DNA from: Thermoplasma volcanium GSS1
GTDB lineage: Archaea; Thermoplasmatota; Thermoplasmata; Thermoplasmatales; Thermoplasmataceae
Reading direction: 5' to 3'
Assembly (NCBI RefSeq): GCF_000011185.1
Contig: NC_002689.2
Location: 1,426,001 to 1,490,000 of the forward strand
Length of the DNA: 64,000 bases
Part shown: piece by piece, positions 1-64,000 of the stretch
Layout of the letters: each line of letters begins with the position of its first letter
How positions within the stretch are numbered: position 1 is the stretch's first letter
Notes under the pieces: model-generated
What the model saw: only the letters and a program-made list of their open reading frames with translations
Database searches by the model: none
Told to the model about the DNA's origin: nothing
Position numbers and translations under genes: made by a program

Positions 1-1135
1 CCAGCATATGAGTGAAGAGCAGCGCAAAGATATTTATAGAGAACAATATGAGAGCGCCTGTAAACGGACCATAAAATATGGACGGGATTATGGCTATCAC
101 GATTCCACCAATTTCAAGCAGCATGACGGATATATATGGAGAATGATGGATTGGATGTATTTTCGTAATCGATTTCGGAAGGATACCATCCCTTCCGAGC
201 GAATATACAACCCTAGATACTGACGACATAAGGGAAACATTAGAGCTTAAGTAACTATTTACCGTCAAGATTATTAGTATTATACCTGCAACAATACCAC
301 CATACCTTTCGAATATTATAACCCCAGGATCAGGAAGTTGTGTAAACCCAGCCATATTAGAAACCCCATACCCTACGGTAAGTGAATATGCGGGTACTAG
401 CAATGCTGCCAACAATACTAGCATAGATATCCATATAGATCTTCTTATTGTCTTTATAGATCCTTTCGTTTCCTCAGCTAAAGTGATTACTGTTCCCGAA
501 CCTGCAAAAAGTGGTATGGAAAATATCATAGCAAAAAATAAAAGAGAGAAATTGCCGTTCAATGGTTTTAGTGTAAAAACCGAAATAGTATTCCCGGAAC
601 CGACTTTTATGGCTATTATTATGCCCATTAGTATCAAAAATCCTATTTCAATAGAAGCGCTAATCATCGAGTAGTTCAAAGAGGGCCTAAGCCCACGATA
701 ACCAAGGTAGAAGGTAAAGAAAGCTACCAAAGCAACAAACAGTAGCTATATGGAGGGAACCTTCTCCAAGCTTGGAGAAACATAATAAAGAAATGTTGCA
801 AAACCTAGCAGCCCAAACGCAGCTAATGAAAAAAATTGAAACATTACGTACCAAAGCGACGTTATAAAACCTGCTGTTGGACCAAGAGACTTAGACACAT
901 ACCCATAATAACCCGATGCACTCCCCGTGAACTTTGAAAACTGATAGTTCGCATTTAAGAATAAGAAGTAAATCGCCCATGCAAACAGAACGGCGAGAGG
1001 AGTGCTACCATATGCAAAACCCGCCGTTATAATTAAAAGAATAGCAACGTCCGCTGCAGGGGCGACATATGATACTCCTTGAAAAATTGCTTGTGCTAAT
1101 CCTATTTGATTTGGTTTAAGGTTAGATTCATACAT
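1..1135 (-). pseudogene. APC-family amino acid permease interrupted by one in-frame amber codon, cut by window edge
   Basis: Reading the minus strand from the ATG at 1135 gives an APC-superfamily permease. The N-terminal 129 residues hold the usual first helices (GVSYVAPAAD, SGYYGYVSK). A TAG at 748-746 ends this ORF, but the same frame then stays open for 248 codons to position 1 and encodes further permease helices and the conserved stretch SRVVYSLGRDGILPK. No frameshift is needed, so the gene is intact apart from one stop. It is divergent from hutU, so a histidine or urocanate uptake role is possible, but that rests on position only. It could be a fresh pseudogene, a strain polymorphism or a sequencing error; pyrrolysine decoding is not expected in Thermoplasmatales. 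Confidence 0.85.
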
Positions 1136-4123
<2,988 letters not shown>

Positions 4124-4251
4124 GAATTTTATTCAGTGGAACTGATCTACCCGCGCATATCATAAAAAATTATCGAAAAAATAAAAAGTATTATTATTTG
4201 GCTGATACTACGTAAATTATTTTCGATATTTATGGTTGCAATTATTAATCT

Positions 4252-5061
4252 TTATATTTGCCTGCACGCTACAATGGAAGAGTATCCAACGACCTCATCA
4301 TAATCATTAGTAACATCCCCTGAATTGGAATGGTTAAGAAGAGATATCTTGGCTCCAATTTTTTTAGCTATTATCATTAATATAGCTATAGCACCATAGC
4401 CGCACGCTGTTACGTTTTCTCTCTCAATCGTATCATAGAATCCATCAATATCAAGATCTACTATACGCGATATAAGATCCATGTCCTTCCTTTCAACTAT
4501 ATCTGATCTTTCATAGTGCGTAAAATCTGAACTAGCTATTAGTATATACGGCTTGCTTAGGCGCATTAATGCACTCGCTATGTCATTTGCAACGACTTTT
4601 TCCTGATCACCTAGTATGACAGGCACGAATGTAAACGAGTTTCCAAACATATACTGCAAAAAGGGTATTTGGACTTCAATAGAGTGCTCTACAGAGTGTG
4701 ATTCTTCGTCTTTAACTATGTACTGGGAATTCTTGTAAAGTTCTGATGCAAGTTCCTCATTGATTATCGCATTGCCTAAAGGCGTCTCCCAAGAACCAGA
4801 GGGGAATATGGAAGCATATGGAGTCATAGGGCGGTGGTTTGGCCCTATTATGATGAAGTCTCTTATGCTGGAATTTCTGAGAGCATTATATGAATACATA
4901 GCCGTTCTGCCAGAGTATACTATACCGGCATGGGGAACTACAACACCGATTGGTTGGCAACTCACTTCTGACTGCTGCACATGGAATGATGATATCAACG
5001 AAAGCAATTCGTTTCTATTACTTGGATAAAAATAACCCGCCACAGCTGGTTTCCTTATCAT
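4252..5061 (-). CDS. MEMO1-family protein (AmmeMemoRadiSam system protein B type)
   Basis: This 269-residue protein belongs to the MEMO family, whose fold resembles extradiol dioxygenases and whose human member binds copper/iron. Visible family motifs are VVPHAGIVYSGRTA near residues 41-54, GPNHRP, HSVEHSIEVQIPFLQ, ASSDFTHYE and the late Cys in ACGYGAI; the His and Cys residues correspond to the metal site. The start overlaps the stop of the upstream AMMECR1 gene by four bases, so the pair is one operon. In many prokaryotes MEMO and AMMECR1 domains are neighbours or fused and accompany a radical SAM protein; that third partner is not next door here. The exact biochemical role is unknown. Confidence 0.9.
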   Translation of the reverse strand: MIRKPAVAGYFYPSNRNELLSLISSFHVQQSEVSCQPIGVVVPHAGIVYSGRTAMYSYNALRNSSIRDFIIIGPNHRPMTPYASIFPSGSWETPLGNAIINEELASELYKNSQYIVKDEESHSVEHSIEVQIPFLQYMFGNSFTFVPVILGDQEKVVANDIASALMRLSKPYILIASSDFTHYERSDIVERKDMDLISRIVDLDIDGFYDTIERENVTACGYGAIAILMIIAKKIGAKISLLNHSNSGDVTNDYDEVVGYSSIVACRQI

Positions 5062-5663
5062 CTCTGTTCGACCTTCCCGTTAGGTTCAATTTCCCCAAAT
5101 ACAATGGCTTGAAATTTGCTTATTTTTACCTTCTTGTATTTCCAGCACCCTTGCCATAATCCGGCCTTTTCACAAAGCGCCTCGAGGAATTCCTCTGCTG
5201 ACATCCTATACTCTGTTGCAACCTGGGGGAGAAGCAGGCCGCTTGCCCCATTGTAGACAGCAATTATGCCATCCTTCCCAACTGTTATAGCTTTCGGCCT
5301 TTCCTCTGGGTTAACAGTCACTTCCTGAGGTACCGTAAGTATGGATAATTCGAAAGTTACTCTGTTTAATTCATCCGGCTCCATAGGATCGAAGCGTGGG
5401 TCATCAGTAGCAGCATAAATGCTGCTCTTGATTATCCCTTCACCTAGTTCGTAGTATGGCTCTGGAAAACCTATGCACCCTCTTAGTTGGTTGTCTGGAT
5501 ACGTGTTTATAGTTGTAAAAACACCGTGTTTTTCATGAAATATAGGGTCATCTGGCACTTCAGGTAGTTTCTCATTATTTAATTTAGCGGCAGCAGCCCG
5601 CCTTGCAAGCATAACGGCTTTTGCGCCAATATCCAAATTAACATTGATTTGTTCGGAATCCAT
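5058..5663 (-). CDS. AMMECR1-domain protein (AmmeMemoRadiSam system protein A type)
   Basis: A 201-residue single-domain AMMECR1 protein. The invariant motif LRGCIGF is at residues 60-66 and the family pattern DPRFDPM...EL follows. Archaeal homologues are structurally known but have no assigned reaction. It is the first gene of a two-gene operon with the MEMO-family gene, joined by a four-base overlap, which suggests the proteins act together. The ATG at 5663 is the natural start. The human homologue is linked to a developmental syndrome, so the archaeal operon is a simple model for the pair. Confidence 0.92.
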   Translation of the reverse strand: MDSEQINVNLDIGAKAVMLARRAAAAKLNNEKLPEVPDDPIFHEKHGVFTTINTYPDNQLRGCIGFPEPYYELGEGIIKSSIYAATDDPRFDPMEPDELNRVTFELSILTVPQEVTVNPEERPKAITVGKDGIIAVYNGASGLLLPQVATEYRMSAEEFLEALCEKAGLWQGCWKYKKVKISKFQAIVFGEIEPNGKVEQR

Positions 5664-5895
5664 ATATGGATCATGGCTATTGCTGTTATAAAGATGATCT
5701 GTTTCATTTCCCGTTAAATTGAATAGTGAATGTGGATAAATTTGCTACCTGATATTTAATGATATCATAATTAATGCTTACTAACCTATATGCTTTTTTG
5801 AATGCCTTCGAACATCATTCCGATGATCGCGCACAAAGATACTATTTTAAATTATAGCAATCTACGATACATATAAATCTGAATGCCACATTAAT

Positions 5896-7041
5896 ATGGC
5901 TATGACCACGGAATTCGCAAATGAAATCACAGACGTGGCCAAGGCCATATATGAATATGCTGAACTCGGAAGCTCAGAGTACAAGTCGTCATCTTATCTG
6001 GTCGAAGCTTTCAAGAGGCATGGTTTCCAAGTAGATTTCCCCTACCTTGGAATGAAGACAGCTTTCAAGGCAAGATATTTTAATGGGAAGCCAATGGTTG
6101 GTTTGCTAGCAGAATATGATGCGCTTCCCAACGGCCACTCATGCGGTCACGATCTCATTGCTGCATGGGCGTTTGGTACTGCGATCAGATTGAAAGACGA
6201 ATTTGGTATTTCAGTAACTGTATTCGGAACGCCGTCAGAGGAAGGAATAGGCGAATATGCAGGCAGCAAGGCGAAATTTGCCCAAAGCGGCGCCTTCTCT
6301 GATGTTGATTACGTTATAGGTATGCACCCGGATGACAGATGGGCCGTAGGATCAACATCACTGGCAGATCTGACCATAGAAGCCCAATTTATTGGAAAAT
6401 CTTCTCATCTACTCAGCCCTGATTATGGAATAAATGCACTTGATCCACTTGTAGAAAGCTACGTGGCATTAAGCAATTTTCGTAGAAGCGTACCTAACTC
6501 CAAATATCCGGTAATAGGGATGATAGTCAAAGAGGGCGGTAGAGCCTCAAATGTGATTCCTGACAAAGCCTCTATGGAAATAGATATACGGGCCAAGAAA
6601 AAGGCTGATCTTGCAGGCTTCGTTGATCAGATAGAGAGGATACTCAAGATGGAGGGTGAAATGCACTATTGCAAGCTAAACATAAACGAAGTTACTCCCA
6701 TATACGACGAATACAAGAGCAACAGAGTTATAGACAGCTTGCTAGAAGAAGAGTGCCAGAAGCACGCAGTTAATCCTTTCAACGTCGACAGAAGCGGTGA
6801 AGAGCCCATGGGAAGCACAGATGAGGCAAACGTGAGCCAAGTGATTCCGACAGGGCATCTTGACGTGAAGATAGTTGATCCAGGGATACCGGCCCATACA
6901 GATGAGTTTAGAATTGCAGCCGACCCCTCAAGATCTGGTAAAACATTATTAAAAGCTATAGATATTACTGTGGAAACAATAAAAACGATATGGCAGGATA
7001 AAAAATTTATGAACAAAATTAAAGAGGAATTCAAGAAGTGA
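5896..7041 (+). CDS. M20-family metallo-amidohydrolase (AbgB/amidohydrolase type)
   Basis: A 381-residue M20D-like amidohydrolase expected to cleave an amide or peptide bond of a small acylated or dipeptide substrate using two metal ions. Motifs seen are LLAEYDALP then GHSCGHD (about residues 73-86), the catalytic/metal-binding Glu pair in GTPSEEG (about 115-121) and GMHPDD. The dimerisation domain follows (SSHLLSPDYG, then GGRASNVIPDKA). The substrate cannot be read from sequence. It sits four bases upstream of an S66-family gene on the same strand, suggesting a joint role in processing peptide-like molecules. Confidence 0.85.
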   Translation: MAMTTEFANEITDVAKAIYEYAELGSSEYKSSSYLVEAFKRHGFQVDFPYLGMKTAFKARYFNGKPMVGLLAEYDALPNGHSCGHDLIAAWAFGTAIRLKDEFGISVTVFGTPSEEGIGEYAGSKAKFAQSGAFSDVDYVIGMHPDDRWAVGSTSLADLTIEAQFIGKSSHLLSPDYGINALDPLVESYVALSNFRRSVPNSKYPVIGMIVKEGGRASNVIPDKASMEIDIRAKKKADLAGFVDQIERILKMEGEMHYCKLNINEVTPIYDEYKSNRVIDSLLEEECQKHAVNPFNVDRSGEEPMGSTDEANVSQVIPTGHLDVKIVDPGIPAHTDEFRIAADPSRSGKTLLKAIDITVETIKTIWQDKKFMNKIKEEFKK

Positions 7042-7045
7042 TGGC

Positions 7046-7978
7046 ATGACTGAGAGAATAAAGCCACCAAGGCTTAAGGAAGGCGATGAGATACGCGTGA
7101 TAGCTCCAGCAAGCGCGCCCGATATGAAGAACTTGTCGAGGTCTATAGCCAGGCTCAGGAAAGCAGGCTATAAGGTGACTTTAGGGCATAATATAAAAAG
7201 GCTAGTCCAGATGAATCAACTCTCCGCCCCTGATGTGAACAGGAGAGATGAACTCATGAGCGCCTTTATGGACGACAACGTAAAGGCTATTTTCTGCGCA
7301 AGGGGTGGATATGGTTCCATACACATACTTCCTTTAATCGACTACGATGTTATAAGGGACCATCCTAAGATATTTGTTGGGTACAGCGATATAACTGCTC
7401 TGCACCTCGCTATCAATTACAAGTCTTCTCTAATAACCTTCCATGGCCCAATGCCTGCAGCCGATCCGGATGAGTTCAGCAAAACGAACTTTAAGGATTT
7501 TATAGAGATACTGAAGGGAGAAACAACGCATATCAATTCTAATTCTGAGAGGATCGTAAGGTATATAATACAAGGGAAAGTAGACGGCATAAGCGAGGGG
7601 ACAAATCTTTCAGTGTTTGCATCACTTATAGGTACCGGCTATCTGCCCAATTCTGAGGGGAAGATACTATTTGCAGAAGATACAGGAGTAACTGCAGGCG
7701 ATATAGACAGGTATCTCTTTACAATGAAGCTTGCAGGCATACTCGATAAATTTTCAGGCTTTGCATTTGGAGAGTTTAAGAGCTATGTTGATCCAGAGGA
7801 TCCAATGCCATTTGTCGAGGACATAGTTGAGCTTTATATGAATTCGCTAAAGAGAGTATCTTTATACGGGCTTCCATTTGGGCACGGAGAAGACCAGATG
7901 CTGATACCACTAAATGCTAAGGTTCGAATATCACATGAAGAGCCTTACGTAGAACTATTAGAAGAGGTCGTTGATTAG
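7046..7978 (+). CDS. S66-family LD-carboxypeptidase / MccF-like serine peptidase
   Basis: A 310-residue protein of the S66 family (LD-carboxypeptidase A and microcin-C immunity protein MccF). The Ser-Glu-His triad can be placed: Ser in GYSDITAL near residue 113, Glu in FAEDTG near 210 and His in PFGHGED near 277. ARGGYGS near 89 is the oxyanion region. Thermoplasma has no cell wall or murein, so a peptidoglycan role is unlikely; a MccF-like detoxification of peptide conjugates or hydrolysis of unusual dipeptides is more plausible. It follows the M20 gene closely and is probably co-transcribed. Confidence 0.88.
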   Translation: MTERIKPPRLKEGDEIRVIAPASAPDMKNLSRSIARLRKAGYKVTLGHNIKRLVQMNQLSAPDVNRRDELMSAFMDDNVKAIFCARGGYGSIHILPLIDYDVIRDHPKIFVGYSDITALHLAINYKSSLITFHGPMPAADPDEFSKTNFKDFIEILKGETTHINSNSERIVRYIIQGKVDGISEGTNLSVFASLIGTGYLPNSEGKILFAEDTGVTAGDIDRYLFTMKLAGILDKFSGFAFGEFKSYVDPEDPMPFVEDIVELYMNSLKRVSLYGLPFGHGEDQMLIPLNAKVRISHEEPYVELLEEVVD

Positions 7979-7994
7979 AAAATTACCGAATAGC

Positions 7995-8210
7995 TTACTG
8001 CTCTTTCTCTCTCGAAAGCTTAGGTTTAGGTATTATTACGACAAGGATAATTATGCCTATCACAAGCAAGGCAAGCCCCCATTCGAATTCTACACGGTTT
8101 ATGCTAGCTATTACCTTGCTTATTACCTCTCCAAAAAGATAACCACCAATGATTATAAAAACTACCGATATTATACCAGCTATAAATTTAGCCGTCCATT
8201 TGAAAGCCAA
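7995..8210 (-). CDS. Small two-helix membrane protein, unknown
   Basis: A 71-residue protein with two hydrophobic segments (about residues 9-35 and 43-61) and a short charged C-terminal tail KPKLSREKEQ. The start is TTG at 8210, supported by an AGGTG Shine-Dalgarno-like sequence a few bases upstream. The overlapping plus-strand reading frame is Tyr/Lys-rich and looks like an antisense shadow. It is convergent with the S66 gene and downstream of a broken MFS gene. I do not recognise a family. Confidence 0.6.
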   Translation of the reverse strand: MAFKWTAKFIAGIISVVFIIIGGYLFGEVISKVIASINRVEFEWGLALLVIGIIILVVIIPKPKLSREKEQ

Positions 8211-8252
8211 TCACTACACCTATTCAAATATAATGAAGAAATAGATAAATAT

Positions 8253-9605
8253 TTATGCCGATATCTCCTCAAGCGTAAGCTTTGAAGATTTTGGACCAAA
8301 GAGTGCCAGAATGCCTGCTATAAGCCCTGTGATGGCTATGAACTTAAATCCAAAAGAGAATGAATAAGCCGAAACTATAACTGGAAGTAAGAGTGCACCT
8401 AATGCACCACCTACATGCCCGATTCCATCTGTTAACGCAAATCCTGAACTTCTTGCTCTGGTAGGATAATTCTCAGCAGTGTATGTATAAGCGACCTGAA
8501 GGTACATACCGAGTGCCATAGAAGCAAGGAAAGATCCAATGAATATGGTTGTTCCTATCTTAATTGAGAATAGGAATAGGCCAATGAACCAGACCACAGT
8601 ATCGGCAAAGATAACGTACTTCCTTTCGAAGTGATCAGCAGTAAATATCATTATGAGTGCACCCACAGGGTATCCTATGGCACCAACTGCCAAGTATAAT
8701 ATTGAGGAAGATATTGAAAATCCTGCAGCTGAGAGCAAAGCAGCAGAATCACCAAGGAAACCGTAGTTGCCTATGTACCAGAAGAACCAAACAAATACGA
8801 GGAGCGCAAGTCTTGAGCTATATGGTCTTCTGATGAGATAAAGTGTAGGAAACTTCTGCTCTTCTATAACTACCTGCTCTGGTTTCGGTTATGGCAGTGA
8901 TTTAACTTTCTTTAAGGCAGTGTGCTCCATAATCTGTATTATTTTCTCGGCTTTCTCTATGTTGTGAGCCTTGGAAGCTAACCATCGTGGTGATTCAGGA
9001 AGCTCAAACCGGAGGAATAATGCTATAAGGGCTATTACTGCACCTATTCCAAAAAGGTATCTCCAGCCATTGTAATATACTGGAACGAGATGAAGCCCTA
9101 TAAAGGGAGTTATTGCCTGGCCAAGAATGCCTATGAGGAAGGTATAAACAGTTATGCGGCCTCTCACTGCTGGCGGTGCAAACTCGCTTATATAACTTGA
9201 TACCAGGTTCAGATCAGCTCCCAACCCCAGACCTGTTATAAACCTAAATATAGTTAATTCAGGAACGTTTATAGATATAGCATCTCCGAACGACCCGAGG
9301 GCCGTAAGCCCCATTGTTAAAATCATAGAGCGATACCTTCCGTATACATCTGCCAGGCTTCCGATCAAATATGAACCAATGGAATAACCTATTAGTCCTA
9401 CAGATAGGGCAATAAAAAGACTGAGCGATGTGCCTATATGGAACTGGGAAGCTATGGCTGGCATAGCTAATCCGATATCAGATATATCGTAGAAAGTGAA
9501 GAAATAGCCTATACCTATTATAGCAAGGAAAGTGTATGGAAGTGACCATACTGGTATTCGGTTTTCTCTAGCTATAATATTTTTAATTTGTTCTTCTGAA
9601 ACCAT
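8253..9605 (-). pseudogene. MFS metabolite transporter interrupted by one in-frame ochre codon
   Basis: The minus-strand frame from ATG 9605 encodes an MFS carrier of the sugar/metabolite:H+ symporter type: GSLADVYGRYRS between helices 2 and 3, and PESPRWLASKA after helix 6. It stops at a TAA (8891-8889) in the central cytoplasmic loop. The same frame continues without another stop to 8253 and encodes helices 7-12, including a second GALIMIFTADHFERK segment. The whole frame would be 450 codons, a normal MFS length. Only one nonsense codon separates it from an intact gene. A TTG at 8738 could start the C-terminal half but would not give a sensible transporter. Confidence 0.85.
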
Positions 9606-9679
9606 AAATGAATATCTGCTTATCTCTACATAAATTTTTGTTTATTCATATTTTATGATTTTTTAAGATATAGCCTAAA

Positions 9680-10858
9680 CTATCGAACAGTGTGCCTAAA
9701 TAGTCTGCGTAAGAATATAGCTAACGGAAACAGTATTATTACGAAGGATAATACTGAGATTACCGCGAACGGAATTTTGAAGTTCCCAAAATAGGTGAAG
9801 AGATATCCTATGGCTAATGGAGATATTATGCCTCCGACCTGGCTACTGAAATTCAGTATACCGCTTGATGTGCCAAGGTTTTCCTCTCTGCCGACTTCAG
9901 AAGCGAGGCCCATTGAAGGTCCAGCGTAAAGCCCGTAGAGGAACCCAGTAGCAAAGGATAGAGGTGGGACATAATTCCGGTTAACAATACCTATTAACAT
10001 TAGGACGACGCTGAAAACTATTATGGGCACAATGGCCATAAGAGCCTTCGCATGCCACATTTTTCTTGATATCATTCCACCTAGAGGCGATCCTGCTATA
10101 CCTCCAATAGCAGGTATCCAGGCATAAGCATACGCCTTGGAGAGAGGTGCTATGCCATCATAAACAAGAAAAGTCGTAAATAGAGACAGGAAACCTAGAT
10201 ACATAAAACCAGCTGAGAAACGTATTAGCGAAACATATAAGATGCCACGTGGTATTATTTCATTATTTTTCTTAGATAAACCAGGCTCATTTTGAAATAA
10301 GAAATCTAATGTAAGCGATATTAACAGAAGAAGGGATACGGCAATATATGAATAATAAAACGATATGTCAAGCAGCTCAAGAACAATATATTCACCTACA
10401 GAAGAACCCATAAAAAACCCTATCTGGAAAATGCCTATAAAGAGGGATCTATTTGATTGATCGGCAGATCTTTGTACTAGAGATATACCAGAAACATAGA
10501 CTATAGAAGATAAAGATCCAAGAAGTAGCTGCAACAAAAATATAAGGAGATATTCATGCATGGCTATAGGCATTAAAAAAAAGGCTATTGTTAAACCGAG
10601 AAACGAAGCCTTTGAGGTCTTGGCGGTCCCAAACCTGTCCGAAATTATTCCAGCCGGAATTTGAAAAGCAGTGTAACCGATCCAGTACGCTGTTATGAGG
10701 AGAGATGCCTGGTATACGGATATTTTAAGCGCAGAAATTATGAATGGGAGTATCGCAGGTATAAAAAATCTCACAGTAGAATTAATGAAAAATGAAAATG
10801 TGGAGGTCCACACGTTCCTTTGAGAGTAATTACGGATGGGGAAAAAGTGAAAGGGCAT
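9680..10858 (-). CDS. MFS transporter
   Basis: A 392-residue, roughly 12-helix major facilitator protein. The loop 2-3 signature is GIISDRFGTAKTS near residues 66-78, and the second half carries GGMISRKMW. No substrate can be assigned. Start is ATG 10858, the first in-frame ATG. It lies upstream, on the same strand, of the broken MFS gene and divergent from a third MFS gene, so 8.2-12.4 kb is a transporter cluster. Confidence 0.85.
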   Translation of the reverse strand: MPFHFFPIRNYSQRNVWTSTFSFFINSTVRFFIPAILPFIISALKISVYQASLLITAYWIGYTAFQIPAGIISDRFGTAKTSKASFLGLTIAFFLMPIAMHEYLLIFLLQLLLGSLSSIVYVSGISLVQRSADQSNRSLFIGIFQIGFFMGSSVGEYIVLELLDISFYYSYIAVSLLLLISLTLDFLFQNEPGLSKKNNEIIPRGILYVSLIRFSAGFMYLGFLSLFTTFLVYDGIAPLSKAYAYAWIPAIGGIAGSPLGGMISRKMWHAKALMAIVPIIVFSVVLMLIGIVNRNYVPPLSFATGFLYGLYAGPSMGLASEVGREENLGTSSGILNFSSQVGGIISPLAIGYLFTYFGNFKIPFAVISVLSFVIILFPLAIFLRRLFRHTVR

Positions 10859-10999
10859 TAATCATGATACACATATCATAATAATTTATACTTTTGTTGA
10901 AAACGCAAGCAGGAACGTAATGTGAATTCGTAACGATTGAATAAAAGTTCACTTGCCAATAATCACATCTGTTAAATAATTAATTTCAATGAAGTGTTA

Positions 11000-12442
11000 A
11001 TGGCGCTCCGCAAGGAAGATCTAATACTTATACCACTTGTCGCAGGAGTCATGATGGGAGCCATAGACAGTACCATAGTCGTATTGGCCCTTCCTACGAT
11101 ATCTGATGATCTCAAGGCACCTTTGTCTTTATCAATATGGATAATACTTGCTTATCTCCTTGTTGCAGCTGTTTCTACAACACAGTTTGGCCGTCTCGGT
11201 GATATGATCTCAAGAAAAACAATTTTCAACTCAGGCATGGCTATTTTCACTCTAGGATCTTTCCTATGCGGGGTCTCTTCAAATATAGATTTCCTCATAG
11301 CCTTTAGGTTTGTGCAGGCGGCCGGTGGTTCCATGATGCAGGCTAACTCCGGCTCGATAATAGCAGACAATTTTCCTCCTAACCTGAGGGGGCGTGCCTA
11401 TGGGTATACATCGGTTGGATGGAACTCAGGAGCTACCTTGGGCATAGTGCTAGGGGGTATAATAACTACCCTTATCGGCTGGCGGTATATTTTCTATATA
11501 AATGTTCCAGTAGGCATAATTTCGCTCTACTTTGCTATAAAGTATATCATCCCCGGCTCCAAGAAGAACGTCAAACTTGATGTTCCAGGAGTCGTAACCC
11601 TTACAGCTGCTCTATCATCTATTGCCTATGCTGCCACAGATTTCACTTCCCATGGCCTCGAAACAACTAACGAGACCCTGCTATCCATAGGTTTTCTTCT
11701 TCTAGTCGTATTTATTTTCCTGGAAAGAACAAATAAAAATGCGCTTTTGCCATTTCACCTTTTCCAGAACAGGGTTTTCAACTTTTCCATTGCTGCCTCA
11801 TTCTTACAGAGTTTAGGGTACCTTGCCGTTACATTTATCGTGATAATGTATCTGCAGGGTCTAAGGGGTCTAACCCCGCTCGATAGCTCCCTCCTGCTTG
11901 TGCCAGGTTATGTTCTGGGCGGTTTCACAGGCCCTATATTCGGAAAGCTTTCCGACCGAATAGGTGCCAGGACACCTGCAACTCTTGGTATGTTCTTAAT
12001 GATGATTGCAGTCTTGCTTTATATGACTTTCAACCTAAAGACACCTGTATACTATGTAATACCTGTATCGATAATATCAGGCCTTGGATCCTCAATGTTC
12101 TTTCCTGCCAACAACAGCGCTGTTATGGCCAGTTCACCTGCTGGTTCCTATGGGGCCGCTTCTGGACTCCTAAGGACAATGGCCAACATTGGTATGCTTG
12201 GATCGTTTGTATTAGCGATAACAGTTTCCACTATTGCAATACCGAGGTACGTAGCCTTTGAGGTATTCGCTGGAGTCGGCAGGCTTGTAGGCGGCTTGTC
12301 TGCTTCATTTCTAACAGGGATACATACAGCTCTAGAGGTTTCCTTTGCAATCATCGCAGTTGGTATGTTATTCTCCTTTGTGAGGGGGAAAGAAAACAGA
12401 TCCACTTCTACACCACCTAGGGCAACTGAGACTACAAAATGA
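11000..12442 (+). CDS. MFS drug/metabolite exporter of the DHA2 (EmrB/QacA) type
   Basis: About 480 residues with 14 predicted helices. Motif D1 at the start of helix 1 (GVMMGAIDSTIVVLALP) is a hallmark of the 14-TMS DHA2 exporters, FGRLGDMISRK is motif A, and LGIVLGGIITTLIGWRYIF matches motif C and following residues. I choose ATG 11000; a GTG two codons upstream is also possible. The gene is followed closely by an ABC exporter pair, so the block may serve toxin or metabolite efflux. The substrate is unknown. Confidence 0.87.
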   Translation: MALRKEDLILIPLVAGVMMGAIDSTIVVLALPTISDDLKAPLSLSIWIILAYLLVAAVSTTQFGRLGDMISRKTIFNSGMAIFTLGSFLCGVSSNIDFLIAFRFVQAAGGSMMQANSGSIIADNFPPNLRGRAYGYTSVGWNSGATLGIVLGGIITTLIGWRYIFYINVPVGIISLYFAIKYIIPGSKKNVKLDVPGVVTLTAALSSIAYAATDFTSHGLETTNETLLSIGFLLLVVFIFLERTNKNALLPFHLFQNRVFNFSIAASFLQSLGYLAVTFIVIMYLQGLRGLTPLDSSLLLVPGYVLGGFTGPIFGKLSDRIGARTPATLGMFLMMIAVLLYMTFNLKTPVYYVIPVSIISGLGSSMFFPANNSAVMASSPAGSYGAASGLLRTMANIGMLGSFVLAITVSTIAIPRYVAFEVFAGVGRLVGGLSASFLTGIHTALEVSFAIIAVGMLFSFVRGKENRSTSTPPRATETTK

Positions 12443-12476
12443 TAAGTTCTAAATACAGTTTAAACCTGACTTCAAC

Positions 12477-13394
12477 GTGGCTGAGGACATTATTGAAGTT
12501 GAACATTTCAAGCAAACTTACGATGGAAAGAAATTCGTTGTGGACGACGTATCATTCCACGTAAAGAGGGGAGAGATATACGGGCTCCTTGGAAAAAACG
12601 GTGCAGGAAAAACAACCACAATAAGGACTCTCACCACGATCATGCCAGTACACTACGGAAAAGTAAAGGTTCTTGGTTTAGACGTCTCAACGCACCCCGA
12701 GAAGATAAGGCAAAGGATCGGCGTAGTTTTGCAGAGCGAATCCTTTGATTTTACTACCGTTGAAAAGAACCTAAAGATCTACGGTATGCTATGGGATGTC
12801 CCAGGTGAAGTGCTTAAGGCCAGGATAGAAGAGGTTATGGAAGTATTCGACCTGTCAAGATTACGCAAGATTAGGGCCTTAGAACTTTCCGGAGGGCAAA
12901 AGAAGCGGCTGCAAGTGGCTAGAGAATTCCTGCACGATATGGATTTACTTTTCCTTGATGAACCCACAGTCGGTTTAGATCCAATAATGAGAAGAACAGT
13001 ACTTAATTACATAAAAGAGAAAGCAAAGGCAGGTCTTACTGTCCTTTACACAACACAAATAATGGAGGAGGCTGATTACCTGTGCGACAGGATCGCTATA
13101 ATGAACAATGGTAAAATAGTAGCTGAGGGCACAAGCGATTTCCTCAAATCTAAGTACGGAGACCTTAAAACGATAAAGATACACATATCAGGAAATGTCA
13201 ACAGAGAGGATTTAAAGATGATGTTCCCTGAATTTGTTCAAATAGAAGGGGACGAAGTTAGGTTGATATCAAAAAACGTTGAGGATGTACTTCCAGACAT
13301 GATACTCTATTTTAAAAGATCCGGGATTCACATAGAGCGCATAAATGTAGAAGAAACTAGCCTTGATGATGTTTTCCTGAGGGTGGTATCATGA
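12477..13394 (+). CDS. ABC-2 type exporter ATP-binding subunit
   Basis: A 305-residue ATPase of the DrrA/NatA/CcmA type. Walker A is GKNGAGKTT at residues 39-47, the signature LSGGQKKR near 138, Walker B LLFLDEPTVGLDP near 160, and the switch region follows. A C-terminal accessory domain after residue 220 is typical of drug/polyketide or daunorubicin-type exporters. Start is GTG 12477. The stop overlaps the permease start by four bases (ATGA), giving one transporter operon. Confidence 0.92.
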   Translation: MAEDIIEVEHFKQTYDGKKFVVDDVSFHVKRGEIYGLLGKNGAGKTTTIRTLTTIMPVHYGKVKVLGLDVSTHPEKIRQRIGVVLQSESFDFTTVEKNLKIYGMLWDVPGEVLKARIEEVMEVFDLSRLRKIRALELSGGQKKRLQVAREFLHDMDLLFLDEPTVGLDPIMRRTVLNYIKEKAKAGLTVLYTTQIMEEADYLCDRIAIMNNGKIVAEGTSDFLKSKYGDLKTIKIHISGNVNREDLKMMFPEFVQIEGDEVRLISKNVEDVLPDMILYFKRSGIHIERINVEETSLDDVFLRVVS

Positions 13395-14155
13395 TCCCTC
13401 CATCTATCCGCCTGACACTGCGAAATTTGATCGTGAATACCGATCCAGGTACACTTCTCTTCCTTCTCGGCCTGCCTTCCTTTTACTTGATAGTGTTAGG
13501 ACTTATGTTCCAATCCATAATACCAAATGTTCCTTTTGCTGGAAAGGATATAAGCTATGCACAGTTCCTATCGCCAGGTGTTGTTGCGATGCAGCCGTTC
13601 ATCGCCGGATCTATCGGCGGGAGCATGCTTTGGTCAGATCGGCGGTGGGGTATGTTTGAGCAATTAATAGTGGGCCCATTTCACCGCATTGACTATCTTC
13701 TTGGCATAATATACGTATCAATAATATTCTCCGTCGGTGGTGCTTTCCTCATGTTCCTCGTATCTTACGCCATAACTGGTTTCCTCGTGAGTTATGATAT
13801 AAACCTACTGATGATAGCGGTAGTCCTTATTGTTTCCTCGATTCTCTTTACATCTATATTCCTCGTCCTGTCTGTGTTTATAAGAACAATACAAACCTAT
13901 AACACAGTCACTATGTTTGTTTTCTTCATACTTGATTTTGCGAGTTCAGCATTCTATCCAATAAATTCTAGAACTCCGTTAGGGCTAAGGATTGTCTCAT
14001 ACATGAACCCACTTACGTACATCGTAGATGCAGTTCGAAACATGATGTTCTACAAGATTGGAATGCAAGACTATATATCGCTTCTCATAGTCGTAGTACT
14101 TTCAGGCTTTTTCTTTTTAATAGCGCTTGTTTCGTACGGCAGGGCAAGGGTATAG
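13391..14155 (+). CDS. ABC-2 type exporter membrane subunit
   Basis: A 254-residue, six-helix ABC-2 permease. The family pattern is visible: a N-terminal helix, FLSPGVVAMQPFIAG near residues 54-68, a long conserved helix pair, and the late NPLTYIVDAVRNMMF segment near 212-226 that is typical of DrrB/NodJ-like permeases. It is translationally coupled to the ATPase upstream and followed two bases later by a phosphoribosyltransferase gene, which may be in the same transcript. Confidence 0.9.
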   Translation: MIPPSIRLTLRNLIVNTDPGTLLFLLGLPSFYLIVLGLMFQSIIPNVPFAGKDISYAQFLSPGVVAMQPFIAGSIGGSMLWSDRRWGMFEQLIVGPFHRIDYLLGIIYVSIIFSVGGAFLMFLVSYAITGFLVSYDINLLMIAVVLIVSSILFTSIFLVLSVFIRTIQTYNTVTMFVFFILDFASSAFYPINSRTPLGLRIVSYMNPLTYIVDAVRNMMFYKIGMQDYISLLIVVVLSGFFFLIALVSYGRARV

Positions 14156-14157
14156 GC

Positions 14158-14802
14158 ATGGTAACATTCATCGATAGGTATGAAGCTGGAAAGCAGCTAG
14201 CAAAGAAAATAACAAATTTATCAGGTAAATGTACAGTAACCGGAATAGCTAGAGGTGGAATCGCCGTTGCATATCAGGTATCGGCTTCCATCGGCTTACC
14301 TCTAACTACCATTATCGTAAAAAAGATTGGCCATCCGGCCGATGAAGAATTTGCAATAGGGGCAGTTGCCGAAGGGCCTGAACCATACGTGTACAAAGGT
14401 GAATATGCTCTATCAGTCGAACCCGCGATATTCGAGGCATTTGCAGCTGAGAAAAAGAAGGAGGTAAATTCTGTAAGGAGGATACTGGGGCAGGAAAATA
14501 GCGTATTCTATAAGAACTGGGACTGCGTGATACTTGTAGATGATGGTGTCGCCACAGGATCAAGCATGATAGGTGCTATAAGAAGCCTGAAACTTAACGT
14601 ATCTAAAAATATAATAGCTGCTGCCCCTGTATTTTCTGAAGAGGCTTACGTCGCTGTAAGATCAGAAGGCGTTTCAATTGCATATGTCATTATACCTTTC
14701 GACTTTGAGGCGGTCAGCGAATTTTACCGGGATTTTTCCGAGATAACTTACGCTGACGTACTTGAAATTATTCGTAAAGCTTATGCAAACAATGGAAAAT
14801 AA
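14158..14802 (+). CDS. Type I phosphoribosyltransferase-domain protein
   Basis: A 214-residue protein. The PRPP-binding loop VILVDDGVATGSSM is at about residues 124-137, with the upstream GIARGGIAVAY flexible/pyrophosphate region near 28-38. The resemblance is to stand-alone phosphoribosyltransferase proteins that in some species are fused to hydrolase domains, not to a classical purine salvage enzyme, so the base acceptor cannot be named. It starts two bases after the ABC permease stop and ends about 50 bases before tRNA-Trp. Confidence 0.82.
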   Translation: MVTFIDRYEAGKQLAKKITNLSGKCTVTGIARGGIAVAYQVSASIGLPLTTIIVKKIGHPADEEFAIGAVAEGPEPYVYKGEYALSVEPAIFEAFAAEKKKEVNSVRRILGQENSVFYKNWDCVILVDDGVATGSSMIGAIRSLKLNVSKNIIAAAPVFSEEAYVAVRSEGVSIAYVIIPFDFEAVSEFYRDFSEITYADVLEIIRKAYANNGK

Positions 14803-14855
14803 CGAAAGATATTTGTATGTACTTCCCATAATCGTCTAATCTAGCCTCCTGTGTT

Positions 14856-14995
14856 GGGGACATGGGGTAATGGCATCCTGACGGGCTCCAGTCAGGAAGT
14901 GATTAGAAACAGGGTCATCTGATTTAATGATGAGTGACTGGAACTATGATCCAGGAAGAGACCCGTAGATCTGGGTTCAACTCCCAGTGTCCCCA
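14856..14995 (+). tRNA. tRNA-Trp (CCA) with intron
   Basis: Exon 1 is 14856-14891 and exon 2 is 14961-14995. The acceptor stem pairs GGGGACA (14856-14862) with TGTCCCC (14988-14994), discriminator A. The anticodon stem pairs ACGGG (14881-14885) with CCCGT (14962-14966). The anticodon CCA is 14888-14890 with G37 next. The T-arm is CTGGG-TTCAACT-CCCAG. The 69-base insert starts after position 37, the canonical place for archaeal introns. No encoded 3' CCA is present. Confidence 0.93.
14892..14960 (+). ncRNA. tRNA-Trp intron with box C/D-like motifs
   Basis: In many euryarchaea the tRNA-Trp intron is a box C/D guide RNA that directs 2'-O-methylation of its own tRNA. Here an exact RTGATGA box (ATGATGA, 14927-14933), a CTGA box (14919-14922) and a weaker GTGATTA (14899-14905) are present, plus CTGG near 14938. 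An eight-base segment TGACTGGA (14935-14942) pairs with TCCAGTCA (14887-14894), which spans the anticodon and the 5' splice site. The final D box is not canonical, so guide function is likely but not proved. Confidence 0.55.
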
Positions 14996-15064
14996 TATTT
15001 TCTTTATCCTCTTTATTCTGAAAGTATACTTTAAATAAGGCTTACATTTGTTATAACGATAAAT

Positions 15065-15436
15065 TTGCTTTCAATAAAGCGAGTTTATGAAAACCGGACG
15101 TATGATGACGGATATAGAGTACTTGTTGAAAGGCTTTGGCCACGGGGCATTACAAAAGAAAGAGCTGCACTGGATGCATGGTACAAAGATATCGCGCCAA
15201 GCGATTCTTTGAGGAAATGGTTTTCGCATGATGAAAGGAAATGGGATGAATTTAAGGAAAGGTACATGGATGAACTCTGTGGAAACAAGGCGCTAGAGAA
15301 GCTTGTTGAAATTGCTTCGCAAACCAACGTTACACTTATAATATCCAGCCGTTCTACCTATAACAACGCCGAAGTGCTCAAATACATTATAGAAAACTAT
15401 GACGAGTTCAAAAGGAGATGTGAAGGAAAAATGTAA
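15065..15436 (+). CDS. DUF488-family protein
   Basis: A 123-residue DUF488 protein. The conserved opening IKRVYENRTYDDGYRVLVER then LWPRGITKE, LDAWYKDIAPS and LRKWFSHD are characteristic. The family has conserved basic and acidic residues suggesting nucleic-acid or small-molecule binding, but no established reaction. The start is TTG at 15065, giving the usual short N-terminus before IKRVY; there is no earlier in-frame ATG. Confidence 0.85.
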   Translation: MLSIKRVYENRTYDDGYRVLVERLWPRGITKERAALDAWYKDIAPSDSLRKWFSHDERKWDEFKERYMDELCGNKALEKLVEIASQTNVTLIISSRSTYNNAEVLKYIIENYDEFKRRCEGKM

Positions 15437-15502
15437 TGTATTCGGCAAATGACGAATCGCACATTAACAAAATATAAATACAAGGTATGCGTATTATTAA
15501 CA

Positions 15503-15685
15503 ATGCCAAATATACACATAGAAGATGAGGTGTATAGACACCTAATAGAGAGGAGTGATAGCCCGGAAGATCTAGCAAATCAGATACTAAGAAGTTTCCT
15601 TATGGCGCCAAAGGTATACAGCGTTGAAAAAGGAGAATACCAGAAATACCTAGAAGGATACGTAATGCATGGGAACGCAGACTGA
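15503..15685 (+). CDS. Small hypothetical protein, possibly a VapB/RHH-like binder
   Basis: A 60-residue acidic protein starting MPNIHIEDEVYRHLIERSD. I choose ATG 15503 over an upstream in-frame start because a short IHIEDEVYRHL opening resembles small antitoxin or ribbon-helix-helix-type proteins (IxIxDEVYxxL). No toxin gene is adjacent. Function unknown. Confidence 0.5.
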   Translation: MPNIHIEDEVYRHLIERSDSPEDLANQILRSFLMAPKVYSVEKGEYQKYLEGYVMHGNAD

Positions 15686-15768
15686 TCATCGTATTATTTC
15701 CATCGCAAACTTTCTTATATTGTGGTTCAATCAGGTCAGAGTCACACAAGTTCATTAGAGGTGTTTGG

Positions 15769-15876
15769 TTGAAGAGAAGTTCCAGGGACTGGAAGAAACG
15801 CGGCAAAATGCGATGGAAATGGAGAAAGAAGAGGATCAGAAGGCTTAAGAGGGAAAGACGGGCAAATAGAATGTAA
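15769..15876 (+). CDS. rpl41e: Ribosomal protein L41e
   Basis: An extremely basic 35-residue protein. The last 22 residues, beginning MRWKWRKKRIRRLKRERR, match the archaeal/eukaryotic L41e pattern, the smallest protein of the large ribosomal subunit, which sits at the subunit interface. An in-frame ATG at 15808 gives a 22-residue version, but a TTG at 15769 is preceded at five-base spacing by GAGGTG, a strong Shine-Dalgarno, so I favour the longer form. It lies alone between two small hypothetical genes and is easily missed in automatic annotation. Confidence 0.82.
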   Translation: MKRSSRDWKKRGKMRWKWRKKRIRRLKRERRANRM

Positions 15877-15922
15877 GTATATATCCCAAATCTCTTTATT
15901 CTCTCTAATATAATGATTACCT

Positions 15923-16264
15923 ATGGACGATGATTTAGAAAAATATTTTAAGGAATTTATGAAGATAATGCCTACCGAGGATCTTTATTTTGAGGCAGTG
16001 AGGGACATAGTTAAAGACTTGATCAAAGAGTACATTAAGAAAAAAATGAACGAAGACGAGACTATAAGGAAGGATCTCGCGAGGGTTATAGAGGAGTTCA
16101 TGGATGCAAGGATCAAGGAATACGATGCAGTTGCCAGCATGGCAAAGATAGTTGCAAAGATCGGCCTTGTCAGTGCACCCGATGACGTGAAGGAACAGGT
16201 ATACAACGATTTCATCACCATGTTTCAAAAGGAAATAGAGGGGATAATTAAGAAGACGCTATGA
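15923..16264 (+). CDS. Conserved helical hypothetical protein
   Basis: A 113-residue charged, apparently all-helical protein (KYFKEFMKIMP, DIVKDLIKEYIKKKMNEDE, ITMFQKEIEGIIKKTL). No catalytic motif, signal or membrane segment. Its 3' end overlaps the 3' end of the convergent DP1 gene by six bases. The codon use matches neighbouring genes, so it is probably real; function unknown. Confidence 0.65.
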   Translation: MDDDLEKYFKEFMKIMPTEDLYFEAVRDIVKDLIKEYIKKKMNEDETIRKDLARVIEEFMDARIKEYDAVASMAKIVAKIGLVSAPDDVKEQVYNDFITMFQKEIEGIIKKTL

Positions 16265-17659
16265 GGTCGATTTATCGAAGTCCTTAACTATGACTGTTCT
16301 TGAATACAGATCGAAGAGCGTTAATTTGGATGGCTTCGGATTGAAGTTCATCATCTTTTGGTATTCTGTCTGAGATTGCCATGTAGATGAATTTACGTAG
16401 CGTACTCCCTTATAATTGCCTATGTAGTGTGAATGGATATGGCCCGTAATGAAGATGTCAGGAACCTCCTCTATTACGTGGTAGTCCACGCTTGAAGGTA
16501 TAAGTGGCGTATTGCCACCGTATCTTGGGCTCAGGTGTCTCCTAACCAGTATTGCTTCTATAGCCTTGCCAATGCTGTCGTAATTGGCACCAGGTATAAG
16601 CTCTATCATATCGTTTAGCGACATGCCGTGGTAAACGAGTACATTTTTGCCTTCCAGTTTGAGGTTATACGGGTTTGGAAGAAAAACTGCATTCGATGGA
16701 AACATCTTCCTTATCTTCTCAGGGAAAACTGGCTGCGGCTCGGAAAGCCTTACGGTATCATGGTTTCCAGGCATAATGAATACTGTTATGTCCTCAGGTA
16801 TCTGCGATACGAATGATGCCAATGCCTCATATTGATCAAGTGGGTTCAGCAATTCAAGGTCATTTTCTTGGCCGGGATATACGCCTATGCCGTCTACTAC
16901 ATCTCCACTTAGGATCAGATACTTCGTACTTAGTGAAGTATCGTCTGAAGATTCGAACCACTTGATCATATCCTGAAATTCATTCTTCCGGAAAGTCTTA
17001 CTGCCAATATGTATGTCCGATAGGGAGGCCACAAATACTGGTTCATGCTTTGTTTCATCAAGGATTCTATAAGGTATATCCGGCCTTACTATCTCATCAG
17101 CGAAGATCACCGGGTCTTTGGAAGAAGAACTTACATTGCCTATTATTCCTATTACCTCATCTTCAAGGATGACCTCGTTTATTATGCCCCTATCCTTAAG
17201 GATGAAAACCTGTATACTGTCATCTAGATCCTCGATCAATACTCTTTTGTGCCCATTCTTGGTCATAGATACTTCAGATACCATGCCTATGACCTTAACC
17301 TGGCCTTGGCTATGCTTTGCAGTTTTTATGCTGATCGAACCACGCATTGAAGATGAAGCAGATATTATCCTGCTGAGCTTTTCATACTTACTCACGAACA
17401 TTTTCCTGAAGTCCTCGACTGAAGAATTGAAGCGTACTTCAGGCAGGTAAACCTCAAAATCATTCATTTCCCTCTTCGGCTTTAGAGCCGCTTCTACAAT
17501 ACGATCGTCGATATATCCATCGGAGTTCTTAACTAGATCCTCGATCAGCGAGCTTGAAGAGTACTTTATGATCTTCTCAAGTGCAGACGGTGAAACAAGT
17601 ACACCGTTCTTTGTGAAATACTCAAGCAAACTTGCTTTATCGAGGTCCGCCATAATCAA
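16259..17659 (-). CDS. DNA polymerase D small subunit (DP1, exonuclease subunit)
   Basis: DP1 is the 3'-5' proofreading subunit of the euryarchaeal replicative polymerase PolD and partners the large subunit DP2, which is not here. The 466-residue protein has an N-terminal helical region, an OB-fold around 100-200 and a calcineurin-like phosphodiesterase domain. Phosphodiesterase motifs are SDIHIG (near 217), GDVVDG (near 253), PGNHD (near 298), YHGMS and GHIHSH (near 405), so the nuclease site appears intact. Start ATG 17659 or the third codon ATG. Confidence 0.95.
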   Translation of the reverse strand: MIMADLDKASLLEYFTKNGVLVSPSALEKIIKYSSSSLIEDLVKNSDGYIDDRIVEAALKPKREMNDFEVYLPEVRFNSSVEDFRKMFVSKYEKLSRIISASSSMRGSISIKTAKHSQGQVKVIGMVSEVSMTKNGHKRVLIEDLDDSIQVFILKDRGIINEVILEDEVIGIIGNVSSSSKDPVIFADEIVRPDIPYRILDETKHEPVFVASLSDIHIGSKTFRKNEFQDMIKWFESSDDTSLSTKYLILSGDVVDGIGVYPGQENDLELLNPLDQYEALASFVSQIPEDITVFIMPGNHDTVRLSEPQPVFPEKIRKMFPSNAVFLPNPYNLKLEGKNVLVYHGMSLNDMIELIPGANYDSIGKAIEAILVRRHLSPRYGGNTPLIPSSVDYHVIEEVPDIFITGHIHSHYIGNYKGVRYVNSSTWQSQTEYQKMMNFNPKPSKLTLFDLYSRTVIVKDFDKSTS

Positions 17660-17756
17660 GCACCTATCTTTGATAGAAGATGTTGATTAGGTATATTTAC
17701 ATAGTTTTTTTCTTTATCTAACCTCTTATTTATTAGCTAATATTTAATTTGGCCGT

Positions 17757-18614
17757 ATGGATCGGGCCACTGAACCTGTTCTTTTCTTTTTCATGGCGTT
17801 TTTCTGGGCGCTTAACTACGTTATGGTTAAATTCGCATACGCGTACGATCTTTCATCTTCTATCTTGCTGATGCGCGTTTTATACGCATCAATATTCTCT
17901 TCGCTTATCTTCATCCGCCAGATTAAGCTGCCTAAAAGTCCACTCGAACACCTTAAGGTCTTCATATTGGCAAACCTCAACATCACAGGGTTTTTCTCTC
18001 TCTGGTTCTTTGGGGAAACTGGAGTGAGCGCAGCAGTCACGTCCATAGTAATATACTCATATCCTATACTCGCAACAGCATTCTCGTATTTGTTTTTAGG
18101 CGACAGATTCGGTGCTATGAAGACGCTGGGCCTCATACTCGGGTTTGCTGGCCTGGTAATCATTTTTATCAGATCAATCAACGTTGAGAATTTAGTGGAC
18201 CTTATCATGCTCTTAGTAGCAGCGATAAGCTGGGCCATCGGTACGGTATTTTACAGGAAATATTTACTTGGCTATGATTCGGCTGGGCTGAATACCCTGC
18301 AGCTTTTGTATGCTCTCCCAGTCGTACTCTTAATTTCTCTCTTCACAGGCGGGATAAATATAGGACTGCTTCAGCTTAAGTTCAACCTCATAATGATTTA
18401 TATGGGATCATTCGGAACTGCAATTGCTTACTTCATATACCTTTACCTATACAGGAAGTATAAGGTGAGCTCCATATCGGCTTATTTTTTCCTCGTTCCT
18501 GCGATCTCTGTTGTACTGGCCGCTGTACTGCTTAAAGAACCGATCTCTGCTCTTACAATTGCAGGCTTTGCTGTGATGAGCGCAGGCATCTTCCTATCTG
18601 GAAGCTTTAAATGA
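17757..18614 (+). CDS. EamA/DMT-family transporter
   Basis: A 285-residue, ten-helix drug/metabolite transporter with two EamA repeats. The first repeat ends with LGFAGLVIIFI and the second contains FFLVPAISVVLAAVLLKEP, both typical. The substrate is unknown; family members export amino acids, sugars or purines. It is divergent from DP1 and convergent with the ALDH-like gene, whose stop lies two bases away. Confidence 0.88.
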   Translation: MDRATEPVLFFFMAFFWALNYVMVKFAYAYDLSSSILLMRVLYASIFSSLIFIRQIKLPKSPLEHLKVFILANLNITGFFSLWFFGETGVSAAVTSIVIYSYPILATAFSYLFLGDRFGAMKTLGLILGFAGLVIIFIRSINVENLVDLIMLLVAAISWAIGTVFYRKYLLGYDSAGLNTLQLLYALPVVLLISLFTGGINIGLLQLKFNLIMIYMGSFGTAIAYFIYLYLYRKYKVSSISAYFFLVPAISVVLAAVLLKEPISALTIAGFAVMSAGIFLSGSFK

Positions 18615-18616
18615 CA

Positions 18617-19804
18617 CTACATTAAGATCTTTCTCTTCACAAGGAACGGTTTAAACAAATAGTCTTTGTACATGTAGCTATTGAATGATATCTCTTTGCA
18701 TGCTGTCCTGCCGTATAACATTTTGAGTAGCTTAGAATCGTCCGAAAATAGTGCGCACCTATCCGCTTCAACTTCATTTATTAAATTAACGGCGTCCTCA
18801 ACTGATGCTGAATTTACTAGATAAACAAGGGGTGCATGTACAAATGGATCTTTCACAACATCATCTGTAAGAATTATGGCGGGTTTCATTAAATTTCCCT
18901 CAACCCCCCTGAACATAGCCAGCAAACGTTCAACGCGATATTTACCCACTATGCTCAGAGCTTCCATTAGATCCTCGTCTTTTGTTACTGGTCCTAGATC
19001 TGTGGCTCCATCCGCCGGATCACCGACAACGATCCGAGAGAGCTCCTCCTTTAGCCTGTTGAGAACATACTCGAACATCCTCCTGTCAACAACTAGAAGC
19101 TGTTCGTTGCTGAAAGGCATTCGTACGAGTCTCTTTGTAAACTCTGAAACTGCACTGTCTGGATCTATATCCCCCCATAAAACGGTAGCTGGTTTGTGCC
19201 TTTCACTCTGGATTATCCTATTTATCCCAAGCCCATCATAGGTATCTTGAAAATAAGAAAAGTTTTCTCCATATAGGTAAGCATAATTAAAATTAGGCTT
19301 AAATGGAATCACGTTCACTACGCCTTCCGGCAAGCCAATCTCAGATAGCATTGAAATAATTATGTGGGCTGATACGAAGTTATATGGATTTGCAAAAACC
19401 AAAACCGGAGAACCTTGCAGTATAGTGGCGAAGAGAGGAACGAATAGCGATAGAACTGGATCGTTGCAATTATAATTTAATGCGGATACACCAGGTTTGA
19501 CAAATTCATGGAGATCTTCTGGAATTCTTATAGACTTGATCTCCCTTATCGTTTGCAGGATTTCTTCCCTAATGTACTTAAAAGGCTTGCCAGTTTCAGA
19601 GGCTATTTCTATAGATATACGATCAACGTTTCTGTCCAGATAATTGCTGATTCTTTCACGTAGTTCAATGAAGAAGCCCTGATCTTTGCCGTAAAGGAAA
19701 TCGGCCGCGTAAATTGACGATCTGCGCAAGCTTTCTGTTCTACAATTTTCCAAGAAAAAATGAATGATTTCTTGAGTATACCTATTCTTTACTATCACGT
19801 GCAT
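18617..19804 (-). CDS. Degenerate aldehyde-dehydrogenase-superfamily protein lacking the catalytic Cys
   Basis: The 395 residues align with the ALDH fold: SETGKPFKYIREEI near residue 68, GLPEGVVNVIPF near 157, VVGDPADGATDLGPVTK near 268, and DPFVHAPLVYLVNSASVEDAVNLIN near 320. It is about 80 residues shorter than usual. Where active enzymes have the nucleophilic Cys (after an NxGQ-type motif) this protein reads PFSNEQLLVVDR, with no Cys. The catalytic-Glu motif ELGG is replaced by HKPATVLWGD. It is therefore probably not an active dehydrogenase. A regulatory or binding role, or a lineage-specific decaying gene, are both possible; the frame is fully open. Confidence 0.75.
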   Translation of the reverse strand: MHVIVKNRYTQEIIHFFLENCRTESLRRSSIYAADFLYGKDQGFFIELRERISNYLDRNVDRISIEIASETGKPFKYIREEILQTIREIKSIRIPEDLHEFVKPGVSALNYNCNDPVLSLFVPLFATILQGSPVLVFANPYNFVSAHIIISMLSEIGLPEGVVNVIPFKPNFNYAYLYGENFSYFQDTYDGLGINRIIQSERHKPATVLWGDIDPDSAVSEFTKRLVRMPFSNEQLLVVDRRMFEYVLNRLKEELSRIVVGDPADGATDLGPVTKDEDLMEALSIVGKYRVERLLAMFRGVEGNLMKPAIILTDDVVKDPFVHAPLVYLVNSASVEDAVNLINEVEADRCALFSDDSKLLKMLYGRTACKEISFNSYMYKDYLFKPFLVKRKILM

Positions 19805-19838
19805 GCATCGTAATATCGTATAGAAAATTTAGGAGAGT

Positions 19839-21296
19839 TTAAAGGTTATAGTTAGAGATCTGGTAGTTTGGAGGTTCGCTTATCAGCCTTATGTCGTGTG
19901 GATGACTCTCCCTCAATCCATTTGATGATATCCTTACAAACCTGGCCCTCTCCTTTAACTTCCCTATGTTTTCAGCTCCTACATAGCCCATTCCAGTGCG
20001 CAGGCCTCCAACCAGCTGGAATAGCACTTCATCTACTCTGCCCCGGTACGGTACTGCGCCCTCAACCCCTTCCGCGATAAAGCCGTTTCCAAGCTTGCTG
20101 TACCTATCGGATATGCCTGTTGATAATGCACCAATCGATCCCATGCCTCTGTATGCCTTGTACTTCCTTCCGTTTATTATCATCTCCTGGCCCGGGCTTT
20201 CTTCAGTACCGGCAAGCATAGATCCAAGCATTACGCTGTCTGCCCCGGCAGCAATGGCCTTTACAATGTCGCCAGAGTACCTAATGCCTCCGTCTGCAAT
20301 TACAGGGATGCCGTATTCTTTGGCAACCTCTGCAACTTCAGATATTGCAGTAAGCTGCGGCACGCCGACACCCGCAACTATCCTCGTTGTGCATATTGAA
20401 CCGGGGCCGATGCCGACTCTCAGGCCGTCAACTTCGCATGAAATTAGATCCTCTGCTGCACCAGCTGTAGCTATGTTTCCTGCCACTATATCAACAGAGA
20501 TCTCCTTCCTCATCCTTTTAATTGAACTTAGGACATTCTCGTTGTCTGCATGTGCAGTATCCACCACGATCAAATCTGCACCGGCCCTCTCAAGTTCGAT
20601 CGCACGGTCTAAGTCAAATGGGCCGACGGCTGCGCCTACCATCAACTGCCCCTCGTCGTCCCTAGTAGCATCCGGGAACCTCTGCCTTGTTATTATGTCC
20701 TTTGCTGTTATTAAACCAACCAGGTGGTTATCTTTGTCAACAAGCGGCAGTTTTTCTATCCGGTTCTTATGCAGTATATTTATTGCGTCTTCCAGATCGA
20801 CATTTTCAGGGGCAGTTATTACGTTCTTCACCATTACATCTGATACGGTTGATCCCTGTTTTGCAAATTCGAGGTCCCTTTTTGTCAGGATACCGACCAA
20901 CTTCTCCTCCTTAAGCACAGGCAAGCCTGCAATGTTCTTTGTCTTCATTATTGTCCTTGCAACTTCTATTGGCGTTTCCGGGGACACTGTATAAACGTCC
21001 CTGATTATGATCGTTTCTTCCCTCTTAACCCGCCGTACCATCTCCACTTCTTTTTCCCTCGGCTGGTTTCTATGTATAATGCCGAAGGCACCATAACGGG
21101 CCATGGCTATTGCCATTGCTTCCTCAGTAACTGTATCCATTGGCGAACTAACTATTGGGACCTTGACGTTTATTCTTCGGCTCAGGCGAGATGAAACGTC
21201 TACGTTCTTTGGTTCGACGCCCGTCTTCATTGGCAGAATAAGAACATCGTCAAAAGTGTAACCTTCAGTTATGTTTGAAAATTTATCCCTATACAT
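19839..21296 (-). CDS. guaB: Inosine-5'-monophosphate dehydrogenase
   Basis: Oxidises IMP to XMP with NAD+, the first committed step of GMP synthesis. The 485-residue protein has the TIM barrel (YTFDDVLILP opening), an inserted CBS pair around residues 95-205 and the catalytic loop GPGSICTTR near 300. The IMP-binding ADGGIRYSGDIVKA and YRGMGSIGAL segments are present, as is the mobile flap. The length and motifs are those of a full active enzyme. Confidence 0.97.
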   Translation of the reverse strand: MYRDKFSNITEGYTFDDVLILPMKTGVEPKNVDVSSRLSRRINVKVPIVSSPMDTVTEEAMAIAMARYGAFGIIHRNQPREKEVEMVRRVKREETIIIRDVYTVSPETPIEVARTIMKTKNIAGLPVLKEEKLVGILTKRDLEFAKQGSTVSDVMVKNVITAPENVDLEDAINILHKNRIEKLPLVDKDNHLVGLITAKDIITRQRFPDATRDDEGQLMVGAAVGPFDLDRAIELERAGADLIVVDTAHADNENVLSSIKRMRKEISVDIVAGNIATAGAAEDLISCEVDGLRVGIGPGSICTTRIVAGVGVPQLTAISEVAEVAKEYGIPVIADGGIRYSGDIVKAIAAGADSVMLGSMLAGTEESPGQEMIINGRKYKAYRGMGSIGALSTGISDRYSKLGNGFIAEGVEGAVPYRGRVDEVLFQLVGGLRTGMGYVGAENIGKLKERARFVRISSNGLRESHPHDIRLISEPPNYQISNYNL

Positions 21297-21365
21297 GGGA
21301 AAGGAAATAAAATCCAGTAAATAAATATTGCCAAAACTTAATCATAGCTGTTATGTAACATGCTT

Positions 21366-22115
21366 TCAATCGTTTCTTATTCTAGCTTTCCCGTTACTAG
21401 CTGTAATAAGAGATCTGACAAAATTTATAGTCCTCTCAACTTCAATGCCATACTCGTACCTTATAACAGAGTAATAGTCCGATGCTACGCTTAAAGGTAT
21501 GCCGAGGCGCGAGGAAAGTGCCATCGAACATTCATCTTTATACGAATACGATGATAAAATGGCCTCATCGATGGCAGAATAATCGAAAGGCTCCCTGGAA
21601 ACGGTGACGGCGTACACAGGCTCCATTCCATACAGCTTTGAGAACATGTTTCCGACATCGGCTATAAGGGGGTATTTTTTGGAATAAACGCGGAGGGCCT
21701 CGTCCCCATTCAGAAGAGCATAATCTTCAATCGCCAAAAGATCCTCCGCTTCTGTTTTATCCGTCCTCACGAATGTATAGTCTATGCCGAGGCGTTCTAA
21801 TACGAGTGATAGATAGAATTCTGTAGTCCTGGTATTCTTTGTTATTGCTACCCTTATCTTTCTATCCATGCCTGGCTTCCTCGATATAAGAATAGTTGAT
21901 ATCGTCTTGCGGGTGCTATGTATAGTTGCTGTCTTTAGCAGAATAAGATCGTTTGAGTTCTCAAGGTATGATAGAAGGGATACCATCGAAGCATCTACCT
22001 TGCCATCAAGGACAAGCTTCAAATTTTCGAATGGATTATTTCTGAGTACATGTTCCTTATTGCTGAATCCAAGATAAAGCGGATCGCTATGTGAAAAATT
22101 TATTATGGATATCAT
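21366..22115 (-). CDS. mqnA: Chorismate dehydratase of the futalosine pathway
   Basis: MqnA dehydrates chorismate to 3-enolpyruvylbenzoate, the entry step of futalosine-route menaquinone synthesis. The 249-residue protein has the periplasmic-binding-like fold seen in MqnA/MqnD: LDGKVDASMVSLLSYL near residues 37-52, ALLNGDEALR near 139, and a late helical region. The start overlaps the stop of mqnE by four bases, so mqnE-mqnA is one operon. MqnD is a related family; the length, the pairing with mqnE and the overall pattern favour MqnA. Confidence 0.82.
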   Translation of the reverse strand: MISIINFSHSDPLYLGFSNKEHVLRNNPFENLKLVLDGKVDASMVSLLSYLENSNDLILLKTATIHSTRKTISTILISRKPGMDRKIRVAITKNTRTTEFYLSLVLERLGIDYTFVRTDKTEAEDLLAIEDYALLNGDEALRVYSKKYPLIADVGNMFSKLYGMEPVYAVTVSREPFDYSAIDEAILSSYSYKDECSMALSSRLGIPLSVASDYYSVIRYEYGIEVERTINFVRSLITASNGKARIRND

Positions 22116-23209
22116 GCGTATTCTACTATATTATAAAATGTATCTCGGACACCTGGTATCTTTCCAGCTTGCCTGATCATATTATTCAATTCTTCGGTTG
22201 TTGTCGACGTCTTTCTGTCAGTAGCACCAAAAACCTTTTCACTGTACGCTGTCCCAACAAGGTCATTTCCACCTCCGTTTATTGCTATCTGTGCAGTCAG
22301 CTTCCCTATGGCGACCCAGTATACGCTTATGTTCCTTATGGCCCTCCCCATTATTATTCTAGCCAGAGCTATAACCTTAAGGTCTTTGTCAACAGGTGCA
22401 GGGCCATGAACCCTGCCAGAGCGGAGAAGTGCAGTATTTTCAGGACTGAATTTTAATGGTATGAATGAGAGAAAACCTGGAACCTCGATCTGGTTGTCCC
22501 TCAACCTGATCATGTGATCAATTATATGCTCCCACCCCTCAATGTGACCATAGGTCATGGTCGAGTTGCCTTTTAGGCCGAGGGAGTGTATTATTTTGGC
22601 ATCTTCTAACCATTTCTCTCCCGATACCTTCTCTGGTGTGGTTATGTATTTCCGTATTTCCTGATCAAATATTTCGGCGCCTCCTCCAGTGTGTGCATTC
22701 ATTCCAGCGTCCATAAACCTCAAGACGGTCTCCTTTATGCTGTTGCCAGTCGTCCTTGCAATGAAGTCTATCTCTGGTATTGTAAAAGCTTTAATGGCAA
22801 CGTTTGGCATAATTCCCCTTATTGTCCTAAAAATATCTTCGTAGTACTCTATGCTAAGGTCAGGATCAAAACCTCCGACTATGTGTATCTCCGTAGCTCC
22901 TTTTTGCTTCGCTATAAGAGCTTCTTTTCTTACCTGTTCTTTGGTTAGTTCGTAGCCTTTGCCGAATCTTTTGTTTTTGTACGGGACATAAAATGCGCAT
23001 ATGGGACAGCTTGCTGTGCAGTAATTTGTGTAGTTTATATTGTAAGAAATAGCATACGAAACGGTTTCACCTGCATCATAATGCGTTAACCTGTCGGCAA
23101 GTTTCATAAGATCGTATAGATCCATATTAAGGAGATCTATTGAATCGGAGTATTCCAGTGGTGATTCTATGGCTCTTTCATACCAATAATCCACATCATA
23201 GCTTAGCAT
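22112..23209 (-). CDS. mqnE: Radical SAM aminofutalosine synthase
   Basis: MqnE joins 3-enolpyruvylbenzoate to SAM-derived adenosine to give 6-amino-6-deoxyfutalosine. The 365-residue protein has the family opening NINYTNYC and the radical SAM cluster motif CTASCPICAF (about residues 62-71, CX3CX2C). It continues with IHIVGGFDPDLSIEYYED, GGGAEIFD and the C-terminal SPENTALL region. It differs from MqnC in the ISVYWVAIGKLTAQIA segment. First gene of the mqnE-mqnA operon, divergent from the B12-radical SAM gene. Confidence 0.88.
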   Translation of the reverse strand: MLSYDVDYWYERAIESPLEYSDSIDLLNMDLYDLMKLADRLTHYDAGETVSYAISYNINYTNYCTASCPICAFYVPYKNKRFGKGYELTKEQVRKEALIAKQKGATEIHIVGGFDPDLSIEYYEDIFRTIRGIMPNVAIKAFTIPEIDFIARTTGNSIKETVLRFMDAGMNAHTGGGAEIFDQEIRKYITTPEKVSGEKWLEDAKIIHSLGLKGNSTMTYGHIEGWEHIIDHMIRLRDNQIEVPGFLSFIPLKFSPENTALLRSGRVHGPAPVDKDLKVIALARIIMGRAIRNISVYWVAIGKLTAQIAINGGGNDLVGTAYSEKVFGATDRKTSTTTEELNNMIRQAGKIPGVRDTFYNIVEYA

Positions 23210-23419
23210 TTTACAATCATTATTATTAAGTATATAAAGTTGGAGCAGGTAACGGTTGAAATTACTAGGTTACCAGTAAACTGAACTTTCTCATGCACTA
23301 TTTAATAAAGTATCATTATGATTGAAAAATAAGAATGCAGATACTACGGCATCTCTGCGTATTTAAAAAATGTTCAGCCAAGGAAAATAATAGTTAAAAT
23401 ATCAAGGAAGAATCATGAA

Positions 23420-25111
23420 GTGTTATATATGGATGCAGATGTTGTTTTTGTTCATCCGCCTTCAATTTATGATTTTAGGAAGAGGGATATCGACCCAGGG
23501 CCAATAAGCGACGTTGTTCCCTCTACACCTGTCTTTGAGATGTATCCCGTCGGATTCATAAGCATGCTGAATTTTCTAGTACAGAACGGCTTCAATGCAA
23601 GGATAGCAAATGTAGCTGTAAGGATGGTGGAATCAAAGAAATTCAACGTAGAAAAATACCTGTCGGAAATAGAAGCACCTATATTTGGTATAGACCTGCA
23701 CTGGCTTCCCCATGCACATGGGGCACTAAACCTTGCCAGGATTATAAAGAATATACACCCTGAATCTTACGTAGTGTTTGGTGGTTACTCTTCTACTTAC
23801 TTCAGGTATGAACTTATGAAGAACTACGATTTCATAGATTTCGTACTGGCAGGCGATTTCCAGGAATATGGCATATACAAGCTTGCAGAAGCTTTAGAAG
23901 AAGGTGCTTCGTATTCCGAAGTCCCAGGCCTTGTGTACAGGGAGAACGGTAGGATTAAGGAAAACCAGAGGTACGATTTTCGTAAGGGCCTAGACAACGT
24001 GTTCTTGAACTACGAGGTGCTGCTTAAAAATGCCATTAAGTACCATGACGTGAAAGGGCATCTTCCATACGCAGACTGGCTCAGAAACCCAGAGGGTTTT
24101 ACGATGATAGAAAGGGGTTGCCAGTTAAACTGCGGTTTCTGCGGAGGATCGAACTTTGCTTACAAGTCTAATTTTGCAATGAACTATCAGTTCAGAGACC
24201 CGTGCAGGATCGCCGAAGAGATCGAGATGTCCCAAGATATCCTCGGTTCACCTGTTTTCATAGCTGGTGATATTGCGCTGGCGGGGCCCCATTACTATGA
24301 GAGGCTTTTCAAATGCTTAAATGAAAGGCGTATAGACATACCTCTGTTAACAGAATATTTCAAACCGTTCAACGAAGATTACGTAAAGTCTCTAAGCAAG
24401 ACGGTTGAGGACTTTTCCATGGAGATATCGCCGGAGACATACGATGAAAATGTGAGAAGCTGGAACAAGAGCGGCTACTCGAATAAGGATATGGAGAGAA
24501 GCTTTTCGCTTGCTGAAAAATACGGATCCAAGAAATTCGACGTCTATTTTTCAATAGGCCTATCCCATCAAAACAAAAAGAACGTTATGGACACCGTGGA
24601 GTATGCAGGAAATATAATGAAAGGTTACATGCGTAGCAGCATGCGCATGAGCACCTTCATATCACCTATAGCACCCTTTGTAGATCCAGGATCGCTATGG
24701 TACGAAAAGCCTGATCTATATGGCTTTAAGATATACGGTAGAAGCGTATCTGATGTATACAGAATCCTTGACCTCGGAAGAACTTGGTACGATTTCCTGG
24801 ATTATGAGACGAACTGGATGACAAAGGATGACATAGTCAATTCGACGTACGATGCAGAGATTAGAATGACGCAGTTACGATATGAAGTTGGCGAAATTAC
24901 CGAGGAAGCAAGGGACACAATAATCAGGAATGTAATGAACTATAGAGAGGGAAACAACTACTGCAGGAACGATAGGATGGATAAGCACCTAGCGTACATG
25001 AGCAAAGACATAGAGTGGTCCCACAGGCACAAGCCTACGTTAACGTCTTTGCTTATCCTACTCTATAGATCCTATGATTCTGTCATAGGCGGGATGAGTA
25101 TAAGGAATTAG
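23420..25111 (+). CDS. B12-binding domain radical SAM protein (Ta0216-like family)
   Basis: A 563-residue protein with an N-terminal cobalamin-binding Rossmann-like domain (about residues 5-160; YVVFGGYSSTY is the usual late glycine motif) and a radical SAM domain. Its cluster motif is CQLNCGFCGG near residues 233-242 (CX3CX2C). This matches a family I remember as first defined in Thermoplasma acidophilum. Members of class B radical SAM enzymes are often methylases. It lies between the divergent mqnEA operon and mqnC, strongly suggesting a job on menaquinone; the extra ring methylation of thermoplasmaquinone is the obvious candidate. Start GTG 23420 or ATG 23429. Confidence 0.82.
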   Translation: MLYMDADVVFVHPPSIYDFRKRDIDPGPISDVVPSTPVFEMYPVGFISMLNFLVQNGFNARIANVAVRMVESKKFNVEKYLSEIEAPIFGIDLHWLPHAHGALNLARIIKNIHPESYVVFGGYSSTYFRYELMKNYDFIDFVLAGDFQEYGIYKLAEALEEGASYSEVPGLVYRENGRIKENQRYDFRKGLDNVFLNYEVLLKNAIKYHDVKGHLPYADWLRNPEGFTMIERGCQLNCGFCGGSNFAYKSNFAMNYQFRDPCRIAEEIEMSQDILGSPVFIAGDIALAGPHYYERLFKCLNERRIDIPLLTEYFKPFNEDYVKSLSKTVEDFSMEISPETYDENVRSWNKSGYSNKDMERSFSLAEKYGSKKFDVYFSIGLSHQNKKNVMDTVEYAGNIMKGYMRSSMRMSTFISPIAPFVDPGSLWYEKPDLYGFKIYGRSVSDVYRILDLGRTWYDFLDYETNWMTKDDIVNSTYDAEIRMTQLRYEVGEITEEARDTIIRNVMNYREGNNYCRNDRMDKHLAYMSKDIEWSHRHKPTLTSLLILLYRSYDSVIGGMSIRN

Positions 25112-25145
25112 CAATGGTTAATAAGGAAATGAAGATGGTGGGTAC

Positions 25146-26246
25146 GTGATAAAAACCGGGGAACTTAAGTATATTGAAGAAAAAATAGAGAGAAGAGAGG
25201 ATCTTGACGAGGATGACATCGTTTACATGTACGATGAGGCTGATGTAAATGATCTCGGGAAGCTGGCAAGGAGCATTACCGATAAGATCAGTGGGAAGAG
25301 GGTTTCCTTCGTCTCAAATATCATACTAAATTACACAAACATATGCAATGTCCGCTGCAAGTTCTGTGCGTTTTACAGGAAGAGCGGCGAATATGATGCT
25401 TATACGATGACGCCGGACGGTGTAATTGACGAGATAAGGAAGTATTATCCCTACGGAATAAGGCAGATACTCATACAGGGTGGCGTGAACCCAAACCTCG
25501 ACTTAGATTATTATCTAACGGTTTTCAGGAAAATAAGGGAAAATTTTACTGAAGCTGGCATCAACGGCCTTTCTGCTGCAGAAATAAACTTCATATCAAA
25601 GAAAGCGCATTTGACCTATGAGGAAACGATATTAAAGCTCAAGGAAGCCGGCCTCGAAACTATACCTGGGGCGGGAGCCGAAATACTAGACGAAGATGTT
25701 AGAGTTAAGCTTGGGAGGCCTCGTGGCAGCGGTAGGCAATGGCTGGAGATTATGGAGACTGCACACAGGCTAGGCGTGAAAACGACCGCAACCATGGTAT
25801 ATGGACATATAGAAAGCAGCATGGACAAGGCAAGGCACCTTATATCGATAAGAAACCTGCAAAAGAAATACCACGGCTTTTTATCCTTTACACCGTGGAA
25901 TATGGAACCTGATAATACCGAGCTGCAGAAAGAGGGTATACTAAAATACAGGGCAGGTGCAGAGGATGTGATAAGGAACATAGCTATATCAAGGATAGTC
26001 TTCAATTACGATCTTCCAATAATCCAAAGCTCATGGCTAACGAACGGTGTAGAAATGGGCCAGCTTGCCATACTTTATGGAGCAAACGACTGGGGAGGCA
26101 CCATATACGATGAGAAAGTTATACCAGCTACTGGAAAGCGAGTCGGGAACCTAAGGAAGGAGATCATAATTAGGAGCATAAAGGACCTCGGCATGGTACC
26201 AGTAGAGAGGGACAACCTTTACAGAGAAATTGCTGTATATGAATAA
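25146..26246 (+). CDS. mqnC: Cyclic dehypoxanthinylfutalosine synthase
   Basis: MqnC is the radical SAM enzyme that closes the second ring from dehypoxanthinylfutalosine. The 366-residue sequence has NYTNICNVRCKFCAFYR with the CX3CX2C cluster near residues 64-71, ILIQGGVNPNLDLDYY, GAGAEILDEDVR, TTATMVYGHIES and the MqnC-type IIQSSWLTNGVEMGQLAI and YGANDWGGTIYDE segments. Start is GTG 25146, 34 bases after the B12-radical SAM stop, so both are likely one transcript. The downstream truD start overlaps its end. Confidence 0.9.
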   Translation: MIKTGELKYIEEKIERREDLDEDDIVYMYDEADVNDLGKLARSITDKISGKRVSFVSNIILNYTNICNVRCKFCAFYRKSGEYDAYTMTPDGVIDEIRKYYPYGIRQILIQGGVNPNLDLDYYLTVFRKIRENFTEAGINGLSAAEINFISKKAHLTYEETILKLKEAGLETIPGAGAEILDEDVRVKLGRPRGSGRQWLEIMETAHRLGVKTTATMVYGHIESSMDKARHLISIRNLQKKYHGFLSFTPWNMEPDNTELQKEGILKYRAGAEDVIRNIAISRIVFNYDLPIIQSSWLTNGVEMGQLAILYGANDWGGTIYDEKVIPATGKRVGNLRKEIIIRSIKDLGMVPVERDNLYREIAVYE

Positions 26247-27468
26247 ACCTGAAAATTTTGAAGAAGCTATAGAGATAAAGAGGGATCCTGAGGATTTCTC
26301 GGTCGAAGAGATCGCTGACATAGAGCCAGATCCTAATGGCAAGTACACTATAATAAAGGCCAGAGTAAGGGACTGGGATACCAACAGAATAGCGGCGGAG
26401 ATAGCTAGACGGCTCCACATGAGCAGGAAAAGGGTCACCTTCGCCGGGACAAAAGATAAGAGGGCCGTTAAATTGCAATACTTCTGCATAAATAGTGCGG
26501 ATGTAGATGTTGCTTCTCTGTCCGGCATAAAGGATTTTGAAGTAATCGAAAGTTTCAAGTCAAGCCATTACCTCACCCTCGGAGACCTCATTGCAAACCA
26601 TTTTAAAATTAGATTTTATGGCATCGATCCGGAAATGTTTAGGGAAAGATACGTTCACATTATTTCGAAAGGTGGCTTTCCCAACTTCTTTGGAGATCAG
26701 CGTTTCGGATCTAGGAGGAGAAATACCCATGAGATCGGAAAGCTAATCATAAAGGGAGAATACGAAGAAGCTGTCAAAAAATACATATATGATGAAAAAT
26801 ACGATAAAGAATCTTATAGGAAGCATTTCATTGATACACTGGATTATAAAACTGCACTCGAAAGGTTTCCCCATTCGCTGTCCTTTGAGAGATCATTAAT
26901 CGGATACTACGCCAGGAACGGCACGTTTAAAGGGGCCTTCGACTCTCTGCCAAAAAACCTTACAATAATGTTTGTACACGCCTACCAATCGTATCTATTT
27001 AATAGGATACTAGACGAAAGATTGAAGATCTACGGCTTAAACGCAGTGCTTCCTGGGGATATAGCATTTCCTGTTGATGCCTATTTTAATCCTGACAAAA
27101 GCAAACCCATAGAAGTAAACAGCTACAACAGGGAGAAGATCTCTAAATTAGTTTCGAGCGACAAGATAAGGATATCGCTTCCCATATTCGGATATAAGAC
27201 CTGGATCGACAATAGCGATTTCGGTGACGTCGAATATGGAATATTGAAGGAGGAAGGAATATCCCAAGATGACTTCAAGAACAAGGACTTCGCATATCTG
27301 TCCTCAAGCGGAGATAGGAGGATAATATCAGCAAAGCCAATAAACTTTTCACTGGAAAATAACGTAGTTGAATTCACGTTAGGCAAAGGGATTTACGCTA
27401 CAGTCTTTCTTTCATCAATTGGCAGGTTAAAAGAAAATGTATACTCAGACAGCGAAGCAGAACTTTAA
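26239..27468 (+). CDS. truD: tRNA pseudouridine synthase D
   Basis: TruD makes pseudouridine at tRNA position 13 (and related sites in archaea). The family motif FAGTKDKRA, with the catalytic Asp, is near residues 67-75; NFFGDQRFGSRRRNTHEIGK near 145-164 and the C-terminal LGKGIYATVFL follow. I choose ATG 26239, which overlaps the mqnC stop (ATGAATAA), over an upstream TTG. About 409 residues, a normal archaeal length that includes the inserted TRUD domain. The link to mqnC is probably only positional. Confidence 0.95.
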   Translation: MNKPENFEEAIEIKRDPEDFSVEEIADIEPDPNGKYTIIKARVRDWDTNRIAAEIARRLHMSRKRVTFAGTKDKRAVKLQYFCINSADVDVASLSGIKDFEVIESFKSSHYLTLGDLIANHFKIRFYGIDPEMFRERYVHIISKGGFPNFFGDQRFGSRRRNTHEIGKLIIKGEYEEAVKKYIYDEKYDKESYRKHFIDTLDYKTALERFPHSLSFERSLIGYYARNGTFKGAFDSLPKNLTIMFVHAYQSYLFNRILDERLKIYGLNAVLPGDIAFPVDAYFNPDKSKPIEVNSYNREKISKLVSSDKIRISLPIFGYKTWIDNSDFGDVEYGILKEEGISQDDFKNKDFAYLSSSGDRRIISAKPINFSLENNVVEFTLGKGIYATVFLSSIGRLKENVYSDSEAEL

Positions 27469-27485
27469 GAGATAAAAACGGTGAT

Positions 27486-28865
27486 CTAAATAGGCTTAGA
27501 AACAACATCAAACCTTTTTTCATTCCGGAGGAAGCTTATGAAACCCAGCAATCCGCCTACTATTTCGAGAGGCGATATAACAAATATGTACAGGAAAACC
27601 AAAACTAACTGATCCATAAACCTGTGCTTATAGTCCCCGCAGATCTCCTTGTTTATCTTCAAGCCTGATAAATAAAACCATATCCAGAAAGAAAGGGTAA
27701 AAGCCCATAGACCTAGAACCTCATCATTTATGATGGGCATTTTCATGACACCTAATATGTGAAGGAGTAGCAATATGGGCACAACGTTCTGAATAACCAT
27801 GCCAACCCAAAATATGATGCTGTATATCATGAATGCCCTATACCTCAATGGAACGTTTCCAAAGAAGCTTAAGTTTGATACGTTTAAGAACCACCTTTTT
27901 CTCTGCCTGAGCATGTCCCGGATTGTTGACGGCGAAGACCCATAGGTAACTGCCGGCATAAATGAAGATCTTCCTGGATACATGTATGCAAATCTGAGCG
28001 CAAAGTAACTGTCATCGGCGATTGCCCTGTTGCCGTTATCCCATCCGACTGATTCCTCAATGTCAGAACGCACTAGCATGTTTTCACCATGAAGCCCGAT
28101 GAGCGGCATCTTAACAACGTTTGTGAAAAAGTAGAACCTAGTTAGATCGTCTGTTGGCCTCATTGAATCTGCAAACCTTGTAATAATGCTCTTCGTCAGA
28201 TAGTGGGGAAACGAGAGTATCCCCTGTGCAAGATAGTACTCACTTCCGTGCAAGAATATGTGTTCGGCTATGGCGGCCACAGTATCGGGGCCGATTGAGG
28301 TATCATCATCCAAATGGTATATCCACGTCCTATTATTTACCAGGCCCCTCTCCCTCAAATACTCGATTGCGTACTGATTCGCCCTTGACTTTGCAAGTGA
28401 ATCGTTCTTGGTCTTGTATGATGCTGGCACCTCGATTATATTTATCCTCGGATTTTTTCCGTACTTATTTTTTAGGTAGTATTTGCCTTCAGAACTTTCC
28501 TCGATAACTATGTTAAGCAACCAGTTTTCAAGGTTTTTAGGCGCATTCATGATGACAGAGGATATTACACGTTCTAGCGCATTGAGCAAGTCCCTTCTTG
28601 CTATGCTCGGCACCTGGAATATAACAGTATCGTTAATCTTGCCAGAGAACATTGAGAGTCTAACATCCCTGCTTTTGTATGCGCCAGCCAGTGCGATGAT
28701 TATTACAGGCAGGCCCATAAACCAAAGAGCTTCTATAGCGTATGTGATCGGGCTGGAACCCCCCGATACTACAGTAAACCCGACAGGGATCAAAAATACA
28801 AGGATTATAGGTATCTGCCAAAACGTGAGGCCAAGATTTAGCACAGGAGTACGTACTGTTTGCAT
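27486..28865 (-). CDS. Membrane GT2 glycosyltransferase, Egghead-like
   Basis: A 459-residue processive-type family 2 glycosyltransferase. Two N-terminal helices are followed by a catalytic domain with IYHLDDDTSIGP (about residues 183-194), ENMLVRSDIEE, IADDSYFALRF and the QxxRW-type RQRKRWF motif near 315. Three or four C-terminal helices follow. The arrangement resembles the Egghead beta-mannosyltransferase family. It probably adds sugars to lipids or surface glycans from a nucleotide sugar at the inner membrane face. Donor and acceptor are unknown. Confidence 0.85.
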   Translation of the reverse strand: MQTVRTPVLNLGLTFWQIPIILVFLIPVGFTVVSGGSSPITYAIEALWFMGLPVIIIALAGAYKSRDVRLSMFSGKINDTVIFQVPSIARRDLLNALERVISSVIMNAPKNLENWLLNIVIEESSEGKYYLKNKYGKNPRINIIEVPASYKTKNDSLAKSRANQYAIEYLRERGLVNNRTWIYHLDDDTSIGPDTVAAIAEHIFLHGSEYYLAQGILSFPHYLTKSIITRFADSMRPTDDLTRFYFFTNVVKMPLIGLHGENMLVRSDIEESVGWDNGNRAIADDSYFALRFAYMYPGRSSFMPAVTYGSSPSTIRDMLRQRKRWFLNVSNLSFFGNVPLRYRAFMIYSIIFWVGMVIQNVVPILLLLHILGVMKMPIINDEVLGLWAFTLSFWIWFYLSGLKINKEICGDYKHRFMDQLVLVFLYIFVISPLEIVGGLLGFISFLRNEKRFDVVSKPI

Positions 28866-28961
28866 TTAATGACGATCTGGTTTTCATTATATAAATTTTG
28901 GTTTAATATGGATGCTTTCCGAAAAATGAGGAGTATCGAGAATACCATCTTGGCGTATTTC

Positions 28962-29843
28962 TTATTTTTTGAGCTCCTCGACTATTTTCGGGACTATTGC
29001 GAATATGTCTCCGACTATTCCATAATCGCACTCCTGGAAAATCGGTGCGTTCTTATCTTTGTTAATTGCAATAACAGTCTTAGAGTTCCTCATACCGGCA
29101 ATGTGCTGTATTTGTCCAGATATGCCTAGTGCGATGTACAGTTTGGGAGAAACCTTCTTCCCAGATAGCCCTACCTGCCTGTCTTCACTTAACCAGCCGT
29201 AATCCATGCAGACCGGACGGGATCCGGCGAGCTCGCCTTTAACGGCATTTACCAAAGGCTCTATCTTTGATATATTCTCCTTGCTGCCTATGCCCCTGCC
29301 GACCGATACAATTATTTTTGCGTCTTCTAGCCGCACGCCTCCTGCATTCTTCGGAACTACTTTGTTGACTCGTACTTTGCTTGGTTTTATAGGCAGATCC
29401 TTTTCCTCAGGCTTGCTTTCAAATTCCTTGGCCTCTATTACTCCAGGGGCAACAGTAAATACCTTTGCATCGCTTTCTTCTTCTATAACTGTCTTTCCAC
29501 CGTAGAAGAACCTCTTTGTCTTTGCTTTCCCATTAGAAAATTCCAGCGAGAATATTTCAGTAGCTGCGTAATAACCAGTTTTGCCGGCTATATAACCAGC
29601 AACTTCTCTGCCAAATTCCGTTGATCCTGCTACAATGATATCGTAGTTTCCCATGATCTCTAGTATTCCATCAGCTACCGCATCATAAGGAGTGCCTTTC
29701 TTTACAGTATATAGGGTTGATGCACCTACTCCGCTAACTCTTCCTTCACCAACGTAAACTGCATCATATTCTGCCTTGCCGTTGACAAGCGTGCAGGCCT
29801 GCTTCAGGAAATTAATATCGTCTGATACTACGAGTGCCTTCAT
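28962..29843 (-). CDS. etfA: Electron transfer flavoprotein alpha subunit
   Basis: EtfA (FixB type) carries the redox-active FAD of the heterodimer that collects electrons from acyl-CoA and other dehydrogenases. The 293-residue protein has the C-terminal FAD-binding signature region around SVGRGIGSKENI, PVCMDYGWLSEDRQVGLSGKKVSP (split over about residues 200-235), YIALGISGQIQHIAGM and VIAINKDKNAPIF. The start overlaps the etfB stop by four bases, so etfBA is one operon. Confidence 0.93.
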   Translation of the reverse strand: MKALVVSDDINFLKQACTLVNGKAEYDAVYVGEGRVSGVGASTLYTVKKGTPYDAVADGILEIMGNYDIIVAGSTEFGREVAGYIAGKTGYYAATEIFSLEFSNGKAKTKRFFYGGKTVIEEESDAKVFTVAPGVIEAKEFESKPEEKDLPIKPSKVRVNKVVPKNAGGVRLEDAKIIVSVGRGIGSKENISKIEPLVNAVKGELAGSRPVCMDYGWLSEDRQVGLSGKKVSPKLYIALGISGQIQHIAGMRNSKTVIAINKDKNAPIFQECDYGIVGDIFAIVPKIVEELKK

Positions 29844-30577
29844 CTCATCTCCTCCTTTATCACCTTGACTATCTCGGGTATGCCCTCATCAACTTTTTCG
29901 AAGATCTTTTTCTTCCTTTCGCTCTTAGGCGCAAGGTTCGAGATAACGTTTACATTTGAGAACGAACCATCATACTTCTCCATCCTTATAGGCTTACGGC
30001 CTGCAGCCATTATCTGGAGGACAGGCGGAAGCCTGGGCTGGTTTATTTCTTGAGTCACCGATACTATAGCAGGCATATCCGCCTCTATCTCTGCGTTTTC
30101 GGCCTCGCCGACCTGTGTTATCCTCACGCTCCTGCCGTTTATCGTTATAGAGTTAGCGTTACCTAGGAGCGGAAAACCGGTCATTGCCGAAAGGAGGCCA
30201 GGCAGCATTCCTGTATATGAGTCAGCTGACTGATCTCCGAGTACGACAATGTCATACTGCAAATTCTTTAATATACTAGTTATAGCCTTAGCCGTTACTA
30301 TTGGGTTGCTTCCTTTGTATCCAGTTATTATTATACCTTCGTCTACCCCCATAGCATATGCCTCTTTCATGGCAGCTGTAGACGCCTCTGTCCCAAAAAT
30401 TATGCCCGTTACTTTGCCCCCATTCTTTTCCTTTAGCTGAACAGCTGCTTCTATGGCGTTTTTGCTTAGGTTCTCAACTCTATAAGGAATGCCTGAAAGA
30501 ATTGGTTTTCCTTCGCTGTCAGTTTTCATCTGGTCTATGTCTATTATCTGTTTTATGAGAACTATTACGTTAACCAT
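29840..30577 (-). CDS. etfB: Electron transfer flavoprotein beta subunit
   Basis: EtfB (FixA type), 245 residues from the ATG at 30577. The start MVNVIVLIKQIID matches the family N-terminus, so the 15 upstream residues of the longer frame are not used. A TATA-like TGTATATAC lies about 26 bases before this ATG, the spacing of a leaderless archaeal promoter. Later motifs are VLGDQSADSYTGMLPGLL and PAIVSVTQEINQPRLPP. Works with EtfA; see the HdrD-like membrane protein at 41.2-43.2 kb as a possible quinone-side partner. Confidence 0.93.
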   Translation of the reverse strand: MVNVIVLIKQIIDIDQMKTDSEGKPILSGIPYRVENLSKNAIEAAVQLKEKNGGKVTGIIFGTEASTAAMKEAYAMGVDEGIIITGYKGSNPIVTAKAITSILKNLQYDIVVLGDQSADSYTGMLPGLLSAMTGFPLLGNANSITINGRSVRITQVGEAENAEIEADMPAIVSVTQEINQPRLPPVLQIMAAGRKPIRMEKYDGSFSNVNVISNLAPKSERKKKIFEKVDEGIPEIVKVIKEEMR

Positions 30578-30690
30578 TATTCCAGTATTCGTTGAAAGTG
30601 TATATACATTTCTTAGCCGCATACTCTAATTTTTCTATTATTTAGTGGGCAAAAGTGAAAATATAGCATTATAAACTTATATAAATGAAG

Positions 30691-31884
30691 TTAAAGTGGA
30701 TCTTTCTCCCTTTCAGCACCACTTAACTTGAAAAGCCTGGGATTTGTTATTACAAGAATTCCTGTAACGAGTGCCATCACTGCGAAACCTACAGATATGA
30801 GGAACAACATGTGCCTGCCTACTATCCACAGGATAGAACCCATTAAAGGGGATATAACCATAATTGGATTCCTAAAGAACGCCGTTATTTCCCTGTAGTT
30901 TAAGTCTGCTGGGAACTGCGATTTCAGGAATTTCTCAGACCCTATAAAAGCGGCCGGAAAGAAAGAAAGAAATGCCAATGACGCAAAGTAAGATGGAGGA
31001 GACATGAAGCTCATGAGGAGAAGACCTACTATAAGCAGTACATCTTTGGATAGATAATAGAAAGACATTATTGGAAGCTGCATAGATAAGTAAAGATAAA
31101 CGGCAACGGCAGCTACGAAAGAAGCTGTTGCTATAGAAATCATAACAGCGGAATGCGATAGCCCGGATCCGATGCCTGCGGCTATGAGGAACGGGAAGGA
31201 AGCTCCAATTGCCAACCAGAGGAATATTTCGTCCAGAGAATCGGCGAGCAAAAGCAGCTTCTTATCTGCCTTCCTGACTTTATCCATTGAGTAGAACGGC
31301 CTCATGAAGATGTAGAGAATGTCCATCTTTTCAGGTTTTGAGTTTGTCTTCTTAGTGAATAATATTATTGTGATGAGGCCTATCATCAAGAGCAGTATGG
31401 AGACATATGAATATAGATCGGATACTACGCCGCCGAAGAACGCTGATACAAGCAGTCCAAGGAGAATGCCGATGCCGGAAGATATTATGAAGGAACTTTC
31501 ATTGATATCCCTTCTGTACCCGTTCTTAACTGTTGAATTGTAGAATACCGTGAATGAAATTGTAAAAATTATAAGCGATGCGGTTATTGAAACAGCTCCC
31601 TGCGAGATGTATATTATTATAAACGCGACAGAGAGTACGAGTATGCTTATAGGAACTGAAAAGAGATCGCCATATCTTTTTACGTACTCATAAGAAACAG
31701 GGTTAAACGCAAGGTAGAATATAATCGCTACAGAAAAGTAAACGCCAAGGTAATAAAGAGGAATCGACCCCTCAATAAGTACGAATGTGAATGAACCTGC
31801 ATACACGGAGAGCGAAAAAAACGTTAATAGCACTATGGAAAACTCAATTAAGAATATCCTATCGTTCTCCGTTATGTTACGCAT
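30691..31884 (-). CDS. Twelve-helix MFS-like membrane protein
   Basis: A 397-residue polytopic membrane protein with about 12 hydrophobic segments and a short charged tail GAEREKDPL. The canonical MFS loop motif is weak, so the family call is by topology. It is divergent from a small membrane protein gene. No substrate or partner can be named. Confidence 0.65.
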   Translation of the reverse strand: MRNITENDRIFLIEFSIVLLTFFSLSVYAGSFTFVLIEGSIPLYYLGVYFSVAIIFYLAFNPVSYEYVKRYGDLFSVPISILVLSVAFIIIYISQGAVSITASLIIFTISFTVFYNSTVKNGYRRDINESSFIISSGIGILLGLLVSAFFGGVVSDLYSYVSILLLMIGLITIILFTKKTNSKPEKMDILYIFMRPFYSMDKVRKADKKLLLLADSLDEIFLWLAIGASFPFLIAAGIGSGLSHSAVMISIATASFVAAVAVYLYLSMQLPIMSFYYLSKDVLLIVGLLLMSFMSPPSYFASLAFLSFFPAAFIGSEKFLKSQFPADLNYREITAFFRNPIMVISPLMGSILWIVGRHMLFLISVGFAVMALVTGILVITNPRLFKLSGAEREKDPL

Positions 31885-31990
31885 ACATTGGTCATTCGAT
31901 CCTATTTATAAATAACTTTCTCCGTTTGAGGAAGAGTTTTTCGCCAACAACCGCAATAAATGTTAATAGCTGCAATGATGTTACTGCCCT

Positions 31991-32422
31991 ATGCCATTCA
32001 CCGTAAAGAATGGTAGTATCGCCGCAGGATCAGTTGCGGGCATACTTGTTATGATAGCTATCGCTACAGCCACTCCTTTATCGTGGCTTGCATCCGGCTT
32101 TGTTGCTGGGATAGCGGCAAAGGGGATGGGAAGGGGAGCTAGCTCCTCGCTAGTTTCATCGCTCGTGACATTGTTCATAATGGTAACACTGGCTATTTTC
32201 ATCCTGCCGTCTGGCCTTTCCCAGCTCCATAGTACCATTGGGAATAGCTTCCTTTACAATTTTATTGCTTATTCCTTAAACACGATGAGCATTCCAACAA
32301 ACAAGCTCATAAAAGAAATAATACTAGATGATGTTTTATTATCCATCATCGGTGGGCTCATAGGCGGTTCGATCTTCAAATCAGTTTTGCCTAGAGAGGA
32401 TGTTCCTCAAGCAAAAAAATAA
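31991..32422 (+). CDS. Small membrane protein, unknown
   Basis: A 143-residue protein with an early glycine/alanine-rich helical hairpin (GSIAAGSVAGILVMIAIA, SGFVAGIAAKGMGRGAS), a central helix and a C-terminal GGLIGGSIF helix, plus a charged tail. Four hydrophobic segments. It resembles short archaeal DUF-type membrane proteins; no function can be stated. Its stop is two bases from the stop of the convergent dihydrolipoamide-dehydrogenase-like gene. Confidence 0.7.
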   Translation: MPFTVKNGSIAAGSVAGILVMIAIATATPLSWLASGFVAGIAAKGMGRGASSSLVSSLVTLFIMVTLAIFILPSGLSQLHSTIGNSFLYNFIAYSLNTMSIPTNKLIKEIILDDVLLSIIGGLIGGSIFKSVLPREDVPQAKK

Positions 32423-32423
32423 T

Positions 32424-33776
32424 TTAATATAGTTTTCTAGCAGCTGAATCAAGCCCTTCAAAGCTCATCGGGTGCTGATGGGCCATCTCTGCGAAGTCCC
32501 TTGCACTTAATCCCTTTGATATTCCTAACGCTATCTCATTTATCAGGTTCCCGGCATCATTTCCGATAACGTATCCGCCTATTATCTTCATCCTTGAATC
32601 AAAGAAAAGCCTTATCTCACCTTCCATCTCTGAGTTTACTTGTGCCATTGCATCCTTTTCCATCTGGTAATCTGTCTCAATGTAACTTATTCCCAACTTT
32701 TTCGCCTGATCTGGCAGTATGCCAACATAGGCTACCTGCGGTACCGTGTATACAGTGAACGGGACTGATAGAGGATCGAAGTAGTCAACAGGCACATGGT
32801 TTGCCATAATATTGTTGGCCGCTACTAAAGACTGCCTCTTAGCCGCATGGAAGAGTGGTGTTAATCCGTTGACATCGCCCGTAGCGTATATATGCTTTAT
32901 ATTAGTCTGCATAGCCATATTTACCTTGATCCCGTGCTTGTCGTACTTTATTCCAAGATCGTCTAAGCCCTCCGGGAACATTGGCATCCTTCCCACAGCC
33001 ATTAAAACTGCTTCCACTCGTATTTTTTCAGTTTTGCCCTCGTGATCGTATGATACCTCGAACATGTCACCGCCTCTTCGTATTTCCTTGACTGGTGAAC
33101 TTAAAATGAGGTTCATCTTTGGAAGGAGTGGGACAAGCTTGCTTACCATGCCGGAATCCATCGTGCTAAGAACGCGGTCTAGCAACTCTATAACTGTGAC
33201 GTCAGTACCAAGCAGCGACATAAACGATGCCGTCTCCAGGCCGATATAACCTCCACCAATTATTGCTATGCTCTTTGGAAGCTTTCTTACCTTTGGGTTA
33301 AGCGCATAGAGTTCCCTGCTTGTCCAAGCGAGTTCTGCTCCTGGTATCTTCGGTACATAGGTATCTGAACCTGTGCCTATAATAATGCTTTCTGCCCTGT
33401 ACCTCTCTTTACCTGTATCCGTCTCAACTTCTACAGTATTTTCATCAATCAGTTTTGCCGTTCCTTTCAGTATCTTGAGGCCAGCTTCATGAAGTTCTTC
33501 GTCGTGCTGCTTGTACCTTATGTTTTGGACATCGTCCTTGTGCTTTACTATATCTTCGTAAGCTATCGAATATTTTCCGAACTTTTTCAATTTTGAATAG
33601 TTATGGACAGTTTCAATGATTGCCTTTGATGGAACACAGCCTTCAGCAAGGCAATTCCCAGACATTATTCCCTTCTTATCTATCATCAGCACGCTGTATC
33701 CAGACTTCTTCAAGCGGAATGCGGCCGGATAAGCAGCACCGCCTGCACCAAGCGTGATGACATCATAAGTTTCCAT
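32424..33776 (-). CDS. Dihydrolipoamide dehydrogenase-like flavoprotein disulfide reductase
   Basis: A 450-residue class I pyridine nucleotide-disulfide oxidoreductase. The N-terminal FAD site is TLGAGGAAYPAAFRL, the redox disulfide GNCLAEGCVPSKA (Cys about 42 and 47) has the CX4C spacing of lipoamide, glutathione and mercuric reductases, and GGGYIGLETA near 172 is the NAD(P) site. The C-terminal HQHPMSFE near 435 supplies the His-Glu pair. Likely the E3 component for 2-oxoacid dehydrogenase or glycine cleavage. No E1/E2 genes are adjacent, so the exact disulfide partner is open. Confidence 0.85.
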   Translation of the reverse strand: METYDVITLGAGGAAYPAAFRLKKSGYSVLMIDKKGIMSGNCLAEGCVPSKAIIETVHNYSKLKKFGKYSIAYEDIVKHKDDVQNIRYKQHDEELHEAGLKILKGTAKLIDENTVEVETDTGKERYRAESIIIGTGSDTYVPKIPGAELAWTSRELYALNPKVRKLPKSIAIIGGGYIGLETASFMSLLGTDVTVIELLDRVLSTMDSGMVSKLVPLLPKMNLILSSPVKEIRRGGDMFEVSYDHEGKTEKIRVEAVLMAVGRMPMFPEGLDDLGIKYDKHGIKVNMAMQTNIKHIYATGDVNGLTPLFHAAKRQSLVAANNIMANHVPVDYFDPLSVPFTVYTVPQVAYVGILPDQAKKLGISYIETDYQMEKDAMAQVNSEMEGEIRLFFDSRMKIIGGYVIGNDAGNLINEIALGISKGLSARDFAEMAHQHPMSFEGLDSAARKLY

Positions 33777-33897
33777 GTTACGTATATCGTATCAGTAAAT
33801 AAATTCCTTTGCATGATTATATATTCACATTCATGGAAATTTACATGAATTGATCGTATCAAAATAATTTTATCCCTATTAACAATCCACCGCCATC

Positions 33898-34734
33898 ATG
33901 AAAGTTTCTGAAATAATGACGCCTAATCCTATAACTTACAGAGTTCCAAGTTCGATAAACGAAGTGATAAAGGTCCTTATAAAATACAACGTAACTGGTA
34001 TACCTATAACAGATACAGCAGGGCATTACGTAGGTTTCGTAAGTAGGAGAGACATATTTTCAAACCCAAGGGAGACGCAAACAGCCATGGTAATGAGGAG
34101 ATCAAATGCAGTGTATGAAGACGATGAAGTAAAGGTAGCTGCTGTGGAGATGTTGAATCAGAGGAAGAGGCATCTTACCGTTATTAACCGTGAAGGCATA
34201 GTAACAGGCATACTCACTCCCCAGAACTTTATGAAAGTTATACGCGATACTTACGGGACCGTAAAGGTTAAGGAGGTAATGAAAGGGGTAAGTGTCCCTA
34301 TATGGTACAAGACCCCGCTCCCTGCTATACTAACCATAATGAACGTATCGAATATATTTTCATTTCCTGTAATAAATGATGAGGGAGGTTTCATCGGCCT
34401 GCTCGTAGATAGAGATATATTCGACAGAATCGATCTAAAATTTGATTCTGTTCTGAGCGAGATGGGCATCGCCGACGATGAAGACCCATGGTCCTGGACT
34501 GGCCTTAGGAATGTTTTCAAGTACGTTGTTGAAAGGGCAGACATAAAGCTCCCTAAAATATCGGCGGAAGAGATAATGGTAAAAGATCCTACGGTAGTTT
34601 ATGCAAATGATCGGCTATCGACTGCCGCTGACCTTATGATAAAATACAACTACAACCAGTTGCCCGTGCTCGATGATACGCACGGGATATACGGTATGCT
34701 CTACGATATAGAGATGCTGGGCGTTTTTCTATGA
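33898..34734 (+). CDS. Protein with four CBS domains
   Basis: 278 residues made of two CBS pairs. Each repeat begins with a motif like VSEIMTPNPIT, VKEVMKGVSVP or AEEIMVKDPTVV and ends with a GFVSRRDIF-type segment. CBS pairs bind adenosyl nucleotides and often regulate enzymes. The stop overlaps the glyS start by four bases, so the two are co-translated; a nucleotide-sensing role linked to tRNA charging or growth state is an inference from this arrangement. ATG 33898 is preceded by an AT-rich promoter. Confidence 0.88.
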   Translation: MKVSEIMTPNPITYRVPSSINEVIKVLIKYNVTGIPITDTAGHYVGFVSRRDIFSNPRETQTAMVMRRSNAVYEDDEVKVAAVEMLNQRKRHLTVINREGIVTGILTPQNFMKVIRDTYGTVKVKEVMKGVSVPIWYKTPLPAILTIMNVSNIFSFPVINDEGGFIGLLVDRDIFDRIDLKFDSVLSEMGIADDEDPWSWTGLRNVFKYVVERADIKLPKISAEEIMVKDPTVVYANDRLSTAADLMIKYNYNQLPVLDDTHGIYGMLYDIEMLGVFL

Positions 34735-36161
34735 GCTTTGAGGATGTTGTCGAACTGGCAAAGAGAAGGGGCTTCTTTTGGCCCTCGTTTTCTATTTATG
34801 GTGGTTCTTCCGGTTTTTATGACTATGGCCCGCTTGGCACTCTGCTTAAGGATAATATAATAAGTATCTGGAAAAAATCATACGCTAAGGAAGGGGCAAT
34901 TTTCTTAGACACGCCGGTTATAGCGCCTGCAGACGTATTCAAGGCTTCAGGGCATCTTGAAAAGTTTTCCGATATTGCAGTTAAATGCGAAAAGTGCAAG
35001 ACAGCATATAAGCTTGAGAACCTTCTTAAGTCCGTTGGCATCGATGTGCCTCTGAATAATGTGGAAAAGGCGAACGCTGTACTAGAGGAATACGATGTAA
35101 AGTGCCCAAAATGCGGTGCTCCACTGCGTGGAGCATATGAATTTAACTTGATGTTCAAGGTCGGAACAAACGAGCTTTACCTTAGGCCTGAGACTGCGCA
35201 AGGCATATTTATCAATTTCAAGAACTTGTATAACTACTCAAGAAACACCATGCCAATAATAGTCTGCCAAGTCGGGAAAGGTTTCAGGAATGAGATATCT
35301 CCAAGGCAGGCGCTGATAAGGATGAGGGAATTCACCCAGGCTGAAGTCGAGGTATTTTACCTGAACGATTCAGACTTCAACCCCAATGGAAACAGCTTAA
35401 AATTCAAACTCCTGCGAAACACTGGCGAAGAAGTGACCGTAGATCTGAAGGAAGCACTTCACTCAGGTATTGTGAAGAACCCGGTAATGGCCTATTTCCT
35501 CGAGAAGACATACAGCATACTCTCTTCGATAGGTTTCAATCCTAATCACCTCAGGGCCAGAGAACACGACCCGCTGGAGAGGGCGCACTATTCGTCAGAG
35601 ACTTGGGACTTCGAATACCTTATGGACGGCGAGTGGATAGAGATAGTCGGGGTCTCTGATCGTGGTACGTACGATCTTGGACGGCATCAGCAATTTTCCG
35701 GTGAAAATATGGAAGTAGATGGAAACATCCCAAGGGTAGTAGAGCCCTCCTATGGGATAGATAGGATAGTCCTTACTATATTGAACGATGGATATTACAT
35801 AAGAGACAACGGATACAAGGTACTGAAACTCGATCCTGCAGTTTCACCTCTGCATTTCGCCGTTTTTCCCCTGCAAAGAAGGGATGGCCTTGATGCAAAA
35901 GCTAAGGAACTTTTCAACAAAATAAAGCAAATCGATCCATTTGTTTACTACGACGAAGGAGGCAACATAGGGAGAAGGTATGCAAGGCAGGATGAAATAG
36001 GCACGCCCTTCTGCATAACTGTAGATTACGAGACCTTGGAGGATTCAACGGTTACGATACGTGAACGCGATTCGACAAAGCAGGTCAGAGAAAACATAGA
36101 AGAACTTCTTCAAAAGATAAGTGATTATCCAGAGTATCCAACATCGCTATTCAAAAATTAA
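34731..36161 (+). CDS. glyS: Glycyl-tRNA synthetase (archaeal/eukaryotic alpha2 type)
   Basis: A 476-residue class II synthetase charging tRNA-Gly. The opening FFWPSFSIYGGSSGFYDYGP is diagnostic. Zinc-ligand pairs CEKC (near 86) and CPKC (near 125) lie in the insertion. Motif 2 is FRNEISPRQALIRMREFTQAE and motif 3 is the EPSYGIDRIVL segment near 340. The C-terminal anticodon-binding domain follows (HFAVFPLQ). Complete and normal length for archaea. Confidence 0.96.
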   Translation: MSFEDVVELAKRRGFFWPSFSIYGGSSGFYDYGPLGTLLKDNIISIWKKSYAKEGAIFLDTPVIAPADVFKASGHLEKFSDIAVKCEKCKTAYKLENLLKSVGIDVPLNNVEKANAVLEEYDVKCPKCGAPLRGAYEFNLMFKVGTNELYLRPETAQGIFINFKNLYNYSRNTMPIIVCQVGKGFRNEISPRQALIRMREFTQAEVEVFYLNDSDFNPNGNSLKFKLLRNTGEEVTVDLKEALHSGIVKNPVMAYFLEKTYSILSSIGFNPNHLRAREHDPLERAHYSSETWDFEYLMDGEWIEIVGVSDRGTYDLGRHQQFSGENMEVDGNIPRVVEPSYGIDRIVLTILNDGYYIRDNGYKVLKLDPAVSPLHFAVFPLQRRDGLDAKAKELFNKIKQIDPFVYYDEGGNIGRRYARQDEIGTPFCITVDYETLEDSTVTIRERDSTKQVRENIEELLQKISDYPEYPTSLFKN

Positions 36162-36162
36162 G

Positions 36163-37377
36163 TTAATCTTCTGATATTCCGGCAAATTTTCTTACTGCAT
36201 TCCTAACCGCATCAGGGGCTCCTTCGACAACATGTTCTGTGAAGCCCTCTATTATTAAGTTCTTTGCAGTTTCCTCATCAATTCCCCTAGACCTGAGGTA
36301 AAAGAGGCTTTCTTCATCTATATTCGTAACGGCTGACGCGTGTTTCGATTTTACGTCATTGTTGTTTATAAGCAGTGCTGGCTTCGTATTAGCATAGGCC
36401 TCCTTAGATAATAGCAGTATCCTAGTATCGTAGTATCCCTCCGCCTTTCGGCCTGATTCTTTTATATCTATATTTCCCCTATGCATAGTCAAACTCTTCT
36501 CCCTCACTATGCCCCTTACGTATATGTTTGCAATAGAGTGTGTTCCGATCTGAATTGTGTTGTCCCTGAGGTCCATCTGCTGCAGCCCCCTGGTAAAGCT
36601 TACGCCACGGAGCTGATAATTTGTAAAGTTTCCTTTCTGGTACGATTCAGTCATGATTATCGATTTGTTGTAGCCGTTTTCTACATGATGTATAGTGGCC
36701 TGCGTATTGTCCTCCATAAATGTTTTTAGGAACTGGATTCCGTCAACGGTCTTTGGCCTGTCCTGCACCTGGGAATAAACTATACTGGAATTCCTTGACA
36801 AGAATATGTATGTATTGTCGCCTTGCGCGCCATTGCCTTCCCCGCCACCCACTATATACCTAGTAAAGTTAAGGGATGATCCTTCACCTACAATGATCAG
36901 GTTCTTGGCCGCGAAGGATGAAGTTGATTTGGCAAAATCAACCGCTTTAATTTCAGAGGATTTATTTGGTGGCAAATAGACAAGAAAACCGTCGTAAAAG
37001 CCTGCGTTTATCAGGTACTCGTACCTGTCATCAACGTTTTCCTTGTCAGTATAATCGAAGATTAAATTAGGATATTTCCGCTCAGCCTCCCTTATAGGCT
37101 CTACTATGCACCCTTTTCCATTGTATACCATAAGCTTTCCGTTGACGAAAGCAAAGTCTTCATCGCCCTGTCCGTAGCCCTTCGCATCATCCTCAGGTTC
37201 GCCAAGGACCATTTTCTCAACTAGGTCGTCTGTGAAATCAACGTACCTAAGCCTAGTCGGGCTTTCCTTGTATGGTTGCACCGGTGACTTCATGAACTGG
37301 ATGAAGTTATCCTGCCTATATTCATGAAGCCCATCGTTTCTGCGATCGTTTATCAAATCTCTTATCTGCTCGATCAT
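36163..37377 (-). CDS. sufD: Fe-S cluster assembly scaffold subunit SufD
   Basis: SufD pairs with SufB in the SufBC2D complex. The 404-residue beta-helix protein has SKHASAVTNIDEESLFYLRS near residues 350-369, the region corresponding to the SufB/SufD interface with its conserved His. The family C-terminus (SRGIDEETAKNLIIEGF) is present. The start overlaps the sufB stop by four bases. Last gene of sufC-sufB-sufD. Confidence 0.93.
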   Translation of the reverse strand: MIEQIRDLINDRRNDGLHEYRQDNFIQFMKSPVQPYKESPTRLRYVDFTDDLVEKMVLGEPEDDAKGYGQGDEDFAFVNGKLMVYNGKGCIVEPIREAERKYPNLIFDYTDKENVDDRYEYLINAGFYDGFLVYLPPNKSSEIKAVDFAKSTSSFAAKNLIIVGEGSSLNFTRYIVGGGEGNGAQGDNTYIFLSRNSSIVYSQVQDRPKTVDGIQFLKTFMEDNTQATIHHVENGYNKSIIMTESYQKGNFTNYQLRGVSFTRGLQQMDLRDNTIQIGTHSIANIYVRGIVREKSLTMHRGNIDIKESGRKAEGYYDTRILLLSKEAYANTKPALLINNNDVKSKHASAVTNIDEESLFYLRSRGIDEETAKNLIIEGFTEHVVEGAPDAVRNAVRKFAGISED

Positions 37378-38819
37378 CCCACAGCACCCATCTTGCTCAT
37401 TTCAAGCTTAACTAGCCTATTCATCTCAACTGCAAATTCCATAGGTATCTCCTTCATCACATCGTCCAGGAAGCCGAGCACTATCAGCGAAGAAGCTTCG
37501 TCCTCAGAGAGGCCCCTGGACCTTAGGTAAGTAAGTTCCTCTGTACCTATCTTGCCAACTGTCGCCTCATGGGTGAAGTTTGCAGTTGGTTCATATATTT
37601 CGTCATGCGGCATAGTATAAGATACGGATTCATCGTTTATTAGAAGAGCATCGCACTGGACATAGCTCTTTGCGTTAAGGGCATCTTTGTTTATCCTTAC
37701 AAGGCCCCTGTAGATCGACTTGCCATCTCCAAGACTCACACTCTTTGCTATGATCTTAGAGCTTGTATTCGGTGCCATGTGGATTGCTTTTGCACCGGTA
37801 TCCTTAACAGTGCCTGGGCTTGCCAGCGCTATGTTCAGGTTCGATGTAGTCGCATTTCTTCCCCTAAGATAAGATGATGGGTATATCATAGTTACCTTTG
37901 ATCCAAGCGAACCACCAACCCATTCCATGTTGCCGTTTTCTTCTACCCAGGCCCTCTTTGTAGGCATATTGTAAACACTGTTAGACCAGTTCTGCACGCT
38001 GGTATATCTCCCGTGCGCGTTTTTCATCACGTAATACTCTACAATAGCCGCGTGCAAGGAATCTTTCGAATATACCGGGGCAGTGCAGCCTTCGAGGTAA
38101 TGCACGCTTGACCCTTCATCCGCTACAACTATAGTATGCTCAAACTGCCCTGTAGCTTCTCCGTTGATCCTGAAGTATGTCTGAAGTGGCATGTCTATGT
38201 GGACACCGCGAGGCACATACAAGAAAGCGCCTCCGCTCCATACTGCCACATTAAGTGCAGCAAACTTGTTGTCGCTGGGAGGAACTGCCTTCGCAAAGTA
38301 CTCCTTAACTAGATCTGGGTATCTCTGCAACGCTGAATCAAGATCCATGAAAACTACTCCTTTCTCTTCCCATTCCTTCTTTAGGCTGTTGTAAACCCCT
38401 TCACTATCGTACTGTGCTATCGAACCGGCCAGATACTTTCTCTCCATCTCCGGTACGCCAAGCTTTTCAAATGTATCCTTAATCTCCTTTGGAACTTCAT
38501 CCCAGTTCGTAGCCTTCACATCGTCCGGGCTGCTGTAATAAGTCATGTTGTCCCAATCTATGCTTGATAGGTCAGGACCCCAAGTTGGTACAGGCTTTGA
38601 ATTGAATATCTCTAGTGCATGGAGCCTTATCCTCCTCATCCAGTCTGGTTCCTTCTTTATCTCAGATATCTCTTCAACGACCTTACTATTGAGGCCCTTA
38701 CCAGTTGAATACACGGGTTTTATATTGTCGTGGAAGCCGTAATCAAGGGCCTTTCCGTTCTTAAGGTCGCTTATTAACCTATCTATTTCCTCATCCTTAT
38801 TAACATAAGTTGACTCCAT
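37374..38819 (-). CDS. sufB: Fe-S cluster assembly scaffold subunit SufB
   Basis: SufB is the main scaffold on which nascent Fe-S clusters form. 481 residues with YFAKAVPPSDNKFAALN, the YVPRGVHIDMPLQTYFRIN segment, VHYLEGCTAP (conserved Cys), and the C-terminal NFTHEATVGKIGTEELTYLR region. It starts directly after the sufC stop with no gap. No SufS desulfurase or SufU/E gene is present next to it, as is common in archaeal minimal suf operons. Confidence 0.95.
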   Translation of the reverse strand: MESTYVNKDEEIDRLISDLKNGKALDYGFHDNIKPVYSTGKGLNSKVVEEISEIKKEPDWMRRIRLHALEIFNSKPVPTWGPDLSSIDWDNMTYYSSPDDVKATNWDEVPKEIKDTFEKLGVPEMERKYLAGSIAQYDSEGVYNSLKKEWEEKGVVFMDLDSALQRYPDLVKEYFAKAVPPSDNKFAALNVAVWSGGAFLYVPRGVHIDMPLQTYFRINGEATGQFEHTIVVADEGSSVHYLEGCTAPVYSKDSLHAAIVEYYVMKNAHGRYTSVQNWSNSVYNMPTKRAWVEENGNMEWVGGSLGSKVTMIYPSSYLRGRNATTSNLNIALASPGTVKDTGAKAIHMAPNTSSKIIAKSVSLGDGKSIYRGLVRINKDALNAKSYVQCDALLINDESVSYTMPHDEIYEPTANFTHEATVGKIGTEELTYLRSRGLSEDEASSLIVLGFLDDVMKEIPMEFAVEMNRLVKLEMSKMGAVG

Positions 38820-39560
38820 TTAAGCCACCTCCTTCAGCCAATCGTATCCCTCCTCCTCGATCTTATCCGATAGAGACTTGTCGCCGTTCATAACTATAGT
38901 ACCATTCACAAGTACATGCACGAACTGTGGCGGTATGTCCTTCAATATTCTCTGGTAATGCGTTATGATCAGGAAGCCAACATCGTTGTTCAGGTATGAC
39001 CTTATCTGTTCAGCTACCATCCTCAATGCGTCTACGTCAAGTCCAGAATCGATCTCATCAAGTATTATTATCTTTGGCTTGAGTATCATCATCTGCAGTA
39101 TCTCGAACCTCTTTCGTTCTCCACCGGAAAACCCATCATTCACCGATCTGGATATAAAACTCTCGTCTAACCCTACGGTTTTCATCAGGCTCTTTACCTT
39201 TTTGTTGAATTCTGATATAACGATCTTTTCCCCTGGATGCAGATTCGAATAAGCTATCCTCAGGAACGTAGATATCCTGACGCCTTCAACAGCTACTGGG
39301 CTTTGGAATGCCAGAAATAGGCCGGCTCTGGCCCGTTCCTCTGGTGTTGCAAAGGTTATATCCTTGCCGTCCAGCAACACGTTGCCTCCGGTCACCTTGT
39401 AATCAGGGTGGCCTATCAGCACGTTACCTAGTGTGCTCTTCCCAGCGCCGTTTGGCCCCATTAGCGCGTGTATTTCTCCGCCTTTTACAGTCAAATTAAC
39501 GTTTTTAAGTATCTCCTTGCCTTCTACTGATGCAGACAGGTTGTTGATCTCGAGTATCAT
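38820..39560 (-). CDS. sufC: Fe-S cluster assembly ATPase SufC
   Basis: 246-residue ABC-type ATPase of the Suf complex. Walker A GPNGAGKST is at residues 35-43, the ABC signature is FSGGERKR and Walker B IIILDEIDSGLDVDAL has the SufC-type sequence. First gene of the operon, starting 93 bases from a divergent SufR-like regulator with a perfect inverted repeat between them. Confidence 0.96.
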   Translation of the reverse strand: MILEINNLSASVEGKEILKNVNLTVKGGEIHALMGPNGAGKSTLGNVLIGHPDYKVTGGNVLLDGKDITFATPEERARAGLFLAFQSPVAVEGVRISTFLRIAYSNLHPGEKIVISEFNKKVKSLMKTVGLDESFISRSVNDGFSGGERKRFEILQMMILKPKIIILDEIDSGLDVDALRMVAEQIRSYLNNDVGFLIITHYQRILKDIPPQFVHVLVNGTIVMNGDKSLSDKIEEEGYDWLKEVA

Positions 39561-39589
39561 TTTTTATCTATGGATCATACCATAATACT

Positions 39590-39615
39590 ATTTAAACACT
39601 TTTTTGTGTTTAAAT
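39590..39615. promoter_or_regulatory. Perfect 10-bp inverted repeat, likely suf operator
   Basis: Arms ATTTAAACAC (39590-39599) and GTGTTTAAAT (39606-39615) are exact reverse complements separated by six T residues. The repeat lies midway between the divergent sufC and regulator start codons. The TTTAAA parts may double as TATA elements, so a bound regulator could block both promoters. This is the natural site for the three-cysteine regulator encoded beside it. Confidence 0.7.
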
Positions 39616-39652
39616 TGACTAAATTTAAATATCTCGTTCATATTAATGTATT

Positions 39653-40300
39653 ATGCTTTACGATGACATTCTTGGCGATACAAAGGCTAAGATACTTGAG
39701 AAGCTTAACATATCGGACCTGAGCCTTGATCAGCTGTCCGAAATACTCAAGATAAACAAGACTGCAGTAAAGGAACATATGGAGTTCCTTGAGATGCGCG
39801 GCTACGTATCCTCATATTTCAAGCCCAGCGGAACAGGCAGGCCGAAAAAATTCTATAAGCTTACAGATAAGGGCATATCGCTTTTCCCAAAGAAGTACAT
39901 AGAGTTCACTAAACTTCTCGTTGAAGAGGTCGAAAAGGACGTCGGATCTTACAAACTGAATGGTATGCTTGAGAGGATAGCGGCTAAGATAATATCTGAT
40001 ACAGGATGGTCCTCAGGGGACCTCAGGGATATGCCAAGGGATGAGAAGATAAGGAAATTAGAAGAGTACGTAAATATGTTAAATGTACTAGGTTACAACG
40101 CAACGATAGATGTGTACAGCGATAGAGTCGTAATATCAAGGCACAACTGTATATTTTACGATTTAGCCAAGACAAACAACAAGATCATATGCAATTCGCT
40201 TGGGAAAGATCTTGTTTTACAGTCCCTTAACGCTGATTTTGAGATCACAGAGAGGATAAGCAGCGGATCAAGCAAGTGTGTCATCGAAGTTAAGTTGTGA
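39653..40300 (+). CDS. SufR-like winged-helix regulator with three cysteines
   Basis: A 215-residue DeoR/ArsR-type regulator. The N-terminal wHTH spans about residues 8-75 (LSLDQLSEILKINKTAVKEH is the helix-turn-helix, GTGRPKKFYKLTDKG the wing). The C-terminal domain has only three cysteines, at 166, 180 and 209; spacing resembles the three Fe-S-ligating cysteines of cyanobacterial and actinobacterial SufR. Divergent from sufCBD and followed by a SufT-like gene. Likely a repressor that senses Fe-S status. Fe-S binding itself is inferred. Confidence 0.82.
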   Translation: MLYDDILGDTKAKILEKLNISDLSLDQLSEILKINKTAVKEHMEFLEMRGYVSSYFKPSGTGRPKKFYKLTDKGISLFPKKYIEFTKLLVEEVEKDVGSYKLNGMLERIAAKIISDTGWSSGDLRDMPRDEKIRKLEEYVNMLNVLGYNATIDVYSDRVVISRHNCIFYDLAKTNNKIICNSLGKDLVLQSLNADFEITERISSGSSKCVIEVKL

Positions 40301-40310
40301 GGTGTTTTTT

Positions 40311-40613
40311 ATGGTGACTAAGGAGGAGATACTGGAAGCTTTGAAAACTGTATCCGACCCTGAAATAGGGTATGATGTGGTGAACCTCGGCCTGGTTTAT
40401 GATGTTGAAATAAATGGAAATAGGGTATACATAAGGATGACTATGACTGCACCAACCTGCCCTGTTACGCCCTGGATACTTAGCCAGGCCCAGCAGGTCG
40501 TTGAAGAGCTACCTGGCGTTGAGGCTTGCGATATAGAGTTGGTGTGGGATCCCCCATGGAGTCCCAAGATGATGAGTGATGAGGCAAAACAGGCTCTGAA
40601 CATTGATGAATGA
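40311..40613 (+). CDS. SufT/MIP18-family (DUF59) Fe-S assembly factor
   Basis: A 100-residue MIP18/PaaD-like protein. Diagnostic motifs are TVSDPEIGYDVVNLGLVYDV, the MTAPTCPVTPWI segment with the conserved Cys, and a late VWDPPWSPKMMSDEAK. Start ATG 40311 is fixed by a GAGGTG Shine-Dalgarno at 40299-40304; the longer upstream frame is not needed. It sits 10 bases behind the regulator stop, so both form an operon. Role: maturation or transfer of Fe-S clusters together with the Suf complex. Confidence 0.9.
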   Translation: MVTKEEILEALKTVSDPEIGYDVVNLGLVYDVEINGNRVYIRMTMTAPTCPVTPWILSQAQQVVEELPGVEACDIELVWDPPWSPKMMSDEAKQALNIDE

Positions 40614-40646
40614 TTCATTTTATTCTTTTCGACAAAAATCTATTAG

Positions 40647-40682
40647 TTTAAATACTATTTAAATATGATCCACTAGATACTT
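40647..40682 (+). promoter_or_regulatory. tbp promoter with two adjacent TATA-like boxes
   Basis: TTTAAATA (40647-40654) and TTTAAATAT (40658-40666) occur 11 bases apart before the tbp ATG at 40683. The upstream box has the spacing for a leaderless start close to the ATG; the downstream one is very near the gene. A second TATA-like site could allow TBP to compete at its own promoter, but this is only an inference. Confidence 0.45.
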
Positions 40683-41237
40683 ATGAGTGAGAGAGAAAAG
40701 ATAACCATTGAAAATATAGTAGCTTCTACTTCGCTGGCTGAACATCTGGATCTCAGCAGGATTGCGCTCGCCCTTGATGGCTCTGAATACGAGCCTGAGC
40801 AATTCCCGGGCTTGATATATAGGCTTCAAGATCCTAAGACCGCTGTCCTAATATTCAGAAGCGGAAAGGTCAACTGTACTGGAGCCAAGAACATAGAAGA
40901 TGTAAAAAGGACAATAAAAATAATAATTGATAAACTCAAGGCCGCAAACATTGAAGTTTATGATGATCCGGACATTATAGTTCAGAACATAGTGGCAGTA
41001 TACGATCTTGAATCTGAATTGAATCTAACGGATATAGCCATGTCCCTGGGACTCGAAAATGTAGAGTATGAGCCAGAGCAATTTCCTGGCCTAGTCTATA
41101 GGGTAGAAGAACCGCGCGTAGTCCTCCTTCTCTTTGGATCGGGGAAAGTAGTGTGCACAGGCGCAAAGGAAGAGAGTGAAATAGAGCAGGCAGTGATAAA
41201 GGTAAAAAAGGAGCTCCAAAAAGTCGGCCTGATCTAA
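40683..41237 (+). CDS. tbp: TATA-box binding protein
   Basis: 184-residue archaeal TBP, which binds promoter TATA elements and recruits TFB and RNA polymerase. The internal duplication is plain: SEYEPEQFPGLIYRL...RSGKVNCTGAK in repeat 1 and VEYEPEQFPGLVYRV...GSGKVVCTGAK in repeat 2. No acidic C-terminal tail. Its stop abuts the stop of the convergent membrane oxidoreductase gene with no gap. Confidence 0.97.
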   Translation: MSEREKITIENIVASTSLAEHLDLSRIALALDGSEYEPEQFPGLIYRLQDPKTAVLIFRSGKVNCTGAKNIEDVKRTIKIIIDKLKAANIEVYDDPDIIVQNIVAVYDLESELNLTDIAMSLGLENVEYEPEQFPGLVYRVEEPRVVLLLFGSGKVVCTGAKEESEIEQAVIKVKKELQKVGLI

Positions 41238-43217
41238 TTATTCGATCAGGTTTTCCTTAATTATCTCTGAAATATCCTTTACCTGAATTTTATCTTCGAG
41301 GTTCATTGTCCTGGCTGCATCACTGAGCATGGCCATGCAAAACGGGCATGCCACTCCTACTGTAGAAGCTTTAGTCTCAATAGCCTGATCCATTCTTATG
41401 TGGCTGATTGATTTCTCGTTTTCAACTCTGTACCAGTAGTTTCCGCCTCCAGCTCCGCAGCAGAAACTCTTTTCCCTTGATTTTTCCATCTCTACTAGAT
41501 CGCCGGTCGATGATATTATGAACCTAGGATCATCGTATACTCCGTTTCCACGCCCAAGGTAGCATGGGTCATGGTAAGTGACTATATTACCTGAGTTCTT
41601 TACCTTTAGCTTTCCGTCCTTTATCAATTCAGAAAGGAATTCAGAGTGGTGTACAACTTCTGCATTGAGCCCAAGCTCTGGGTATTCGTTTTTGAAAGTG
41701 TTGAAGCAATGTGGGCATGATGTGACAATTTTCTTAACCCCGTACTTGTTAAAAGTCTCTATGTTGCCAGCAGCCAGCGTCTGGAATAGGCCTTCTTCGC
41801 CCATCCTTCTTGCAGTTTCTCCTGTACATTTTTCCTCGGATCCTAGGATGCCGAACTTGACGCCTGCTTTCTTCAGCAGATCGATTACCGTTAGAGCAAT
41901 CTGCTTGTCTCTTGGATCGTAGGCGCCCATGCAGCCTACCCAGTAAAGAACCTCCATACCCTCCTCGTACTTCGGTGCATACTGCAGCAAATCGTCACGG
42001 TCCATAGGCGAGCTCCCAAGAGGGTTGCCTGTGTTGTAAAGATTCATAAGATAGGCCGATGCTTCCTTCGATACCTTGTTTTCCATTACCAAGTTTCGCC
42101 TTGTCTCTACGACGAAGCTGTATGGCCTTATAAGAACAGGGCATTCCTCAACGCAAGCCATGCACGTCGTACATGACCAAGAGGCGTTCTCAGTCAACAC
42201 AACCGGTACGAGCTCAGAATCAGTGTTAACAAGCTTTTTTACGTTCTGGACTACTAGCCTTGGATCGAGATCTGTGCCAGAGGCGTATGCAGGGCAGGCC
42301 CTCTCGCATCTGCCGCAGTCGGTACATGCCATCGCTGCAGTCCTATATTCCAGGGACAGCTCTGATACCTTCTTTGCGCCAACATGAACTTCGTAGTTGC
42401 CGGTAGCTGCCACGTCTGCAAGCAAAAAAGGCGTGCCTACGGCGGAGTTTCCAAGTATTTTAGTCTTAGAGGCGTGGGTCGGCGCTAAAAGCGAATGGAA
42501 GAGTTTTGAATAAGGCAGATAGAGAGCAACAAGAAAAGCTGTCAACACGTGAGCCATCCAGAGTTCTCTGTAGACAGTTATTCCAGCTGGACTCATAGAT
42601 CCGTAAGGAAATATATAGCTGAGGTACCATTCTACAAAACGGTACACATCGAAGCTCTGGCGGAAAAGGTCTATTTTAAGTGCTCCAAGGAAGAAACCTT
42701 CGAGGGCAAGTACAAGAATGCCAGAGAGCAGAAGATAGTCCTCTGAAGTAGTATGCAGAGGTATAAAATTTGTGATTCTTCTCAACAGTGCCATAAGCAA
42801 CCCAACGATCAATATTATACCCCCTATCTGTGTGAAGGCTTCAAATAGCAAGTAGAACGATCCATATAGTATTCCAATACCGATAAGCGGCTTTAGTATA
42901 TCATGTGAGAGCGCGATCAAGGACGTTGCAATGAATAGTATAACGAAGCCATAAAATATGAAAAGGTGCATAATGCCTGCGTATCTGTTCTTAACTATCT
43001 TCTTCTGGAATATTGCGTAAGTGAAAAATTGTTTAACCATCCTTGGGAAGTTAGACCTAAGGTACTTCCACATGAGTTTATAGTCAATGCCTTGCTTTCT
43101 ATAGGATCTGTACCACATATAGATGTCGAAGATTGCGACTGGGAAAGATATTAAATACAATATTATCAGCTCCGGCACTGGTATGAAAACAAGGGTTGGG
43201 CTTACTGGTATAGTCAT
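41238..43217 (-). CDS. Membrane HdrD-like Fe-S oxidoreductase with cytochrome b-type N-terminus (ETF:menaquinone oxidoreductase-like)
   Basis: 659 residues in three parts. An N-terminal membrane domain of about six helices (residues 1-240) contains several His residues suited to b-heme ligation. Two [4Fe-4S] motifs follow: CTDCGRCERACP near 296 and CTTCMACVEECP near 346. Two CCG domains (VGCMGAYD near 430; CCGAGGG near 586 then CPFC) complete it. This is the layout of the HdrD/NarI-like proteins proposed or shown to move electrons between ETF and menaquinone in bacteria. etfBA and menaquinone genes occur within 20 kb. A heterodisulfide reductase role is unlikely in a non-methanogen. Confidence 0.8.
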   Translation of the reverse strand: MTIPVSPTLVFIPVPELIILYLISFPVAIFDIYMWYRSYRKQGIDYKLMWKYLRSNFPRMVKQFFTYAIFQKKIVKNRYAGIMHLFIFYGFVILFIATSLIALSHDILKPLIGIGILYGSFYLLFEAFTQIGGIILIVGLLMALLRRITNFIPLHTTSEDYLLLSGILVLALEGFFLGALKIDLFRQSFDVYRFVEWYLSYIFPYGSMSPAGITVYRELWMAHVLTAFLVALYLPYSKLFHSLLAPTHASKTKILGNSAVGTPFLLADVAATGNYEVHVGAKKVSELSLEYRTAAMACTDCGRCERACPAYASGTDLDPRLVVQNVKKLVNTDSELVPVVLTENASWSCTTCMACVEECPVLIRPYSFVVETRRNLVMENKVSKEASAYLMNLYNTGNPLGSSPMDRDDLLQYAPKYEEGMEVLYWVGCMGAYDPRDKQIALTVIDLLKKAGVKFGILGSEEKCTGETARRMGEEGLFQTLAAGNIETFNKYGVKKIVTSCPHCFNTFKNEYPELGLNAEVVHHSEFLSELIKDGKLKVKNSGNIVTYHDPCYLGRGNGVYDDPRFIISSTGDLVEMEKSREKSFCCGAGGGNYWYRVENEKSISHIRMDQAIETKASTVGVACPFCMAMLSDAARTMNLEDKIQVKDISEIIKENLIE

Positions 43218-43297
43218 ACTCTCTTATGAGCGATGCATATTTTAATCTTTTTTAACATTATTTGCAGGAATATTTCTAAAAATGGAGTAAATATGTG

Positions 43298-43373
43298 GTT
43301 TACGTGATAGACGTAAACACGAATTGATGGGGAAAACACTCGCCCTTTAGGGCGAGGAAGCCAGATTGGCTTC
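43298..43373. repeat. Three tandem perfect hairpins, possible IS200/IS605-type end remnant
   Basis: Three exact inverted repeats follow one another: GTTTACGT/ACGTAAAC (43298-43318, five-base loop), CTCGCCC/GGGCGAG (43339-43356, four-base loop TTTA) and GAAGCC/GGCTTC (43357-43373, five-base loop). The GC-rich second and third hairpins resemble right ends of archaeal IS605-type elements, and ACACTCGCCCTTTAG would also fit a tnpB tail. No tnpB or tnpA remains. A transcription terminator for the MFS gene on the minus strand is the main alternative. Confidence 0.55.
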
Positions 43374-43396
43374 ACGCATACCCATGTATATATATT

Positions 43397-44524
43397 CTAG
43401 CGCTCTGCACTAGGATAAAAGTGTGCATGGACAATAGCCATTGAAATTATAAGAAATGCTATCCCAAATATAGCGGAAATAAAAACGAAGTAGAACGAAT
43501 ATTCTACACCTAACGTGAAGATTATGGCAAAAAGAGTGCTCCCCATGAAACCTGAAACTGCCTTTCCAGTATAGAATATGCCGTTATTCGCCGTTGAAAA
43601 GCGGGTACCAAATACGTCCCCTATAAGAGAAAAGTACAGAGATATCATGGAACCTCCGAAAAAGCCTATAAGTACGACTGCGAATATGAAGTTCCTTAAA
43701 ACTAGGAACAGTGCTCCGATAAATATTGCAACATCAATAAGCAGTACGGAAGCGGGCCTTCCAATTGCATCTGAGATCGCACCGATGATCGGCCTGCTTA
43801 TACCGCTTAGCAATGGAAATATGGATACGAGAACGGCAAATTCCAGTTCTGGAAGCTTGGATCCTATGAAGCCGAAGGAAGAAGATATGACAATTAGCGG
43901 TATAGAACCGAATACAAAGGAAAGATAGAGTATCCAGAACCTCGGGTTCTTAATATTTCTGCTAGGCCTCTCTCCGGTTAAGCCTGAAGAAGGGTACTTT
44001 ACAAAGGAAAGCAGGAGGGGAAGCACTATAAGTTCGGCTAGGCCTATAAACATCATCGGGAAACGAAATTCGGAGGCCTTTTCAAGGAATATGTTTGCAA
44101 TGCTCGATCCGAGGCCAAAGCCCAGTGAGACAAACCCAACTGCAAAGCCCCTTCTTCCACTGTACCACTTTACAGCTAGATTTGTAGCTATTCCGTAAAG
44201 TATCCCTTCTCCGATGCTTCCGATAGACCAGATTACATAGAATAGGTATATCGAATGAACCAGGGAAGAAGCAACGAACCCAAAAGCCGACATCAATGCT
44301 GCTGCAATGCTTACGTTCCTCGGCCCGTCTCTATCGGCGAAATACCCTCCTATACCCTGAAAAGTAGTGGAAAAGACTGCGAAGAGAGTAAACGCTATCT
44401 GCACAGAAACAATCTCTACTCCAAATCCCTTTGCAAGCAGCGGCTCGAAAACATTCCATGAATATTGATACAAAGAGTTAAAGCACATAACAAGAAGGGC
44501 AATTATGAGGTAACATCTCTTCAC
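43397..44524 (-). CDS. MFS transporter, OFA/monocarboxylate type
   Basis: 375 residues, 12 helices. GIGGYFADRDGPRN in loop 2-3 is the MFS motif A, and the GEGILYGIATNLAVKWYSGRRGFA segment near residues 106-128 is the hallmark of oxalate/formate-antiporter and monocarboxylate-type carriers. A likely organic-acid carrier; substrate unassigned. A decayed relative appears at 50.4-50.9 kb. Confidence 0.85.
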   Translation of the reverse strand: MKRCYLIIALLVMCFNSLYQYSWNVFEPLLAKGFGVEIVSVQIAFTLFAVFSTTFQGIGGYFADRDGPRNVSIAAALMSAFGFVASSLVHSIYLFYVIWSIGSIGEGILYGIATNLAVKWYSGRRGFAVGFVSLGFGLGSSIANIFLEKASEFRFPMMFIGLAELIVLPLLLSFVKYPSSGLTGERPSRNIKNPRFWILYLSFVFGSIPLIVISSSFGFIGSKLPELEFAVLVSIFPLLSGISRPIIGAISDAIGRPASVLLIDVAIFIGALFLVLRNFIFAVVLIGFFGGSMISLYFSLIGDVFGTRFSTANNGIFYTGKAVSGFMGSTLFAIIFTLGVEYSFYFVFISAIFGIAFLIISMAIVHAHFYPSAER

Positions 44525-44597
44525 ATTTGGAAATAAAGCTTGAATAAATATAGCTTTTTACCGAAAACCAGTTATAATGTGAAGTATTCGATAACGC

Positions 44598-44915
44598 ATG
44601 CCATTCTACGTAATCACGACCTTTCAAAATGCTGAGGAGGCAAGGCGCATCGGAATGATGGCGCTTGAAAAACAGATGGCAGCTTGCTTTAGCATCATTG
44701 ACAACGTAAAATCAACGTATTGGTGGAGAGGAAACATAGAAGAATCTAGCGAAGTTTTCTGCGTGTTTAAGACTACAGATGACAATGAGCCATTGCTTTC
44801 TCAATTCATTAAGGAAATGCACAATTACGAAGTGCCTGAGATCGCTTCTATGAAGATGGACAAAATAAATGAGGAATACAACCGATGGCTGAACGATTCG
44901 TGCAGACACAAATAA
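44598..44915 (+). CDS. cutA: CutA-family divalent cation tolerance protein
   Basis: A 105-residue trimer-forming ferredoxin-like protein. Conserved features are QMAACFSIIDNVKSTYWWRG near residues 26-45, the acidic EESSEVFCVFKT strand and the late YEVPEIASM segment. Linked to copper and other divalent ion tolerance; mechanism not settled. Stop abuts the stop of the convergent acetyltransferase gene. Confidence 0.92.
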   Translation: MPFYVITTFQNAEEARRIGMMALEKQMAACFSIIDNVKSTYWWRGNIEESSEVFCVFKTTDDNEPLLSQFIKEMHNYEVPEIASMKMDKINEEYNRWLNDSCRHK

Positions 44916-45506
44916 TCACCGGATTACGGATATGCCATGTTTCTCTAGGAGGCCCGGGAGCCTATTAAGGCAATCGGATCTAAAGCCTCTAAAAAGGTAG
45001 TCATCGTGCATTTTTCCAGACATGTAGTGGAAGTCATTCTCTTCCAATACAGCGATTATTCGTAGGCCGATCTTTAGAAGCACATTTATAGACGGTAAAT
45101 TTTCTACATAGGCTGTAGCCTTCACAATTTTTGCGTTGATGTCTGAGAGCGCTGTATAGAGAAGTGCATAAATGAGGCCAGTTTTCCTCCAGCCCTTAGA
45201 TACGCCGTAGTATATTTCAGCGATGTGTGGCTGCACTTCCGGCCCGTAATCTGGGCCTAATAGCGAACCTGCAAACCCGACTACTTTATCTTTGTAAAGT
45301 GCGAAGTGCATGTAGTGCGGATGCACGTTCCAATTCTTCGATCTCTCGACTATGCTTTCCAGTTGCGGAGGATCTTTCGAATAGTTGACTAAAATGTACG
45401 AATTCGGATCTTCATAAAGCTCCATTAAAAGATCATAATAAGACTTTGCCAGACCTGGAGTCGCCCTTACAATCGATACTTCGTGGCCGCCTATTTCGTA
45501 TATCAC
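44916..45506 (-). CDS. GNAT-like acetyltransferase
   Basis: A 196-residue protein with a GNAT fold. The central AEIYYGVSKGWRKTGLIYALLYTAL stretch (split at about residues 91-115) corresponds to the acetyl-CoA loop and following helix. ATAYVENLPSINVLLKIGLR matches the motif B region common to N-acetyltransferases. The usual R/QxxGxG/A loop is altered. Substrate unknown. Confidence 0.65.
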   Translation of the reverse strand: MIYEIGGHEVSIVRATPGLAKSYYDLLMELYEDPNSYILVNYSKDPPQLESIVERSKNWNVHPHYMHFALYKDKVVGFAGSLLGPDYGPEVQPHIAEIYYGVSKGWRKTGLIYALLYTALSDINAKIVKATAYVENLPSINVLLKIGLRIIAVLEENDFHYMSGKMHDDYLFRGFRSDCLNRLPGLLEKHGISVIR

Positions 45507-45557
45507 TATCGTTTATAGATTGCGAACAAATTAATACTTTCCCTTCGATATGATTGC

Positions 45558-46127
45558 ATGGATAAGAACGGAGAGATCGTTGAAAAAATAAAAGACGAGA
45601 AGTCGATAAACCAGAATTTAGATTTCCTAAGGAACTACAGAGACTCGTACAATAGGACGCCGCTCATGGTTGCCTGCATGCTTGGAATGGAAAACGCAAT
45701 CGATAAACTCGTAGAAAATTTCGACAAATTAGAGGATAAGGATATCGAAGGCAGTACGGCCCTTATTTGGGCAGTCAAGAACAACAGGTTGGGAATAGCA
45801 GAAAAACTCCTAAGCAAAGGATCGAACGTTAATACAAAAGACTTTTCGGGAAAAACGCCGTTAATGTGGTCAATAATCTTTGGTTACAGTGAGATGTCAT
45901 ACTTTCTCCTTGAACATGGCGCTAACGTAAACGACAGAAATTTAGAGGGCGAAACACCATTGATAGTCGCATCTAAGTACGGCAGATCCGAAATAGTTAA
46001 AAAACTTTTAGAGCTTGGGGCAGACATATCAGCCAGAGATTTAACAGGCCTTACAGCAGAAGCTTCTGCTAGAATTTTTGGAAGACAAGAAGTCATAAAG
46101 ATATTTACAGAAGTGCGGCGGGCTTAG
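45558..46127 (+). CDS. Five-repeat ankyrin protein (TANK-like)
   Basis: 189 residues with about five ankyrin repeats between positions 30 and 185: TPLMVACMLG, TALIWAVKNN, TPLMWSIIFG, TPLIVASKYG and TAEASARIFG begin the helices at about 33-residue steps. The N-terminal 28 residues are a charged cap. From memory it is near-identical to the Thermoplasma volcanium ankyrin protein whose structure was solved. No enzymatic domain; presumably a protein-binding scaffold with an unknown partner. The neighbour downstream is a DNA methyltransferase. Confidence 0.92.
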   Translation: MDKNGEIVEKIKDEKSINQNLDFLRNYRDSYNRTPLMVACMLGMENAIDKLVENFDKLEDKDIEGSTALIWAVKNNRLGIAEKLLSKGSNVNTKDFSGKTPLMWSIIFGYSEMSYFLLEHGANVNDRNLEGETPLIVASKYGRSEIVKKLLELGADISARDLTGLTAEASARIFGRQEVIKIFTEVRRA

Positions 46128-46193
46128 GAAAGCGGCAAGCCAGGCCATTAGAGCTGCTGTATGCAGATTCTCATAAACATCACTGCTTGAATA

Positions 46194-47030
46194 ATGCCAA
46201 TTGAAAAGTCCAGCAGGATCAACGGTGGCAAGATGAACCGCGAAGAAGTTAAGGATAGTGTATTGTTAGGTGACAGCCTTGAAATAATGAGACGAATTGA
46301 CGATTGCATATACGATTTAATCTTTCTTGACCCTCCCTACTACCTTCAGATGACTCCAAAGAGGCTTAAAAGGTGGAACAATAGATCGGTTCCACAGACG
46401 GTAAGGGAATATTGGGATGCATTTCCTTCTTTCGAGGCATACGATTCATTCATATCATCCGTATTAAAGGAGGCTAAGCGTTTGATGTCCGATACATCCA
46501 CAATATGGGCAATCGGTACCTATCACAACATATTCAGGATAGGAAAGATCATGCAGGACATGGGCTTCTGGATACTCAATGACGTAGTTTGGATCAAGAC
46601 AAATCCCATGCCAAACTGGCTTGGGGTAAGGTTCACAAATTCAACCGAAACCCTGATCTGGGCTACGAAGGGAAAGGAACAAAAAAACTACACGTACAAT
46701 AGAAACCTAGCAAAGGAATTTGGCCTTGGAAAAACGGCAAACAACGTATGGGTAATGAAGACTAGCAGGGGAAACGAGAGGGTAAGGGATGAGAATAGAA
46801 AAAGCGTGCATCCAGCCCAGAAGCCTCTGGAACTTATGAAGCGCATAATACTCTCATCAACTAAAGAAGGCGACTTGATACTCGATCCGTTTGCTGGGGT
46901 CGGAACTACTGGCGTAGCCGCCTCGATGCTTGGCCGCAATTTCACACTTATAGAGAAAGACCCTGTTTATTACCGAGCTATGCTTTCCAGGTTCTCCAGA
47001 TTTGGAATCCGCTATACAGAAAAGATATAG
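46194..47030 (+). CDS. Orphan adenine-N6 DNA methyltransferase, CcrM/HinfI-like
   Basis: A 278-residue beta-class methyltransferase. Motif IV LDPPYYLQ is near residues 45-52 and motif I DPFAGVGTTG near 231-240. Between them the sequence follows the CcrM/M.HinfI pattern closely: REYWDAFPSFEAYDSF, TYHNIFRIGKIMQDMGFWIL, then NDVVWIKTNPMPNW and NSTETLIWATKG. This predicts methylation of A in GANTC. No restriction enzyme adjoins it, so it may be a solitary regulatory or maintenance methylase. An in-frame internal ATG (MNREEVKD) is an alternative start. Confidence 0.88.
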   Translation: MPIEKSSRINGGKMNREEVKDSVLLGDSLEIMRRIDDCIYDLIFLDPPYYLQMTPKRLKRWNNRSVPQTVREYWDAFPSFEAYDSFISSVLKEAKRLMSDTSTIWAIGTYHNIFRIGKIMQDMGFWILNDVVWIKTNPMPNWLGVRFTNSTETLIWATKGKEQKNYTYNRNLAKEFGLGKTANNVWVMKTSRGNERVRDENRKSVHPAQKPLELMKRIILSSTKEGDLILDPFAGVGTTGVAASMLGRNFTLIEKDPVYYRAMLSRFSRFGIRYTEKI

Positions 47031-47052
47031 ATAATTGAAATGCTTGTATGTT

Positions 47053-47478
47053 ATGGATACTTATACGTACAAAGCTGATGTAGAATGGATAGGGGCAAGG
47101 CGTACCATTTTGAAGACTGATGCGGGTGATCTGGAAGTATCGTCACCGCCAGAGTTTGGGGGGCCGGAAGGCAAATTCTGCCCGGAAACATTATTTCCCG
47201 GAATTTTAGCTTCATGCCTCCTCACTACGTTCCTGGAGTTCCGTGAAAGGATGGGAATAGATCTGAAGGAGTGGAAGAGCGAGGCCACTGCTGAACTTGG
47301 GCCTTCTCCAGAGAAGGGCTTCAGGTTCCAAAGGATACGGATACACGTGAAACTAAGGGTATCAGAACAGGATAAGGAGAAAATTCCGAGAGCTATGGAG
47401 CTTGCCCACAAGTACTGCTTCATTTCAAGGGCGATAAAGAACAACGTGGAAGAAATTGTTGATTATGAATTTATATAA
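47053..47478 (+). CDS. OsmC-family protein
   Basis: 141 residues with the OsmC fold. The FPGILASCLLTTF segment contains the first conserved Cys near residue 56, and HKYCFISRAIKNN the second near 123; the pair acts in thiol-dependent peroxide reduction in active OsmC/Ohr proteins. ATG 47053 is chosen over an upstream TTG because MDTYTYKADVEW matches the family start. Possible operon with the methyltransferase 22 bases upstream. Confidence 0.82.
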   Translation: MDTYTYKADVEWIGARRTILKTDAGDLEVSSPPEFGGPEGKFCPETLFPGILASCLLTTFLEFRERMGIDLKEWKSEATAELGPSPEKGFRFQRIRIHVKLRVSEQDKEKIPRAMELAHKYCFISRAIKNNVEEIVDYEFI

Positions 47479-47493
47479 TGTTAGATAATTAAA

Positions 47494-48114
47494 TTATAAA
47501 GATTTAAGAAAGCCTGTGGTGATCTCTATGAATCTCTTCGGTTTCTCGAGGTACACAGGATGCTTTGATCCTTCCACTATTTCTAGCTGCGAGTTTTTAA
47601 TTGCACTTCTATATTTGTTTCCAAAATGCGGGTCGACCACTGTATCTTCCGAACCCCATACAAGGAGCACAGGTTTCTCTATATTTTTCATCTTTTCCGT
47701 GTAATTTTCAACCCAAGCTGGAGCCACTGCAATCACTGCATCTACCATATCGGGATGCGCCATGCCCATAAGAATCGCCATGCCGCCGCCCATTGATGCC
47801 CCGAGAATTACCGCATGCTCAACGCCTAAGCTTTGCATGTAATCTTTTATGAATGATGCCGAGGCTTCTATATTTCCTCGTTTTACGCTGTAAAAATCCG
47901 ATGGTTCGGACATGCCAAAGCCGGGATAATCCGGTGCATACACATTAAAGGAAAGGTTCGCGTATTCATTGAAAAGCCCAGGTGTTTCCCAATCTCTGGA
48001 TGTAAAAGACCAGCCATGCAGCATGACTATGTCCTTTTTCGCTCCGGATTTTAAATACCTGTGGAAAACCCTTTTTCCATGCACATCAACATACCCGGTA
48101 CTTACAGACTGCAT
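47494..48114 (-). CDS. Alpha/beta hydrolase
   Basis: 206 residues. The oxyanion segment VMLHGWSFTSRDWE is near 30, the nucleophile elbow GASMGGG near 102-108, an acid in WGSEDTVVDP near 153 and the catalytic His in EGSKHPVYLEKP near 186. The lid domain is much reduced, so it is shorter than typical esterases. Substrate unknown. Confidence 0.85.
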   Translation of the reverse strand: MQSVSTGYVDVHGKRVFHRYLKSGAKKDIVMLHGWSFTSRDWETPGLFNEYANLSFNVYAPDYPGFGMSEPSDFYSVKRGNIEASASFIKDYMQSLGVEHAVILGASMGGGMAILMGMAHPDMVDAVIAVAPAWVENYTEKMKNIEKPVLLVWGSEDTVVDPHFGNKYRSAIKNSQLEIVEGSKHPVYLEKPKRFIEITTGFLKSL

Positions 48115-48208
48115 ATTTCATAATTACAATGACAGATATTAGTCGTATTTTTTTTTTTTTGGGCTTTAATTCACAATTCTGATAATTTTTTTATTCAATC
48201 GTTATTGT

Positions 48209-49309
48209 TCAAAGGCCCCTGAGATCCGACTTTATCTTCTCTTCGTCTTCCTTATATCCGTAAACGTAAACGTACCTTCTCTCTATGGCCTGGTTGAGGG
48301 AATTTACCAGGGGCGATATCTCCTCCCCTGCTACTATTCTGCCCTGTATTTTTACGCTGACGTCGGTTTTAAGCCTCTCTCTTCCGCTGAACGAAAGTGG
48401 CGGTATAACGTCTACTATAGCATCTTCCCCGATCCTATCCGTTATATCCCTGTATAGTTCTTCTCCGTACTTCTCCTTAAATATGACTTTCATAAGCCTC
48501 CTGTTTATGATGTCCCTTGCTATGCGTTCCGATCTCTTCTTAGACAATAGCAATGCCATGAGTTCCTCATCAACCATCCTGGATGTGCCAATGGCCTCTG
48601 CAAGCCGGGCCGCTATTCCAAGCATCTTGTTTGCAATCCTGCAGGTCTTGTGGAAATAAACCGCCTGGTACATGAGGAACCTTGATATCAGGAGGCTTTC
48701 GATATCTGACAGCCCCTTCTCCTCCGACACTATTTGGCCTTCATAAACGCTTGATACGTCTATTATGCGGAGAGGATTAACGTATCCTATGGATACTCCG
48801 CAATAAAAGGAGTCCCTGCGAAGGTAATCGAGTTCATCCGCATCCAGCGGGCCGCTTATTATCTCTGAGAGTACGTTCGATATGCCCTTTAGTATCGAAG
48901 ATACCCAATGAGGATCTATGCCGTGTTTTTCCAGTATTGCCGGTATTTCAGATTCCGCCTTTCCTTCTATTAAATTTATGCCGGCCTGAAGATGGTCGAT
49001 CTTTTCCGTTTCCATATAAAATTCTTCTATGGTATGCGAATAAGGGAAATGGCCTATATCGTGAAGCAGAGCAGCGATCTTAAGCTCATCGGACATGGTG
49101 CGTAGGTGTTCATTGTATAAACTAGCAAGGTAGTATGTTCCTATAGAGTGTTCGAACCTTGTGTGGTTTGCGCCGGGAAAGACTAGGCTGCAGAGACCGA
49201 GGTTTTTAATGCGCCTTAGCCGCTGGAACTCTGGAGAATCTATTAAGTCCAGTATTACACCATCGGCCTTTATCGGCCCAAACACTGGGTCCTGTATGAT
49301 CTTCACCAT
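48209..49309 (-). CDS. HD-domain phosphohydrolase
   Basis: 366 residues of the SAMHD1/dGTPase-like HD family. The HD motif is in ALLHDIGHFPYSHTIE near residues 77-92, with an upstream His in TRFEHSIGTYYLA and a later Asp in GPLDADELDYLRRD. I choose ATG 49309 (MVKIIQDPVFGPI, the standard opening). It may hydrolyse dNTPs or other phosphoesters. The start codon is only about 13 bases from the 3' end of the SRP RNA on the same strand. Confidence 0.88.
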   Translation of the reverse strand: MVKIIQDPVFGPIKADGVILDLIDSPEFQRLRRIKNLGLCSLVFPGANHTRFEHSIGTYYLASLYNEHLRTMSDELKIAALLHDIGHFPYSHTIEEFYMETEKIDHLQAGINLIEGKAESEIPAILEKHGIDPHWVSSILKGISNVLSEIISGPLDADELDYLRRDSFYCGVSIGYVNPLRIIDVSSVYEGQIVSEEKGLSDIESLLISRFLMYQAVYFHKTCRIANKMLGIAARLAEAIGTSRMVDEELMALLLSKKRSERIARDIINRRLMKVIFKEKYGEELYRDITDRIGEDAIVDVIPPLSFSGRERLKTDVSVKIQGRIVAGEEISPLVNSLNQAIERRYVYVYGYKEDEEKIKSDLRGL

Positions 49310-49322
49310 AATTATCGTCAAG

Positions 49323-49622
49323 CCAGACACACCCGGTTCGGTCTGGGCGTCCTGCCAGGTACCCCCCGCTTCCTCTCACCCCCGCACCCCTCCAGCATCG
49401 AGAGTCCAGGGTGTCGTTGCTCCCTTCCGGGCCTGGCGCGTTCCCCTGGTAGGCTGCACATACACCCTCCTTTGAGGATGTACATGCAGGCCTCCGATCC
49501 AGAGGGACAGAGGATCAATGATTCCACGGGGCCTGACAGAAACCCAGGTGGTCTCACCGGGCTGTCGCCCCCGCATCTAGACTTCGGGTACAGGGGACGC
49601 CTAACCCCCCGGCCAAGTCTGG
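49323..49622 (-). ncRNA. ffs: 7S signal recognition particle RNA
   Basis: About 300 bases, much more GC-rich than its surroundings. On the minus strand the ends pair (CCAGAC at 49622-49617 with GTCTGG at 49328-49323), the archaeal helix 1/5 closure. The SRP54-binding domain (helix 8, about 49436-49404) reads CCAGGCCCGGAAGGGAGCA with the GGAA tetraloop, and a helix 6-like hairpin with CATCCTCAAAGGAGGGTG lies near 49480-49455. Works with SRP54 and SRP19 in membrane protein targeting. Reading frames inside it are not genes. Confidence 0.93.
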
Positions 49623-49680
49623 CACATACCTCATTAAAATACCGGTAAAAAACTTATGCACATGATTTCATTGGTTATCC

Positions 49681-50274
49681 ATGGATCTTTACAGAGAAGG
49701 GGAAGAAAAATTCGGCCCTATAACTTCACACTTTTACGAGATTATATCAAACCATTTCCTGCGCAATCTCTACAGCATGATAACAGAAGACATAGACAAA
49801 TTCAAACCCGAAACGATTCTCGACGTAGGCTGTGGCACAGGGACTGCAGATTTTTTCATAGCGAACAGCTTCAGCAACGTAATCATAGACTGCATAGACC
49901 CGTCACCGTACATGCTCAGCATTGCATCAAAGAAGCTTTCGCGTTTTAAGGGACGAGTTAACTTCGCGCTGGGAAGCAGCAGGTCTATACCATTCGAAAA
50001 GAAGTACGATTTCGTGTTCAGCTCAATATCCTTTCACCACTGGAAGTGCAGGGAAAACGGCCTCAAGACTATGGGCTTGCACGTAAAGGATAACGGCGTT
50101 CTTGCCATATATGAATATTACAGGCCAAACCTTCGAAGTTTCCACAAAGCTGCTGGCAAACATGCTCTGAGCGAAAATGAGATTGAGGGCCTAAACGTAG
50201 ATGGATTCGAAAAGATATACGAGATAAATGGTGAAATGGTTCGTATACTGTTTTTAAAAAATGATCGAAAGTAA
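49681..50274 (+). CDS. Class I SAM-dependent methyltransferase
   Basis: 197 residues with motif I ILDVGCGTGTADFF near residues 46-59, an acidic motif II in CIDPSPYMLSIA and the post-I segment FDFVFSSISFHHW near 113. Similar to the Methyltransf_11 type that acts on small molecules or quinone-like substrates. No further substrate information. ATG 49681. Confidence 0.85.
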   Translation: MDLYREGEEKFGPITSHFYEIISNHFLRNLYSMITEDIDKFKPETILDVGCGTGTADFFIANSFSNVIIDCIDPSPYMLSIASKKLSRFKGRVNFALGSSRSIPFEKKYDFVFSSISFHHWKCRENGLKTMGLHVKDNGVLAIYEYYRPNLRSFHKAAGKHALSENEIEGLNVDGFEKIYEINGEMVRILFLKNDRK

Positions 50275-50385
50275 GTTTTCATAGTTTAAAGTATTATGCA
50301 ATTTATATTACGATGATACTATCAAGGTCGAAGGTGCATATATCTAACTTAACCCAATACCTGTTTTAAGGCTATTTTGGATAAA

Positions 50386-50866
50386 ATGGAAAGGTACGCA
50401 TACTATACCATGGCAATTGCTGGTTCGTCCTTTTGAGGCCTTTCATCTACAACAACAAATATTCATGGAACTATTTGAGCCTTTCCTGATTGTTTTCCTA
50501 TTCTCTGGTTCAAGCATAGGATGTTTCTTCAAGCCTGGCATCTCTCTCAATTTATAGCATAATGCTGGCTGCAACCGATACAAATTCAGGAACAATAGTA
50601 ACTGTGACTGCATTTGTAATTAAGTTGCTTTTGTCTTTATGCTCCATTTTACGCTCTGCCCTAGAAGGCTAAAATTAGGAATTAGGAAGCTTGGGATATT
50701 TTCAACATATTTCATCGCATATTTACTATCCTTGTACCTATTTAATTTTCCGAGGCAAATAAACTACCTTTGGGGCAGGAACTTGTGCCTCGTAATTTGA
50801 CTCCTACTGCTATTTGTTCCGATTAGTATATTTGGAACTGTGCTTGTCTACGGCCTATACCTGTAG
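50386..50866 (+). pseudogene. Decayed MFS transporter relic
   Basis: An ATG opens MERYAYYTMAIAGSSF and then stops. Just downstream, in a shifted frame, YNNKYSWN is followed after another shift by ELFEPFL; together these match SLYQYSWNVFEPLL near the N-terminus of the intact MFS gene at 43.4-44.5 kb. Near 50830-50865, FGTVLVYGLYL recalls the GILYGIATNL helix of the same family. Multiple stops and frameshifts make it non-functional. The remaining sequence between 50866 and 51067 shows nothing recognisable beyond AT-rich spacer. Confidence 0.5.
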
Positions 50867-51067
50867 AATCCAGAGGGCATAAGTGGAAGTTAAACTGCAA
50901 TGACCAATATGTAGCCAATAATAGCCTCAATATCATCGTACTTGGTGATGCACAAATGGCTAAGCTTATATCAGTATGCAGTATATGCCCCGTTCTTGGC
51001 CTCAGCCGCAGCTATATCTTTTAAGAAATTCGGAAAGATACAAACATTATTTAATTAAATCGATCTT

Positions 51068-51736
51068 ATGCCCAGCATGGTCGATTACGAAATAGCTGGC
51101 CAAGAGGTCCAGTATTTGAAGGCAAAGCTAAGCCCAGAAGAATATGTATACATAGAACCGGGCCATCTTATTTACAAGGACGCATCGGTTCGCCTTGGCG
51201 CAAGCGCTGGAGGCCTAAGAGGGGCTTTTTCGCATCTGCTTTCCGGTTCTGCTGTATTTTTGCTAAAAGTGGAGGGGCCAGGGGAAATAGTTTCAGCAGG
51301 TTTCCTTCCTGGCAAGGTTGTCAGGATTGATCTTAACGGGAATAGCATAATAGCCGAGTTCAATGCTTTCCTCGCTATGGATTCGACGGTCTCTTATTCC
51401 ACTAAGTTTGCAGGCATAACCCAGGCAATCTTTGGCGGAGAGGGCGTCTTTTTGGAAAGGTTCAGCGGAAACGGTTCTGTTTTCCTGCATGGTCATGGCC
51501 TGCCAATAGTCAAAGATCTGAAACCAGGCGAAGAGATACAGGCAGAGATGAGCCACCTTCTGGCTTTTGAGGATGGTATGGAGTACACTATAGAGAGGAT
51601 CGGCGGCTTGAAGACGATGCTGCTGGCGGGCGCCGAGGGAGAGGGGCTTTTCTTTGCCAGGATAAGGGGCCCTGGAAGGGTATGGCTTCATACGATATCG
51701 TTATTCCAGCTCGCGGCAAAGCTTATGAGAAGATAG
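51068..51736 (+). CDS. AIM24/TIGR00266-family protein
   Basis: 222 residues of all-beta repeats. Typical segments are YEIAGQEVQYLKAKLSPEE at the start, GHLIYKD, GEIVSAGFLPGKVVRIDL and the late GEGLFFARIRGPGRVWLHT. Proteins of this family occur in bacteria, archaea and mitochondria; the biochemical role is not established. Last clear core gene before the tRNA-Arg and the accessory region. Confidence 0.85.
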   Translation: MPSMVDYEIAGQEVQYLKAKLSPEEYVYIEPGHLIYKDASVRLGASAGGLRGAFSHLLSGSAVFLLKVEGPGEIVSAGFLPGKVVRIDLNGNSIIAEFNAFLAMDSTVSYSTKFAGITQAIFGGEGVFLERFSGNGSVFLHGHGLPIVKDLKPGEEIQAEMSHLLAFEDGMEYTIERIGGLKTMLLAGAEGEGLFFARIRGPGRVWLHTISLFQLAAKLMRR

Positions 51737-51811
51737 TGAAATGGAAATTCGATAGATGGTTTTGCCAAAGCTCAGCAATATGTATAAATAAATATTTTCA
51801 ATAGCCTTAAC

Positions 51812-51886
51812 GGGCCCGTGGCCTAGCTAGGATAAGGCACCGTCCTTCTAAGTCGGGAATCGTGGGTCCAAATCCCACCGGGCCCG
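51812..51886 (+). tRNA. tRNA-Arg (TCT)
   Basis: 75 bases. Acceptor GGGCCCG (51812-51818) pairs with CGGGCCC (51879-51885), discriminator G. D-stem GCCT/AGGC, anticodon TCT at 51847-51849 preceded by T33, T-arm GTGGG-TCCAAAT-CCCAC. The anticodon stem has one T-T mismatch (51843 with the base at 51853), which is odd but leaves four pairs. No intron and no encoded CCA. It marks the left border of the IS-rich segment. Confidence 0.9.
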
Positions 51887-51939
51887 TATATAATCTGTGT
51901 CTTATAATGCTATATTACCACATTAATTATTTAATATCG

Positions 51940-52034
51940 AGAGTTTTGCGTTAATTATATATCAAATGCACAATCCATTTTCTTTTGATTCTCGGGACAT
52001 TCCTTGCTGATTTATATGTATTCAGCATGTATTA
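51940..52034. mobile_element. Solo left-end remnant of the 1.3-kb insertion sequence
   Basis: AGAGTTTTGCGTTAATTATAT (first 20 bases at 51940-51959) repeats the left end of the IS at 59.66 kb. Similarity continues for about 95 bases, including GACATTCCTTGCTGATTTAT and the TTCAGCAT words. The rest of that element is absent, so this is a truncated copy, 53 bases downstream of tRNA-Arg. Confidence 0.75.
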
Positions 52035-52494
52035 ACCAAACCTATAACGTACAGGAATCTTTTATTCTTCCTCTTCAGCTCTATGTAATATTTATATATT
52101 TTAAAACATTAAAACTCTACGGCCAAGGTATCTAACTACAATGGTGCTGAAAAGGAAGCAAAAGCCTGGGTAAGCAACAAATATCCTTAAAATTTGGCTC
52201 TGAATTTTACAAGAATATGGAAGAAGATGAAAATACATTGATCATAATTTGAGATGTTATAGCCGGTATAAAAGGAAAATAAAAATCTTTAAATTGCAGT
52301 TAGGAGCAGAAAGTGGGGAAATAATAGGTTATAGCGATTAATGAGTTTAATGTAAACGTCCGAAACATTCTATACAACGTACATTATAAAATAATTGATC
52401 CAATAATTAATAAAACTGAAGATCTGATTAAACTTTGCTAACTACAAATATAAAAGTTTTGAAAATCTAAATACAACGTGACGTATGACTGGAT
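52035..52494. other. AT-rich spacer, no recognised gene
   Basis: About 460 bases of AT-rich sequence with short open stretches only. I see no RNA fold or protein family. A TATA-like run lies close before the SDR start. Confidence 0.4.
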
Positions 52495-53238
52495 ATGGAT
52501 CTGAAGGATAAGGTAGCTGTTGTAACAGGATCTGGGAGAGGTATTGGAAGGGCAATTTCCGTTGCGCTAGCTAAGAACCGCTGCAAAGTGATAATAAATG
52601 TGAAGAAGAGATTAGAGGAAGGCCAAGAAACTCTCCGCATGGTCGAAGAATACTCACAAGGTATTCTTGTAAAGGCTGATGTCTCTACTAGAGAAGGCTG
52701 TGCATCAATAATAAACGAGGCAAGAAAAAACTTCGATTCAATAGACATACTTGTAAATAATGCAGGCTTAGGCATAGCTATGCCATTCATGAACAGTGAT
52801 GATTCTCTAATCCAAAAATTGATCGACACAAACATAATGTCAGTAATACGCTGTTCTCAAGAGATAGGAAGGGTCATGGAGGATGGTGGAACGATCATAA
52901 ACGTATCCTCCGTCGCTGGTCTAAAACCAATGCCGCTCCTACCCATATACGGGATGACAAAGGCTGCCATAATCAATCTGACGCAATACATGGCCTATGA
53001 CTTTGCCCAGAGACGCATAAGGGTAAATGCAGTAGCACCTTCTGTAGTCAGTACGAAGATGGGGAACAGCCTGGTAGATATAAGCGGCTTGAAGGAGGAT
53101 AAATTTGCAAAGGAATACACACTTACAGGAAAAATAATTGATCCGGATGAAGTTGCGGATGCAGTCATATTTCTTGCAAAATCTGATAGTATAACGGGCC
53201 AAACCCTTGTTATTGATTCTGGATGGTTACTGAAATAA
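52495..53238 (+). CDS. Short-chain dehydrogenase/reductase
   Basis: 247-residue classical SDR. The cofactor site VTGSGRGIGRAI is at residues 10-21, NNAGLG near 86, the catalytic Ser in NVSSVAG near 139, YGMTKAA (Tyr/Lys) near 152-158. The C-terminus SITGQTLVIDSGWLL is typical of FabG-like reductases. A basic residue pair after the glycine motif (VKKRLEEG) hints at NADP. Substrate unknown. Convergent with an MFS gene. Confidence 0.9.
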   Translation: MDLKDKVAVVTGSGRGIGRAISVALAKNRCKVIINVKKRLEEGQETLRMVEEYSQGILVKADVSTREGCASIINEARKNFDSIDILVNNAGLGIAMPFMNSDDSLIQKLIDTNIMSVIRCSQEIGRVMEDGGTIINVSSVAGLKPMPLLPIYGMTKAAIINLTQYMAYDFAQRRIRVNAVAPSVVSTKMGNSLVDISGLKEDKFAKEYTLTGKIIDPDEVADAVIFLAKSDSITGQTLVIDSGWLLK

Positions 53239-53282
53239 TGTTTATCTATACGTATGTGCAATCAGTCTACGTACATCGAAGT

Positions 53283-54482
53283 TCAGTATTGCAAGTAGTA
53301 AAGCGATCTGAAAGCTAAAAAAACAAAATCTGCTGAGATAATGATCAATCCAACCATTAAGAAAGAATAAGATGGACCGAACAGCTGGTAAAGCAGCCCA
53401 CCTATTAGACTGGATAATGCTGATGCAGCCATGCCAAAAGTATTCATCGACCCCTGTATCCTTGCCATCATCTCATGCGGAACTATACGCATCGATAGTG
53501 TAGATAATACGCTGCTCTCAATCCCTATTGAGAGGCCGGCAAGAAAAGACGGCAGTACTAGCACGTATACGCTATGAATTAAGGATATTGAGACAAATGA
53601 TACTCCGAGTACTATGAATACTAAAAGATTTATCCTGCCTACCTTGCCTGAAATCTTGGATGCAGAAATGGAACCGAATACCATTCCAAGAACAATAACC
53701 CCAAATATTAAGGAAACATACATTGCAGGAAGCCTGTAGCCTTCTTGCATGAGGGATATATAAAGTATAGCAGCAACACCTATTGAAAAATTTGATACAA
53801 AATTTATGGCTATGATCTCAGCCAGCCTCTTATCCTTCCTCAACAGTGTGAGAGCTTCGGCCACCCCAGTATGAATAGATTTACTCGTTCCATATGCAGT
53901 ATATTTTATCATAATAAGGGGAACCGAAGACAATGCGAAGAAAAGCCCAATAATTAAAAATGAGGCTTCAAAGCCAAGCGCTATTAATATTCCTGAGATT
54001 ATAAATCCAACCCCTTGAGAAGCCATTATTACCGACGACATCTCGGAAGAACCTTTCTTATAATGCTTATCTCCCAAAAATGCCTTAGTCCATGTTGCCC
54101 TAACTGAATCAACGACATCGGATGTGAAGCCAATAAGGAAAGTCGCAGCATAAATGGTAATTATAACATCTATAGAGGGCCAGAATTGAATCGATATCAT
54201 TATAATAATCACGAGAACAACTCTAAATAAAGAAGAGATAAAAGCCAATGTCTTTTTCCTTTTGGATTTATCTACGTACGCTCCCACTAAAACACTGATC
54301 ATCAATGGTAAAGTCAAAAGGCTGTCTGAGAAACCTGCCAATAGCGGTTTTTTCGTAATAAACAAAACTACCCATATCACAATTAAATTGTATGCTGAAA
54401 ACGCTGTATGCGAGAACCAAACGCTGGAAACTAAGAACTTGAAGTTTTTATTCCCGGAATTATTTGATTTTAAGTTATACAT
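53283..54482 (-). CDS. MFS exporter (MFS_3/multidrug type)
   Basis: 399 residues, about 12 helices. SVLVGAYVDKSKRKKTLAF near residues 59-77 is loop 2-3, with the second half ending in an APSYSF-like PSYSFLMVGL helix. Similar to MdtH/enterobactin-exporter-like carriers. Its ATG (54482-54480) touches a perfect palindrome shared with the divergent regulator, so it is probably the regulated target. Substrate unknown. Confidence 0.82.
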   Translation of the reverse strand: MYNLKSNNSGNKNFKFLVSSVWFSHTAFSAYNLIVIWVVLFITKKPLLAGFSDSLLTLPLMISVLVGAYVDKSKRKKTLAFISSLFRVVLVIIIMISIQFWPSIDVIITIYAATFLIGFTSDVVDSVRATWTKAFLGDKHYKKGSSEMSSVIMASQGVGFIISGILIALGFEASFLIIGLFFALSSVPLIMIKYTAYGTSKSIHTGVAEALTLLRKDKRLAEIIAINFVSNFSIGVAAILYISLMQEGYRLPAMYVSLIFGVIVLGMVFGSISASKISGKVGRINLLVFIVLGVSFVSISLIHSVYVLVLPSFLAGLSIGIESSVLSTLSMRIVPHEMMARIQGSMNTFGMAASALSSLIGGLLYQLFGPSYSFLMVGLIIISADFVFLAFRSLYYLQY

Positions 54483-54517
54483 ATAAGATTATCTTATACG
54501 TAATTTTTTATCTTATA
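54482..54517. promoter_or_regulatory. 17-bp perfect palindrome plus extra half-site between MFS exporter and regulator
   Basis: TATAAGAT-T-ATCTTATA spans 54482-54498 and is exactly palindromic. A further copy of the half-site ATCTTATA lies at 54510-54517. The palindrome abuts the MFS start codon, and the second site overlaps the TATA-like region of the regulator. A repressor bound here could shut both genes. Confidence 0.65.
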
Positions 54518-54524
54518 TATAAAT

Positions 54525-55172
54525 ATGACCTTCATGCCCGAAAAGAGGAACGCTGACTTGCTCTTTAGGGGCTTTAGCAAGACAAGGTTAATGGTAATAA
54601 CACTCATAGCCGTGAACGGCCCTATGACGGTTACACAGCTTTCCAAAGTTATAAAAACCACAAGATCAAACCTTTATCAGGCAATAAAGGAAATGGTTAG
54701 CGATGGTATACTTGTCCAAACCCGCACAGTTTCTGAAAAGAATTATGTTGAAAAATTTTATGATATAAACACCGATCTATTCGATGCAATAAAGTATGGT
54801 GATATCCGTAAGGCTATCGAGGAGATGGATGAAGATAAATTGAGGAACATCCTATATTCGTTTCTAAGGTCAGCCTCAGCAATCCTTTCAATAATGGCGG
54901 AACAGGTTAATTTATCCAATAAAGATGATCTTGATAAGTACGTAGATTATGTTAGGAAAAACCTGCTTATAATTTCATTTTCAACACATTCAACTAAAGA
55001 CATGAGTAAGTTTTCTTCTATGCTTTCGAATTTCTTCACAGAGATCGATGATGACAATGACGAAAAGAAAGATGAGCACCTCCTTTACATAGTAGGGTTT
55101 CCAATCCTCAATCAAATGGGTTTTATTTCCAAAAGCAGGCATGAGAAACTAACTGGAGATGGAAAGGAATGA
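54525..55172 (+). CDS. Winged-helix transcriptional regulator
   Basis: 215 residues. The N-terminal wHTH covers about residues 12-75: TRLMVITLIAVNGPMTVTQL, SKVIKTTRSNLYQAIKEM (recognition helix) and DGILVQTRTVSEKN (wing). The C-terminal 130 residues are helical and probably bind a ligand or dimerise. Divergent from the MFS exporter across a palindrome, the standard local-repressor arrangement. Start ATG 54525 or the fourth codon ATG. A UbiD-like stub starts inside its stop codon. Confidence 0.78.
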   Translation: MTFMPEKRNADLLFRGFSKTRLMVITLIAVNGPMTVTQLSKVIKTTRSNLYQAIKEMVSDGILVQTRTVSEKNYVEKFYDINTDLFDAIKYGDIRKAIEEMDEDKLRNILYSFLRSASAILSIMAEQVNLSNKDDLDKYVDYVRKNLLIISFSTHSTKDMSKFSSMLSNFFTEIDDDNDEKKDEHLLYIVGFPILNQMGFISKSRHEKLTGDGKE

Positions 55173-55318
55173 AGGAAATCGGAGCATCAATAAGGAAATT
55201 CCTTGATGATTCTGGGAAGTGTGGCGAAACTATTGAAATATCCGAGCCTTTCTCCGTTGATAATGAGGTAAGAGCTCTATCTGCAGCATTAGAAAAAAGC
55301 GGAAAAGTATTAATATAA
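55169..55318 (+). pseudogene. UbiD-like decarboxylase N-terminal stub
   Basis: A 49-codon frame begins with ATG 55169, overlapping the regulator stop (ATGA), and ends at TAA 55318. Its sequence (ASIRKFLDDSGKCGETIEI, then VDNEVRALSAALEKSGK) reads like the first 45-50 residues of UbiD-family decarboxylases, after which a normal protein would continue for about 400 residues. So it is either a truncated UbiD gene or a small protein with chance resemblance. The coupling suggests an operon once continued here. Confidence 0.45.
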
Positions 55319-56072
55319 CCTTATACGCCTTCCTTCAATGTAAACATAACAAAATCTTATACTTTTACATTTGTCACATTGTGATATACATATATTCTAT
55401 ACAATATTTGATGTGACAAAACTGAACGCAAATTATTGCAATCCATTATGTGTCTCCGTGTTGATGAAACATAAAATAATATTTATTACTTGCTCCAAGT
55501 TATTGATGTCAATTTTTCGAATAGCATAATTTCATAAATTCTCCTGCTAGATATTTCTCTAACACATATTTTCTGCGTCGGTTCCTCAATACTCACTCGC
55601 TCTATATCCAATTTTATTCTGCAGATTTAAAGTGTATCATTTTTGAGGTGAAACATGTATACTTATAGATTCCGCTATTTTGTAATCTAAATATCGTTCT
55701 AGATATGAATAAATCATTATCCACGATATTACTTTTTTACAGATTTGCTATTGCAGAAAGAATATGGTACCAAATGAACCCACCTGGTATTATGATTCCC
55801 TTATAGCAATAACGCTATCTAAGAAGTAAAAAAATGGCACCTTTTCGGCTCAAGAATCAACTTTTATTTTATGTTCTTTTTGAGCTTACTGCTTCATGAT
55901 AAAAGTAAATTAGCCTCCTGAAATTTTTAAAAAAGTATTCAATACTCGATGGAAAAGATATTTTTGCAGCTTGAGAAGCTCCACATGATCGAGGATTAGT
56001 ATGGAGATTTCAGGGAACTGGAGAGAACATAGAAATCATAGACACTAAATATGTCATCTGGATCTTATATTT
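55319..56072. other. AT-rich non-coding stretch with one spaced inverted repeat
   Basis: About 750 bases without a supported gene. TGTCACAT (55372-55379) and ATGTGACA (55411-55418) are exact inverse copies 31 bases apart. The half-site ATCTTATA of the exporter/regulator palindrome occurs again at 55354-55361. The remainder looks like decayed coding sequence; no family could be identified. Confidence 0.4.
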
Positions 56073-56240
56073 TCATTGCAATTTTCTTATAATTATAGTT
56101 CTGCCGGCTTCGTAATACCCTATGAAGTCTCCATCTCCTATATCCAGAATTTTCGCTATTCTACGCGGTATCGTTATTCTTACTGTATTTTTCTGTGAAT
56201 TAACCTTGACTATTTCAAGCAGTTTTTCTTTTTCATCCAT
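56073..56240 (-). CDS. AbrB/SpoVT-type DNA-binding protein
   Basis: 55 residues from ATG 56240. The pattern EIVKVNSQKNTVRITIPRRI followed by AKILDIGDGDFIGYY is the swapped-hairpin AbrB domain, common in archaeal regulators and in VapB-like antitoxins. No toxin adjoins it. It lies between decayed regions, so it may be a survivor of a lost operon. Confidence 0.65.
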   Translation of the reverse strand: MDEKEKLLEIVKVNSQKNTVRITIPRRIAKILDIGDGDFIGYYEAGRTIIIRKLQ

Positions 56241-56419
56241 TATGTAGAAATTGCAAAATAGATTTAATCTTATCCATAAATCTGAAGACCGATCCATTTT
56301 TTGCTGCCAACTCATTTTGACGCCATTCGTTAACTTTGTAAAACACTTTTACTTGCTAGTGCCATTGATTGTGTTTAATCTCTTCGATACCTCTCGTAGT
56401 GTTCTAAATGTTGTGTTTT

Positions 56420-57110
56420 TATAAAGGATGCCTCACATGGAACATGTCCATTTCTCGTACATGCATTTATATTATCCTTTTAGTGTTGTTGGATGATATT
56501 TATTCTCCTACTTATCTTATGTTCGTTAATTCGATGGGATTAGTAGAATGTATCGATCTCCTTATTTATTCGGACAATAGTATTTTAGGAGTGAGTTTAA
56601 GTTCTTCCCCATATTGTATATAGGCCTAGTATACTTCTCTGGCCATTTATTTTTGAATTCATCGAACATGCTTATTGCTTCTTCTTTAGTTCGTAATAGC
56701 AATATTTACTTAAGACCGGAATAGATTTTATTTATATTGTGATCTCTTACATTTGATTGGAAATTCCTTGATGCATGTATTGTACGTAAATAGAAATAAG
56801 CTCTAGGATACAATTCTTTGATCTCTTCCCCTATTTCGGGCATGTCCACTATGAACAAAGCTGTTGGTTGAAGCCACTTTTCAGATCGATCAATACATTC
56901 CGGTAGGCAATGTTATTCTCAACGGGTTTATGCAGAATCCGGGAAAATCATACTGTCCATTATCCATAATGCCGTTGCAAATATGACGTATTCCTTCTGG
57001 ACATTTCCTAATATCCCTAGGTTTTAACACCTTTTGAAAACACGGATCTGAATTGAGCTGATCTTGTCTGTAAAAAAACTGAACTTTACTCACGGAATGG
57101 CTTATTTCAT
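56420..57110 (-). pseudogene. IS256/Mutator-family transposase relic
   Basis: On the minus strand, pieces in neighbouring frames reconstruct an IS256-type transposase core. IAYRNVLIDLKSG is followed after a frameshift by ALFIVDMPEIGEEIKELYP, FYLRTIHASRNFQSNVRD, TKEEAISMFDEFKNKWPEKY and the family hallmark IRRSIHSTNPIE. Two in-frame TAA codons (after GLK and after LLSE) and at least two frameshifts inactivate it. N- and C-terminal parts are missing or unreadable. No ends were identified. Confidence 0.75.
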
Positions 57111-57148
57111 GTTCTTTTTTCTCATTCTTTTTCTTATTTTCCCATAGC

Positions 57149-58162
57149 TTACGCTATCTTGCCCTGTTTCTTCAGGCTAAGCAGGGTCATGAGATTGTAC
57201 CCAAGGCACATGAACATCGACTTTACCCTCACTCTCCTGACCATGGTCACGAAGACATGATCGCCATGGAAGATTCTCTTCATGACAGAATACGGCCTTT
57301 CACCAGGAGAACACTTCCTGGATATGCGACGGTTTCTCCTGATCTGTTTGGCGGTCAGCTTATGATTCCTTGATGCCTTGTCCATGGTTGCATCAATTCC
57401 CCTGGTTGGTGATCCTGAATATCCTTTTGTCCCTGTATGTCGGGATTCCTGGAATTCCAAGATCAACCTTCGAATCATGGGAGAAGGCTGTGGTGAGAAC
57501 GAATTCCATTATTAGCGGAATGTCCGTACCCTGTACAGTATGCAGCTTGTTGCCGAAATGTGATCTTTTTCCCTTCTTTGCCCATGTTCCGTCCTTGAAT
57601 CTTCGTGTCTTTGCATTCCTTCTCTCATCACGCCTGATCCTCTTCTTCTCTGCCACCCGTATCTTTGCTTCCCTTTTTGCCTGCCTCTTCCCATCCTTTG
57701 TCATGGTCTTATCTTTCTTTTCATCTTGCACAATTTCAGGCATATTTGGGGATACAGGAGGCTTCTTCCTTCCATGTTTGCCTGGATCGGATTCAATGAA
57801 GGATGCATCCTGAACAACTCCTTTCTTCACTGTTATGCCCTCTGATTCGAACGGTTCCCAGATCATCTTGTCCTTACCTGTCGATGACAGTCTCTCCCTG
57901 AACAACCATATGGCCCTAGAATCCGGAACACTGTCAGGGTAGTTGAGAAAATTCATGAACGATACCCTGTAATGCATCTCCCTCTCCATGGCCTCATCAA
58001 CCAGATTGTATACAGACTGCAGGAAGAGTACCTTGACCATGAGTATGGGATCGTTGTTTGGTCTCCCTCCCAGTTTACCAGTTTCTCCATTTCAGCAAGC
58101 CTGTCCCCATCCCTTGAGAGTTCCTCATATTTCTCGCGGAGACGGTAATTCTTTATGTTCAT
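57149..58162 (-). pseudogene. IS5-family transposase, broken by deletion and frameshift
   Basis: Three overlapping minus-strand pieces make an IS5-like DDE transposase. The N-terminus (58162 downwards) ends in MEKLVNWE; the next piece has GGRPNNDPILMVKV in a shifted frame, then YRVSFMNFLNYP, RAIWLFRERL, FGNKLHTVQGTDIPLIMEFV (DDE region). The last piece, also shifted, has GIDATMDKASRNHK, RRNRRISRKCSPGERPY and FVTMVRRVRVKSMFMCLGYN. About 40 bases seem deleted near 58070 and a frameshift lies near 57440. Terminal repeats could not be fixed. Confidence 0.8.
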
Positions 58163-58700
58163 GATGTTTGATCATGAGCGCATGAATAAAGCTTTCTGTT
58201 ACAGATGCCGCATATTACGGGTTCCTGAGTAAGAACATCATGAAAGATCATGAGCGGAAAGACAGGGTGATTCAGCAAATTGAACAGGGGTTATTGGGAA
58301 AAGTGTATAGATTTATATTACTCCAACTAATTGATTTCATCAACTTATGATTCAATGAACATCATTTTCCTGTCGATCTCTGGTAGTGCAAAAGTATGGG
58401 GTGTACGACAGGATTTTATAATAAATAGATTATTAATATTTTACCCCTTATGCTTATTGGGTGCTTTGACTCATCATAGTTTCTTCATTGCTGTTTTAAG
58501 GCACCTATGCTAGTTGATCAATACACTTTGAATTAATTTTTCAGATATCAGATATATCAGAAAAATTAATAATCATGTATCAATTATCTATAGTAATCGG
58601 GTAATACACTATCTATAAGAGTTTGAAACAAACGTCCTAAATGATACTAGTATAGCGTTTCCTTATTAACAATAATATTTATATATTAATTTACTATATA
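58163..58700. other. Spacer between IS relics
   Basis: AT-rich sequence. ATCATGAGCG occurs twice (58172 and 58244 regions) but not as convincing IS ends. Short open frames here have no family resemblance. Confidence 0.35.
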
Positions 58701-58708
58701 TAATTATA

Positions 58709-59662
58709 ACGTTTAAAAGAACCAAAGGTGAATTGAAATTATCTGAGGATGATATAAAAAAGCTTGAAGAATTATCAGTATCAAGGACAGAGAAATACAG
58801 CACTGTTTAAAGGTCAAAGATACTTTTAATGTATTATAACAATAAAAGCATTAATTATATAGCAAAATCGATGAATGTATACGAGGCAAAGATATACAGG
58901 ACAGTAAATAAGGCTTTACTATCTGGAATAGATGCAGCATTAAACGATAGACAAAGACCAGGAAAGCCAAGAATGATATCCGATGAGGCAAGGGCATACA
59001 TTATTAAAACAGCATGCACAAAGCCCATAGAACTAGGATTATCATATGAATTATGGACCAACAGGTTATTAACAAGATACATAAGGGAAAATGCACCCGA
59101 AGAATACAATATATCTGGAATATCCAATGGAACAGTATCAAAGATTCTTAAAAAAAGCAATATAAAGCCATATAAAATTACATACTATGAGGAGAAAACA
59201 GATCCTGATTTTGATGTAAAGGGAAGGGAGATACTGCATGTGTATAAGGATATAAACATATATAAGAGAAATAATGACAACAATAATGAATTGTATGCAT
59301 TTTTATCCTATGATGAGAAACCTGGAATACAGGCAACAGGAAATATATACAATGACAAGCCTCCAGATAAAAATCACAGTAATATTGCAAGGAACCACGA
59401 TTACATCAGGCATGGTACACTATCATTGCTTGCAGGAATAGACCTTGTTACAGGGCATATAATATATAGCATTGAAGATAAGCATAAAAGCATAGAATTT
59501 ATTAAATGCCTTGATAATGTGGATAAATATTACCCTGATGATTATAAAATAAAAATAATTTTAGATAACAATTCCATACATAAATCAAAGGAAACACAGG
59601 AATACCTTAATAAAAAACCCGGAAGGTTTAAATTTGTATTTACGCCTGTGCATGCAAACTAG
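58709..59662 (+). pseudogene. IS630-family transposase with an in-frame TAA, truncated by an IS insertion
   Basis: The frame starting near 58709 encodes an N-terminal SEDDIKKLEELSVSRTEKYS segment, meets TAA at 58808-58810, then resumes in the same frame with RSKILLMYYNNKSINYIAKS (HTH) and runs to 59662. Transposase residues include LSYDEKPG, GIDLVTGHI, IILDNNSIHKSK. The sequence ends in FVFTPVHAN where IS630 proteins read TPxHASWLN and go on to the catalytic Glu. It is cut by the IS whose end follows directly. The missing C-terminus is not found on the far side of that IS. Confidence 0.8.
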
Positions 59663-60981
59663 AGTTTTGCGTTAATTATATAGCAACCACATGATTTAAT
59701 TTATCTCTGAATTTCAGGACATTCCTTGCTGATTTATACGGGTTCAGCATGGATTGTTTAACAGCCATAACGAATCGATCACCATACCTACTGAATCCAT
59801 CAAACAGTGATTCAAGGAATTGGAAGCAGATCCATCTCTCCGCTTCCCTATCCTTCAATGTAAGTCGAGATATTTTCGCATTGACATTATGGCGGAAATT
59901 TTGAGGATCACCCCTTCTTGTTGACGTTAGATTAAGGTGCATCTCTGTCTCGCAAAGCTTCCTCATAAAGATGTGACCTAAACCCCCCTTGCTTAATATC
60001 CCTGTGAATTATCTCGATATAGCTGCGCCTGAGATATGTTTCTATTATTCGCTTCATGTTCCATTCCGATCTGTTTGTTGCATAGTATCGTTTAAAATTG
60101 ATGCCTTCTGATATGATTACCTTCACCTGTCCCATGCCTATTATCTTTCCCTTAACCTCCCAGACAGAGTATGTATTCCCTGATAATTTTATGGTCTGAG
60201 ACTTACTGTATGGCAAAAATATGGAATCAAGGGTGGTCCATCCCCCTTAATCTTGATCTTCCTGTTGCCCTTGCTCTGGAATACCCAGTTAAGTTTCTTT
60301 CCATTCAGGAACGATATGATATCCTTTGTGAAGTACCATGCGTCATCGGTCACTGTTGAGAAATTAAGCTCATCGGTGAAGCATTTCTCAATGACTCCTT
60401 TCTGTATATCAATCTTTGAACGGTATTCGTTCTCATCGTCAAGACTCTCCTTTCTCCTGTATATCTCAGCAGATCTGGGCTATATGCCATATCTGCTTGA
60501 AGGGGACGTTTTAAACTGCATTCCCCCAGCTATCTTTTCCGATGGAATGATCAAATATTAATCGTGCAGCCTCAATGTTCTTTCCTGTCTTTTTTATTAT
60601 GTCGTCTATTGCAAGTATTCCATCATCTTCAACTGAATTTATGTTTTCTACAGTTTTCATGAACATCAAATCAGTGTCAATCCCTGATTAGAGGAATCTG
60701 TTTATGCTTGACTGGTTCACATGAGCAATGATGGTGGAGTTCAGGTGTGCCACACTCCTGTTTGAGATGTTCGGAAGGATGAGATAAGCTCCTCAAAGTG
60801 CCTGAACTGCCTTATCTCACCAAAACATGATCGGAAGGGATCAGTCAGTTCACTGAGAATGTCGTGGCTGGAATATATGGGTATATCCATATGGCTGACA
60901 AATGTTTGACACATCCATAACCTTTATGGCTGAAGGAATTATTTGTTAGTGAGAGAATAAAATTAATGCAAAACTCTAGTT
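59657..60981 (-). mobile_element. 1.3-kb insertion sequence with 21-bp terminal inverted repeats and decayed DDE transposase
   Basis: Left end AACTAGAGTTTTGCGTTAAT... at 59657-59677 and right end at 60961-60981 are inverted copies with one mismatch. Between them a minus-strand DDE-type transposase lies in fragments: INRFL and FDHSIGKDSWGN near 60700-60540, TVTDDAWYFTKDIISFLNGK near 60350, VFQSKGNRKIKIKG near 60260, then NMKRIIETYLRRSYIEIIHR and DIKQGGFRSHLYEEAL near 60050-59950 and a C-terminal piece to 59676. Frameshifts and stops make it inactive. Family looks IS4/IS701/ISH3-like; not certain. A solo end is at 51.94 kb. Confidence 0.75.
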
Positions 60982-61042
60982 CTATAACTATTTTTCAATA
61001 TTTACGAAAATTGTTTATATTACTGTATGATATTATATTATA

Positions 61043-61993
61043 ATGGATTATCTAGATATAGGACAGGCCGCTGATAATAAGTATTATTCATCAAAAAGAA
61101 CTCTTCCACTTGCTATTATGAAAGAAAATGCAAAGGAATATCAACCATTGAAAATAAATACAATTAAAACTTGTTCCTGCAAAGAAAATAACCTTAATTG
61201 TTTAACAGCTAAGGAATGGATAAAACGGCAAATTGGAGTGTGGGAATTTTATTACGAGAAAAGAGACATAAGAGATAAAACTGTTCATCCTGCTACATTT
61301 CCAATATCCTTAGCAAAACAGGTTATAGAATTGTTCTCTCATGAGGGTGAGCTTGTTGTTGACCCTTTTGTGGGAAGCGGGACAACACTGGTAGCTGCTA
61401 GGGATTCTAATAGGAATGCAGTGGGTTTTGACCTTCAGGAAAAATATATAAAGCTTTGTGCTGAAAGATTATCTACACAGAGGATTGTTGGCAATGCTCA
61501 ACAGGTTGCTATAGAAGAAGATGCAAGAAACATCTCCAATTATTTCAATGAAGAATCAATATCATTAATTTTCACATCACCACCTTATGCTAACCTATTG
61601 AACAGAGAAAGGAAAAATAAGTCAAGAAGAAACAGAAAAAACAACCAACTCGGTAAAGTGGAGCAGTATTCTCAGGATCCTAGAGATCTCGGTACTCTTG
61701 ATGTAGAAAGTTATACTAAGGAAATGGGAGATATTTTCGAAAAGGTTAAGCCAGCCCTAAGAACAAAGGGTCACTGTGTTATCAATGTTCCAGATATGTG
61801 GTGGGAAAATAAGAGGATAGCTATACACGTTTATCTGATTAATGAAATGACAAAAAGAGGCTATGAGCTTAGAAATATTATAATCTGGGATAAGAGAAAT
61901 TTAGTAAACCAAATAGGAATTTTTGGGTGGCCAAGCAATTACATAACTATGGGTGTCACTTTTGAATACCTATTGGATTTTTGGAAACCATAA
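61043..61993 (+). CDS. Type II DNA methyltransferase (N4-cytosine type)
   Basis: 316 residues. Motif I DPFVGSGTT is near residues 107-115 and the catalytic motif IV TSPPYANLL near 178-186; an SPPY motif is typical of N4-cytosine methylases. Order I then IV. Directly followed by an MvaI/BcnI-family endonuclease, whose recognition class (CCWGG or CCSGG) is usually guarded by N4C methylation. It starts about 60 bases after the right IS end, in AT-rich sequence. Codon use is more AT-rich than core genes, in line with acquisition. Confidence 0.85.
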   Translation: MDYLDIGQAADNKYYSSKRTLPLAIMKENAKEYQPLKINTIKTCSCKENNLNCLTAKEWIKRQIGVWEFYYEKRDIRDKTVHPATFPISLAKQVIELFSHEGELVVDPFVGSGTTLVAARDSNRNAVGFDLQEKYIKLCAERLSTQRIVGNAQQVAIEEDARNISNYFNEESISLIFTSPPYANLLNRERKNKSRRNRKNNQLGKVEQYSQDPRDLGTLDVESYTKEMGDIFEKVKPALRTKGHCVINVPDMWWENKRIAIHVYLINEMTKRGYELRNIIIWDKRNLVNQIGIFGWPSNYITMGVTFEYLLDFWKP

Positions 61994-62040
61994 ATACCGA
62001 AAGAAATTTAAGACAAACACATTTAATTGGAATGGTACAA

Positions 62041-62832
62041 ATGTCGCAACCAGTTTACTCTAAACAAGAGCTTATTGAGAGGTTAAAAGAAATAAGGGAT
62101 AAAGGATGGATTCAAAATAGAAGAAAGGGCAATACAGGCGGTATAGGCAATACACTTGAAGATCTTCTCGAAATAAAGGAAAACAATCTACCTATACCAA
62201 ACTCAGCTGAGTGGGAACTTAAGACACATAGAAAAAACAATGGATCGTTAACCACACTTTTTCATTCAGAGCCGTCTCCAAGATCCTTGAAAATAGTGCC
62301 TTCAATATTACTACCATATTATGGCTGGAAACACGAAAAGGCTGGAACAAAATACCCTGACTCGGAAATGAGTTTCAGACAAACTATAAATGCCGTTACC
62401 AGAACAGATAGAGGTTTCTGTATAGTTATTGATTATGACGAAGAAAAAATACTAATATCGTTCGATCCAGGAAAGGTATCTCCAAAGCACAAAGAATGGC
62501 TTACGAGTGTAGAAGAGAGAGTTGGGCATATTGGAGAACTTGATATACAACCATACTGGGGTTTTGACGATCTTTTTCACACAGCAGGGTCCAAACTATT
62601 AAATTGTTTCTATATAGATGCTGAAGTAAAAAAAGAAGGTGATCAAGAATATTACCTTTACAAAGATATATACATGCTCAGAAAATTCAGCAAACAGAAA
62701 TTTATAAAAGCAATTCAAAATGGTATTGTTTTGATAGATTTTGATGCAAGAACAGGGCATAATCATGGTACGAAATTTAGGATCAGAGAGGATAAAATAC
62801 CAATTTTATATGAAGAAGTATCAATGTTCTAA
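62041..62832 (+). CDS. MvaI/BcnI-family type II restriction endonuclease
   Basis: 263 residues from ATG 62041 (ATG 62032 or an upstream ATG overlapping the methylase stop are alternatives). The family signature is clear: KGNTGGIGNTLEDLLEI, KENNLPIPNSAEWELKTHRK with the catalytic E-x-K in ELK, and a late DARTGHNHGTKFRIRE. These monomeric nucleases cut CC(W or S)GG-type sites. I choose ATG 62041 because the second copy at the window edge aligns from a similar short N-terminus. Forms a type II R-M pair with the upstream methylase. Confidence 0.9.
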   Translation: MSQPVYSKQELIERLKEIRDKGWIQNRRKGNTGGIGNTLEDLLEIKENNLPIPNSAEWELKTHRKNNGSLTTLFHSEPSPRSLKIVPSILLPYYGWKHEKAGTKYPDSEMSFRQTINAVTRTDRGFCIVIDYDEEKILISFDPGKVSPKHKEWLTSVEERVGHIGELDIQPYWGFDDLFHTAGSKLLNCFYIDAEVKKEGDQEYYLYKDIYMLRKFSKQKFIKAIQNGIVLIDFDARTGHNHGTKFRIREDKIPILYEEVSMF

Positions 62833-63119
62833 TTTGGTTGGCATTGTCAATGGTTTATTTTACTATTTTACCATTTTTTCTTGCACAATTTATTCCGAAC
62901 TTATGATTATGGGATAATAAACACAATTACGAATAGATAGATATATCTTAATTACTTTTTGTATTTTAAAGACAAGTATCTCTGTGAGAATTTATGAAAA
63001 CGTTTGAATATATCTAGAATGTGTTATATAAGCTATTATAAGCAATATTACGTTAAATTATTACACTCAACATAGTTTATGAATCAAACCAATTTATCAG
63101 TAAAAATCACATTTACGTG

Positions 63120-63465
63120 GGACATGGAGCGAGTGAGCCGAGCTCCTACCAGCTTTGCCATAGTGATAAACCCGATCGCCCATACTAACTGGTGCTTGTA
63201 AGCACCATCACTTGCAACAGCAAGCACTGATATTTAAAGTTTTTATTCAGGGAAACGTAAAGACCGGCAAATAGGAAACGATAATGATCCTTTAAAATAC
63301 TAATTCCATATTAAAATCCTGTCAGGATCGGTTTAGCCTTAATATTTAAACACTGGTTCCCGGCGCATTAGTGGGCTATTCCTTTTTGCCGGTATCTCGG
63401 GTTCCATTATTCCACGTGAGTTACGCTCGATAACTCATATATGTGAGTTTCTTGCCGGAACTCAC
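63120..63465. other. Structured intergenic region with several hairpins
   Basis: Between the two endonuclease genes, GC-richer patches form clear stem-loops: GGAGC/GCTCC (about 63126-63148), TGGTGCT/AGCACCA (about 63191-63208), CTTGC/GCAAG (about 63213-63226), TGAGTTA/TAACTCA (63417-63437) and GTGAGTT/AACTCAC (63443-63465). The last two have related stems. No tRNA T-loop or known RNA could be recognised. It may be a small RNA, an old IS end or regulatory sequence. A short frame at 63443-63634 cannot be supported as a gene. 62833-63119 shows only AT-rich spacer. Confidence 0.45.
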
Positions 63466-63868
63466 AGTTTTCATACCGAACAGGTTATTTAAGGTGCGGG
63501 AGGCGGGGCCTGACTTCGGGAATTTAAACAAATTATTCGGCGGAGACGCTATAGACCTCGAGGAAAAGGAGAGACAAGCTAACAAAATACGTTATAAAGT
63601 CAGAATCGGCAATATAGAAGTCAAGAGTCTTTAAATGCAACGATCAAATAAAGGAAATGTTCAATAATAGGTATCCATTGTATAATACACAAAATTCTGG
63701 ACACAATCTTTCAACACGCGAATAGAAAGGGTTATATTTAGTGAGGTTAAATTTCTATTCTCTATGGAAATAAAAGATCATCACATCTTCACCGCTATCC
63801 ATCTAACTCTCACGATTGAAAGAAACTTTTAATTATCAACTTCCAATATATAATTATAGTGAAACTAA

Positions 63869-64000
63869 ATGGACATAAACCAATTTATTGAAAAATTTAA
63901 ACAAATAGAAACGAAAGGCTTTGTAAAATCTATGAGAAGAGGCCCTACTGGAATCGGAATGACATTGGAGTCATTGCTTGGAATAAAAGAAAATAATATA
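63869..64000 (+). CDS. Second MvaI/BcnI-family endonuclease, 5' part only
   Basis: An ATG at 63869 opens a frame that runs off the window after 44 codons. Its sequence lines up with the endonuclease just upstream: INQFIEKFKQIETKGFVKS matches KQELIERLKEIRDKGWIQN, and RRGPTGIGMTLESLLGI with KENNI matches the RRKGNTGGIGNTLEDLLEI and KENNL segments. It is therefore a second, diverged member of the family in tandem. Whether it has its own methylase lies beyond the edge. Confidence 0.75.
   Translation, partial: MDINQFIEKFKQIETKGFVKSMRRGPTGIGMTLESLLGIKENNI

Follow-up and report, generated by a model that had tools for sequence, protein, structure and literature searches.

Between two divergent groups of mqn genes, the chromosome of Thermoplasma volcanium GSS1 carries a gene for a cobalamin-binding radical SAM protein, and this raises the question of what such an enzyme acts on and whether its role is tied to the futalosine pathway of its neighbours. 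In the initial annotation it was proposed to be the enzyme that adds the extra ring methyl of thermoplasmaquinone (TPQ), either to the naphthoquinone ring or to a futalosine-derived precursor. The locus is described within a window, meaning the whole stretch of DNA analysed, 64,000 nucleotides in length.

The radical SAM gene and its protein

The arrangement originally described was confirmed: the gene stands 34 bases before mqnC and diverges from mqnE-mqnA (Table 1), with the qualification that the name mqnE is given by elimination, because the open reading frame concerned falls short of both the MqnC cut-off (at 330 bits) and the MqnE cut-off (at 313 bits). The radical SAM gene and mqnC are a probable operon. 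An MqnD-type PF02621 protein is encoded away from the window (G000:294875, 238 bits), and the electron transfer flavoprotein genes etfB-etfA are found near the mqn region, at window positions 28962-30622.

Table 1. Features of the T. volcanium window and of related loci in other genomes
Feature	Position	Strand	Evidence
mqnA-type protein (PF02621)	21366..22115	-	79.6 bits
CofH/MqnE/MqnC-type radical SAM protein, mqnE by elimination	22112..23209	-	profile scores
Divergent intergenic region, 210 bases, mqnE-mqnA / radical SAM gene	23210..23419	.	ORF coordinates
TIGR04190 (Ta0216 family) cobalamin-binding radical SAM protein, 563 aa	23420..25111	+	profile searches, AlphaFold2 model
B12-binding domain, residues 36-146	23525..23857	+	PF02310, 33.1 bits (cut-off 32.1)
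DLHWLPHAHG, residues 92-101, after strand 3 of the B12 domain	23693..23722	+	alignment A1
CxxxCxxC radical SAM cluster motif, C234, C238, C241	24119..24142	+	invariant in 21 members
Gap of 34 bases, radical SAM gene to mqnC	25112..25145	+	ORF coordinates
mqnC, cyclic dehypoxanthinyl futalosine synthase	25146..26246	+	TIGR03699, 452 bits (cut-off 428)
MenA and MenG/UbiE homologue pairs of f8, genomes without mqn, MenB, MenD	L137:9155-10829; L139:9565-11239		
DUF981 examples	L061:8159-8755; L091:9186-9758; L059:10141-10719; others		

The protein matches TIGR04190 (B12_SAM_Ta0216), an NCBIfam equivalog without assigned function, over its full length (875.7 bits against a cut-off of 500; profile positions 1-553 of 554) and has the same B12-radical SAM architecture as the family, with no difference seen; judging by where its relatives begin, translation probably starts from the ATG of position 23429 (residue 4). 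In an alignment of 21 diverse members (A1), residues P34, S35, F39, E40, M41, Y42 and P43 are invariant, as are H94, W95, P97, H98 and G101 of the DLHWxPHxxG motif, the histidines of which could lie near the cobalamin. When the AlphaFold2 model of the TIGR04190 protein (mean pLDDT 85.9, pTM 0.88) was compared with solved folds by Foldseek, the best matches were TsrM, MgmA, TokK, CysS, AprD4 and OxsB, all of them cobalamin-type or class B-like radical SAM enzymes; a PDB sequence search with the same protein returned no relative. The B12 domain just over its cut-off, the PF04055 (Radical_SAM) match in the Pfam profile search, the invariant cysteines and the Foldseek matches together assign the protein to class B of the cobalamin-dependent radical SAM enzymes, a fold which also includes non-methylases (AprD4, OxsB). 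Many members end in an amphipathic C-terminal helix with a hydrophobic moment of 0.4-0.7, a weak hint that is compatible with membrane association.

With the class B C-methylases TsrM, TokK, CysS and MgmA, whose substrates are tryptophan, carbapenams, an aromatic ester and a protein glutamine, the protein has in common the overall fold (Foldseek E 2e-17 to 1e-12), the CxxxCxxC motif and the B12 domain, but just 10-15% identity. The reaction proposed below, C-methylation of a naphthoquinone ring, is like that of MqnK, MenK and MenK2, which are, however, class C, HemN-like methyltransferases giving 8- or 7-methylmenaquinone, whereas the TIGR04190 protein has a cobalamin domain and the class B fold; profile searches found HemN_C neither in this protein nor in the whole T. 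volcanium genome, and hence no protein of the MqnK/MenK type. UbiE/MenG, the SAM-dependent quinone C-methylase, serves the same pool and has homologues near the TIGR04190 gene or elsewhere in those genomes, but its fold is unrelated and its target is the quinone ring carbon adjoining the prenyl chain. The lipid-modifying B12-radical SAM enzymes GrsA/GrsB and HpnP/HpnR belong to the same superfamily class and have membrane substrates; the sequence similarity to HpnR is weak (47 bits against a cut-off of 650). A literature search for Ta0216 found nothing, and no earlier functional claim was present among the titles and passages matched for thermoplasmaquinone, methylmenaquinone enzymes or radical SAM proteins with Fpo.

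Distribution and genomic context of the family

TIGR04190 was detected above its cut-off in 76 of 200 Thermoplasmata genomes. PF02621 (MqnA/MqnD) is present in 23 of these carriers, including two (G110 and G148) with a single PF02621 protein of a different score class, and absent from the other 53. A scan of species genomes revealed further members in Methanomassiliicoccales, Hydrothermarchaeota, Hecatellales, Chloroflexota, Zixibacteria, Thermodesulfobacteriota and others, and six of the 20 whole genomes reached through such members have PF02621 (Ferroplasma, two of Hydrothermarchaeota type, two bearing a proteobacterial label and one with a weak partial match). The Chloroflexota genome G201 carries a near-certain MenB (340 bits, close to the cut-off of 342.7), and no MenD or MenB over the cut-off was found in 24 Thermoplasmata genomes, namely T. 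volcanium plus 23 others, carriers or split-gene carriers, selected for the absence of mqn. As the family is thus present with mqn, with a near-cut-off MenB, or with neither, it is not tied to one head-group pathway, and this indifference to the source of the head group is what would be expected of a tailoring step.

The link with mqn is confined to Thermoplasma. In all five genomes sampled from this genus PF02621 and TIGR04190 lie ~1.3 kb apart, and the mqn-adjacent members form one clade of the family tree; such adjacency was seen in no carrier checked outside the genus, and according to their coordinates the two genes are far apart or on separate contigs in the other Thermoplasmataceae carriers with PF02621. 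Within genus g11, two genomes that are 97-99% complete (G166 and G182) have both MqnA and MqnD without TIGR04190, which is present in their congener G220, so these strains offer natural knock-outs for a comparison of quinones. An enzyme specific to the futalosine pathway and acting on an mqn precursor is suggested by the position of the gene, on the same strand and 34 bases before mqnC, as kept across Thermoplasma, but the restriction of this linkage to one genus, the mqn-bearing genomes without the family (G166, G182 and G137) and above all the 53 carriers without MqnA/MqnD largely refute it, and we regard it as highly improbable. The co-occurrence with mqn genes anticipated in the initial annotation therefore fails, and the observation that was there named as speaking against its proposal, the family in species without menaquinone, has been made as far as the futalosine pathway is concerned.

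The link with complex I is stronger and older. Of the 76 carriers, 74 have NuoA and the remaining two are genomes that are 77-78% complete; nuoA lies within 20 kb of TIGR04190 in 53 carriers against about 1.7 expected, although these 53 genomes are not independent because related genomes share ancestry. Broken down by group (lineage names of f-groups being inferred from relatives in the tree), this proximity is found in 21/22 genomes of f8, 16/16 of f5, 3/3 of f29, 2/2 of f20, 5/6 of f21 and 6/23 of Thermoplasmataceae, the last alone giving P of about 1e-5 if genomes are assumed to be independent. The nuo contexts are spread over several separate clades of the family tree, including Chloroflexota, where in one locus (L121) the gene separates nuoC from nuoD within the nuo operon. 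On the other hand, 72 of the 146 Thermoplasmata genomes with NuoA lack TIGR04190, and the gene is therefore not required by complex I.

Genes for quinone assembly form the third element of these neighbourhoods. The gene order in f21 is nuoL-M-N, polyprenyl synthase, geranylgeranyl reductase (GGR) and TIGR04190, and in f5 TIGR04190 is located at the nuoA end of the nuo operon (nuoA-N), with a MenA-like prenyltransferase, a polyprenyl synthase, a UbiE-like methylase and GGR past nuoN. TIGR04190 is adjoined in Zixibacteria by a UbiA-family protein passing the MenA cut-off (TIGR00751), in Hecatellales by a MenA-like gene, plus a NuoL, and in the I-plasma clade by MenA-like and UbiE-like genes. The Methanomethylophilaceae-like f8 has its MenA (122 bits in L137 and 88 bits in L139, cut-off 102) and UbiE/MenG homologues (214 and 196 bits, cut-off 158) adjacent to each other and away from nuo. 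These complex I, MenA/UbiE-like, polyprenyl synthase and GGR neighbours in unrelated lineages support the role in respiratory quinone metabolism that had been suggested for the gene.

Several other features of these genomes were recorded. UbiA prenyltransferases with an extra N-terminal region of ~140 aa that has no Pfam match (L149:9232-10542, L109:6132-7421) occur, and in genomes without typical mqnA/mqnD (L146, L148, L149) the extended UbiA forms a divergent pair with another UbiA. Groups f11, f16, f19, f22, f24, f25 and f27 combine a MenA-like prenyltransferase and NuoA without TIGR04190 or MqnA/MqnD; they add to the archaea whose quinone-type gene set is unexplained. A membrane protein of ~190 aa, DUF981 (PF06168), is a frequent and often direct neighbour of TIGR04190 in Thermoplasmataceae outside Thermoplasma and a possible partner of it, and c207/c208, frequent nuoA neighbours in Thermoplasmataceae, resemble GatE/GatD by eye. 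Genome G122 has two diverged TIGR04190 copies 12 kb apart (L038:2777-4627 and 17109-18875), one of them just after the nuo operon. The Thermodesulfobacteriota contexts (dnaN/gyrB/rho/selA) look like housekeeping and are uninformative.

Proposed substrate and reaction of the enzyme

From the domains and cluster motif of the protein, its class B fold, the spread of the family and its genomic links we infer a substrate, a methyl transfer and a redox rationale. Our best, still tentative, explanation is that TIGR04190 proteins are class B radical SAM enzymes which tailor the pool of a complex-I-linked isoprenoid naphthoquinone (or close analogue), most likely by C-methylation of the ring. The enzyme would act on a naphthoquinone or close analogue reduced by complex I and would accept head groups derived from mqn, men or another route; most likely, methylcobalamin and SAM bound at a [4Fe-4S] cluster would be used for hydrogen abstraction and then for placing a methyl onto an unreactive carbon of the quinone ring, a change that would bring down the redox potential to the benefit of anaerobic respiration. 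Thermoplasmaquinone would be the result in Thermoplasma, where the family member is plausibly the ring C-methylase responsible for it. Tailoring of the pool is favoured because the enzyme travels with complex I and with prenyltransferase and methylase genes while being indifferent to the head-group route. Ring methylation appears the likeliest form of it because most characterised class B radical SAM enzymes are methylases, because the ring-methylated menaquinone (MK) of Thermoplasma is formed chiefly in the absence of oxygen and because HemN-type methylases are missing from T. volcanium; methylmenaquinones have a lower redox potential and would suit anaerobic chains. Of the original proposal, the direction towards quinone tailoring is thus supported and widened beyond Thermoplasma, while its specificity for mqn is rejected.

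Reported quinones bear on this proposal in both directions. The family is present in all five Thermoplasma genomes, and according to a passage of PMC10821996 (citing Shimada 2001) TPQ-7 constitutes 97% of the quinones in anaerobic T. acidophilum, a rise under anaerobiosis that fits an oxygen-sensitive enzyme. The main evidence against ring methylation comes from G067, taken as C. divulgatum S5, which carries both TIGR04190 and mqn and for which the passage of PMC11349054 gives MK-7:7 as the main quinone, a finding that the oxygen status of the culture and minor quinones may qualify; for Oxyplasma meridianum the same passage reports only MK. TIGR04190 is missing from many Thermoplasmata that have nuoA and MenA/UbiE-like genes and is therefore dispensable for making a quinone. 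T. volcanium also has another class B protein, the BchE/HpnR-like one of L151, which could equally be the TPQ methylase.

The same neighbourhoods may be read in other ways. That nuo is the most widespread context, reaching into the operon itself in L121, that NuoA accompanies 74 of 76 carriers and that the protein methylase MgmA ranks among the closest folds could mean that complex I itself is modified, by C-methylation of a residue of a Nuo/Fpo subunit, much as Mmp10 and MgmA modify methyl-coenzyme M reductase; this is unlikely, given the MenA/UbiE-like contexts without nuo within 10 kb in Zixibacteria and I-plasma relatives, the mqn context in Thermoplasma, and the lack of the family over the cut-off in NuoA control genomes as well as in the 72 NuoA genomes of the class mentioned above. 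Modification of the isoprenoid chain or of a membrane lipid, in the manner of GrsA/GrsB or the hopanoid methylases, would reduce the quinone links to a shared isoprenoid supply, and is consistent with the cis-prenyltransferase, polyprenyl synthase and GGR neighbours, with amino-acid-kinase, FMN-dehydrogenase and GHMP-kinase neighbours possibly representing IPK, IDI-2 and mevalonate kinase, with HpnR as the best-scoring named family, though weak, and with the C-terminal helix, for which a passage of PMC11186832 offers a parallel in the idea of a GrsA membrane anchor. We nevertheless find it improbable: in bacteria, from which archaeal tetraether lipids would be expected to be absent, members belong to nuo operons or adjoin MenA, and tetraether modification (butanetriol lipids, Grs rings) is given less weight for the same reason.

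A role in making rather than tailoring the carrier was also weighed. Where mqn and men are lacking, TIGR04190 might catalyse the committed step of an undescribed route to a naphthoquinone-like head group; organisms with mqn might then use it to make a second carrier. Both f8 and f29 (Methanomassiliicoccales type) have MenG/UbiE over the cut-off, f8 also with MenA homologues, while they lack PF02621 and have no MenB or MenD over the cut-off. For Methanomassiliicoccales, passages of Borrel et al. 2014 (PMC4153887) list ispA, ubiA and ubiE and draw an uncharacterised lipid-soluble carrier, X; according to a text search, that paper mentions neither a radical SAM nor a B12 protein, a passage of a later review (PMC7374477) assumes direct, carrier-free contact between Fpo and HdrD, and the passages of the literature searched name no known membrane carrier in this order. 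The family is nevertheless found alongside mqn as well (in Thermoplasma, Ferroplasma and Hydrothermarchaeota) and alongside the near-certain MenB of Chloroflexota G201, and there are Thermoplasmata with MenA-like genes but with neither MqnA/MqnD nor TIGR04190, which makes such a committed step unlikely.

Implications for anaerobic respiration and methanogens

Quinone tailoring by TIGR04190 can be extended to the conjecture, unlikely as it stands, that Methanomassiliicoccales and related anaerobes use a low-potential, B12-dependently modified naphthoquinone-like carrier made without men or mqn, with TIGR04190, which also makes thermoplasmaquinone, as the signature linking it to Fpo/complex I. 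An NCBI family so far unnamed gains a testable role. If the role is borne out, quinone-ring methylation would have evolved with a class B cobalamin enzyme besides the class C MenK/MqnK, thermoplasmaquinone would get its enzyme, and the lipid-soluble carrier X of gut and rumen Methanomassiliicoccales would gain a marker gene next to Fpo, which bears on energy conservation in methanogens and on their need for B12 beyond methyl transfer.
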